Assembly: GCA_015654575.1 (NCBI GenBank)
Contig: JAATGR010000084.1
Span: 1 to 44,924, forward strand
Direction of reading: 5' to 3'
DNA length: 44,924 nucleotides
Source of the DNA: Actinomycetales bacterium
GTDB taxonomy: Bacteria; Actinomycetota; Actinomycetes; Actinomycetales; Microbacteriaceae
A program made the translations under genes and the position numbers. Positions within the stretch are counted from its first letter, which is position 1; each line of letters opens with the position of its first letter. The notes under the pieces were generated by a model that was not told the DNA's origin, searched no databases, and saw only the letters and a program-made list of their open reading frames with translations. This document shows positions 1 through 44,924 of the stretch, in pieces.

Positions 1-798
1 GACATCGTCATCGGCACACCCGGCCGTATTGAAGATCTGCAGAACCAGGGCAAGCTCGACCTCTCCGAGGTGCAGATCGTCGTCCTCGACGAGGCCGACC
101 ACATGAGCGAGCTCGGCTTCCTCGAACCGATGCAGCGCATCCTCCGGCTCGTCGCCGACGGTGCGCAGAAACTGCTGTTCTCGGCGACTCTCGACCGGGA
201 GGTCGCGGCGCTCGTCGACGAGTTCCTGGTCGACCCTGCCGTTTACGAGGTCGCAGGCGAGGATCAGGACTCCGGCACGATCGATCACTCGGTGCTCCTG
301 ATCGAGCAGCGGGAGAAGGCCGAGGTGCTCGACTCGCTCGTCGATCGCGACGGGAAGACGCTCGTGTTCACCCGCACGCGCGCCTACGCCGAGATGCTCG
401 CCGAGCAATTCGAGGACGCGGGTATCGCCGCGGTCGCCCTCCACGGCGATCTGAACCAGGCCAGGCGCAGCCGAAACCTGCAGCGCCTGACCGACGGCAA
501 GGTGCGTGTGCTCGTGGCCACCGATGTCGCGGCTCGCGGCATCCACGTCGACGACATTGACCTGGTCGTTCAGGCCGATCCGCCGGACGAGTACAAGACG
601 TACCTGCACCGTTCCGGGCGCACCGGCCGTGCCGGTCGTCGAGGCACCGTCGTCACGCTCATCACGCGGCAGCGGCGTCGCCGCATGACCGAGATGCTGG
701 AGCGCGCGGAGATCTCCGCACCGTTCACCGAGGTCCACCCTGGAGACGACGTGCTCGAGGAGATCACGGGCCGTCAGCCCGCTGACGTCGACGCCTGA
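1..798 (+). CDS. DEAD/DEAH-box RNA helicase, C-terminal portion (5' end outside window)
   Basis: Frame +1 is open from base 1 (DIVIGTPGRIEDLQNQGKLDLSEVQIVVLDEADHM...). Helicase motifs TPGR, DEAD, SAT and HRSGRTGRAGR are visible. Confidence 0.95.
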   Translation, partial: DIVIGTPGRIEDLQNQGKLDLSEVQIVVLDEADHMSELGFLEPMQRILRLVADGAQKLLFSATLDREVAALVDEFLVDPAVYEVAGEDQDSGTIDHSVLLIEQREKAEVLDSLVDRDGKTLVFTRTRAYAEMLAEQFEDAGIAAVALHGDLNQARRSRNLQRLTDGKVRVLVATDVAARGIHVDDIDLVVQADPPDEYKTYLHRSGRTGRAGRRGTVVTLITRQRRRRMTEMLERAEISAPFTEVHPGDDVLEEITGRQPADVDA

Positions 799-812
799 CC
801 TCCGTCCCCGCC

Positions 813-862
813 ACGCAGGCCGGAATCCGTACCCGATTTCCGGGGCGGGTTCCGGCCTGCGT
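813..862. terminator. Bidirectional terminator-like hairpin between convergent genes
   Basis: Perfect 13-bp arms ACGCAGGCCGGAA (813-825) / TTCCGGCCTGCGT (850-862), between a + gene end and a - gene end. Confidence 0.7.
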
Positions 863-909
863 GCATCCGCGGTGTCGTATGCGGATCGTGCCGGTGTCGG
901 CCTCGGCGC

Positions 910-1941
910 TCAGAACAGGGTCGGCTGCTGGAGCGTCAGGGTGGGTGTTCCGCCGGTGAGGGGGCGGGCACGCGCCGGCCTCTCCTCCCCGCGGGTGAGG
1001 CCGTGGGACCGCGCGAGCGGTGCGACGCGTCGGGCGAGCCATCGCCGGTAATCCCTGCGCGCCGTGGCTGCGGCGCCCGGGTACAGCGCGGCGTATGAGG
1101 ACACCAGCTCGGGATGCTCGCGCGAGAGCCACTGCAGGAACCACTGCTTCGCTCCGGGGCGCAGGTGCAGCGCGCCGTGAACCACCCCGGCCGCACCCGC
1201 TTCGGCGATCTGTCGCAGCGCATCGTCGAGGGCCGCGACGGAGTCGGTGAGATGCGGGAGGACGGGCATCAGGAACACGGTCACGCGGAAGCCCGCCTCC
1301 GTTGCGGCGCGTACCGTCTGGAGTCGGCCCTGCGCGCTCGGGGTGCCCGGTTCGATCGAGCGCTGCAGCTCATCATCGAACACGGCGATCGACATCGCGA
1401 GCGAGACGTCGACGCGTTCACGCGCCCGCTGGAGCAGGGGAAGGTCACGGCGGAGCAGCGTCCCCTTCGTGAGGATCGAGAACGGCGTCTGAGACGACGC
1501 GAGCGCCTCGATGATCCCCGGCATGAGTCGGTAACGACCCTCGGCCCGCTGATAGGGGTCGGTGTTGGTCCCGAGCGCGACGTGCTCGTGGCTCCAGGAA
1601 TCGCGCCCCAGCTCGAGGGCGAGCACATCGGCGACGTTCGTCTTCACGACGATCTGCGAGTCGAAATCGCGCCCGGCATCGAGGTCGAGATAGGTGTGCG
1701 TCTGCCGCGCGAAGCAGTAGGCGCAGGCATGGGTGCAGCCGCGATAGGGGTTCACCGTCCAGTCGAAGGGCATCGCGGATGCCCCGGGAACCCGATTCAG
1801 CGCGGACTTGCACTACACCTCGTGGAACGTGACGCCGGCGAACTCGGGGGTCGTGACCGACCGGACGAGCCCATCCAGCCGTTCCAGCCCGGGCAGCGCG
1901 TCGGCGTCCACCGCTCCGATTCGCTGCCCGTTCCACCGCAT
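910..1941 (-). pseudogene. Rv2578c-family radical SAM protein, interrupted by in-frame amber codon
   Basis: ATG at 1941 gives MRWNGQRIGAVDADALPGLERLDGLVRSVTTPEFAGVTFHEV, then TAG (1815-1813), then the same frame continues CKSALNRVPGASAMPFDWTVNPYRGCTHACAYCFARQ with a CxxxCxxC cluster motif, to a stop at 910. Confidence 0.85.
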
Positions 1942-1980
1942 GGAAAGAGTAGAACAAAAAGACGACTGTGAGTCAATAAT

Positions 1981-2002
1981 AATGGGAACATATATTCCCA
2001 TT
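1981..2002. promoter_or_regulatory. AT-rich dyad (candidate operator) between divergent genes
   Basis: AATGGGAA-CATATA-TTCCCATT: 8-bp perfect arms, with the inner ATAT also symmetric. Confidence 0.5.
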
Positions 2003-2060
2003 CAGTCCGAAGCCGCGGCGCTTCACAGTGGCACTCAGCGGTTGTGGTGAGAATGGAGTG

Positions 2061-3011
2061 ATGACCACACGCAGTGAGGCCCCGGGCGGCACTCGTCGGT
2101 CGTTACGGCGGGCGTCGTTGCGGCGTCGCCGTATCGGCATCCTCGCCGGCGCCGTGCTGGCGTTCGTCGTGGTCGCCATCGCCGTGCCGTCGCTGATCGT
2201 GGCCTCGATGGTGGCCGGGTCATCCGACCTCCCGCCGGGGACGGATGCGCTACCGGTGCCGGAGATCAGCCAGGTCTCGGCGGCTGCATCCATCTGCGAC
2301 GATCCGGACGTGCAGTCCGCGCTCGCGGCCGGCGACGACGAAGCCGTTGTGGTCGCGGCCGGAGGCGGGGAGGTGTTCCGCGAGGCCGTGGTCGCGGGCA
2401 CGGCCCCCTGCATCTCCCTCTCCGACGCCTCGCGCCGCTGGGTGGTGGTCAACAAGACGAGAGCGCTGGATCCCATCGACTACGCGCCGTCGTCTCTGGT
2501 GTCCTTCAGTACCGTCAGCTCCCTCAATGGGGGGAGCCTGCGGCAGGATGCGATGACGGCCCTGATCGCCCTCGCCGCGGCGTCGAAGGCAGCCGGCGCC
2601 GGCGCCATCGCCTCGCTCAGCTCCTACCGCTCCTACACGACGCAGCAGAGCACGTATTCGCAGCATGTGTCGGCCGACGGTCAGGCGAACGCCGATCTTG
2701 AGAGCGCCCGCCCCGGCTACAGCGAGCACCAGACGGGCATCGCCCTCGACCTCGTGGCCTGCAGCAGCAGCTGCGGGGGGCTCGACGACTTCGGGTCGTC
2801 AGCGCAGGGGCAATGGGTCGCAGAGCATGCGTGGGAGTACGGCTTCATCGTCCGCTACGAGGACGGCTACACCGACACCACCGGCTACAAGGCCGAGCCG
2901 TGGCACGTGCGCTTCATCGGCACGGAGCTCGCGAAGGCGTATCACGACGGCGGGTTCCACACCCTCGAGGACTTCTTCGGCCTGCCCGCCGCCCCCGACT
3001 ACACCGGCTGA
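2061..3011 (+). CDS. M15/VanY-type D-alanyl-D-alanine carboxypeptidase family protein with N-terminal membrane anchor
   Basis: SSYRSYTTQQSTYSQHV, GYSEHQTGIALDL and EPWHVRFIG motifs; N-terminal hydrophobic segment. Confidence 0.88.
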   Translation: MTTRSEAPGGTRRSLRRASLRRRRIGILAGAVLAFVVVAIAVPSLIVASMVAGSSDLPPGTDALPVPEISQVSAAASICDDPDVQSALAAGDDEAVVVAAGGGEVFREAVVAGTAPCISLSDASRRWVVVNKTRALDPIDYAPSSLVSFSTVSSLNGGSLRQDAMTALIALAAASKAAGAGAIASLSSYRSYTTQQSTYSQHVSADGQANADLESARPGYSEHQTGIALDLVACSSSCGGLDDFGSSAQGQWVAEHAWEYGFIVRYEDGYTDTTGYKAEPWHVRFIGTELAKAYHDGGFHTLEDFFGLPAAPDYTG

Positions 3012-3068
3012 GTGTCCACGACACGCGGGCGCGGCCGCGCCGGCATCCGCGTGTCGTGGACACTCAGC
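3007..3068. repeat. Nested palindromic hairpin, copy 1 (22-bp perfect arms)
   Basis: GCTGAGTGTCCACGACACGCGG (3007-3028) / CCGCGTGTCGTGGACACTCAGC (3047-3068). The core is shared with 44004-44073. Confidence 0.85.
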
Positions 3069-3073
3069 GGGTA

Positions 3074-3883
3074 TCAGCGGGGGAGGAAGACGACGAGCGC
3101 CGCCGCCGACACCGCCCAGGCGACCGCGACGAACACCACGTCGCGGGCGCGGAAAGGGACCAGATACCTCTCGGTGCGGTCTGGGTAGGCGCCGAAGGCC
3201 CGGGCGTCCATCGCGAGCGCGACGCGCTCCGCGTGGCGGATCGCGCCGGCCAGCAACGGCACGACGTAGCCGATCCAGCGGGTGATGCCGCGAAGCGGAC
3301 CGCGGCCGCTCCCCGATCCGCGCACCCGGTGCGCCTGCCGGATGACCTCCAGCTCATAGGCGAACCGGGGCACGAACCGGAACGCGGCGAGCGCCGTGTA
3401 GCCGATTCGGTATGGCACGCGCAGCTGCTGCACCAGCGAGCGGGCGAGGTCGGGTCCGGTCGTGCTCAGCCCCGCCACGAGGGCGAGCGCGATGATGGCA
3501 GCCAGCCGCAGAGCGGTCGCGTAGCCGGTCGCGAGGGCACCGGCGCGCAGCGTCCAGGCGCCGATCTCGAGCACCGCCGCCGTGCCGGCGACGCGCGACG
3601 GATCCGTCCACAGCGAGAACGTGAGGCCGATGACGGCCACCGCGACGGGGATCGCGAGGCCGAGCATCGCCGCCAGCCGCCGGGTGAAGCGCACCCCGAT
3701 CAGCAGCGTCGCATAGGCGAGCGCGACGAAGACCAGGGGCGTCCAGATATCACGGACCAGCACGAGCGCCACCGTCGCGGGGAGCACAGCCGCGAGCTTG
3801 GACAGCGGGTTCAGCCGGTACAGGAAGCGCAGCGCGCCGGCCGCGGGGGCCGGGGCGAACGGATCGGTCGCAGGCAGGGTCAT
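3074..3883 (-). CDS. ECF transporter T component (EcfT/CbiQ-like transmembrane protein)
   Basis: Multi-TM protein with a PLSKL...N-terminus and an ARAF-type coupling region (AMDARAFG), adjacent to a double-ATPase gene. Confidence 0.85.
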   Translation of the reverse strand: MTLPATDPFAPAPAAGALRFLYRLNPLSKLAAVLPATVALVLVRDIWTPLVFVALAYATLLIGVRFTRRLAAMLGLAIPVAVAVIGLTFSLWTDPSRVAGTAAVLEIGAWTLRAGALATGYATALRLAAIIALALVAGLSTTGPDLARSLVQQLRVPYRIGYTALAAFRFVPRFAYELEVIRQAHRVRGSGSGRGPLRGITRWIGYVVPLLAGAIRHAERVALAMDARAFGAYPDRTERYLVPFRARDVVFVAVAWAVSAAALVVFLPR

Positions 3884-5634
3884 GCGTCGCCGCCCGGCAG
3901 ATCGGCGAGCCGGGTGGCGCGGGCGAGCGCGGGATGCTGCGCCAGCCCAGACAGCGCTCGCCGCAGCGGCGGCAGCCGGAGTCCCGCTCGCTCGATCAGC
4001 GCGGCGTCGTCGAACACCTCGCCCGTCGTGCCGTCCGCAATGACCCGCCCGTCGGCCATCACGACGACGCGGTCGGCGTATTCGCTGACCAGCTGCATGT
4101 CGTGGGTGACGACGACCACGGTCACGCCCTCCGCGCGCAGCCCGGCGAGCAGCCGCAGCAGCTCGTCGGCCCGGGCGCGATCCTGTCCGAACGTGGGCTC
4201 GTCCAGCGCGAGCAGCGGGGCGCCGGCCACCAGCGCGGTGCCCACCGAGAGCCGTCGCTTCTGCCCGCCGGAGAGGAGGAACGGATGCTGCCCCGCCTTG
4301 TCCGCGAGTCCGAACCGATCCAGCAGGTCGTCGGCGCGGGCTCGCACGTCCTCTTCGCCGAGGCCCTGGCGGCGCAGCCCGTGCGCCGCCTCCTCGAACA
4401 CGGTGTGCGCGATGAACTGGTGTTCCGGGTTCTGGAACACGAATCCGACCATCCCCGGCAACTGGCCAGGATCCGCCCGGGCGACATCCTGGCCGCCGAT
4501 CCGCACCGTGCCGCGTGGCGGCTCGATGACGCCGGCGAGCGCGAGCAGCAGGCTCGACTTGCCGGCGCCGTTAGCACCCACGATCGCGGTGAACGAGCCC
4601 GCGGGAACGCTCAGCGACACGTCGTGCAGCACCTCGGTGCGGCCGCGTCGCAGCGTCAGTCCGGTGATGACGGCCGCCGGTTCGGCAGCCGGTCGCGGGT
4701 CGCGTTCGCTCGCGTCGGAACCCGCCGGTACCGGCGGGTGCTCGGCCAGCGCGTCGCGCAGATCGTCGGGGGTGAGCGGCAGCGGATCCAGCACGTAGCC
4801 GGCGCGCCGCAGTCGGAGAGCTGCCAGCGCCGAGGTCGGCAGCCACACGCCGAGCTCGTGCAGCTCTTCGGCGCGGTCGCGCAGCACCGACTCCGCCCGA
4901 CCGTCGGCGATCAGACGGCCGGCGGCATCGAGTACGATCACCCGGTCGACGAACCCGATCGCGGCGTCGAGATTGTGCTCGACCAGCACGATCGCGTGAT
5001 CGCCGGCGGCGACCAGATCCGCGAGGGCGCGGTAGACCTCCTCGATGCCGACCGGGTCGAGGTTCGCCGTCGGCTCGTCGAGTACGAGCAGGGGCGATCC
5101 CATCGCGAGCGCCGCAGCGATCGCGAGCCGCTGGCGTCCGCCGCCGGAGAGGACGTCGGGGTTCTCGTCCCGACGTTCCCAGAGTCCCACGCGTCGCAGC
5201 GCATGCTCGGTGCGGGCGAGCACCTCCGCCACCGGAAGCCGCAGGTTCTCGGGGCCGAACGCGACCTCGTCGAGCAGGGTGCCGGTCACCAGTTGTGCGT
5301 CCGGATCCTGGAAGACCATCGCGACGTGCGGACTCAGCTGCGCGACCGAGGCGGACGCGGTGTCCAGACCGCCCGCCTGGACGCTTCCGTGCAGTGTGGC
5401 CGGGACCGACTGCGGGATCAGCCCGTTGAGCGCGAGCGTCAGCGTGGACTTCCCCGAACCGCTCGGGCCGAGCACGAGGACGACCTCGCCGAGTCCGACC
5501 TCGAAGGACACGCCGGACGGCGTCGCCGCCTCAGCACCGTCGTGGGAGATGGACAGATCGGAGACGCGCAGCAGGGGGAGGGGGATGCCATCGGCGGACG
5601 CGGCGGCGTCGGGCGCGGAAGCGGGCACGGGCAT
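3880..5634 (-). CDS. ECF transporter energizing ATPase, two ABC domains fused
   Basis: Two Walker A motifs (GPSGSGKST, GANGAGKSS), two signature regions (LSGGGRQRLAIA, LSGGQKRRLSVG) and two Walker B motifs. Confidence 0.95.
   Translation of the reverse strand: MPVPASAPDAAASADGIPLPLLRVSDLSISHDGAEAATPSGVSFEVGLGEVVLVLGPSGSGKSTLTLALNGLIPQSVPATLHGSVQAGGLDTASASVAQLSPHVAMVFQDPDAQLVTGTLLDEVAFGPENLRLPVAEVLARTEHALRRVGLWERRDENPDVLSGGGRQRLAIAAALAMGSPLLVLDEPTANLDPVGIEEVYRALADLVAAGDHAIVLVEHNLDAAIGFVDRVIVLDAAGRLIADGRAESVLRDRAEELHELGVWLPTSALAALRLRRAGYVLDPLPLTPDDLRDALAEHPPVPAGSDASERDPRPAAEPAAVITGLTLRRGRTEVLHDVSLSVPAGSFTAIVGANGAGKSSLLLALAGVIEPPRGTVRIGGQDVARADPGQLPGMVGFVFQNPEHQFIAHTVFEEAAHGLRRQGLGEEDVRARADDLLDRFGLADKAGQHPFLLSGGQKRRLSVGTALVAGAPLLALDEPTFGQDRARADELLRLLAGLRAEGVTVVVVTHDMQLVSEYADRVVVMADGRVIADGTTGEVFDDAALIERAGLRLPPLRRALSGLAQHPALARATRLADLPGGDA
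4720..4739. repeat. 20-bp perfect palindrome inside the inter-domain linker of the double ATPase
   Basis: ACCCGCCGGTACCGGCGGGT equals its own reverse complement. Confidence 0.9.
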
Positions 5635-5702
5635 CCAGTCGAAGGGGAGCAGGTGTCCTCTAAATTAGTCGACCCTTATCGCCGGCGCGCCGAATCGCGC
5701 GG

Positions 5703-6251
5703 TCAGCGCCTGATCCGCGTGATGCCGGCGCGCGTGAGGCCGGTGCCGACTCCGAGCCCGACGGCGGTCCAGGCGACGGGGCCGACGATGAACAGCGCGA
5801 CGAAGAGGATCGCGGCCCATCCGCTCAGGCTTTCGGCGGCCAGGAACAGCCACATCGGCACGGCCAGCAGCACGCCGGTCGCCGCCGCGGAGAGGAAGAA
5901 CCGCCAGGGTTCCCAGTGCCGGTACCGGGTCAGGGCGGACACCCCCTCCTGCACGCCGCCGAAGAGCACGGCGACCATCAGGTAGCGACCCGCCATCGTC
6001 GGGACGAACGCGCACGCGACCAGCGCGGCGACGCCGTGCGTGATCAGCGCGACCCAGGGCAGGCGCAGCACCTGCTGGGCGATGACGCCCGGAAGTGCGT
6101 GGAAGCCGAGGACGAGGCCGTACAAGGGGAGGAGGCTGGTCGCCACGATGAGGTGCACCACGGTCCATCCCGCCGTGAGCAGGCCCATGGCCACTCCGAT
6201 GGCCGCGCAGGTCAGCAGGACACGTGTGGAGAGGGCGGCGGAACGGGGCAC
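5703..6251 (-). CDS. ECF transporter substrate-specific (S) component, YkoE-like
   Basis: Small multi-TM protein at the head of the ECF operon; GTG start at 6251 (VPRSAALSTRVLLTCAAIGVAMGLL...). Confidence 0.72.
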   Translation of the reverse strand: MPRSAALSTRVLLTCAAIGVAMGLLTAGWTVVHLIVATSLLPLYGLVLGFHALPGVIAQQVLRLPWVALITHGVAALVACAFVPTMAGRYLMVAVLFGGVQEGVSALTRYRHWEPWRFFLSAAATGVLLAVPMWLFLAAESLSGWAAILFVALFIVGPVAWTAVGLGVGTGLTRAGITRIRR

Positions 6252-6361
6252 GGTTCCAGCGTAACCGCCGCAACGGGCGCTGAACCCGGCTCGTCGGGAC
6301 ATCGGCCCACGGTGCGCGTCGGCGGGATGCCGAGTGCCCGGGGTGGGGCAGACTCGACAGG

Positions 6362-8992
6362 GTGAGCTCCTTCTCCGAGACCGTGCGCGCCGCGGGAGAC
6401 GACCCGGATGCCGTCTACGACGGGTTCACGGCGTGGGCGCTCGGTCGTGGGCTCACGCTGTACCCGGCGCAGGACGAGGCGGCCATCGAGCTCGTCTCGG
6501 GGGCGAACGTGATCCTGTCCACCCCGACCGGGACGGGGAAGTCGCTGGTCGCCGTCGCGGCGCACGCCGCGTCCCTCGCGCGCCGTGGCCGGAGTTACTA
6601 CACGGCCCCGATCAAGGCCCTCGTCAGCGAGAAGTTCTTCGCCCTCGTCGAGATCTTCGGCGCCGATCAGGTCGGGATGGTCACGGGTGACTCCGCGGTG
6701 AACGCGGATGCGCCGATCGTGTGCTGCACGGCCGAGATCCTCGCCAACCTCGCGCTGCGGGAGGGGGAGGACGCCGACGTGGACCTCGTCGTGATGGACG
6801 AGTTCCATTTCTACGGCGACCCCGACCGGGGCTGGGCGTGGCAGGTGCCGCTGCTGCTGTTGCCGCGGGCGCAGTTCCTGCTCATGTCGGCGACGCTGGG
6901 CGACACCGCCCAGATCTCCGCCGACCTCTCGCGTCGCACCGGGCGGCCCACCGTGGAGGTCACCGGCGTCGAACGCCCGGTGCCGTTGCTCTATTCGTAC
7001 GAGCGCCGTCCGGTGCACGAAGTCGTCGCTTCGCTCCTCGACGAGCGGGAGGCTCCGATCTACATCGTCCACTTCTCGCAGGCGGCCGCGATGGAGCGCG
7101 CCCAGGCGCTGGGCAGCATCCAGATCACCAGTCGTGCGCAGCGCGACGAGATCGCCGAGGCGATCGGCGGGTTCCGGTTCACCACCGCATTCGGGAAGAC
7201 CCTGTCTCGGCTCGTGCGCGCCGGCATCGGCGTGCACCACGCCGGGATGCTGCCCCGCTACCGTCGACTGGTCGAGACGCTCGCCCAGCGCGGGCTGCTG
7301 CGGGTGATCTGCGGCACCGACACCCTCGGTGTGGGGATCAACGTGCCGATCCGCACGGTGCTGATCACTGCGCTGAGCAAGTACGACGGCACCCGGATGC
7401 GGCAACTCACCGCACGCGAGTTCCATCAGGTCGCCGGCCGTGCCGGGCGTGCCGGTTTCGACCCGCACGGGAACGTGGTCGTCATGGCGCCGGAGTGGGA
7501 GATCGAGAACGCGGTGTCACTGGCCAAGGCCGGGGACGACGCCGCCAAGCGCAAGAAGATCGTGCGCAAGAAGGCGCCGACCGGCGTCGTCAACTGGGGG
7601 CAGGGGTCGTTCGAGCGATTGCGGGATGCCACGCCGGAACCGCTCGTCCCGCACCTGCAGCTGACGGCCGCGATGCTGTTGAACGTGATCGCTCGCGGAG
7701 GCGATGTGTTCGCCCACGTGCGCGCGCTCGTGTTCGACAATCACCAGACGCGTGCGCAACGGTATGCGCTGGCGCGGCGGGCGCTCGCGATCTTCCGCAC
7801 GCTGCGCGTCGCCGGCGTGGTCGAGGTCGGTGCCCCGGCGGGAGGGGGCGGGACGATCCGGCTCACCGTCGACCTGCAGCCGAACTTCGCGCTCAACCAG
7901 CCGCTATCACCGTTCGCGTTGGCCGCGATCGGGTTGCTCGACCCGGAGGAGGAGACCGGGCATCCGGCCGCCGACGCCCGTCCCGGTGAGAACATGAGCG
8001 GGACGGCGACGGCAGCTGAGACCGCGACCGCGACCGAGAGCACCGCAGCGGCCGCGACGCCTCGCGGCCCGCGGGGGGTCGGGACGGGCCACTACGCCCT
8101 CGACGTCGTCAGCATCATCGAGGCGACCCTCGACGACCCGCGCGCCATCCTGTCCCAGCAGGAGTTCAAGGCCCGCGGGGAGGCGGTCGCCGCGATGAAG
8201 CGCGACGGCCTCGACTACGACGACCGGATGGCGGCCCTCGAGGAGATCACCTATCCCCGGCCGCTCGCCGACCTCCTGGGGCAGGCCTTCGAGACGTTCG
8301 CCTCGGGCCAGCCCTGGGTGCGCGACTTCGAGTTGCATCCGAAGGCGGTCGTGCGTGACATGTTCGAGCAGGCGTTCTCCTTCGCCGAGTTCGTGAACTG
8401 GTACCAGCTTGGCCGCAGCGAGGGTCTCGTCCTCCGCTATCTCAGCGACGCCTACCGTGCGATTCGCCAGACCGTCCCGGCCGAGGCCCGCACCCCGGAA
8501 CTGCTCGATCTGATCGCCTGGCTCGGCGAGCTGGTGCGACAGGTCGACTCCAGCCTCGTCGACGAATGGGAGGCGCTCGTCAATCCGGCGGAGGAGGGTG
8601 CGGTCCTCGTGCCGCCTGCGCCGCCCTCAGTCGTGGCCAACCGGCGGGCGTTCACGGTGCTCGTGCGCAATGAGCTGTTCCGCCGCATCCGGCTCGCCGC
8701 GCTTCAGCGCGACGATGACCTGACCGCCCTCGACCCTGGAGTGGATTGGCCCGTCGCGCTCGACGCGTACTACGCCGAGCACACCGAGATCCTCACTGGC
8801 GCCCCGGCCCGCTCGACCGCGCTCTGCGTCATCGACGAGAAGGATGCTGCTAGCGGCATATGGCACGTGGAGCAGACGATCGACGACCCGGCGGGAGACC
8901 ACGACTGGCGCATTCGCGCCGACGTGGACCTGCTCGCGTCCGGCGAGACCGGGAGCGCCGTCCTGGTCGTCACCGAGGTCGTCCGTCTGTAG
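6362..8992 (+). CDS. DEAD/DEAH-box helicase with DUF3516-type C-terminus
   Basis: STPTGTGKSLVA, DEFHFYGDPDRGWAWQ, SATLGDT, HHAGMLPRYRRLVE and QVAGRAGRAGFD motifs. Confidence 0.93.
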   Translation: MSSFSETVRAAGDDPDAVYDGFTAWALGRGLTLYPAQDEAAIELVSGANVILSTPTGTGKSLVAVAAHAASLARRGRSYYTAPIKALVSEKFFALVEIFGADQVGMVTGDSAVNADAPIVCCTAEILANLALREGEDADVDLVVMDEFHFYGDPDRGWAWQVPLLLLPRAQFLLMSATLGDTAQISADLSRRTGRPTVEVTGVERPVPLLYSYERRPVHEVVASLLDEREAPIYIVHFSQAAAMERAQALGSIQITSRAQRDEIAEAIGGFRFTTAFGKTLSRLVRAGIGVHHAGMLPRYRRLVETLAQRGLLRVICGTDTLGVGINVPIRTVLITALSKYDGTRMRQLTAREFHQVAGRAGRAGFDPHGNVVVMAPEWEIENAVSLAKAGDDAAKRKKIVRKKAPTGVVNWGQGSFERLRDATPEPLVPHLQLTAAMLLNVIARGGDVFAHVRALVFDNHQTRAQRYALARRALAIFRTLRVAGVVEVGAPAGGGGTIRLTVDLQPNFALNQPLSPFALAAIGLLDPEEETGHPAADARPGENMSGTATAAETATATESTAAAATPRGPRGVGTGHYALDVVSIIEATLDDPRAILSQQEFKARGEAVAAMKRDGLDYDDRMAALEEITYPRPLADLLGQAFETFASGQPWVRDFELHPKAVVRDMFEQAFSFAEFVNWYQLGRSEGLVLRYLSDAYRAIRQTVPAEARTPELLDLIAWLGELVRQVDSSLVDEWEALVNPAEEGAVLVPPAPPSVVANRRAFTVLVRNELFRRIRLAALQRDDDLTALDPGVDWPVALDAYYAEHTEILTGAPARSTALCVIDEKDAASGIWHVEQTIDDPAGDHDWRIRADVDLLASGETGSAVLVVTEVVRL

Positions 8993-9032
8993 CGGGCTTC
9001 CCCGGGCGACGGGGATGCGCCAGGCTGTGCCC

Positions 9033-10238
9033 ATGACCGTACGACGATGCCCGGGGGTCCTGCTCGTCATCGCCGCCCTCGCTCTGACAGGCTGCACGAG
9101 CGCGGCGTCCCTGCCGGCATCGACATCGACGCCCACGAGCGCGGAGGCCGCCTACACTCCGGTGCTCGCCGAGGCGCTCGCCGAGCCGGCCATCGCGTCG
9201 TCCACCGACGGCCTCGTCCACCTCGCGTACGAGCTCGAGCTCACAAATGTGCTGAGCGAGCCCGTCACGCTCGACGCCCTGACCGTCCTCGCCGACGGCG
9301 TCACCGTGCAGACCCTGTCCGGCGATGGCCTCGCCGCGCGCATGACCGAGATCGGGAGCACCGATCCGGCGACGACGACGTTGACGGCGGGTCGGTCCGT
9401 GATCGTCTATCTGGATGTCGCCGTCGCCTCGAACGAGGTGCCCTCGACGCTCAGCCACCACCTCGACATCGCGCCGGAGACCGGGCATCCGCCCGTGTTC
9501 GACACCCCGATGTCCGAGACGGTCGCAACGCTCAGCGTCGACACCGAGGAGCCCGTCGTCGTCGGGGCTCCGCTCGCGGGAGACGGATGGTTCGACGCGA
9601 ACAGCTGCTGCGACATGACCGCACATCGGCTCGCCGTCAACCCGCTGAACGGCTCGTACTACGTGCCGGAGAGATTCGCGATCGATTTCGTGCAGCTCGA
9701 CGCGCAGGGGCGGGTGTTCGACGGAGCGGTCGACGATCTCTCCAGCTACGCATACGAGGGCGCGGAGGTGCTCGCCGTCGCCGATGCGACGGTCGTGTCG
9801 GTGACCTCGGACCGGGAGGAGCAGGTCCCCGGAGCGAACCCGGCGGGCGGGCTGACGCTCGACGAGTACGGCGGCAACTACATCGTGCTGGACATCGGCG
9901 GCGGCAACTATGCGTTCTACGCCCATCTGCAGCCCGGCAATCCGATGGGCCTGACGGTCGGGCAGACCGTCAGCAGAGGGGATGTGATCGGCTATCTCGG
10001 CAACTCGGGGAACTCCTCCGCGCCGCATCTGCACTTCCACATCATGGATTCGGCGTCGCCGCTCGCGTCCAACGGCGTGCCCTTCGTCTTCGATCAGTTC
10101 ACCCTCGCGGGGACGGTTCCGAGGTCCGGCGACGACGCCTGCGTTATGGAATCTGTCGCGTGCGAGCTTGACACCGCGGACGCCGGCGAGCGCACGGAGG
10201 AGAGCCCGCTCAACGGCGACGTGCTGGACTTCGGCTGA
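9033..10238 (+). CDS. M23-family metallopeptidase lipoprotein
   Basis: Lipobox LALTGC; LytM/M23 motif GYLGNSGNSSAPHLHFHIMD. Confidence 0.9.
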   Translation: MTVRRCPGVLLVIAALALTGCTSAASLPASTSTPTSAEAAYTPVLAEALAEPAIASSTDGLVHLAYELELTNVLSEPVTLDALTVLADGVTVQTLSGDGLAARMTEIGSTDPATTTLTAGRSVIVYLDVAVASNEVPSTLSHHLDIAPETGHPPVFDTPMSETVATLSVDTEEPVVVGAPLAGDGWFDANSCCDMTAHRLAVNPLNGSYYVPERFAIDFVQLDAQGRVFDGAVDDLSSYAYEGAEVLAVADATVVSVTSDREEQVPGANPAGGLTLDEYGGNYIVLDIGGGNYAFYAHLQPGNPMGLTVGQTVSRGDVIGYLGNSGNSSAPHLHFHIMDSASPLASNGVPFVFDQFTLAGTVPRSGDDACVMESVACELDTADAGERTEESPLNGDVLDFG

Positions 10239-10265
10239 ACGCCGATCGCGGGGGACGATAGAGGC

Positions 10266-11435
10266 ATGGACATCGCGATGCGACTCCGCTGCGCGTCGGT
10301 GGCGCTGATCGCGGCCATGTGCGTGCTCGTCGTCGGCTGCGTCGCCGAGCCGGCTGCCCCGACGTCCGGCGCGGATCCCGCCACGTCGAGCACGACGCCC
10401 GCTCCGACTCCCGACGATCCCCTGGCGGGGATGGACCTGGCGGCGCGCGTGGCGCAGCTCTTCATGGTCGGTACCTCCGTCGACGGCGCGGACGCGGTGA
10501 CGCTGGCGGCCGTCGCCGATCCCGGCATCGGCGGTGTCTTCCTGCACGGACGTTCGGAGGCGGGGACGGCGTCGATCGCCGCGCTCGTCTCACAGTTCCA
10601 GGGGGAGCGTCCTGCGGACGCGCCGGCGCTGTGGATCGCGACCGACCAGGAGGGCGGCGACGTGCAGGTGCTCTCAGGGCCCGGATTCGATGACATGCCG
10701 ACGGCGCTCACCCAGGCTCGGGACGGATGCGATCCGATCGGGGCCGAGGCGCTGCGCTGGGGCGAGCAGTTGGCACAGGCGGGGGTCACCATGAACCTGG
10801 CGCCCGTGGCAGACATCGTCACGAGCCCATCCACCGCCTGGGACAACGCTCCGATCGGCCGGTTGAACCGCAACTACGGCTACGACGAGCCCACGGTCGT
10901 CGCCTGCGCCGGCGCCTTCGCGCAGGGGATGCGGGCAGCCGCGGTCCTGCCGACGTTCAAACACTTCCCGGGGCTGGGCCGCACCACGGACAACACCGAC
11001 AACAGCGCAGATGTCGTGGACACGCAGGTGACGGCCGACTCACCCGATGTGGACGTGTACCGGGACCTGCTCGCCCAGGGCCCCGCGGTCGTCATGATGT
11101 CGACGGCGGTCTACCAGCAGATCGATGCCTCGGCGCCGGCGGCCTTCTCCTCCGCGGTCGTGACCGGCCTGTTGCGCGACCGGCTCGGTTTCGATGGCGT
11201 CGTCATGACCGACGACCTCTCGGCGACCGCGCAGGTGGAGCAGTGGTCGCCGGGGGACCGCGCCGTCCTCGCCGTCGAGGCCGGCGTCGATGTGCTGCTC
11301 GTCTCCGCCGACTCCTCCGTGTTCGGTGAGATGTACGCCGCCGTGCTGCAGAAGGCGGAGTCCGACCCTGCATTTTCCGCACAGGTGGATGCGGCGGTCA
11401 GCCGCATCCTCGCCCTCAAAGAGCGCCTCGGCTGA
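10266..11435 (+). CDS. Glycoside hydrolase family 3 N-terminal domain lipoprotein (beta-N-acetylhexosaminidase/NagZ-like)
   Basis: Lipoprotein signal (VLVVGC), TDQEGGDV, KHFPGLG and GFDGVVMTDDL motifs. Confidence 0.9.
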   Translation: MDIAMRLRCASVALIAAMCVLVVGCVAEPAAPTSGADPATSSTTPAPTPDDPLAGMDLAARVAQLFMVGTSVDGADAVTLAAVADPGIGGVFLHGRSEAGTASIAALVSQFQGERPADAPALWIATDQEGGDVQVLSGPGFDDMPTALTQARDGCDPIGAEALRWGEQLAQAGVTMNLAPVADIVTSPSTAWDNAPIGRLNRNYGYDEPTVVACAGAFAQGMRAAAVLPTFKHFPGLGRTTDNTDNSADVVDTQVTADSPDVDVYRDLLAQGPAVVMMSTAVYQQIDASAPAAFSSAVVTGLLRDRLGFDGVVMTDDLSATAQVEQWSPGDRAVLAVEAGVDVLLVSADSSVFGEMYAAVLQKAESDPAFSAQVDAAVSRILALKERLG

Positions 11436-11583
11436 ATTCCCGGCCGCGGCCGATTTCTTCCGGTCCGCGATCCTTCTCCGCCTCTGCGAACGGCCTAGCG
11501 TGTGGGATGGGTGGCATGACCATCGACGGGGCCGACGCCCTCACCTGGGGCGCTCACCGCGCGAAGCGAAGAAGGAGTCTGTG

Positions 11584-12651
11584 ATGAAAGCTGCGCGATA
11601 TTACGACCGGGGGGACATCCGCATCGAGGACATCCCCGAGCCGGGTCTGGAGCCGGGCACGGTAGGCATCGACGTCGCCTACTGCGGGATCTGCGGCACC
11701 GATCTGCACGAGTACCTGGATGGGCCGATCTTCGTGCCCCCGGCCGGCCACCCGCATCCCATCTCCGGAGAGTCCGCGCCGGTCACCCTCGGCCATGAGA
11801 TGTCGGGCGTCGTCTACGCGGTGGGCGAGGGCGTGACCGATCTGAAGCCCGGGGATCACGTCGTCGTGGAGCCGTACATCCTCCGCGATGACGTGGACAC
11901 GAGCGAGGCGAACAAGGCCTATCACCTGTCGCCGGACATGAACTTCATCGGGCTGGCCGGCCGTGGCGGTGGACTCGCTGAGAAGATCGTGGTGAAACGG
12001 CGCTGGGTGCACCCGATCGGCCCTGACATCCCGCTCGACGAGGCCGCGTTGATCGAGCCCCTGTCGGTCGGTTACCACGCCTACCAGCGCTCCGGCGCCC
12101 GCAGCGGGGACTTCGCCCTGATCACCGGCGCGGGACCGATCGGCCTGCTCACCGCGGCCGTCCTGAAAGCGCAGGGGATCACGGTCGCGATCTCCGAGCC
12201 CAGCGCCCTCCGTCGGAAGAAGGCGCTCGAGACCGGCGTGGCCGCGTACGTCTTCGACCCGCGCGAGGTCGATGTCGTCGCCGAGACCAAGGCCCTCACC
12301 GGCGGTGCCGGTGCCGATGTCGCCTTCGAGTGCACCTCGGTGCAGCCGGCGCTCGACACGCTGTTCGATGCGGTCAAGCCCACCGGTGTCATCGTCGTGG
12401 TCTCCATCTGGGGGCACCCGGGGTCGCTCGACATGCAGAAGCTCGTGCTGAAGGAGGTCGACCTGCGCGGCACGATCGCGTACGTCAACTCGCATCCCGA
12501 GACCATCAAGCTCGTGCAGGCGGGCAAGGTAGACCTGAAGCCCTTCATCACCGGGAAGATCTCGCTCGACCACCTGATCGACGGGGGCTTCGACACGCTC
12601 ATCAACCACAACGAGACGGCCGTGAAGATCCTCGTCGACCCGCACCTCTGA
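11584..12651 (+). CDS. Zinc-dependent medium-chain dehydrogenase, 2,3-butanediol dehydrogenase-like
   Basis: CGICGTDLHEYLDGPIFVP, GHEMSGVV, GAGPIGLL. Confidence 0.88.
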   Translation: MKAARYYDRGDIRIEDIPEPGLEPGTVGIDVAYCGICGTDLHEYLDGPIFVPPAGHPHPISGESAPVTLGHEMSGVVYAVGEGVTDLKPGDHVVVEPYILRDDVDTSEANKAYHLSPDMNFIGLAGRGGGLAEKIVVKRRWVHPIGPDIPLDEAALIEPLSVGYHAYQRSGARSGDFALITGAGPIGLLTAAVLKAQGITVAISEPSALRRKKALETGVAAYVFDPREVDVVAETKALTGGAGADVAFECTSVQPALDTLFDAVKPTGVIVVVSIWGHPGSLDMQKLVLKEVDLRGTIAYVNSHPETIKLVQAGKVDLKPFITGKISLDHLIDGGFDTLINHNETAVKILVDPHL

Positions 12652-12807
12652 TCCCCGCTGCCGCTGCTCGCATGGCGCTCTTCTGCTTCTGCGTCACCGT
12701 TCTGTGCCGCGTAGGAAGGTGGCAGCAGCGCGAGCGGAGTCAGCCCGGGGTGTGCGGGGGCCGGGTGCGTGTCGGTGGATGTCCGAGCGCGTCACTACCC
12801 TGGATGG

Positions 12808-14841
12808 GTGAGCGCACCGTATCCCGACACGTGGCCCGAGCCCGGTGTCGGGTCCGGCGACGCATCGTCTGACGGAGCGCCCGACGAGTGGGCACCGCCC
12901 GCGGACTGGGTGCCGCCTGACGACTGGGCCCCAGAGGAAGACGGCTTCCTCCCGCCCCCTGAAGGGCAGGCGCCTCCCGGGCCTGCCGCCGGTTTCGCGG
13001 CAGGCCCGGCCACGCCCGTGCGCCGTGACCTGACCGGATCCGCCCCGCTCGCCGTGCTCGCCGAGGTCTACGGCTACGACGCGTTCCGCGGCGATCAGGC
13101 CGCGATCGTCGACCACGTCGTCGCCGGCGGCGACGCGATCGTGCTCATGCCCACCGGCGGCGGGAAGAGCGTGACCTATCAGGTTCCGGCGCTGGTGCGA
13201 GAGGGCACGGGGCTGGTCGTCAGTCCGCTGATCGCGCTCATGCACGATCAGGTCGACGCGCTCGTGGCCAACGGCGTCCAGGCCGGCTACCTCAACTCGA
13301 CGCAGACCGCGCCCGAACGACGGCGGACGGAGCAGCTGTTCCTCGACGGCGAGCTCGACCTTCTCTACGTCGCCCCCGAACGTCTCAACCTGCCCTCCAC
13401 CAAGGAGCTGCTGCGACGCGGCACGCTCAGCGTCATCGCCATCGACGAGGCGCACTGCGTGTCGCAGTGGGGGCACGACTTCCGCCCCGACTACCTGCAG
13501 CTCGGCGAGCTACAGGCCGATTTCCCGGGAGTGCCGCGCATGGCACTCACCGCCACCGCCACCCGCGAGACCCACCAGGAGATCGCGGAGCGGCTGCGCC
13601 TGCCTGAGGCGCGGCACTTCGTCGCGAGCTTCGACCGGCCCAACATCCAGTACCGCATCGAGCCCAAGGTCGACCCGCGCCGCCAGCTGGTGGCGTTCAT
13701 CCGCAGCCAGCCGGAGGGTGTGGCGGGCATCGTCTACGCGCTCAGCCGCAAGAGCGTGGAGCAGACGGCGGAGCACCTGCGCACCCAGGGTATCGCCGCG
13801 CTGCCGTACCACGCCGGGCTTCCGGCAGAGGTACGAGCGGCGAACCAGTCGCGGTTCCTCCGCGAGGACGGCGTCGTGATGGTCGCCACCGTGGCGTTCG
13901 GCATGGGGATCGACAAGCCCGACGTGCGCTTCGTCGCCCACATCGATCTGCCGAAGTCGGTCGAGGGCTACTACCAGGAGACCGGGCGTGCCGGCCGTGA
14001 CGGTGAACCCTCGGTCGCGTGGATGGCATACGGCCTCGGCGACGTCGTGCAGCAGCGGCGCTTCATCGACCAGTCCGACGGTGACCTGGCCCACAAGCGG
14101 CGGATGCAGCAGCACCTCGATGCGATGTTGGCCCTGTGCGAGACGGTGGGCTGCCGCCGTCAGAACCTGCTCGGCTACTTCGGACAGGAGTCCGCCCCCT
14201 GCGGCAACTGCGACACCTGTCTGATCCCGCCCGAGACCTTCGACGGGCTCGTGCCCGCGCAGAAGCTGCTGTCCACGGTCGTGCGGCTGCAGCGGGAGCG
14301 TGGCCAGGCCTTCGGCGCCGGACACCTGATCGACATCCTCCGCGGCGCCGACACCGAGCGCATCCGCCGGATGGGACACGAGCAGTTGGCGACGTACGGG
14401 ATCGGGAAGGATCTCACAGACGCCGACTGGCGTTCGGTCGTGCGTCAGCTGCTGGCCCGCGGCATCCTCGTCGCCCAGGGCGAGTACGGCACGTTGGCCC
14501 TCAGCGATCAGGCCGCCGGCGTGCTGAAGGGCGAGACCCCGGTGCCGCTGCGACGCGACGTGATGGGACGTTCCAGCACACCGCGGATGCGGAAGCCCCC
14601 GGCCTCGGCCGACGTCGCCGAGGCCGACCGCGACCTCTTCGAGGCGTTGCGGTCCTGGCGGGCCGAGACCGCGCGCGAGCAGGGCGTCCCGGCCTACATC
14701 GTCTTCGGCGACGCCACGCTGCGCGCGCTGGCCGAGCATCGACCGCAGCAGGCCTCCGAGCTTGAGGGGATCACCGGCATCGGGGCGAAGAAGCGCGAGG
14801 CGTACGGCGACGGCGTGCTCACGGTCATCGCCACGCACTGA
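12808..14841 (+). CDS. recQ: ATP-dependent DNA helicase RecQ
   Basis: MPTGGGKSVTYQVPAL, DEAHCVSQWGHDFRPDYL, QETGRAGRDG, zinc-binding Cys cluster, HRDC-like C-terminus. GTG start at 12808. Confidence 0.93.
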   Translation: MSAPYPDTWPEPGVGSGDASSDGAPDEWAPPADWVPPDDWAPEEDGFLPPPEGQAPPGPAAGFAAGPATPVRRDLTGSAPLAVLAEVYGYDAFRGDQAAIVDHVVAGGDAIVLMPTGGGKSVTYQVPALVREGTGLVVSPLIALMHDQVDALVANGVQAGYLNSTQTAPERRRTEQLFLDGELDLLYVAPERLNLPSTKELLRRGTLSVIAIDEAHCVSQWGHDFRPDYLQLGELQADFPGVPRMALTATATRETHQEIAERLRLPEARHFVASFDRPNIQYRIEPKVDPRRQLVAFIRSQPEGVAGIVYALSRKSVEQTAEHLRTQGIAALPYHAGLPAEVRAANQSRFLREDGVVMVATVAFGMGIDKPDVRFVAHIDLPKSVEGYYQETGRAGRDGEPSVAWMAYGLGDVVQQRRFIDQSDGDLAHKRRMQQHLDAMLALCETVGCRRQNLLGYFGQESAPCGNCDTCLIPPETFDGLVPAQKLLSTVVRLQRERGQAFGAGHLIDILRGADTERIRRMGHEQLATYGIGKDLTDADWRSVVRQLLARGILVAQGEYGTLALSDQAAGVLKGETPVPLRRDVMGRSSTPRMRKPPASADVAEADRDLFEALRSWRAETAREQGVPAYIVFGDATLRALAEHRPQQASELEGITGIGAKKREAYGDGVLTVIATH

Positions 14842-14845
14842 CCGG

Positions 14846-16108
14846 TCATCGCCGGGGGAGCACGTCGTCCAGGTGGGCGCTCAGGTGCGCGGCGACGTCG
14901 ATGTGTTCGCGGTCGTAGAGCCACTGGATCTGCAGCCCGTCCCAGAGGGCGACCAGCCAGACCGCCTCGTGTGCGGGGTCACGGTGGGCGGGCAGGTCGC
15001 CGTCGCGTGCAGCGGCGGCGAACAGTGCGCCGAACACGTCCAGCGCTGTGTCGAAGCGCTCGCGGAAGTAATCGTGCGCCGGGTGCCGCGTCGCCGTCGC
15101 CTCGCAGCACAGGACGCTGTAGACCTCGACCAGGCCGGGCGCGCTCTCCGTGTTCGTTGTGGCGCCCCGCGGCAGGTCGCGCAGCAGCTCGGCAGCGGAT
15201 GTCGCCTGCGGCTGCCTCCGCTGAGCGATCTCGGAGTCTCGTGCGGCGAGGACCGCGCGCAGCAGGTCTTCCTTCGTCGGGTAGTGGTGGAACAGCGTCG
15301 ACTTCGAGACGCCGACCCGTTCCGCGATGGTGCGCATGCTGGTATCGGCATAGCCCGTCGCCGCGAACAGCGTCATCGCGTCCGCGACGATCTGATCGCG
15401 GCGAGCGCGACCTGCGGTGTTTCCGGCCGGCTCGGTCGCGTCGGACGCCAAGGTGCGCAGCGGCGGGATCACCCCCGATGCATCGTCGGATCCGTGGGTG
15501 ATCGCCCAGGCGTACGGGCGGGTGACGGCCTGTTGGTGCGCGTCGAGCTCGCGTACGACCTCGACGCGGTCCGGAAGGTACAGCTGCAGCACCTGTAGTC
15601 CGTCCCAGCCGGCGACCAGGCGGATGCTCTCCGCCGAGACATCCCGTCCCGTCCCGAGCCGGAAGTGCGGCCGTGTCGACCGGGCGGCCTGATCCGCGTA
15701 GGAGCGCATCTGCGCGTATCGATCCGCCATGTGCCCGTGTGCCGGATGGGTCGTGGTCGTCGCCTCTCCGGCAAGGGCGCTGAACAGGGCGAGGTATCCG
15801 GGATGCTCGGCATTGCGGCGGGCGATGTCCATCACAGTGACGGGGTTGGCGGCGTCCTCCTGCGCCTGGATCCAGAGCTGATTACCGGTCTCGAATCGCT
15901 CCACCAGCTCCCGGAGGACGTCGTCCTTCCCGGCGAAATGGCGGAGGAGCCCCGGATGGCTCATTCCGGCGGCGGTGGCGATGTCTCGCAGCGAGGTCGC
16001 CCGGTAGCCCGGATCGATGAACAGGCCGGTGGCGGCGTCGAGAATCTGCTGCCGACGGCGTTCGCCGCGTGCCGTACGTGCCGGCGCCACCCGAGTCGTT
16101 GTGGTCAT
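14846..16108 (-). CDS. Tandem (double) TetR/AcrR-family regulator, two complete repressor modules in one polypeptide
   Basis: HTH 1: RRQQILDAATGLFIDPGYRATSLRDIATAAGMSHPGLLRHFAGKDDVL. HTH 2: RRDQIVADAMTLFAATGYADTSMRTIAERVGVSKSTLFHHYPTKEDLL. Each is followed by a similar ligand-binding-like domain ending WDGLQ(V/I)..LY. Confidence 0.93.
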   Translation of the reverse strand: MTTTTRVAPARTARGERRRQQILDAATGLFIDPGYRATSLRDIATAAGMSHPGLLRHFAGKDDVLRELVERFETGNQLWIQAQEDAANPVTVMDIARRNAEHPGYLALFSALAGEATTTTHPAHGHMADRYAQMRSYADQAARSTRPHFRLGTGRDVSAESIRLVAGWDGLQVLQLYLPDRVEVVRELDAHQQAVTRPYAWAITHGSDDASGVIPPLRTLASDATEPAGNTAGRARRDQIVADAMTLFAATGYADTSMRTIAERVGVSKSTLFHHYPTKEDLLRAVLAARDSEIAQRRQPQATSAAELLRDLPRGATTNTESAPGLVEVYSVLCCEATATRHPAHDYFRERFDTALDVFGALFAAAARDGDLPAHRDPAHEAVWLVALWDGLQIQWLYDREHIDVAAHLSAHLDDVLPRR

Positions 16109-16157
16109 CAGATCCTCTTCGTCGAGCGTATCGCGGCGCTGCGACGGTTCAGAACCT

Positions 16158-16178
16158 ACCACTCGGTCGAGAAATGGT
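16158..16178. promoter_or_regulatory. Candidate TetR operator, site 1
   Basis: ACCACTCGGTCGAGAAATGGT; palindromic core CTCGGTCGAG (16162-16171). Confidence 0.75.
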
Positions 16179-16179
16179 T

Positions 16180-16200
16180 ACCAATCGGTCGATAATTGGT
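16180..16200. promoter_or_regulatory. Candidate TetR operator, site 2
   Basis: ACCAATCGGTCGATAATTGGT, 18/21 identical to site 1; core ATCGGTCGAT (16184-16193). Confidence 0.75.
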
Positions 16201-16266
16201 GTAGCGTGCTGCCGACGCCGCGTCATCGTCGATGCGCGGGGGGCGTCGGACGTGAAAGGACACGAC

Positions 16267-17568
16267 ATGACAGAGCTGTCACCGAGTGCGCGCGAGGCGG
16301 TCATCGGCACTCGAGGATTCAAGGCGCCGGGGACGACCCCGTCGCGCACACCCCGCTTCTACACGCCGGGCCTGGCCGCCGTGAACTTCTGCGTCTACAT
16401 TGCCCTGCTCACCCCGGTGATGGTCTCGATGGCGTTCAAGGTCGAGCACATCTCCGCCGAAGGCGAGTCGACTGGAAACCTCGGTCTCGTGCTGGGTATC
16501 GGCGCCCTGTTCGCCCTGGTCGCCAACCCGCTCGCCGGGCGGCTCTCCGACCGCACCACCTCCCGCTTCGGCATGCGTCGGCCATGGATCCTCGGCGGTG
16601 CGATCGTGGGCCTCGGCGCTTTCGTGCTCATCGGCGCAGCGACCTCCATCTGGGTGGTGCTGATCGGGTGGTGCCTCGCGCAGACCTCGATGAACGCGCT
16701 GCTGGCCGCCGCCAACGCGACCCTGCCCGATCAGGTCCCCACCGCCCACCGGGGGAAGGTATCGGGAATCATCGGTATCACGACACCGATCGGCATCCTC
16801 GCGGGCAGCTTCCTCATGAACTTCATCTCCGACGACTTCCTGCGCTTCGTCGTTCCGGCGGTCATCTCCCTGGCGCTCGCCGTGGTGTTCGTCCTCACCC
16901 TAAAGGATCGACGTCTCGCTGAGAAGCCGGCGCAGCGCTTCACGGCCGGTCAGTTCTTCGGCTCATTCGTGTTCAACCCGGTCAAGCACCCCGACTTCGG
17001 CTGGACCTGGCTCACAAAGTTCTTCGTGATGTTCGGCTATGCCGGGATCGCCACCTACCTGCCCTACTACCTGGTCACGAACTTCGGCCTCGACGAGCAG
17101 GGAGCGATCAGCACGATCCTCATCGCGAACCTCGCCTCGATAGCGGGGATGATGATCTCCAGCCCGATCGGCGGCATCCTCTCCGACAAGATCGGAAAGC
17201 GCCGTCCGTTCGTCGCCGTCGCCGGCGTGATCATGGTCGTCGGTCTCGTTCTGCTGGCCGTCGCGCCCAGCATCCCCGTGCTCATCGTCGCGCAGGCGAT
17301 CATCGGCCTCGGCGCCGGATCGTTCCTCTCCGTCGACCTGGCACTGGCCACGCAGGTGCTGCCCAACCCCGACGACGTCGCCAAGGACCTTGGTGTCCTC
17401 AACATCGCCAATGCACTTCCGCAATCGATCGCGCCGGCCGTCGCCCCCGCGATCATCGCGGTCGGCTCGGCGACCGCCCTGGGCGGCTACACCACGTGGT
17501 ATCTGTTCGGAGCGCTCGTCGCGCTGCTCGGCGCAGTGTTCGTCTATCGCATCAAGGGAGTGAAATGA
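16267..17568 (+). CDS. MFS transporter (probable glycoside/sugar transporter)
   Basis: 12-TM-like hydrophobic pattern, GRLSDRTTSRFGMRRPWI and GGILSDKIGKRRPF loops. Confidence 0.88.
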   Translation: MTELSPSAREAVIGTRGFKAPGTTPSRTPRFYTPGLAAVNFCVYIALLTPVMVSMAFKVEHISAEGESTGNLGLVLGIGALFALVANPLAGRLSDRTTSRFGMRRPWILGGAIVGLGAFVLIGAATSIWVVLIGWCLAQTSMNALLAAANATLPDQVPTAHRGKVSGIIGITTPIGILAGSFLMNFISDDFLRFVVPAVISLALAVVFVLTLKDRRLAEKPAQRFTAGQFFGSFVFNPVKHPDFGWTWLTKFFVMFGYAGIATYLPYYLVTNFGLDEQGAISTILIANLASIAGMMISSPIGGILSDKIGKRRPFVAVAGVIMVVGLVLLAVAPSIPVLIVAQAIIGLGAGSFLSVDLALATQVLPNPDDVAKDLGVLNIANALPQSIAPAVAPAIIAVGSATALGGYTTWYLFGALVALLGAVFVYRIKGVK

Positions 17569-19355
17569 CCATGTCGGACGCCGTGACCACCGCTCGACTC
17601 TGGCTCGACGTGAGCCTGCCCGTCGAGGAGCGCGTCGAGCTGCTCTTGGCGGAGATGACGGTCGAGGAGAAGGTGGGGCTCTTCTTCCACACGATGATCA
17701 TGATGGGACCCGACGGCGAGCTGTCGGAGGGCGTGTCCTCCTTCGGCGTGTCCTCGACGGAGGAGTACGTGCGCGGCCGTCACCTGAGTCATTTCAACCT
17801 GCTCGGCGTCGCGCCCAGCGCAGAAGCAATCGCCCGGTGGCACAACCGGCTGCAAGAGCTGGCCGCGACCACGCGGCTCGGCATCCCGGTGACGATCTCC
17901 ACCGACCCGCGCCATTCGTTCAGTGAGAACCCGGGCGCGGCGATGATGGCGGGGCCGTTCTCGCAGTGGCCGGAACCGCTGGGGCTGGCGGCGACGCGTG
18001 ATGCTGAGCTGGTGCGTGCCTTCGGCGACATCGCCCGGCGCGAGTATACGGCCGTCGGCATCCGCGTGGCCCTGCACCCGCAGGTCGACCTTGCGACCGA
18101 GCCGCGGTGGGCGCGGGCGCTGCAGACCTTCGGAGAGGACGCCGACCTCACGAGCGAGCTCGGCACGGCCTACGTGCGCGGCTTCCAGGGCGAGCGGCTC
18201 GGACCGGACTCGGTCGCCACGATGGTCAAGCACTTCCCCGGCGGCGGCCCCCAGAAGGACGGCGAGGATCCGCACTTCCCCTACGGCCGTGAGCAGGTGT
18301 ACCCCGGCGGCGACTTCGAACTGCACCTGAAGCCCTTCGCCGCGGTCTTCGCAGCGGGTGCGAGCCAGGTCATGCCGTACTACGGGATGCCGGTGGGCAC
18401 CGCCTACGACGAGGTCGGGTTCGGCTTCAACAAGTCGGTGCTCACCGGGCTGCTGCGCGAGCGGCTCGGCTTCGACGGCATCGTCTGCACCGACTGGGGA
18501 CTGGTGACGGACGCCGACATCTTCGGGCACACCTTCCCCGCCCGCGCCTGGGGCGTGGAGGGGCTGTCGCGGCCTGAGCGGGTCAAGAAGATCCTCGACG
18601 CGGGCGCCGACCAGCTCGGCGGTGAATCCTGCACCGACGTGCTGCTCGAGCTCGTGCAGACGGGTGCTGTCTCCGAGGAGCGCCTCGACGTCTCGGCGCG
18701 GCGGCTGCTGCGGGAGAAGTTCGTGCTGGGGCTGTTCGAGAACCCCTTCGTGGACGTCGAAGCGGCGGCGCGGATCGTCGGCGCGCCGGAGTTCCGAGCC
18801 GCTGGGTTCGCCGCGCAACAGGCCTCGATCGCGGTGCTCACGAACGGGAATGGCCCGGCCGGCGCACCGGTCCTGCCCTTCGCCCGGGGCGCGAAGCTGT
18901 ACGTCGAGGGCATCGATGCCGCGGTCGCGGGCGCGTACGGCGAGGTCGTGTCGACGCCCGCCGAGGCGGATCTCGCCATCCTGCGCATCGCGGCGCCCTA
19001 CGAGGAGCGCGGCACCGCATTCGAGAACTTCTTCCACGCGGGCTCGCTGGACTTCGCGTCGGACACCGTCGCGCATGTCGTCGAGGTCTCGGCATCCGTG
19101 CCGACCGTGGTCGATGTGTTCCTGGACCGGCCCGCGATCCTTGCTCCGGTCGCCTCCGCGGCTGCCGCTGTGACCGGCAACTGGGGCGCGAGCGCGGAGG
19201 CGCTGCTCGATGTGCTGTCGGGAGCGGTGCCCGCGCGCGGGAAGCTGCCCTTCGACGTCCCGCGGTCGATGGCCGCCGTCGAGGAGTCCCGTCCCGATGT
19301 GCCCTTCGACACCGCGGATCCGCTGTTCCGTTTCGGTCACGGCCTGGAGCTCTGA
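17565..19355 (+). CDS. Glycoside hydrolase family 3 (beta-glucosidase-like)
   Basis: 4-bp ATGA overlap with the MFS gene; VKHFPGGGPQKDGEDPHF and GFDGIVCTDWGLVTD motifs. Confidence 0.9.
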   Translation: MTMSDAVTTARLWLDVSLPVEERVELLLAEMTVEEKVGLFFHTMIMMGPDGELSEGVSSFGVSSTEEYVRGRHLSHFNLLGVAPSAEAIARWHNRLQELAATTRLGIPVTISTDPRHSFSENPGAAMMAGPFSQWPEPLGLAATRDAELVRAFGDIARREYTAVGIRVALHPQVDLATEPRWARALQTFGEDADLTSELGTAYVRGFQGERLGPDSVATMVKHFPGGGPQKDGEDPHFPYGREQVYPGGDFELHLKPFAAVFAAGASQVMPYYGMPVGTAYDEVGFGFNKSVLTGLLRERLGFDGIVCTDWGLVTDADIFGHTFPARAWGVEGLSRPERVKKILDAGADQLGGESCTDVLLELVQTGAVSEERLDVSARRLLREKFVLGLFENPFVDVEAAARIVGAPEFRAAGFAAQQASIAVLTNGNGPAGAPVLPFARGAKLYVEGIDAAVAGAYGEVVSTPAEADLAILRIAAPYEERGTAFENFFHAGSLDFASDTVAHVVEVSASVPTVVDVFLDRPAILAPVASAAAAVTGNWGASAEALLDVLSGAVPARGKLPFDVPRSMAAVEESRPDVPFDTADPLFRFGHGLEL

Positions 19356-19450
19356 CCGGGCGCCCTGCTCGCCGCGTCCGCAGTGGGTGTCATCGCCGTG
19401 ACGTGGCACATGCCCGCCGCGTGGCAAACGCGTGCCGCGTGCCCATGCCC

Positions 19451-19535
19451 GCCGCGATTCTGAGGAGATGCCGGATGCTGAGGACCGCGCATCCGGCATC
19501 GTCCTCATCTTCGAGACTCTCCTCAGAATCGCGGC
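19451..19535. repeat. Complex hairpin element A
   Basis: Outer 18-bp perfect arms GCCGCGATTCTGAGGAGA (19451-19468) / TCTCCTCAGAATCGCGGC (19518-19535). Inner GCCGGATGC (19470-19478) / GCATCCGGC (19489-19497) competes with TGAGGAC/GTCCTCA. Confidence 0.85.
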
Positions 19536-19693
19536 GGCCGTCGCCGCTGGGACACGGTGTCCGCAGTAGGTAAAGGGCTCCTCCCCAGCCCGGAGCAAGC
19601 CTCCTTCTCTCCACAGGACGTGCGTCGGCGCATTATCGGATGCGGCATCGGAGTCATCGTGGGCGGGTGAACCCGACCCGAGTCTCTCCGCGC

Positions 19694-20533
19694 ATGGCAG
19701 CGCGCGGTTCGGATGCGCTCGCCCTGACACGCGGTGAGGGAGGCGTCGTACGCACGCGCCTGCTCGCGGCGCGCGGTTGCAGTGCTCACGTGATCGCATC
19801 CGCGCTGGACGCCGGGCTGCTTCGGCGGGTGCGCAAGGGATGGGTGGCGCTCGCCGACGCAGATTCATACCTGATCGCCGCCGCGCGGGCGGGCGTCGTC
19901 CTCACCTGTGTGACCCAGGCGCAGCGCCGGGGACTGTGGGTGATCTACGACGGCGAGCCCCACGTCGGTGCGTCGCCGCATGCCGGCGGCGTGCGCGCCG
20001 AGAAGGGCCATGTGCACTGGGCGACGCCGCCGGTGCCACGGCATCCTGACCGGCTGGAGGATCCCCTCGAGAACGTGCTCGCGCTGGTCGCCGCCTGCCA
20101 GCCGTACGAGTCGGCGAAGGCGATCTGGGAGTCGGCGCTGCGCCGCGGAGACATCGAGCTGCCCGCGCTACGACGGCTTCCACTCGGGCCGGCCGCGCGG
20201 AAGCTGTGCGCCGACGTGATGCCGTGGTCCGATTCCGGCCTCGAGACGATCGTCGTGTCACGGCTGAGATGGCTACGGATTCCGATCATCCCGCAGGCGT
20301 GGATTCTCGGTCATCGCGTCGACTTCCGCATCGGCAAGCGCCTCCTGCTGCAGATCGATGGTGGCCATCACGTCGGCGCCCAGCGAGCATCGGATGTCGC
20401 GCACGACGCACTGCTCGCGCTGCACGGTTATCACGCCATCCGCATCACGTATGGACAGATCATCGATGACTGGCCGGCCGTTCAGGACCTCATCATGCGC
20501 GCGGTTGCCCAGGGACTCCACCTCGAACGCTGA
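19694..20533 (+). CDS. AbiEi-like N-terminal domain plus DUF559 (Vsr/PD-(D/E)xK-like) C-terminal domain protein
   Basis: N-terminal wHTH-like segment (GVVRTRLLAARGCSAHVIASALDAGLLRRVRKGWVAL); C-terminal GHRVDFRIGKRLLLQIDGGHH...RASDVAHDALLALHGYHAIRITYGQI. Start codon uncertain (19640-19694). Confidence 0.78.
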   Translation: MAARGSDALALTRGEGGVVRTRLLAARGCSAHVIASALDAGLLRRVRKGWVALADADSYLIAAARAGVVLTCVTQAQRRGLWVIYDGEPHVGASPHAGGVRAEKGHVHWATPPVPRHPDRLEDPLENVLALVAACQPYESAKAIWESALRRGDIELPALRRLPLGPAARKLCADVMPWSDSGLETIVVSRLRWLRIPIIPQAWILGHRVDFRIGKRLLLQIDGGHHVGAQRASDVAHDALLALHGYHAIRITYGQIIDDWPAVQDLIMRAVAQGLHLER

Positions 20534-20625
20534 GCGGTGATGCCTCTTCGATTCCTGCGCCGCGGGTCGCCCGCGTCGAGTGCATACCCGGTGTCGGCCG
20601 CATCGAGGGCCCGGTGTGAGGCCGG

Positions 20626-20704
20626 GATGCTGAGGAGATTCACGATTCTGCGGAGGATCCACCACTGCGCCACCTCAGGATTCGATATCTCCTCAGAATC
20701 GCGG
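20626..20704. repeat. Complex hairpin element B, related to element A
   Basis: GATGCTGAGGAGAT (20626-20639) / ATCTCCTCAGAATC (20687-20700), one mismatch. Shares GCCGG(G)ATGCTGAGGA and TCTCCTCAGAATCGCGG with element A. Confidence 0.8.
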
Positions 20705-20942
20705 GCGGGACCGTAAGGCGCGGAGGGTAAGAGGTGGCGCAGGGGCGGGCGCGAGCCCGCACCGCATGCGGGCGGGAGGAAGAGGTGGCGGCGGGAACAG
20801 GGCGGATGTGGAGACGGCACAATCCCATGGTGCGCCGTGCGACGCGCGAACTGTGCTGCTCGAACAACCTGTTTGAGTGTCCGTTGTCAGACTTCTACCG
20901 TTCATAGTGTCTTCCTCTCCCCGAACACCGAAAGGTGACGTC

Positions 20943-23051
20943 ATGGCCGACGCCCTCATCCGCTCGAAGAAGCCCGCCACCAGTGCGCGCACCCCGGCAG
21001 GCGGAGCCCCCACCGTGCCGCACAGCGCGGCCGAGGCGGCCGACCCGCGGATCGACGTGTCCGCGGTTACCGATCTGTTGCTGGGGACCTGGGCGCAGAC
21101 ACGGCGGCAGGCCCGCGACATGATCAAGGACCCGGCATTCTGGGAGGTGGACGGGCAGAGCGTCGCCGATCACCGCGAGCGCGTCCTCGGGCAGCTGCGG
21201 CTGCTGGTCGAGCACGGTGCCGCCGCCCGCGCCTACCCGACGGAGTACGGCGGACAGAACGACAACGGCGCCAACATCGCCGGATTCGAGGAGCTCGTCC
21301 TGGCCGACCCCAGCCTGCAGATCAAAGCGGGCGTGCAGTGGGGCCTGTTCGGCGCCGCGATCCAGCAGCTGGGGACCAAGCGCCATCACGACGCCTGGCT
21401 GAAGGATGCCGCTGAACTTCGCCTCCCCGGCGCGTTCGCCATGACCGAGACCGGGCACGGATCCGACGTGGCCGCCATTGGCACGACGGCCACGTACGAC
21501 GCGGATACCGAGGAGTTCGTCATCCACACGCCGTTCCGTGGCGCCTGGAAGGACTACCTCGGCAACGCCGCCCTGCACGGTCGCGCTGCCACCGTCTTCG
21601 CGCAGCTCATCACGGGCGGCGTCAACTACGGCGTGCACTGCTTCCTCGTCCCCCTCCGCGACGAGGACGGAGATTTCCTCGCGGGGATCGGCGGGGAGGA
21701 CGACGGCGTCAAGGGCGGGCTGAACGGCATCGACAACGGCAGGCTCCACTTCGATCACGTGCGCATCCCCCGGTTCAACCTCCTCGACCGGTACGGGCAG
21801 GTCGCTGCCGACGGCACCTATTCGAGCGACATCCCGAGCCCCGGTCGACGCTTCTTCACGATGCTCGGCGCGTTGGTGCAGGGCCGGGTGTCGCTCGACG
21901 GCGCGTCGACGACAGCGGCCGCGCTCGCCCTCAAGATTGCGGTGACCTATGCCGGTCAGCGGCGCCAGTTCGACTCCGGATCGGGCACGCCCGAGGTCGT
22001 TCTGCTCGATTACGGTAACCACCAGCGGCGGCTCATCCCGCGCATCGCGACGGCCTACGCGCAGGCGTTCGCCCACGACGAGTTCCTGCGTGCCTTCGAC
22101 GGCGTGTTCAGTGGGCGCACCGACACCCCCTCCGAGCGGGAGGATCTCGAGACCCTCGCCGCGGCGCTGAAGCCGCTCAGCACCTGGAACGCTCTCGACA
22201 CGATCCAGGAATGCCGCGAGGCGTGCGGCGGATCCGGCTTCCTCGCCGAGAACCGGCTCGTCGGCCTCCACCACGACCTCGACGTGTACGTGACCTTCGA
22301 GGGCGACAACAACATCCTGCTGCAGCTGGTCGGAAAGCGTCTTCTGGGCGATTTCTCCGGACAGTTCAAGGGCGCGAGCACGGGCCGTCTCGCCCGTTAC
22401 GTCGCCGCGCAGACCGCGGGCAAGGTGTTCCACGGTGCGGGGCTGCGCCGGCTGGGGCAGACCGTCGCCGACTTCGGGTCCACAGCCCGTTCCGTCGGAC
22501 TCGGATTGCGCGAGGAACAGCAGCACCAGCTGCTCGCCGACCGGGTGCAGCAGATGATCACGGACCTCGCGATGCGGCTGCGTCCCGCCTCGAAGCTGTC
22601 GCCGGCCGCCGCGGCTGCGCTGTTCAACGAGAACCAGGCCGAGCTGATCGATGCGGCCCGCGCCCACGGCGAACTGCTGCAGTGGGAGGCGTTCAGCGAC
22701 GCTCTGCACACGGTCGGCGACGACGGCACCCTCCGGGTGCTCACCTGGCTGCGCGATCTGTTCGGGCTCTCGCTGATCGAGAAGCACCTGGCCTGGTATC
22801 TCCTCCACGGGCGGCTCTCCGCGCAACGGGCCGCGTCCGTCTCGCGCTACGTCGATCGTCTCTGCGCGCGGCTGCGGCCCCACGCACAGGACCTCGTGGA
22901 TGCCTGGGGGTTCGAACCCGAGCATGTGCGGGCACCCATCGCCTCCGGCGCCGAATCGGCGCGTCAAGAGGAGGCCATCGCCTATTACGCGGAGCTTCGC
23001 ACCTCCGGCGCCGCCCCGGTGCCGGAGAAGAGCCTGAAGAAGAAGAGGTGA
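20943..23051 (+). CDS. Acyl-CoA dehydrogenase/oxidase family protein
   Basis: AMTETGHGSDVAAIGTTATYD, YAGQRRQFDSGSGTPEVVLLDY, ECREACGGSGFLAENRL, VTFEGDNNILLQLV. Confidence 0.92.
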   Translation: MADALIRSKKPATSARTPAGGAPTVPHSAAEAADPRIDVSAVTDLLLGTWAQTRRQARDMIKDPAFWEVDGQSVADHRERVLGQLRLLVEHGAAARAYPTEYGGQNDNGANIAGFEELVLADPSLQIKAGVQWGLFGAAIQQLGTKRHHDAWLKDAAELRLPGAFAMTETGHGSDVAAIGTTATYDADTEEFVIHTPFRGAWKDYLGNAALHGRAATVFAQLITGGVNYGVHCFLVPLRDEDGDFLAGIGGEDDGVKGGLNGIDNGRLHFDHVRIPRFNLLDRYGQVAADGTYSSDIPSPGRRFFTMLGALVQGRVSLDGASTTAAALALKIAVTYAGQRRQFDSGSGTPEVVLLDYGNHQRRLIPRIATAYAQAFAHDEFLRAFDGVFSGRTDTPSEREDLETLAAALKPLSTWNALDTIQECREACGGSGFLAENRLVGLHHDLDVYVTFEGDNNILLQLVGKRLLGDFSGQFKGASTGRLARYVAAQTAGKVFHGAGLRRLGQTVADFGSTARSVGLGLREEQQHQLLADRVQQMITDLAMRLRPASKLSPAAAAALFNENQAELIDAARAHGELLQWEAFSDALHTVGDDGTLRVLTWLRDLFGLSLIEKHLAWYLLHGRLSAQRAASVSRYVDRLCARLRPHAQDLVDAWGFEPEHVRAPIASGAESARQEEAIAYYAELRTSGAAPVPEKSLKKKR

Positions 23052-23080
23052 CCCCCGCGCCGCTCCCGTAGGGTGACGGG

Positions 23081-23662
23081 ATGATCGATGTCCTGACCGG
23101 GGCCGACGGCCGGAGGCGGTGCGGTTGGACCGGCGACGACCCGGACTACCTCCGCTACCACGACGAGGAGTGGGGCCGGCCACTGCACGGCGACCGCGAG
23201 CTCTTCGAGAAGCTGAGTCTGGAGGGCTTCCAGGCGGGGCTGAGCTGGATCACGATTCTGCGCAAGCGTCCCCGGTTCCGTGAGGTGTTCGCGGGGTTCG
23301 CGCCGCAGGCGGTCGCCGCGTTCGACGAGAAGGACGTCGAGCGGCTGCTGGCGGATGCCGGCATCGTGCGCCATCGGGGGAAGATCGAGGCGGTCATCGG
23401 CAACGCCCGCGTCGTCGCCGAGATGGCCGTCGGTGAACTCGACGCGCTGCTCTGGTCGTTCGCGCCGTCTCGGCGGGCCGGGCATCCGCTGTCGTTCGCC
23501 GAGGTCCCTGCGACGACGCCCGAGTCCGCCGCGATGAGCAGGGAACTGCGCCGTCGCGGATTCCGGTTCGTGGGCCCGACCACGCTCTACGCGTTGATGC
23601 AGTCCTCCGGAATGGTGGACGATCATCTCGACGGATGCTGGCGCGCCGCCTCAGCGGCGTAG
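23081..23662 (+). CDS. tag: DNA-3-methyladenine glycosylase I
   Basis: RRRCGWTGDDPDYLRYHDEEWGRPLHGDRELFEKLSLEGFQAGLSWITILRKR... Confidence 0.95.
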   Translation: MIDVLTGADGRRRCGWTGDDPDYLRYHDEEWGRPLHGDRELFEKLSLEGFQAGLSWITILRKRPRFREVFAGFAPQAVAAFDEKDVERLLADAGIVRHRGKIEAVIGNARVVAEMAVGELDALLWSFAPSRRAGHPLSFAEVPATTPESAAMSRELRRRGFRFVGPTTLYALMQSSGMVDDHLDGCWRAASAA

Positions 23663-23690
23663 GCGGTGCGGTGCGCCGCCGGGCGGGGGA

Positions 23691-24149
23691 TCAGCGTCCG
23701 GCGTCGAACAGGTGCGTTCCGCCGTGGCCGAGGACCTTCACGACGACACCGCGTCGCCGCAGTTCTGCGACGGTGCGCGTCTCCTCCTCGATGTCGCGGC
23801 CGAGCGCGTGGACGCTCGTGACCACGACGACGTCGCCGGCGGCGAGACTACCGAACAACCGGGTGAGGCGCTGCTCCCAGGTCTCCAGCGTCTCCGGCGC
23901 GGGATGGCGGAACCCGTGGATTGGCACGCCGAATCGTGCGAGCTGCTCACGCTGCTCGACGACCGACGGCATCCCGTCGCGGGTGACGACCACTCCGACG
24001 AGTCGTGCGCCGGTCGGTCGGGCGCGCCACCACTGATGGTCCTGCTCGCGGAAGCACTCCGGGCACTCGGTGGCGAGGTGAGACGGTGCCGGGACGCCGT
24101 CCGCCGCGGCAGCGCCGTCGGCCGCCGAATGTATGTGCGTCGCCGTCAT
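23691..24149 (-). CDS. Small resolvase-fold (serine recombinase N-terminal-like) protein with degenerate catalytic motifs and a CPEC motif
   Basis: LVGVVVTRDGMPSVVEQREQLARFG...DVVVVTSVHALGRDIEEETRTVAELRRRGVVVKVL follows the resolvase N-domain pattern; ECPECFREQDHQWW upstream; no C-terminal HTH. Confidence 0.65.
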   Translation of the reverse strand: MTATHIHSAADGAAAADGVPAPSHLATECPECFREQDHQWWRARPTGARLVGVVVTRDGMPSVVEQREQLARFGVPIHGFRHPAPETLETWEQRLTRLFGSLAAGDVVVVTSVHALGRDIEEETRTVAELRRRGVVVKVLGHGGTHLFDAGR

Positions 24150-24198
24150 GATCGTCCTCCTCGTCCGTCCATTCTCGCCCATTGCGACGAGCGCCGGT

Positions 24199-25959
24199 TC
24201 AGTCCAGCATGCCGCCGGAGAGCTTGAGCTCAAGGCTGATCTGATCGGCGTCCAACCCTGCCAGCGTACGGCGCAGCAGCGCTGTGCTGTAACGCCCCGA
24301 CGCGGTGACGTCCACGAGGCGGCGGCGTTGTGCCTCGATCAGGGCCAGCCGCAGCCGTAAGAACTCCTGCGCGTTCGCGGTCGCGTTCTCATCGGGAGGC
24401 TCCAGCAGCCGACCGCTGGCGCGGCGCACGACCTCGGGATCGAACTCGTCGCCGTCGTGGCTTCGGAGCGCCGGATCGCGCAGCGCTGCCACGGCCGCCT
24501 GACGGAGTTCGTCGCGCAGCTGCTCCTCCTGCTCGTCATCGACGGTGTCGACGGCGTCCGGATCGCGGATGCCGAGCAGCCGCACGAGTGGCACCAGGGT
24601 GACGCCCTGCACCAGCAGACTCACCGTGGCCAGCATGAAGGCGATGAACACCAAGAGTGCGCGGTGGTCCGTGTCGGTCGGCAGCGTCTGGGCTGCGGCG
24701 AGCGTGACCACGCCACGCATCCCTGCCCACACGATGACCGTGCCGTGCCGCCAGCCCAGCGGCGAATCCCGGTAGTAGTCGAGGTCGGCGGTAATGCGCG
24801 CGAGCCGTTTCCGCACCCCGGACAGTCGTCTCTCTCGCCGGGCCGGGTCGGCCGGCAGGCCGAGGCTCTGCCTGCCGGGTCCGACCGGTTCGGCTGGCGG
24901 GTCTCCGCGTTCGAGCGCGTCCAGTCTGTTGCCGATGCTCTCGAGATCGATGCGGGCGAACCGCCTCGCTCTTCGCCCCTGCTGCCGGAGAAGGATGGCG
25001 ACATAGGCGCCGCGCACCACGACGATGATGCCCAGTGCGGACAGCGCGAGCCAGGTGCCGTGCCAGAGACCGTCGTGGTCCTCGAAGTTCTTCCCGACCA
25101 CGTCGCTGAGCTCGAGTCCCATCACGAGGAACACGCCGCCCTCGAGGATGAGCTCGATCGTGCGCCAGTTGAGCTTCTCGCTCAGGCGCTGCTCGGCGGT
25201 GAACCATCGGGCGGCGCTCTGACCGGTGACGATGCCCGCCACGACCGCGGCGACCAGCCCGGATCCGCCCAGAGCCTCGGTGGGGAGGTAGGCGATGAAC
25301 GGGATGACGAAGCTCAGCGCCGTGTTCGCGGCGGAGTTGGCCACCCACGCCCGCACGCGCAGGTTCACCCAGCCCACCACGGCGCCGATGACAACGGCGA
25401 TCAGCACCCCCCACAGGAATGCGCCGACCGCCATCGGGACGGAGAAGCCGGCGGCGATCGCCGCGGTCGCCGTGCGCAGGACGACCAGGGCGGTCGCGTC
25501 GTTGAGGAGGCTCTCACCTTCCAGCAGCGTGACGACGCGGGGCGAGATGCCCATGCGTTTCACGATCGAGGTGGCCACGGCATCCGTCGGGCTCAGGATC
25601 GCGCCGAGGGCGATGCCCAGGGGCAGGCTCAGGCCCGGGATCGCCCACGTGAAGAAGAAGCCGAGCGCCACCGCGCTGATCACCACCAGCAGCACCGAGA
25701 GACCGGCGATCGGGGTGAAGTCGCGACGGAACTCGACGGCCGGCAGGTTGATCGCCGAGGAATACAGCAGCGGCGGGAGGACGCCCACCAGGATCCAGTC
25801 CGGATCGATCGTGCCGAGGTTCGGGATGAACGGCGCGAGCGCCAGCAGCAACCCGATGGCGACCAAGACGAGCGGAGAGGCGATGTTCAGCCGTTTGCCG
25901 AGCGCCGTCACGATCGCGATCAGCGCAATGCCGAGGACGACGATGATCAGGTGCTCCAT
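24199..25959 (-). CDS. Na+/H+ antiporter, CPA1 family
   Basis: Multi-TM; LSPTDAVATSIVKRMGISPRVVTLLEGESLLNDATALVVLRTA; MRGVVTLAAA. Confidence 0.93.
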   Translation of the reverse strand: MEHLIIVVLGIALIAIVTALGKRLNIASPLVLVAIGLLLALAPFIPNLGTIDPDWILVGVLPPLLYSSAINLPAVEFRRDFTPIAGLSVLLVVISAVALGFFFTWAIPGLSLPLGIALGAILSPTDAVATSIVKRMGISPRVVTLLEGESLLNDATALVVLRTATAAIAAGFSVPMAVGAFLWGVLIAVVIGAVVGWVNLRVRAWVANSAANTALSFVIPFIAYLPTEALGGSGLVAAVVAGIVTGQSAARWFTAEQRLSEKLNWRTIELILEGGVFLVMGLELSDVVGKNFEDHDGLWHGTWLALSALGIIVVVRGAYVAILLRQQGRRARRFARIDLESIGNRLDALERGDPPAEPVGPGRQSLGLPADPARRERRLSGVRKRLARITADLDYYRDSPLGWRHGTVIVWAGMRGVVTLAAAQTLPTDTDHRALLVFIAFMLATVSLLVQGVTLVPLVRLLGIRDPDAVDTVDDEQEEQLRDELRQAAVAALRDPALRSHDGDEFDPEVVRRASGRLLEPPDENATANAQEFLRLRLALIEAQRRRLVDVTASGRYSTALLRRTLAGLDADQISLELKLSGGMLD

Positions 25960-26171
25960 GTGTTCCGCTCTCTCCGCCGGTCGGCTTTCGCGGGAGGGGA
26001 ATCCCGGTCCGGGCCTGGTCGGCACAGTACCGTGTGCCTATGACGGTGAGCGAACTCGACCGGCCCTATGGGCAGGGGAGAACCCGCTGAGTCGGAGAGT
26101 CCCCGGGCGCGAAGACGCGGGTGCCGTCTCGCCTCGCAGGGGGACCCGCGGAAGAGGGAGAGGACACGAAG

Positions 26172-27533
26172 ATGGATGACGAACTCGCCACGGACATCGA
26201 ACGGCGGATGACGGAGCGTTCCCTCGCCCGGCACCGCCTCGGCGCCGAACCGATGGCCGCTCAGTCGGCTTACCGGATCGTCCACGACGAAGCCCTCCTG
26301 GACGGCAACGCGAGACTCAACCTCGCGACGTTCGTCACCACCTGGATGGACGACGAAGCCGACCGGCTCTACTCCGAGACGTTCGATAAGAACATGATCG
26401 ACAAGGACGAATATCCGTCGACAGCGGCCATCGAGGACCGCTGCTGGCGGATCCTCGCCGACCTGTGGCATGCGCCCAACGCGGAGGAGGCGATCGGCAC
26501 CTCCGCGACCGGATCCAGCGAGGCCTGCATGCTCGCCGGTCTCGCCTTCAAACGTCGCTGGCAGCATGCGCGGCGCGCCGCGGGCAAGGACGCATCCCGT
26601 CCGAACCTGGTCATGTCGGCGGCTGTGCAGGTGTGCTGGGAGAAGTTCTGCAACTACTGGGACGTGGAGATGCGGCTCGTGCCGGTCACGGCGGAGCATC
26701 CCGTTTTCGACGGTCACGGCCTCGATGCGTACGTCGATGAGAACACGATCGGCGTCGTCACGATCATGGGAGTGACGTACACCGGCGCATACGAGCCGGT
26801 GCATGAGATCTCACGGGCGCTCGATGCGATCCAGGAGGCGTCCGGCCTGGATGTGCCGATCCACGTCGACGGCGCCTCGGGCGCGATGGTCGCGCCGTTC
26901 CTGCAGCCCGACATCGAATGGGACTTCCGCCTCGAGCGCGTGCACTCGATCTCCACCTCCGGCCATAAGTACGGCGGGGTGTATCCGGGACTGGGATGGA
27001 TCGTCTGGCGCGAGAGCAGATGGCTGCCCGACGATCTCGTCCTGCGCGTCTCGTACCTCGGCGGTGACATGCCGACGTTCGCACTGAACTTCTCCCGCCC
27101 CGGCGCGCAGGTGCTGCTGCAGTACTACATGTTCCTGCGGCTCGGCGTCGCCGGATACACCGCGGTGCAGCAGGGAGCTCAGGATGTCGCGCTGTACCTC
27201 TCGCACGCCATCGGGGCGATGGCGCCGTTCCGATTGATCAGTGAGGGGCGCGACATCCCCGTGTTCGCCTGGACGATGGTCGACGGCCACACGGACAACT
27301 GGGATCTGTATCACCTGAGCGATCGCCTGCGGATGCGGGGCTGGCTGGTCCCCGCCTACCCGCTTCCCGCCGATCTGGAGCAGATCACGGTGCAGCGGAT
27401 CGTCGTGCGCCGCTACCTCTCGATGGACATGGCCGACCGGCTGCTCGCCGACATCACGGCGGAGGTGGCCTACCTCGATCGGCTCGAGGCACCCATGCCC
27501 AAGGAGGGCAGGGCGCCCTCCTTCCACCACTGA
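26172..27533 (+). CDS. gadB: Glutamate decarboxylase (PLP-dependent)
   Basis: TSATGSSEACMLAGLAFKRRWQ, PIHVDGASGAMVAPFL, STSGHKYGGVYPGLGW (PLP lysine). Confidence 0.95.
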   Translation: MDDELATDIERRMTERSLARHRLGAEPMAAQSAYRIVHDEALLDGNARLNLATFVTTWMDDEADRLYSETFDKNMIDKDEYPSTAAIEDRCWRILADLWHAPNAEEAIGTSATGSSEACMLAGLAFKRRWQHARRAAGKDASRPNLVMSAAVQVCWEKFCNYWDVEMRLVPVTAEHPVFDGHGLDAYVDENTIGVVTIMGVTYTGAYEPVHEISRALDAIQEASGLDVPIHVDGASGAMVAPFLQPDIEWDFRLERVHSISTSGHKYGGVYPGLGWIVWRESRWLPDDLVLRVSYLGGDMPTFALNFSRPGAQVLLQYYMFLRLGVAGYTAVQQGAQDVALYLSHAIGAMAPFRLISEGRDIPVFAWTMVDGHTDNWDLYHLSDRLRMRGWLVPAYPLPADLEQITVQRIVVRRYLSMDMADRLLADITAEVAYLDRLEAPMPKEGRAPSFHH

Positions 27534-27615
27534 TCCGCCGCACCGGCCCCGGATGTCACGGCATCGTGGCCGGACGACGGCGACGGGCCGGCGCACCGGA
27601 GCGCAACGGCGCCGG

Positions 27616-27876
27616 TCAGATGAGCGCGAGCTCGCGCAGCTTGGCCTCGACGTCGGCGTTGCTGGGCTCGACCTGGTGCGACGCGTCCGGATAGAGCACG
27701 ACCGGGATGTTCGTGCGACCGGAGATCTCGCGGGCGACCTCGGCAGCGGCCGGATCGGCCTCGAGATCGATGTATTCGTACGCCACGCCGAGCTCATCGA
27801 GCTGCGCTTTCGTGCGGCGGCAGTCACGGCACCACTCGGCGCCGAACATCTTCAGTGCGGAATCATCTGTGCTCAT
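27616..27876 (-). CDS. Glutaredoxin-like (mycoredoxin-type) protein
   Basis: MSTDDSALKMFGAEWCRDCRRTKAQLDELGVAYEYIDLEAD...TNIPVVLYPD; CxxC = CRDC. Confidence 0.88.
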   Translation of the reverse strand: MSTDDSALKMFGAEWCRDCRRTKAQLDELGVAYEYIDLEADPAAAEVAREISGRTNIPVVLYPDASHQVEPSNADVEAKLRELALI

Positions 27877-28048
27877 CTCCCCAGCGTAGAAGCTGTCGGG
27901 ACGCCGTGGGCGGCGGATGTGGACGACCCACGCGTTATCTAACGGATTGCTGAGACTTGTGAGCCGAAGGGGTGTCAGCGGGGACGTACATGCCACGATG
28001 GAAATGTCGTTCGGTCCCCGAGCGCTCGTTCCATGCACGCGGAGGCGG

Positions 28049-29200
28049 ATGCACATGCAGGTCACGGTCGTCGTGCCGACGTTCAATGAAGCCCCCAATG
28101 TTGCAGAGCTGGTCCAGCGCGTCGCGGCATCCGCCCACGGCTACGAGGTCGATGTCCTCTTCGTCGACGACTCCACCGACGACACGCCTCGCGTGATCGA
28201 GCAGGTCGCGGCATCCGCATCGGTTCCCGTGCGCGTGATCCACCGGACGAACCCGGTCGGCGGTCTGAGCGGCGCGGTCACCACAGGGCTTTCGCATGCC
28301 ACCGCCGACGTCTGTGTCGTGATGGACGGCGATCTGCAGCATCCGCCGGAGGACATCGCACGCCTGGTCACCCGCTATCGTCGCGGCGACGTCGACATGG
28401 TCGTCGCGTCCCGCTACACCGAAGACGGCCACTCCGACGGCCTGGACGGCGGATCGCGAGTGCTCGTCTCCCGCGGTTCGACAATGGTCACCAAGGCGAT
28501 GTTCCCCATCCGCTTGAAGGACGTCACCGACCCGATGACGGGCTTCTTCCTCGTGGACCGTCGCGCGATCAACCTCGAGCAGCTCAAGCCCCGCGGCTTC
28601 AAGATCCTGTTGGAGATCCTCGCCCGCGAGCCGTTGCGCGTCGCCGAGATCCCCTTCACCTTCGCCTCCCGGCATGCGGGCGAGTCGAAGGCGACCTTCG
28701 GGCAGGGGCTGAGCTTCGTCCTGCAGCTGACGGCCCTCCGGTTCGGCAAGATGTCGCTGTTCGCGCTGATCGGCGCGTTCGGCGCAGTCGCCAACCTCGC
28801 GATCGTCTGGCTGCTGTCGCATAACGGCGTCGGCAACACCATGTCGATGATCGTCGCGGCGGAGATCACGATCCTCGCGAACTTCCTGCTGCAGGAGCGC
28901 TTCGTCTTCCAGGACATGCGTGCAGAGGCATCCGGGGTCATCAACCGGTTCGCGAAGTCGTTTGCATTCAACAACGTCGAGTTGATCATCCGCATCCCGC
29001 TGACCGCCCTGATGATCTCGAGCTGGCATCTCTCCGTCGTCATCGCCACGGCGATCACCCTCATCGCCGCGTTCGTCGTGCGGTTCCTGTTCCACTCGCT
29101 CGTGGTCTACGCGCCGCGCCGCGCTGCGCGCAAGACGTCCCCGGCGTCGCGGCTGGTCGAAGAGCTCGACCGGCAGTCGTATTCCCCCGGCGAGCTCTGA
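28049..29200 (+). CDS. GT2 glycosyltransferase fused to GtrA-like membrane domain (dolichol-phosphate mannosyltransferase-like)
   Basis: VVVPTFNEAPNVAELV, DVLFVDDSTDDTP, VMDGDLQHPPEDI, then a C-terminal GtrA-like 4-TM region. Confidence 0.92.
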   Translation: MHMQVTVVVPTFNEAPNVAELVQRVAASAHGYEVDVLFVDDSTDDTPRVIEQVAASASVPVRVIHRTNPVGGLSGAVTTGLSHATADVCVVMDGDLQHPPEDIARLVTRYRRGDVDMVVASRYTEDGHSDGLDGGSRVLVSRGSTMVTKAMFPIRLKDVTDPMTGFFLVDRRAINLEQLKPRGFKILLEILAREPLRVAEIPFTFASRHAGESKATFGQGLSFVLQLTALRFGKMSLFALIGAFGAVANLAIVWLLSHNGVGNTMSMIVAAEITILANFLLQERFVFQDMRAEASGVINRFAKSFAFNNVELIIRIPLTALMISSWHLSVVIATAITLIAAFVVRFLFHSLVVYAPRRAARKTSPASRLVEELDRQSYSPGEL

Positions 29201-29227
29201 GAGCACCGCGCTCGCGCGCCGCGACAG

Positions 29228-30370
29228 TCAGCCCACGCGGGAGATGAACTCGCTCAGCGTCGTCCCGTAGTTAATCCGAATGCAGGGCAGCTCGAGTTTG
29301 TTCGTGCCGGCTGTGACATATCCCTGGTTGATCGTCCGGGCCATCTCGTATCCGGCCTCGCGCAGTCCCTCCTCCGCGGTCGCACTGTAATCCCCGAAGG
29401 GGTACGCCATGACCTCCTTCGCGCCGAGGATCTGCGAGGAGATGTTCATGTCGGCGACAATCTGATCGACCGTGTCGTTGACCATCCGTCCCTTGCCGTT
29501 GGGACCGGCGTCGTGCATGTCGTTGGTGTGCGAGCGCTGCAGCACATACGTCGACGGTGACCCCTCGCTGCGCCATTTGGTGATCACGAAGGAGGTCGAC
29601 AGCAGCCGGTACGTGTCGATGATCGGCACGCCCTCCGTCAGCCAGGTGATGTCGGCGTCGTCGTCGGTGACGATGACTGACCTGTGCGGGACCCACAGCC
29701 TGCCGTCGATGAACGCGCTGAGCTCGTCCCAAGTGGGCAGATAGAACTGGTTCTGGGCCAGGTAGGACATCTGCGCGTCGAAGTCGCCGGTGTAGACGTA
29801 GTTCAGCCGGAGCGAGTTGCTCTCCCCCTCGGGCTTGGTCGTGAACTGGTGGTACATCAGGATCGGCACGCGGGAGGCCTCGGCGGTGACCTCGGGTGTG
29901 GTCTTCCAGGCGCCGTGCAGGGTGATCTGCTGACCGGTGCAGGCGACGACGTCGGCGCCGTTGACACGGTTCGGGATGTCGTACGCCGCCGCGGCTGCCG
30001 CTGTCGCGTACCAGCCGGCGAAGACCTCGCCGGCGCGGGTGGGGATCGGCAGGTAGGCGTAGAGCCGGCCCTGCGTCTGCAGCTGAGGGGCCTCGGCGAT
30101 GCCATCGCCGTCGAAGCTGACCGCACAGGCGTCGGGGTCTGTCGTGGTCGCGAGCAGCTGTTGCGCGGCGGTGCGCGGTGTCTGCGTCGGGGTCGGTGTG
30201 GCCTCGGCGGATGTCGGAGATCCGCCTGCCCCTGCGGTGGCGTGGACGACACCGACCACGCCGACCAGGCCGACCGCGAGCGCCACGACGGAGACGATCG
30301 TCGCAGTCATCCGCCGTCGGCGCCGTGTCGAGAGGCGTGTCGTCCGCCGGGCGCGCCGCGTCGGCTCCAT
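29228..30370 (-). CDS. Polysaccharide deacetylase family protein, membrane anchored
   Basis: N-terminal RRRRR-TM anchor; PILMYHQF, VIVTDDDADITW, GAKEVMAYPFGDYS. Confidence 0.82.
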   Translation of the reverse strand: MEPTRRARRTTRLSTRRRRRMTATIVSVVALAVGLVGVVGVVHATAGAGGSPTSAEATPTPTQTPRTAAQQLLATTTDPDACAVSFDGDGIAEAPQLQTQGRLYAYLPIPTRAGEVFAGWYATAAAAAAYDIPNRVNGADVVACTGQQITLHGAWKTTPEVTAEASRVPILMYHQFTTKPEGESNSLRLNYVYTGDFDAQMSYLAQNQFYLPTWDELSAFIDGRLWVPHRSVIVTDDDADITWLTEGVPIIDTYRLLSTSFVITKWRSEGSPSTYVLQRSHTNDMHDAGPNGKGRMVNDTVDQIVADMNISSQILGAKEVMAYPFGDYSATAEEGLREAGYEMARTINQGYVTAGTNKLELPCIRINYGTTLSEFISRVG

Positions 30371-30533
30371 GTCGTCCCCCCAGGTGTGCGTCCGGCCCCC
30401 GCCGGTTCGGGTCGCGGCGTCGGCGCCGCACCGGAGTGATCATAACCGGCTGAGAGGGCGCGCACGTAGACTGATGCGGCCCCGCCGCGATGCGCGCGCC
30501 GCCGCCGCATCCTCGAGTCGAATGGACCGCGCC

Positions 30534-32228
30534 ATGTCCTCTGCCACCGATGCCTACCGTCGCGCCCGTGACCTTCTGCTGGACCGGGCGGGCGATCCTC
30601 GGGCCGCGCACGCCGAGTTCCGCTGGCCGGACGTCGGCGACCACTTCAACTGGGCCGTCGACTGGTTCGACGAGATCGCGACCGGCAATGACCGGATCGC
30701 GCTGCGCGTGCTCGAAGAGGACGGCTCCGAGGCCACACGCACCTTCGACGAGATGCGCCGGGCGTCCAATCGGGTCGCGAACTGGTTCACCTCGCTCGGC
30801 GGGCGCCGCGGCGACCTGGTCATGCTGATGATCGACAACCGGGTCGAGCTGTGGGAGACGATGCTGGCGGTCATGAAGCTCGGCGCGGTCATCCTGCCGA
30901 CCTCCATCGTGCTCGGGCCGGAAGATCTGGCCGAGCGCATCGAACGCGCCAACGTGCGCGCGGTCGTAGCGGACGGCGTCGACGCCGCCAAGTTCGACCA
31001 GCTGGAGCCGGCCCTGATCCGGGTCGTGGTCGGCGGGCACCGCGACGGGTGGAGCTCCTTCGCGGATGCGGACGCCGCTTCCGACGCCGCGCCGGGTGTC
31101 GTCGTCGACTCGACCGACGCCGCGATCGTCTACTTCACGAGCGGCACCACGTCGCGCCCGAAGATCGTCGAGCACACGCACGTCTCATATCCGGTCGGGC
31201 ATCTGAGCACGACCTACTGGATCGGGGTGCGTCCCGGTGATGTGCACATGACGATCAGCGCCCCCGGCTGGGGCAAGCACGCCTGGAGCCTGTTCTTCGC
31301 GCCGTGGATCGCCGAGGCGACCATCTTCGTCTACAACTACCGACGGTTCGACGCGGTCGCCCTGGTCGACAGGCTCGACGAGGCGGGGGTGAACACCTTC
31401 TGCGCACCCCCGACGGTGTGGCGGATGCTGATCCAGGCCGACCTCGAACGCCGGCCTAGGGCGCTGCGAGAGCTGCTGTCCGCCGGCGAGCCGCTCAACC
31501 CGGAGGTCATCGCGACGATCGAGCGCTGGTGGGGCATCCAGATCCGCGACGGCTATGGCCAGACCGAGCTGACCGCGGTGATCGGCAACACTCCGGGGGT
31601 CGCGCTGAAGCCCGGTTCGATGGGGCACGCGCTCCCCGGCGTCGACGTCATCCTGATCGACCCGCTCACCGGCGAGCACGGCGACGAGGGGGAGATCTGC
31701 CTGCCGTTGGCGCCGGTGCGTCCGCTGAGTCTAATGACCGGCTACGTCGGCGAGCCCGACCGCACCGCGGACGTGGAGCACGACGGCTATTACCATACGA
31801 GCGATGTCGCCAGCCGCGATGCGGACGGATTCCTGACCTTTGTCGGGCGCACGGACGATGTGTTCAAGGCGAGCGACTTCAAGGTGTCTCCGTTCGAGGT
31901 CGAGTCGATCCTGCTGGAACACCCGGCAGTGGCGGAGGCCGGCGTGGTGGGCGCCCCCGACGAGCTGCGCTTGAACGTCGTGAAGGCGTATGTGTCGGTG
32001 GCGGCGGGTGCCACCGCGGACGCGGCGACGGCGCGGAGCATCCTCGCCCACGCCCGCGAGCACATGCCGCCGTACATGCGTGTGCGGCGGGTGGAGTTCT
32101 TCGACTTGCCGAAGACGATCTCCGGCAAGATCCGACGGGTCGAGTTGCGCGAACGCGAGACGGCGGCGGCGGGCACGCGGATCGAGACGGAGTTCCGTGA
32201 AGCCGATTTTCCCGGCCTGAAGGGCTGA
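30534..32228 (+). CDS. AMP-dependent acyl-CoA synthetase/ligase
   Basis: VYFTSGTTSRPKIVEHTH, DGYGQTELTAVIG, SGKIRRVELRERE. Confidence 0.93.
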   Translation: MSSATDAYRRARDLLLDRAGDPRAAHAEFRWPDVGDHFNWAVDWFDEIATGNDRIALRVLEEDGSEATRTFDEMRRASNRVANWFTSLGGRRGDLVMLMIDNRVELWETMLAVMKLGAVILPTSIVLGPEDLAERIERANVRAVVADGVDAAKFDQLEPALIRVVVGGHRDGWSSFADADAASDAAPGVVVDSTDAAIVYFTSGTTSRPKIVEHTHVSYPVGHLSTTYWIGVRPGDVHMTISAPGWGKHAWSLFFAPWIAEATIFVYNYRRFDAVALVDRLDEAGVNTFCAPPTVWRMLIQADLERRPRALRELLSAGEPLNPEVIATIERWWGIQIRDGYGQTELTAVIGNTPGVALKPGSMGHALPGVDVILIDPLTGEHGDEGEICLPLAPVRPLSLMTGYVGEPDRTADVEHDGYYHTSDVASRDADGFLTFVGRTDDVFKASDFKVSPFEVESILLEHPAVAEAGVVGAPDELRLNVVKAYVSVAAGATADAATARSILAHAREHMPPYMRVRRVEFFDLPKTISGKIRRVELRERETAAAGTRIETEFREADFPGLKG

Positions 32229-32299
32229 CCCGGCGGTACTGTGGCGGTGGTGCGAGGTCTCCTGATCCCACCGATCGTCGGTTGGAGGAGGGGAGTCGG

Positions 32300-32833
32300 A
32301 TGCCGCATCCGCGCTCTGCGCACGAGGCGACAGCCAGCGAGGTCGAACTCGTCATCGGGGCGTGGCGTCACGAGCTCCCCGACGTCGACTTCTCGCCGCT
32401 GGAGATCTTCTCCCGGCTGCGTCGCCTCGCCTGGTCTCTTCAGGCGGAGCGTGCGCGCTCGTTCGAACGGGCGGGGCTCGAGACCTGGGAGTTCGAGATC
32501 CTGTCGAGCCTGTGCGTCGCCCCGCACGGGATGTCCACCCCGTCGGAGCTGAGCGCTCTGACCCGGACGCCGTCCGCGACGATGGCGAACCGCGCCGACC
32601 GGCTGGAGCAGCGCGGATACGTGGCCCGCCGGTGGAACCCCGATGACACGCGCAGCCGGATCGTGCGCATCACGCCTGAGGGGCGTCAGGCCGCGGAGCG
32701 TGCGATGCGCGAGCTCGTCGCGGCCGAGACGCGGATGCTGGGCGCGCTCACCGCGGGACAGCGCGAGCAGCTCGCTGAGCTGCTGCGCGTGCTCGGCGCC
32801 GAACGTGACCTCGAGAAGGTCCGGAGACCCTGA
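32300..32833 (+). CDS. MarR-family transcriptional regulator
   Basis: LSALTRTPSATMANRADRLEQRGYVARRWNPDDTRSRIVRITPEGRQ. Confidence 0.93.
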   Translation: MPHPRSAHEATASEVELVIGAWRHELPDVDFSPLEIFSRLRRLAWSLQAERARSFERAGLETWEFEILSSLCVAPHGMSTPSELSALTRTPSATMANRADRLEQRGYVARRWNPDDTRSRIVRITPEGRQAAERAMRELVAAETRMLGALTAGQREQLAELLRVLGAERDLEKVRRP

Positions 32834-32850
32834 GCCGATGCCGGGGCGCG

Positions 32851-33648
32851 TTACTTCGGCTCGTGGTACTCGGCGGTGCCGCGCTTCCAGTACCCGCGGA
32901 TGGTGACCTGATCGTTCGACAGGCCCCAGCGATCCAGGAGCAGCGCGCGGCCGGGTTTCACCGCGGAGGCCTCGGCGGCGACGAAACCGAAGACGGAACC
33001 TGCCGGCCGGGCATCCGCCGGGATGCCGTTGAGCCTTGCCGCCAGTGCGGTGCCGGCGGCTGCGCCGTCGCGGTGCACGTACTCGACGCGGATCCCTGCG
33101 GGCGCCTCGACGGGGACGTCGTGCTCCGCGTCCGCCGTCTCGATCAGCACGAGGCCGGTCGCAGCAGGACCGGCGAGGGCAAGGAAGCGTCGGATCGCGG
33201 GGATCGCGGTCTCGTCCCCGGCGAGGAGCCAGGAATCGGGGCTTCCGGTCAGGACTTTCGAGCCGCGGGGTCCGCCCTGGCCGATCATCGCCCCGAGGGG
33301 TGCGGTGGCGGCCCAGGGGGCGGCGATTCCGGCATCGCCGTGCACGGCGAACTCGAGGTCCAGCCATCCTTCGTCCGCGTTCCACGCGAGCGGCGTGTAT
33401 TCGCGCGACGGCGCCTCACGGAAGCCCGCGACATCCGCGGGGTCGATCTCGCCAGCTGGGAAGAACAGGCGGATGTGGTCGTCCGAGCCGGTGGAGGCGA
33501 AGCCGGAGAGGTCCGCGCCTTCCAGCCGCACCCGCACATAACCGGGCGCGACCCATTCCCGCGATGCCAGGCGCAGGACACGGAAGCGAAGTTCGTGCCC
33601 CTCGCGCTCGAAACCGAATTCTGATCCTGATGTCACGGGAATGCTCAT
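32851..33648 (-). CDS. Siderophore-interacting protein (SIP family, FAD-binding)
   Basis: SREYTPLAWN, DLEFAVHGDAGIAAPWAATAPLG, WLLAGDETAIPAIRRFL, GYWKRGTAEYHEPK. Confidence 0.9.
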   Translation of the reverse strand: MSIPVTSGSEFGFEREGHELRFRVLRLASREWVAPGYVRVRLEGADLSGFASTGSDDHIRLFFPAGEIDPADVAGFREAPSREYTPLAWNADEGWLDLEFAVHGDAGIAAPWAATAPLGAMIGQGGPRGSKVLTGSPDSWLLAGDETAIPAIRRFLALAGPAATGLVLIETADAEHDVPVEAPAGIRVEYVHRDGAAAGTALAARLNGIPADARPAGSVFGFVAAEASAVKPGRALLLDRWGLSNDQVTIRGYWKRGTAEYHEPK

Positions 33649-33670
33649 AAACGCAGGCTAACCCGGATCC

Positions 33671-33707
33671 CATGACGGTGAGGCGATGCAGACGCCTCAC
33701 CGTCATG
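33671..33707. terminator. Intergenic hairpin, 15-bp perfect arms
   Basis: CATGACGGTGAGGCG (33671-33685) / CGCCTCACCGTCATG (33693-33707) with a 7-nt loop, between two minus-strand genes. Confidence 0.75.
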
Positions 33708-33716
33708 GTCGGTCGC

Positions 33717-34817
33717 TCAGAAGACGACGACGGGCTTGAGGACCTCGCCCGACTCGCTGTCGGCGAAGGCGGTGTTCAGCTCGTCGAAGGGGTAGGTCTT
33801 CACGAGCTTGTCGAACGGGAACGCGCCGGCGCGGTTCAGCGCGATCAGCTCGGGGATGAACAGCTGGGGCACGGAGTCGCCCTCGACGACCCAGGTGATC
33901 TTGATCGCGCGGGCCAGCGCGCTGGGCAGGTCGATGACGCCCTCGCTGCCCGCCTTCGATGCGCCGAGCGCGCCGGCATGCCCGGACGGGGCGACCGCGT
34001 CGATCATCTGGCGGAAGACGCGGGCGTTCCCGGTCGTGTCCAGCGCGGTCTGCGTGCCGCCTCCGGTGATCTCCAGAATGCGTGCGACGGCATCCTCTTT
34101 CGCGCTGTTGATGACGTGCGTGGCTCCCAGCTCGGTCGCCAGCGCCAGGCGGCCATCGTTGATGTCGACCGCGATGATCGTGCCGACGCGGCTCGCCACC
34201 GCGGCCAGGAGCGCCGAGAGTCCGACGGCGCCGGTGCCGAAGACCACGAAGCTGCCGCCCGGGCCCGGCTTGAGGACGTTGAGGACCGCGCCGGATCCGG
34301 TCTGGATGCCGCAGCCGAGCGGGCCGGCGAGCTCCAGCGGGAAGTCCTCGGGGATCTTCACGACGCTGCGCACCGAGGCGTTGACCAGCTCGGCGAACGA
34401 GGACTGGCCGAAGAAGTGCGACTTGACCGGCGAGCCGTCCGGGTAGGAGAAGGCGGTGGTGCCGTCGGGGCGGCCGCCGGCGAAGTTGTGCACGTAGAGG
34501 TTCTGGCAGTACGAAGGATGCCCGGTCAGGCACTGCGCGCAGGTGCCGCAGCTGTTCACGCTGAGGACGACGTGATCGCCGGGCTGCAGGTGGCTCACGC
34601 CGGGGCCGATCCTCTCCACGATCCCCGCGCCCTCATGGCCGAGCACGATCGGTGGCTGGGTGGGCATCCACCCGTCGCGTACGACGGCGTCGGTGTGGCA
34701 CACGCCGGTGGCGACGATGCGGACCTGCACCTCGTTCGCCTCCGGTTCCCCGATCTCCAGGTCACGGATCTGCAGCGGTTTGCCGAACTCTTCGACGACG
34801 GCGGCCTTGATGGTCAT
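33717..34817 (-). CDS. Zinc-dependent (aryl-)alcohol dehydrogenase, AdhC-like
   Basis: TGVCHTDAVVRDGWMP, GHEGAGIVERIGPGV, FGTGAVGLSALLAA. Confidence 0.92.
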   Translation of the reverse strand: MTIKAAVVEEFGKPLQIRDLEIGEPEANEVQVRIVATGVCHTDAVVRDGWMPTQPPIVLGHEGAGIVERIGPGVSHLQPGDHVVLSVNSCGTCAQCLTGHPSYCQNLYVHNFAGGRPDGTTAFSYPDGSPVKSHFFGQSSFAELVNASVRSVVKIPEDFPLELAGPLGCGIQTGSGAVLNVLKPGPGGSFVVFGTGAVGLSALLAAVASRVGTIIAVDINDGRLALATELGATHVINSAKEDAVARILEITGGGTQTALDTTGNARVFRQMIDAVAPSGHAGALGASKAGSEGVIDLPSALARAIKITWVVEGDSVPQLFIPELIALNRAGAFPFDKLVKTYPFDELNTAFADSESGEVLKPVVVF

Positions 34818-35084
34818 TGCGTGCTCCTTGTCTTCGACGCGCCCTGAATGCCGGGCGTTATGTCCTCTGGAAGAATACGTCGGCACGGCGGCCGTGCGTC
34901 AGTCGTTCGGAGTGTTCCGCGGCGGGCTCATCCGACTCGTCCGGGGGGAGTGCGTACCCTCATGTGCGGGCTCTTCGGCCTCCTCCGGAACGGGGGTTCG
35001 TGCGGGCGTCCGTGCGGCGGGGATCCGGGGCTTTCGACGCTGTGTCCAGGGCTGTGGCCGTGCCGGGGGCCGTCTCGGGGGACG

Positions 35085-35825
35085 TCAGCGCGTGGCGTCC
35101 AGTGCGGCTGCGGCCATCCAGGGACCGGTCCACCAACTCCGCCAGCCGAGCCGGACGGGCCCGGCCACGGTCAGGCCGAGTCGGCGGAGCTCGTCGGCGA
35201 ACTCGCGGGTTCGCTGGATGTCGAAGATGATCAGACGACCGTCCGGGGCGAGGACCCGGACCGCTTCCTCGATCGCGGTACGGCGTCCCTCTGCGGTGGG
35301 CAGGTTGTGGATCGACAGGCTCGCGGTAACCAGCGCGAATCTGCCATCGTCGTAGGGCAGGCGGGTCATGTCGCCGGTATCGAAGCGGATCCGGTCGTCG
35401 ACGTCGTTCAGCGTCGCGTTGTCCGTCGCGGCTTCGCGGGAATTCCCCGATTGGTCGACGGTGCGCCAGAGGTCGATACCGGTGACTCGGACGTCGGGGA
35501 ATCGAGCCGCGATCATGATCGAGACCGCGCCGCGTCCGCAGCCGAGGTCCAGCGCCTCCTCACCGGGTCGGAGGGAGGCTCCTCGCAGCCGGCGATCCCA
35601 TATCACGAACTTGCCCCGCAGCGACGCGTACCAATAGAGGGCGGCGCCGAGCAGGTTCAGCACGGCGCACGCGGCGAAATACGCGGACAGTGCGGTCATC
35701 CACCATCCACCGTCCCAGACGGCGAACGCCACGCCGACCGCGATCGATGCGGCGGAGATGCCGATCCACAGCCACGGCACCCAGGGCGCATCGATGCCGT
35801 AGTCCCCGCGTGGCCTCGCCGGCAT
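35085..35825 (-). CDS. Membrane-anchored class I SAM-dependent methyltransferase
   Basis: N-terminal TM segments, then ALDLGCGRGAVSIMIAARFPDVRVTGIDLW. Confidence 0.88.
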   Translation of the reverse strand: MPARPRGDYGIDAPWVPWLWIGISAASIAVGVAFAVWDGGWWMTALSAYFAACAVLNLLGAALYWYASLRGKFVIWDRRLRGASLRPGEEALDLGCGRGAVSIMIAARFPDVRVTGIDLWRTVDQSGNSREAATDNATLNDVDDRIRFDTGDMTRLPYDDGRFALVTASLSIHNLPTAEGRRTAIEEAVRVLAPDGRLIIFDIQRTREFADELRRLGLTVAGPVRLGWRSWWTGPWMAAAALDATR

Positions 35826-35838
35826 TGCGACCTCCTGA

Positions 35839-35854
35839 TACTAAAGTTTGAGTA
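35839..35854. promoter_or_regulatory. Candidate PadR-type operator in divergent promoter
   Basis: TACTAAAGTTTGAGTA: imperfect dyad (12/16 symmetric) between the divergent methyltransferase and PadR genes. Confidence 0.45.
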
Positions 35855-35876
35855 AACACTACGACGGAGGGGCTCG

Positions 35877-36419
35877 ATGGGGAAGCAGACCACGCGGATC
35901 ATGGTGCTCGGCGCCATCTCCTATCGTCAGCCGATCAGTGGGTATGGCGTAGAGAGGGTGCTCAGCGAGTGGGCCGTCGACCGCTGGACGACCATCGCCC
36001 CGGCCTCCATCTATCAGCAACTCCGCTCTCTGCGTTCCGCCGGTCTGATTGAGCCCGTCGACGCGGGTACCGGTCGCGCCATCGACTATCGGTGCACAGA
36101 GACCGGAAAGGCGGAACTTCATCGCCTGCTGCGTGCTCTCCTCGACGAGCAGGATTTCCAGCCGCTCAGCCTCATCCCGCTCCTGCACTTCACACCGTCG
36201 CTCTCCAGGCGCGAGTTGACGGAAGGGCTTGCTCGACGAATATCCCTTATCGACCAGGCCGTGGCACACGAGACCGATGTCCTCCAACGGGCCGCGACGT
36301 CCGGGCCCTCGCACGTCACGGAGATATTCCGGCTCATCTGGCACGGCTATCGCGCCGACCGCGACTGGTGCCGGGATTTCCTGGACCGTCTCGAAGCCGA
36401 CGCGGAGGGCTCGGACTGA
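35877..36419 (+). CDS. PadR-family transcriptional regulator
   Basis: ILGAISYRQPISGYGVERVLSEW...ASIYQQLRSLRSAGLIEPVDAGTGRAIDYRCTETGK. Confidence 0.9.
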   Translation: MGKQTTRIMVLGAISYRQPISGYGVERVLSEWAVDRWTTIAPASIYQQLRSLRSAGLIEPVDAGTGRAIDYRCTETGKAELHRLLRALLDEQDFQPLSLIPLLHFTPSLSRRELTEGLARRISLIDQAVAHETDVLQRAATSGPSHVTEIFRLIWHGYRADRDWCRDFLDRLEADAEGSD

Positions 36420-36598
36420 TCGGGGCTCCGACGCTTCGGACGGGCTGAAAATGTACAGCGTGCACGTTGGGTCGGGAGGACTCGGCGGTGATCCGCGTCG
36501 AGCGGACGAAGGCGGTCCCGACAACCGTTGATGCCGCGGCTGCCGTCGTCAGGGGCAGAGTTGCCGTGGACCGGGGTTCAGGGTGGAGGCCGACGGGC

Positions 36599-36732
36599 AT
36601 GAGCGCATCGGGTGAAACGATCGGTATCTCGGACGTCGCTGCGCGGCTGGGTCTGCAGGCAGACACATTGCGCTATTTCGAGCGTCGAGGCGTCGTGCCG
36701 CCGCCGGCGCGTGATGCGACCGGCCGTGGCGT
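36599..36732 (+). pseudogene. MerR-family regulator, N-terminal fragment only
   Basis: MSASGETIGISDVAARLGLQADTLRYFERRGVVPPPARDATGR is a typical MerR HTH start. Similarity ends abruptly at about 36732 where the IS-like sequence begins. Confidence 0.8.
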
Positions 36733-37030
36733 TCTCTGGGGTGGTGTCGTTCTCGGTTCTGGGTGTCACGTCGTTGACGTGGTGAGCCATCGTTCGATGG
36801 TCAGTGAGAACTGATCGAAGCTACTCACGGAAAGACGCAACGCACGATGGCTCTAGACAGTCTGTCCTCCTCGAGCTCCTTGGGGAACTGAAACTCACCG
36901 ACGTCACCGGCCGGATCCGGGTCGCGACCGAAACGCTCTACCAGGAGCTGATCGACGCGGAAGCTGCCGCGTTCATCGGCGCCGCCCCATTCGAACGCAC
37001 CCCGGCTCGGACGACGGTGCGGAATGGCCC
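36733..37030 (+). mobile_element. IS256 (Mutator)-type insertion sequence remnant: 5' flank plus truncated, frameshifted transposase
   Basis: ATG at 36847 (MALD...), then after an apparent 1-nt deletion QSVLLELLGELKLTDVTGRIRVATETLYQELIDAEAAAFIGAAPFERTPARTTVRNG, the IS256 transposase N-terminus. Similarity then stops. Confidence 0.78.
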
Positions 37031-37100
37031 GTTCGCCGAGGAGCGCCCAGACCGCCGCGTTGCCGGCCGTGAACGGGTAAAGAAGGTTCTCACAGCTCGG

Positions 37101-38311
37101 TCACCGCGCCTTCTCCCGACGGCCTGCCCGCTCAGCGAATCGGTCGAGCGCGGCGAGTACCTCATCGCTCCGCCAGAACGGTCCAAGCTGGTGCTCGGCT
37201 TTGGATCTGAGAATGCCGGCGTCCACGAGCGCTTGGAGCGGTGGGTACACGTTGGGCTGTTGAACCCCGATGGCCGCGGCGGCTGTTGTGGAGTCGATGA
37301 CGGGGCGCTGCAGGATGATGTCGATCAGGCGCCACGCATTGCTCGATCTGCGGACGTGTAGGCGGTCGTTCCATGCGGCTTTTATACTGTCCAGCTCAGC
37401 GACGAGCTCGCGAGCGTTGGCCACGGCTCGGAGCGACGCGTTCGCGAAGGCGCGGATGATGGGGGAGATGTCCCCATCGCGGTAGGCGGTGAGTGCGCGG
37501 TGGTATCCCTCGACGTCGGCGAGGAGACCTGCGGACACGGGGACGGCGACGTTACGGGTCGTGCCGCGGTAGCGCAGCATCGCCTGTGCGAGTGCGCGGC
37601 CTGTGCGTCCGTTGCCGTCGCTGAAGGGGTGGATGGTCTCGAACTGGGCGTGCGCGACCGCAACCGCGGAGAGCGCGGGGATATCTGTGCGCCGTGCAAA
37701 CGCGAGAACGTCTTCGACGAGACCGTGAACCTTCTCGTGGTGCGGTGCGACAAACTCGGCACCGCTCGGGGAGTCCGTGCGGGTGCCGACCCACACTGCG
37801 ACATCGTGCAAGACGCCGGGCGTGTGTCGGGGCTGATCCTCAAGGAGAGTCGCGTGTATGGCGAGAACGGTCGAGACGGAGAGCTCTTGTGCCAGATCGA
37901 GTGCTGTGCGCATGGCGCGGGTGTTGGCAGCGACCTCGGTGTCATTGCGGCTTCGTTTCGCGCCGAGTTCTGCGCTGAAGATCGCGCGTGCGCTGGCCGT
38001 GAGGTTTTCTATCTGTGATGATGACGCCGCCTCAGAGCGCAGGAGAACGGGGGCGAATGTCGCGATGCGGTGTCCGAGCTCGCATCGAGTCGACCGATTT
38101 CCTGGGTTGCGTCATCTGCTAGCGTGGCCGTTTCGCGGTCGGCCGTGGGGGTCAGATCGGCGATCATCGCCGGTACCGCGGCGCGGTAGCGCCGGGGGCC
38201 GGAGACTGATGGGCGTGCCTGCGTGGCTGGCTCCCATACCAGCTCCTCCGTGCTGATGGCCGGCCAGTGGAATTCGGAGGCTGGAGGGCCGCCGGAGGGC
38301 ACATTACCCAT
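37101..38311 (-). pseudogene. Fic/DOC family protein with C-terminal winged helix, apparent 1-nt frameshift near 38081
   Basis: N-terminal part from 38311 (MGNVPSGGPPASEFHWPAIS...EIGRLDA), then frame change to ELGHRIATFAPVLLRSEAASSSQIENLTASARAI...HPFSDGNGRTGR...wHTH to the stop at 37101. Confidence 0.82.
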
Positions 38312-38328
38312 AAGGAGAACTCCCGCGA

Positions 38329-38354
38329 TTATGAGTAACTCACTCTACTCATAA
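38329..38354. promoter_or_regulatory. Palindromic candidate operator upstream of fic
   Basis: TTATGAGTA-ACTCACTC-TACTCATAA, 9-bp perfect arms, just 5' of the fic start (minus strand). Confidence 0.65.
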
Positions 38355-38655
38355 GTCTAGTCGCAATCGATTATGGCTTGATGGTTGGACTTGCAGACGG
38401 TTGTCATACGCTGCCGAAGTCGGGTGGTAGAGGCGTCCCAGCGGCTGACACCACTGACCTTGCTGACCGTCACGACCCGAGGACCCGGAGAACCGCCCCG
38501 CAGCGCCACGCGTCGCTCTGTCACACCCTCATGCCAAAATCAGGCTCAAGCGGGCGCGCCGACGCTCAACCGACCGAGCTCAAGAGGCCGACGAAAGATC
38601 GAGGCTAAGGATGGTAAATGTGTGGCCACACTGTCGGGAGTAACGTTGCGCTCTT

Positions 38656-38880
38656 ATGACTTTACGCTGGCGAGCCCGCCCATACATCGTGACTGTGCAT
38701 CCCGACGGTCATTGGTGGCATATCCAGGTCCCGGAACTCGGGACCGCTTCTCAAGTGATCACTCTGCGTGAAGTGCCTACGCAAGCGCGAGATCTCATCG
38801 CTGTCTGGTTGGATATCGATCCGAAGCGGATTCGCATCATCGTTCGGCGGCGCAGCGGAATCCGCGCTGGATGGACGTGA
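38656..38880 (+). CDS. HicB-like small protein (orphan antitoxin-like domain)
   Basis: YIVTVHPDGHWWHIQVPELGTASQVITLREVPTQARDLIAVWLDIDPKRI matches the HicB-like pattern. Confidence 0.65.
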   Translation: MTLRWRARPYIVTVHPDGHWWHIQVPELGTASQVITLREVPTQARDLIAVWLDIDPKRIRIIVRRRSGIRAGWT

Positions 38881-38997
38881 TGCGTCGAGCGCATCCGCAT
38901 TTCGAATGCCCAAGGTCAGTGGAAATGTGAGAGCAAGGAGGATTACGCAGCGATCGTGTCTGCTGTTGCCTCTCCGGCGGACCGATAGATGAACGGA

Positions 38998-39705
38998 TCA
39001 GCATGCACCAAGCTCGCAGAGGATGGCGCCGACGTTGCGTCTACCTCGTTCGGACCGTCGGTGCGTCTCGATGATGGTGAATCCGGCTGCCTCGAGCTCG
39101 GCGCTCAGCTGGTGCACCGGCCAACGGTAGGCGCGAACGACTGTGTGGTTGAAGGGCTCGATGTCGGTGCCATCGAAGTATCCGAGCAGCAGAGTCCCGC
39201 CGGGGCGAAGAACTCGCGCGAACTCGTGTAGCGGTACGCCTATTCGCGACGGTTGGTGATGGATCGTTGAGAACCAGGAGAGTATGCCGCCGAAGGAGTC
39301 GTCGGATTCGTCGATTGCGTCGATAGTGCCGACGTCGAACCTGACGGCGGGGTAGCTGGCCCGGGCCCTATCGATGAACTCCGGGATGATATCGACCCCG
39401 CGAATGTCGACGCCGCAATCATCGAGGTAGTTGGTCCAGTGACCCGGTCCGCATCCTGCGTCGAGCACCCGGCCTGATACCTTACTCGCCCACGTGTCGA
39501 CGAACTGCCTATCGCTCGGATGGACCGTGCTCATGGAACCGAGAGCGTCGGCATACTCGGCGGCACGGGCGGCGTACGCAGTCTCGGCATCGGTCGCATC
39601 AAGAGGATATCGACGTGGGCTCGGGGATCGACTCGGCCCCCGGCTTTCGAGGCCGACCGGCCCCAGACCGGCCCAAGCCATCAACGAGGCGTGTGAATCG
39701 GCACC
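38998..39705 (-). CDS. Class I SAM-dependent methyltransferase
   Basis: RVLDAGCGPGHWTNYLDDCGVDIRGVDIIPEFIDRAR; EFARVLRPGGTLLLGYFDG. Start codon uncertain (ORF opens at 39789). Confidence 0.85.
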   Translation of the reverse strand, partial: GADSHASLMAWAGLGPVGLESRGPSRSPSPRRYPLDATDAETAYAARAAEYADALGSMSTVHPSDRQFVDTWASKVSGRVLDAGCGPGHWTNYLDDCGVDIRGVDIIPEFIDRARASYPAVRFDVGTIDAIDESDDSFGGILSWFSTIHHQPSRIGVPLHEFARVLRPGGTLLLGYFDGTDIEPFNHTVVRAYRWPVHQLSAELEAAGFTIIETHRRSERGRRNVGAILCELGAC

Positions 39706-39801
39706 CATCGGCCGCGTTTCGTCTCGCTTCGCTCGCTCAATGATTGGGGGTTCGGAGTGCCGCGCGTGTGCGGAAAAATCGCCCCTCACCAGGGCAAAGC
39801 A

Positions 39802-39835
39802 AAACCCCCGCCATGTAGAAGCTAGGCGAGGGTTT
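39802..39835 (-). terminator. Rho-independent terminator of the tRNA operon
   Basis: Minus-strand AAACCCTCGCC...GGCGGGGGTTT stem followed by TTTTGCTTT. Confidence 0.75.
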
Positions 39836-39862
39836 CTGGGATGACTGTAATGATCATCCGTG

Positions 39863-39935
39863 TGGCTCCGACGGGCGTCGATCCCGTGACCTCACGATTT
39901 TCAGTCGTGCGCTCTACCAACTGAGCTACAGAGCC
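39863..39935 (-). tRNA. tRNA-Phe(GAA)
   Basis: GGCTCTGTAGCTCAGTTGGTAGAGCGCACGACTGAAAATCGTGAGGTCACGGGATCGACGCCCGTCGGAGCCA folds as a cloverleaf. Confidence 0.96.
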
Positions 39936-40003
39936 GCGCGGCATGTGGCATGCCGCATCCCAGACGAAAGGCCCTCTTCGAGAAAAGGGCCCGTCGCTCG
40001 GAG

Positions 40004-40077
40004 CGACCCTGACGGGACTTGAACCCGCGACCTCCGCCGTGACAGGGCGGCACGCTAACCAACTGCGCTACAGGGCC
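40004..40077 (-). tRNA. tRNA-Asp(GTC)
   Basis: GGCCCTGTAGCGCAGTTGGTTAGCGTGCCGCCCTGTCACGGCGGAGGTCGCGGGTTCAAGTCCCGTCAGGGTCG. Confidence 0.96.
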
Positions 40078-40104
40078 ATGCTTGTTCAATTATGTCGGAA
40101 TCGG

Positions 40105-40177
40105 TGACCCCAACGGGATTCGAACCCGTGCTACCGCCGTGAAAGGGCGGCGTCCTAGGCCGCTAAACGATGGGGCC
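40105..40177 (-). tRNA. tRNA-Glu(TTC)
   Basis: GGCCCCATCGTTTAGCGGCCTAGGACGCCGCCCTTTCACGGCGGTAGCACGGGTTCGAATCCCGTTGGGGTCA. Confidence 0.96.
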
Positions 40178-40408
40178 GAGCGAACCCGCGGGCTCACGCT
40201 TACCGACGCCCAAGCATACGTGACGGCGAAGCTATTCGCGAATCGGTGCAGCACCGGATCGCGGATGCCTCCGCGCGCCACCGGGGCTGAGCCGCGATCC
40301 GGGATGAGGATGGCCGCGGTGCTCCGCACCCATCGTTCGCGTTGACGCGTTGCAGATGTGACTGATGTTGTTAGTGTTGTTCGAGTTACGAGACCGAAGG
40401 GTATTTCC

Positions 40409-41773
40409 GTGACGCACACCGAGACCGAGCACGCGCTCGACGCGCACGAATGCGGTTGCGCCCCGACGCCGCGCGAACGACGTCTGCTGTGGCATCCCGT
40501 CAACCGTCGCACCGCACTCGGCATGGGGGCGCTCGGCGCTATCGCGGTCGCCGGTCTCGGCGCGACATCCTTCTCCCCCGCGTACGCGATCGACGGATAC
40601 CCGTCGTGGAGCGACGTCGAAGCGGCCAAGGCGGATGAAAGCGCGAAAGCCGCCGAAGTCACCAAGATCCAGCAGATCATCGCTGACCTGCAGGCGGACG
40701 TCGCGAACAAGCAGGCCGTCGCGGACCAGAAAGCCGCCGACTTCTACGAAGCCCAGCAGGCGTTCTACGACGCGTCCCAGAAGGCGGACGACCTGCAGTC
40801 GCAGGCCGACACGCAGTCGGCGGCTGCGGTCGAGGCCGCCAACGCCGCTGGTCGGGTCGCCAGCCAGCTCTACCGCAGCGGCGGCGACGACACCGCGATG
40901 CAGCTGTTCCTCGCCGGATCCGCCGCCAGCGCCGACGATCTTCTCGCCCGGTTGGGCACGATGGACAAACTCCTCGAGCGAAACCAGGCCGTCTACGCGG
41001 CCGCGGTGAACGCCCGCAACACTGCGCAGAGCCTCAGCGATCAGGCGCAGGTCGCCCGCGACGAGCGCGACAAGCTGCAGCAGGCCGCGGACCAGGCCAT
41101 GCAGGACGCGCAGGACGCTGCGACCGCTGCGCAAGCGGCGCTTGACGAGCAGGACAACAACCTCACGACCCTGCAGGCGCAGCTCGCTGCGCTTCAGGAC
41201 ACCACCGCGAAGACCGTCGCGGACTATCAGGCCGGTGTCGAGGAAGCCAAACGTCAGGCCGCGGCCGCTGCCGCGGCGGCTGCGGCAGCCGCAGCTGCGG
41301 CAGCGGCCGCGGCGAACAGCAGCAGCAGTGCCAGCGGCGGTGGACAAGCCTCTTCCACCAGCAGCGGATGGGTGCGCCCCGCCGGCGGCTCGGAGAGCTC
41401 GGGCTACGGCGCACGCACGTCGGTGTGCGTCGCGAGCGGCTGCTCCAGCAGCTTCCACTACGGCGTCGACCTCGCCCCGGGATGCTACGCCAACATCTAT
41501 GCCGCGTACTCCGGAACCGTGAAGTATTCCGGCATGACCAGTGGCTACGGCAACTACATCAGCATCGACCACGGCGGCGGCGTCGGCACCGGATACGGTC
41601 ACGCGGCGGCCCGCTACGTCAGCACCGGACAGTATGTCACCGCGGGTCAGGTCATCGCCGCGGTCGGGAACACCGGCATCTCCACCGGCTGCCACCTGCA
41701 TTTCGAGGTGTACAGCAACTGGTCGCCGATCAACCCGACCCCGTTCATGGCCGCGCGGGGCGTCTCCGTCTGA
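40409..41773 (+). CDS. Secreted M23 metallopeptidase with N-terminal coiled coil (cell-wall hydrolase)
   Basis: GTG start; NRRTALGMGALGAIAVAGLGA signal (twin Arg); Ala/Gln-rich coiled coil; poly-Ala linker; HYGVDLAPGCYANIYAAYSGTV, GTGYGHAAARYV, GNTGISTGCHLHFEV. Confidence 0.9.
   Translation: MTHTETEHALDAHECGCAPTPRERRLLWHPVNRRTALGMGALGAIAVAGLGATSFSPAYAIDGYPSWSDVEAAKADESAKAAEVTKIQQIIADLQADVANKQAVADQKAADFYEAQQAFYDASQKADDLQSQADTQSAAAVEAANAAGRVASQLYRSGGDDTAMQLFLAGSAASADDLLARLGTMDKLLERNQAVYAAAVNARNTAQSLSDQAQVARDERDKLQQAADQAMQDAQDAATAAQAALDEQDNNLTTLQAQLAALQDTTAKTVADYQAGVEEAKRQAAAAAAAAAAAAAAAAAAANSSSSASGGGQASSTSSGWVRPAGGSESSGYGARTSVCVASGCSSSFHYGVDLAPGCYANIYAAYSGTVKYSGMTSGYGNYISIDHGGGVGTGYGHAAARYVSTGQYVTAGQVIAAVGNTGISTGCHLHFEVYSNWSPINPTPFMAARGVSV
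41258..41313. repeat. Inverted repeat within the poly-alanine-coding tract
   Basis: GCCGCGGCCGCTGCCGC (41258-41274) / GCGGCAGCGGCCGCGGC (41297-41313), 17-bp perfect, with further inner symmetry. Confidence 0.85.
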
Positions 41774-41808
41774 TCCCGGAGACACAGAACCGGCAACGTC
41801 CGGAGGGG

Positions 41809-42300
41809 TCAGCCCTTGTGCTCGGTGAGACGGTCGAACGCCTCGGTCACGAGCTTCTCCGCCGTGGCGGCATCCGCCCAGTCGTCGACCTTGACCCACT
41901 TGCCGGGCTCCAGGTCCTTGTAGTGCTCGAAGAAGTGGGTGATCTCCTTCTTGGTGTATTCGGGGATGTCGTCGACGTCCTGGATGTGCGCCCATCGCGG
42001 ATCCTTCGCGAGCACTGCCACGACCTTGTCGTCGCCGCCGGCCTCGTCGCTCATCTTCAGCACGCCGACTGGTCGCACCGAGGCGCTCACACCCGGGTAG
42101 AGATCGTGGTCGAGCAGAAGGAGCACGTCGAGCGGGTCGCCGTCCTCGCCGAGCGTGTTCTCGAAGAAGCCGTAGTTGGCGGGGTATCCGAACACCGTGT
42201 AGAGGATGCGGTCCAGTGCGACACGGCCGGTCTCATGGTCGACCTCGTACTTGACGCGGCTGCCGCGGGGGATCTCGATGACGGCGTCGTATGCGCCCAT
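41809..42300 (-). CDS. ppa: Inorganic pyrophosphatase
   Basis: EIPRGSRVKYEVDHETGRVALDRILYT, YPANYGFFENTLGEDGDPLDVLLL. Confidence 0.97.
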   Translation of the reverse strand: MGAYDAVIEIPRGSRVKYEVDHETGRVALDRILYTVFGYPANYGFFENTLGEDGDPLDVLLLLDHDLYPGVSASVRPVGVLKMSDEAGGDDKVVAVLAKDPRWAHIQDVDDIPEYTKKEITHFFEHYKDLEPGKWVKVDDWADAATAEKLVTEAFDRLTEHKG

Positions 42301-42419
42301 GCCTTGCTCCTTGCTCGTTCGACGGATGCCGCGGACCAGCCTAGTGCGCGCATGTCTGAGATCACCGGGCCGGGCGGCGGTCGGTTGGTCGCGGGCCGCC
42401 TCCGGATACGGTGGGGCGC

Positions 42420-43409
42420 ATGAGTCCCTCGCTCGACCCCGCCGTCGCGGAGATCCGTCGCCACGTCCGCGAAGCGCTGGAATCGATCGAGGGAACGACC
42501 GTGATCGTCGCCCTCTCCGGTGGGGCCGACTCGCTCGCCCTCGCCGCCGCGGTCGCGTTCGAGGCGCCTGTGCTGGGTCTGCGTGCCACCGCGATCACGG
42601 TCGACCACGGACTGCAGAGCGGCTCCGCCGAGATCGCGGAGCGCGCCGCATCCGCCGCCCGCGGCCTCGGCCTCGCGGCGCGCGTGATCCGTGTCCGCGT
42701 CGGGGAATCGGGCGGCCCGGAGGCGGCAGCGCGGGAGGCCCGTTACGCCGCGCTGCGAGAGGCGTCTGTGATGGCCGATGCGGTGCCGGTACTTCTCGCC
42801 CACACCCTCGACGACCAGGCCGAGACGGTGCTGCTGGGTCTCGCGCGCGGCTCGGGCGCCACCAGTCTTGGCGGCATGTGGCCGGACCGCTCCGAGTCGG
42901 GCGTGCGGTGGCTGCGGCCACTGCTGCATGTGCGCCGGGCGACGACCCGAGCAGCCTGTTTCGCCGCGGGGCTGGATCCCTGGCAGGATCCGCACAACGC
43001 CGACCTCCGCTTCACTCGGGTCCGGGTACGCGAACGGGTACTGCCGGTGTTGGAGGCCGAGCTCGGACCTGGCATCGCGGACGCTCTCGCCCGTACGGCC
43101 GAGCAGCTGCGGGAGGATGCCGCCGCGTTCCAGGAGATGATCGAGGAGACCATCGAGGACATCGTGGAACCGGCCGAGGCCGGGATCGCCGTCTCGGTCG
43201 CGGCGCTGGCGGCGAACCCGCCCGCGCTGCGCAATCGCGTCATCCGTCTGGTCGTGGCCAGCGAGTTCCACGTCGCGCTGACCCGCTCCCAGACCATCGA
43301 GGTCGCACGCCTGGTCACCGACTGGCACGGTCAGGCGTTCATCGACCTCCCGGGGTGCCGGGCTCGCCGCGTCGCCGGTCGGATCGAGTTCACGGCGGAG
43401 CACTCCTAG
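42420..43409 (+). CDS. tilS: tRNA(Ile)-lysidine synthetase
   Basis: VIVALSGGADSLALAAAV, ITVDHGLQSGS, HTLDDQAETVLLGLARGSG. Confidence 0.96.
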   Translation: MSPSLDPAVAEIRRHVREALESIEGTTVIVALSGGADSLALAAAVAFEAPVLGLRATAITVDHGLQSGSAEIAERAASAARGLGLAARVIRVRVGESGGPEAAAREARYAALREASVMADAVPVLLAHTLDDQAETVLLGLARGSGATSLGGMWPDRSESGVRWLRPLLHVRRATTRAACFAAGLDPWQDPHNADLRFTRVRVRERVLPVLEAELGPGIADALARTAEQLREDAAAFQEMIEETIEDIVEPAEAGIAVSVAALAANPPALRNRVIRLVVASEFHVALTRSQTIEVARLVTDWHGQAFIDLPGCRARRVAGRIEFTAEHS

Positions 43410-43418
43410 ACTCGAGTC

Positions 43419-43970
43419 ATGCGCGCCGCCGACCTCGCCGCCGACCTTCTGGACGTGCTGGCCACCGAGGAACAGATCCACGCCAAGCTCGACGAGATCG
43501 CCGCGAAGGTCACCGCCGATTACGCCGGCAAGGATCTCGTGCTCGTCGGGGTCCTCAAAGGCGCGGTGATGGTCATGGCGGACTTCTCCCGGGCGCTACC
43601 GATCCTCGTGCCGATGGACTGGATGGCGGTCTCCTCCTACGGCACCGGTACCCGTTCCAGCGGCGTGGTGCAGATCCGCAAGGACCTCGATACTGACATC
43701 CACGACAAGCACGTGCTCATCGTCGAGGACGTCATCGACTCGGGCCTCACCCTGTCCTGGCTGCTGGACAACTTCGCCGCCCGCGGCGCTGCGTCGGTCG
43801 AGGTGTTCGCGCTGCTGCGCAAGCCGGAGGCCGCGAAGGTGCACATCGACTGCCGCTACGTCGGCTTCGACATCCCGAACGAGTTCGTCGTCGGCTACGG
43901 CCTCGACTACGCCGAGCGCTACCGGAATCTCCGCGACGTGGCCGTGCTCGCGCCCCATGTCTACAGCTGA
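43419..43970 (+). CDS. hpt: Hypoxanthine phosphoribosyltransferase
   Basis: LVGVLKGAVMVMADFSRAL, VLIVEDVIDSGLTLSWLL, VGYGLDYAERYRNLRDVAVL. Confidence 0.97.
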   Translation: MRAADLAADLLDVLATEEQIHAKLDEIAAKVTADYAGKDLVLVGVLKGAVMVMADFSRALPILVPMDWMAVSSYGTGTRSSGVVQIRKDLDTDIHDKHVLIVEDVIDSGLTLSWLLDNFAARGAASVEVFALLRKPEAAKVHIDCRYVGFDIPNEFVVGYGLDYAERYRNLRDVAVLAPHVYS

Positions 43971-44003
43971 CCACGCTGCCGTCCCTCCCCGCCCCCTCTT
44001 TCC

Positions 44004-44073
44004 GCTTGCCGAGTGTCCACGACACGCGGATGTGGCGGCCCGCGAGCCCGCGTGTCGTGGACACTCGGCAAGC
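44004..44073. repeat. Nested palindromic hairpin, copy 2 (26-bp perfect arms)
   Basis: GCTTGCCGAGTGTCCACGACACGCGG (44004-44029) / CCGCGTGTCGTGGACACTCGGCAAGC (44048-44073). Confidence 0.9.
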
Positions 44074-44194
44074 AGGGAGTGTGGATTCCGCCGTGGGCGA
44101 ATGCACAGACGGGCCATAGCGGGCCCGCGCTACCCTGAGACGATCCGCTGCGCGCGAATCCGTCGACGAAAGGGCCGGGGAAAGTCCCCGCACA

Positions 44195-44924
44195 ATGGAC
44201 TTCAAGAAGATCACTCGCAATCCGCTGATCTATGTGCTGTTGATCGGGCTGCTGCTCATCGTGGGCTTCTCGCTGATCTCCAGCCTCGGGGCGGCCAAGC
44301 AGGTCACGACCCAGGAGGGGCTCACACTCCTGCAGGGGACGACCGTCTCCAAGGTCACCAACACCGACGGTGATCAGCGGGTCGACATGACGCTGTCGAC
44401 GCCGTACGACGGTGCGACCGACGTGCAGTTCTATTACGTGTCTGCCCGCGCGGACGAGGTCGTCTCCGCGATCGACGCCGCCACCCTCAGCGACGGCTAC
44501 GACGATATCGTGCCGCGGACCACCTGGTTCGACAGCGTGCTCTCGTTGCTGCTGCCGATCCTGCTGCTGGGCATCATCTTCTGGTTCCTGTTGTCGTCCG
44601 CCCAGGGCGGCGGCAGCAAGGTCATGCAGTTCGGCAAATCACGCGCCAAGCTCGTGACCAAAGAAACCCCGACCGTCACCTTCGGCGACGTCGCGGGAGC
44701 CGACGAGGCCATCGAGGAGATGCAGGAAATCAAGGACTTCCTGAAGGATCCTTCGAGGTTCCAGGCACTCGGCGCCCGCATCCCGAAGGGCGTGCTGTTG
44801 TACGGCCCTCCGGGAACCGGCAAGACCCTGCTCGCTCGCGCCGTCGCAGGCGAAGCGGGAGTGCCCTTCTACTCGATCTCCGGCTCGGACTTCGTCGAGA
44901 TGTTCGTCGGTGTCGGCGCCAGCC
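44195..44924 (+). CDS. ftsH: ATP-dependent zinc metalloprotease FtsH (3' end outside window)
   Basis: [24 protein letters not shown]..., [65 protein letters not shown]. Confidence 0.97.

Follow-up and report, generated by a model that had tools for sequence, protein, structure and literature searches.

The window, a stretch of 44,924 nucleotides, carries a gene whose product joins two complete TetR modules in one polypeptide chain. This double TetR is a real, conserved feature: it represents a new lineage within a protein type that is already known, and a specific operator and promoter model can be attached to it. We think it probable that the single chain acts as a pseudo-dimer that represses a divergent operon encoding an MFS transporter and a GH3 glycoside hydrolase through an asymmetric site, and that it is released by a glycoside-related ligand.

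The gene is one uninterrupted open reading frame starting from ATG. We favour the ATG at 16108 as the start, because use of the alternative GTG at 16162 would pull part of the predicted operator into the coding frame. The gene, its modules and their recognition helices are as follows.

14846–16108, reverse strand (stop included): double TetR regulator, 420 aa (open reading frame; two PF00440 matches; AlphaFold pTM 0.88)
15464–16108, reverse strand: N-terminal TetR module, residues ∼1–215 (alignment and tree of the halves)
Residues 50–58: recognition helix of the N module, SHPGLLRHF
14849–15463, reverse strand: C-terminal TetR module, residues ∼216–420 (alignment and tree of the halves)
Residues 268–276: recognition helix of the C module, SKSTLFHHY

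Pfam detects two TetR_N stretches in the product (PF00440, E = 2.5e-33, 114 bits summed over both) and matches TetR_C_6 (BetI-type) in two stretches as well. The N half carries the ligand-domain signature LxGEA...HPAH plus WDGLQ, and the C half EA...HPAHxYF plus WDGLQxQWLY. Because the same signature recurs in both halves, the protein consists of two whole TetR modules, and not of one with a doubled HTH. The earlier note had described the gene in these terms, and the recognition helices that it quoted are correct. The domain matches, together with the helical model and Foldseek matches to TetR proteins, place the product in the TetR family; with two complete TFR modules in a single chain, it has the build of a double TFR of the Mce3R type.

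The AlphaFold model of the single chain, computed from a 12-member alignment, is confident (pLDDT 88, pTM 0.88). Its top Foldseek match in the PDB is Mce3R (9b7y; E = 7e-8, TM 0.53/0.57), the one full-length match among those listed, the others each spanning one half; the superposition on 9b7y is loose, with an rmsd of 9.9 Å. The monomer model, the full-length match and the Mce3R precedent together favour the proposal that the two modules may form an intramolecular pseudo-dimer. Nevertheless, a monomeric state should not be assumed for the double TetR, because Mce3R itself is a dimer of chains.

Fused homologues, 34–58% identical, occur in Microbacterium, Agromyces, Luteimicrobium, Demequina, Brachybacterium and their relatives, in more than 30 genomes altogether. 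When 400 genomes of the same family were searched at a threshold of E ≤ 1e-40, 20 had a match, with 12 of 85 genera represented, and nearly all matches were fused frames. Named relatives in the public genome collection belong to Microbacterium (58–40% identity), Luteimicrobium, Agromyces, Demequina, Brachybacterium and Leifsonia. An order-wide search yielded further homologues, and in it single-TetR members of the same subfamily were far commoner than fused ones. Two further loci are of a different kind. In Microbacterium fluvii (L053:5746–6186), all that is left of a double tetR is its final ∼60 codons, 67% identical to residues 361–420, with neither an MFS gene nor a GH3 gene of the window type nearby; this is a decayed or truncated double tetR. 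Bifidobacterium saguini (L055, 5947–7244) has a convergent pair of single tetR genes, both from this subfamily, lying between GH3 genes.

The source is a draft genome of 273 contigs, so that the double gene might be an assembly error, a missed stop or a recent accident joining two tetR genes. The earlier note had held that such an error, or homologues occurring only as separate adjacent genes, would speak against the fusion. Neither was found: fused frames of this kind recur across several families, in more than 30 genomes that include named strains; the halves were not seen as separate adjacent genes at any homologous locus; and the N and C halves fall into separate clades. The independent fused homologues rule out an assembly or stop artefact, and we give the whole accidental reading next to no chance of being right.

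The N and C halves are about one-third identical, and LxGEA..HPAH and WDGLQ are common to both. In trees of the halves and their single relatives, a comparison that had been proposed at the outset, the N halves all join a single clade (SH-aLRT 100), whereas a second group is made up of the C halves (in the larger tree, SH-aLRT 95 for 24 of 25, with one long branch outside). The trees place 54 single TetRs closer to the C halves than to the N halves. The separation of the N and C clades fits one old fusion whose modules have never been exchanged since. The modules may have arisen by duplication of one gene, or from two older paralogues, a choice on which the trees say little because the N branch is long and the single TetRs were collected mostly via C-like patterns.

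The genes presumed to be regulated are divergent from tetR, the distance from tetR to the MFS gene being 158 bp.

16267–17568, forward strand: MFS transporter, 433 aa (PF07690/PF13347; conserved neighbour)
17565–19355, forward strand: GH3 glycoside hydrolase, ∼595 aa (PF00933/PF01915; conserved neighbour)

The closest solved structure to this GH3 is the beta-glucosidase 9ul7 (E = 9.9e-193). A GH3 gene lies divergently next to the regulator gene in 27 of 31 family loci and four of six further ones, with an MFS gene between the double tetR and GH3 in about 60%. The operon that had been reported beside the gene is therefore present, and its regulation by the double TetR is supported by the conserved synteny and by a predicted operator inside its promoter. 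A glycoside-related signal likely acts on the protein, given that the GH3 neighbourhood is conserved and that single relatives also adjoin GH3 genes. Two other claims of the earlier note, that the ligand pockets have diverged and that two ligands might be integrated, were not borne out as stated: both halves retain the same E/HPAH/WDGLQ pocket signature, which gives no support to two different ligands. Our literature search for a TetR/GH3 regulon returned nothing specific.

Other genes in the window deserve brief mention. The convergent neighbour recQ (12769–14841) adjoins the double tetR in about 14 of 37 loci, probably reflecting conserved gene order only. A second GH3 gene (10266–11435), secreted-looking, with a lipoprotein-type signal and the N-terminal GH3 domain only, precedes the dehydrogenase gene that lies upstream of recQ, and no predicted operator was detected in its vicinity.

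The upstream regions of 31 family members have in common, in one orientation, the asymmetric site AA-n3-CGACCGATTGGTAAC, which we consider the candidate operator of the double TetR. Two copies are predicted at this locus.

16177–16191, reverse strand: predicted operator copy 1, CGACCGATTGGTAAC, MFS-proximal (pattern search; matrix score 31.6, left-out score 29.7)
16155–16169, reverse strand: predicted operator copy 2, CGACCGAGTGGTAGG (matrix score 16.1)

Copy 2 is displaced by 22 bp to the tetR side of copy 1, and the two are arranged head to tail. In leave-out scoring, the scored locus and its nearest kin were removed from the matrix. The operator matrix scored above 15 on the tetR strand in 27 of 31 loci and above 8 on the opposite strand in none of the 31; the maximum over 1240 dinucleotide shuffles was 13.9. 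Five loci outside the matrix training scored 31.8, 30.2, 24.9, 19.1 and 15.3. Two or three copies in the same orientation are present in 18 loci, and all 19 intervals between them are 22 bp; loci with a single site are common. Within its own genome the exact pattern occurs once, as copy 1, and it occurs once each, at this locus, in two of eight relatives' genomes. One-mismatch matches of CGACCNNNTGGTAAC in the own genome numbered 13 vs. 7 for a control pattern, a level so close that we claim no wider regulon there.

One fused tetR without a divergent GH3 (L080) has a site scoring 27 before another GH3-like gene 5 kb off, the gene being assigned by reading its sequence rather than by a domain scan. 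This high-scoring predicted operator (L080:12531–12554) is opposite in orientation to the GH3-like gene and thus provides a natural test of operator polarity.

Like double-TFR repressors with their nonpalindromic operators, the family has a conserved asymmetric site. Comparative genomics thereby supports the asymmetric operator suggested by the earlier note, with the caveats that asymmetric sites are found with six single-TetR relatives too and that the TTACCA half of the operator overlaps a predicted −35 box.

The overlap concerns the following elements of the MFS–GH3 promoter.

16178–16183, forward strand: TTACCA, right half-site of copy 1 and predicted −35 box
16202–16207, forward strand: TAGCGT, predicted −10 box, 18 bp after TTACCA

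In 29 of 33 loci, TTACCA in the proximal copy is followed 16–19 bp later by a TAnnnT sequence, at 17–18 bp in 27 of them. The promoter-proximal copy probably covers the predicted −35 box, which would provide a plain mechanism of repression.

The variation among family members bears on which module reads which half-site. When the N helix contains HPG, the right half is TGGTAA in 19 of 20 cases, as against one of nine with other helices (Fisher 1.8e-5); the statistic is limited by relatedness to two independent pairs on well-supported branches, both of which are mostly in the expected direction. HPG in the N helix has no link with the left half-site (p = 1). Among the members with other N helices, L036 and L039 have SHASVLRYY and the site GGTTAG. 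Of the single TetRs with a C-like helix, two have a palindromic site of the form CGACC-n4-GGTCG; those with the helix HTTLLHHF have TTCGACCACTTGGTCGA. Taken together, the link between HPG and the right half and the palindromes of the C-like single TetRs suggest, with moderate confidence, that the N module acts on the TTACCA half-site and the C module on the CGACC half-site. The near-perfect palindromes in the tetR upstream regions of two single-TetR relatives, TTCGACCACTTGGTCGA and TTCGACCACGTGGTCGA (L149 and L151), could be used as symmetric comparison sites.

Six single-TetR relatives with the helix SHPGLLHHF have CGACCnnTTGGTAAG-like asymmetric sites. An asymmetric site therefore needs no fused protein, and the idea that such operators are unique to fused proteins is weakened. 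A separate gene for an N-like partner of these single TetRs was considered as well. The N-half profile, run against eight such genomes, retrieved none beside the C-like gene, and its best matches were the C-like gene itself. The asymmetry in these relatives may be explained by overlap with the −35 box.

The same explanation might be extended to the fused proteins, the asymmetry of the operator being a by-product of the −35 overlap, with the two half-sites read alike and the fusion irrelevant to operator recognition. TTACCA is indeed a −35-like hexamer 17–18 bp from TAnnnT in most loci, and the sites of the single-TetR relatives are similarly asymmetric near the GH3 start. However, later operator copies lie off any −35 box, with TAnnnT at the corresponding spacing in only one of 19, yet TTACC is kept in 13 of 19, so that the asymmetry is not wholly due to the promoter. 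Changes in the right half also accompany changes in the N helix, and the L080 site runs opposite to its GH3-like gene. We therefore regard a pure by-product as unlikely. Lower still is the probability that we attach to tethered conventional dimers, in which N would pair with N and C with C across two chains, and two different sites would be read or operators bridged. Tandem operators at a fixed 22 bp would suit such a multivalent protein, and in Mce3R helix 15 mediates the dimerisation of chains, which bind two duplexes; but M1–M2 pairing in Mce3R occurs in one chain, and the monomer model of the present protein is confident. Moreover, each 15-bp unit contains both half-site types, rather than there being separate CGACC and TTACC palindromes, and one-site loci are common.

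In the single-chain reading that we prefer, the N and C modules would pair inside one polypeptide to give a TetR-like pseudo-dimer. This would bind the asymmetric site CGACC-n4-GGTAA, recognized here by its conservation, the CGACC half most likely being contacted by the C module and the TTACCA half by the N module. One or two molecules would sit head to tail, 22 bp apart and on the same DNA face, the promoter-proximal one covering the −35 box of the divergent MFS–GH3 operon and so blocking RNA polymerase. From the gene context, release would be expected from a glycoside-related ligand, perhaps a substrate or product of GH3 that is imported by the MFS transporter. It is possible, though we hold it doubtful, that the protein is an obligate single-chain heterodimer that imposes a polarity on the operator and is arrayed head to tail at 22-bp intervals, and perhaps a two-input glycoside switch. 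The N and C modules would then be specialized on TTACCA and CGACC, respectively, in a fixed orientation, with assembly over the −35 box and two retained ligand pockets.

The double TetR architecture is already known, and this precedent, which the earlier note did not mention, lowers the novelty of the protein. In this clade, helix and half-site changes can be compared across many natural members that have a predicted operator, and one can ask directly by experiment whether fusion enables a TetR to recognise an asymmetric site. The protein is also a candidate single-gene, orientation-sensitive repressor for beta-glucoside-type metabolism in Micrococcales, and could serve as a one-chain synthetic switch.

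In canonical TetR-family homodimers such as KstR, AcrR and TtgR, each chain holds a single module and the operators are mostly palindromic; each half of the 420-aa protein has their fold. Closer in sequence are GH3-linked single TetRs of Actinomycetota (for example at loci L139, L144, L145 and L099), which belong to the same subfamily, are about 40–45% identical to the C half, and are likewise divergent from GH3 with a similar CGACCnnTTGGTAA site. Unlike the fused protein, they have one ∼200-aa module and presumably act as homodimers, and the GH3 beside them is of another subgroup, about 800 aa long and 27–31% identical to the window GH3.

Mce3R of M. tuberculosis (Rv1963c, 406 aa, PDB 9b7y) adopts an Omega fold within one chain by M1–M2 pairing, as determined by cryo-EM, binds a nonpalindromic 25-bp site in EMSA, and dimerises through its chains (PMC11667970). 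Its authors describe it as the first double TetR structure, and double TFRs as an infrequent but recognized subfamily with 204 predicted members in actinomycetes (PMC11667970). By both sequence profile and fold, Mce3R is the best full-length match to the 420-aa protein. Both have two complete TetR modules in a chain of ∼400 aa, a gene that adjoins the regulated operon (presumed to be regulated in our case) and a nonpalindromic operator in two copies. The two proteins differ in that sequence similarity is confined to the two HTHs, both of which, in Mce3R, match the N-half part of the profile, the second at N-half positions 20–77. Since the profile alignment is not collinear, we reject orthology. 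Mce3R regulates lipid/mce3 genes, with 25-bp sites 53 bp apart, whereas here there are MFS and GH3 genes and 15-bp cores at 22-bp spacing; the neighbours of the double tetR are MFS, GH3 and RecQ genes, rather than an mce/yrbE lipid operon. With its divergent GH3, HPAH and WDGLQ motifs and CGACC..GGT site, the double TetR at 14846–16108 has the marks of the GH3-linked TetR subfamily as we define it here, and it is a lineage from within that subfamily, distinct from Mce3R.
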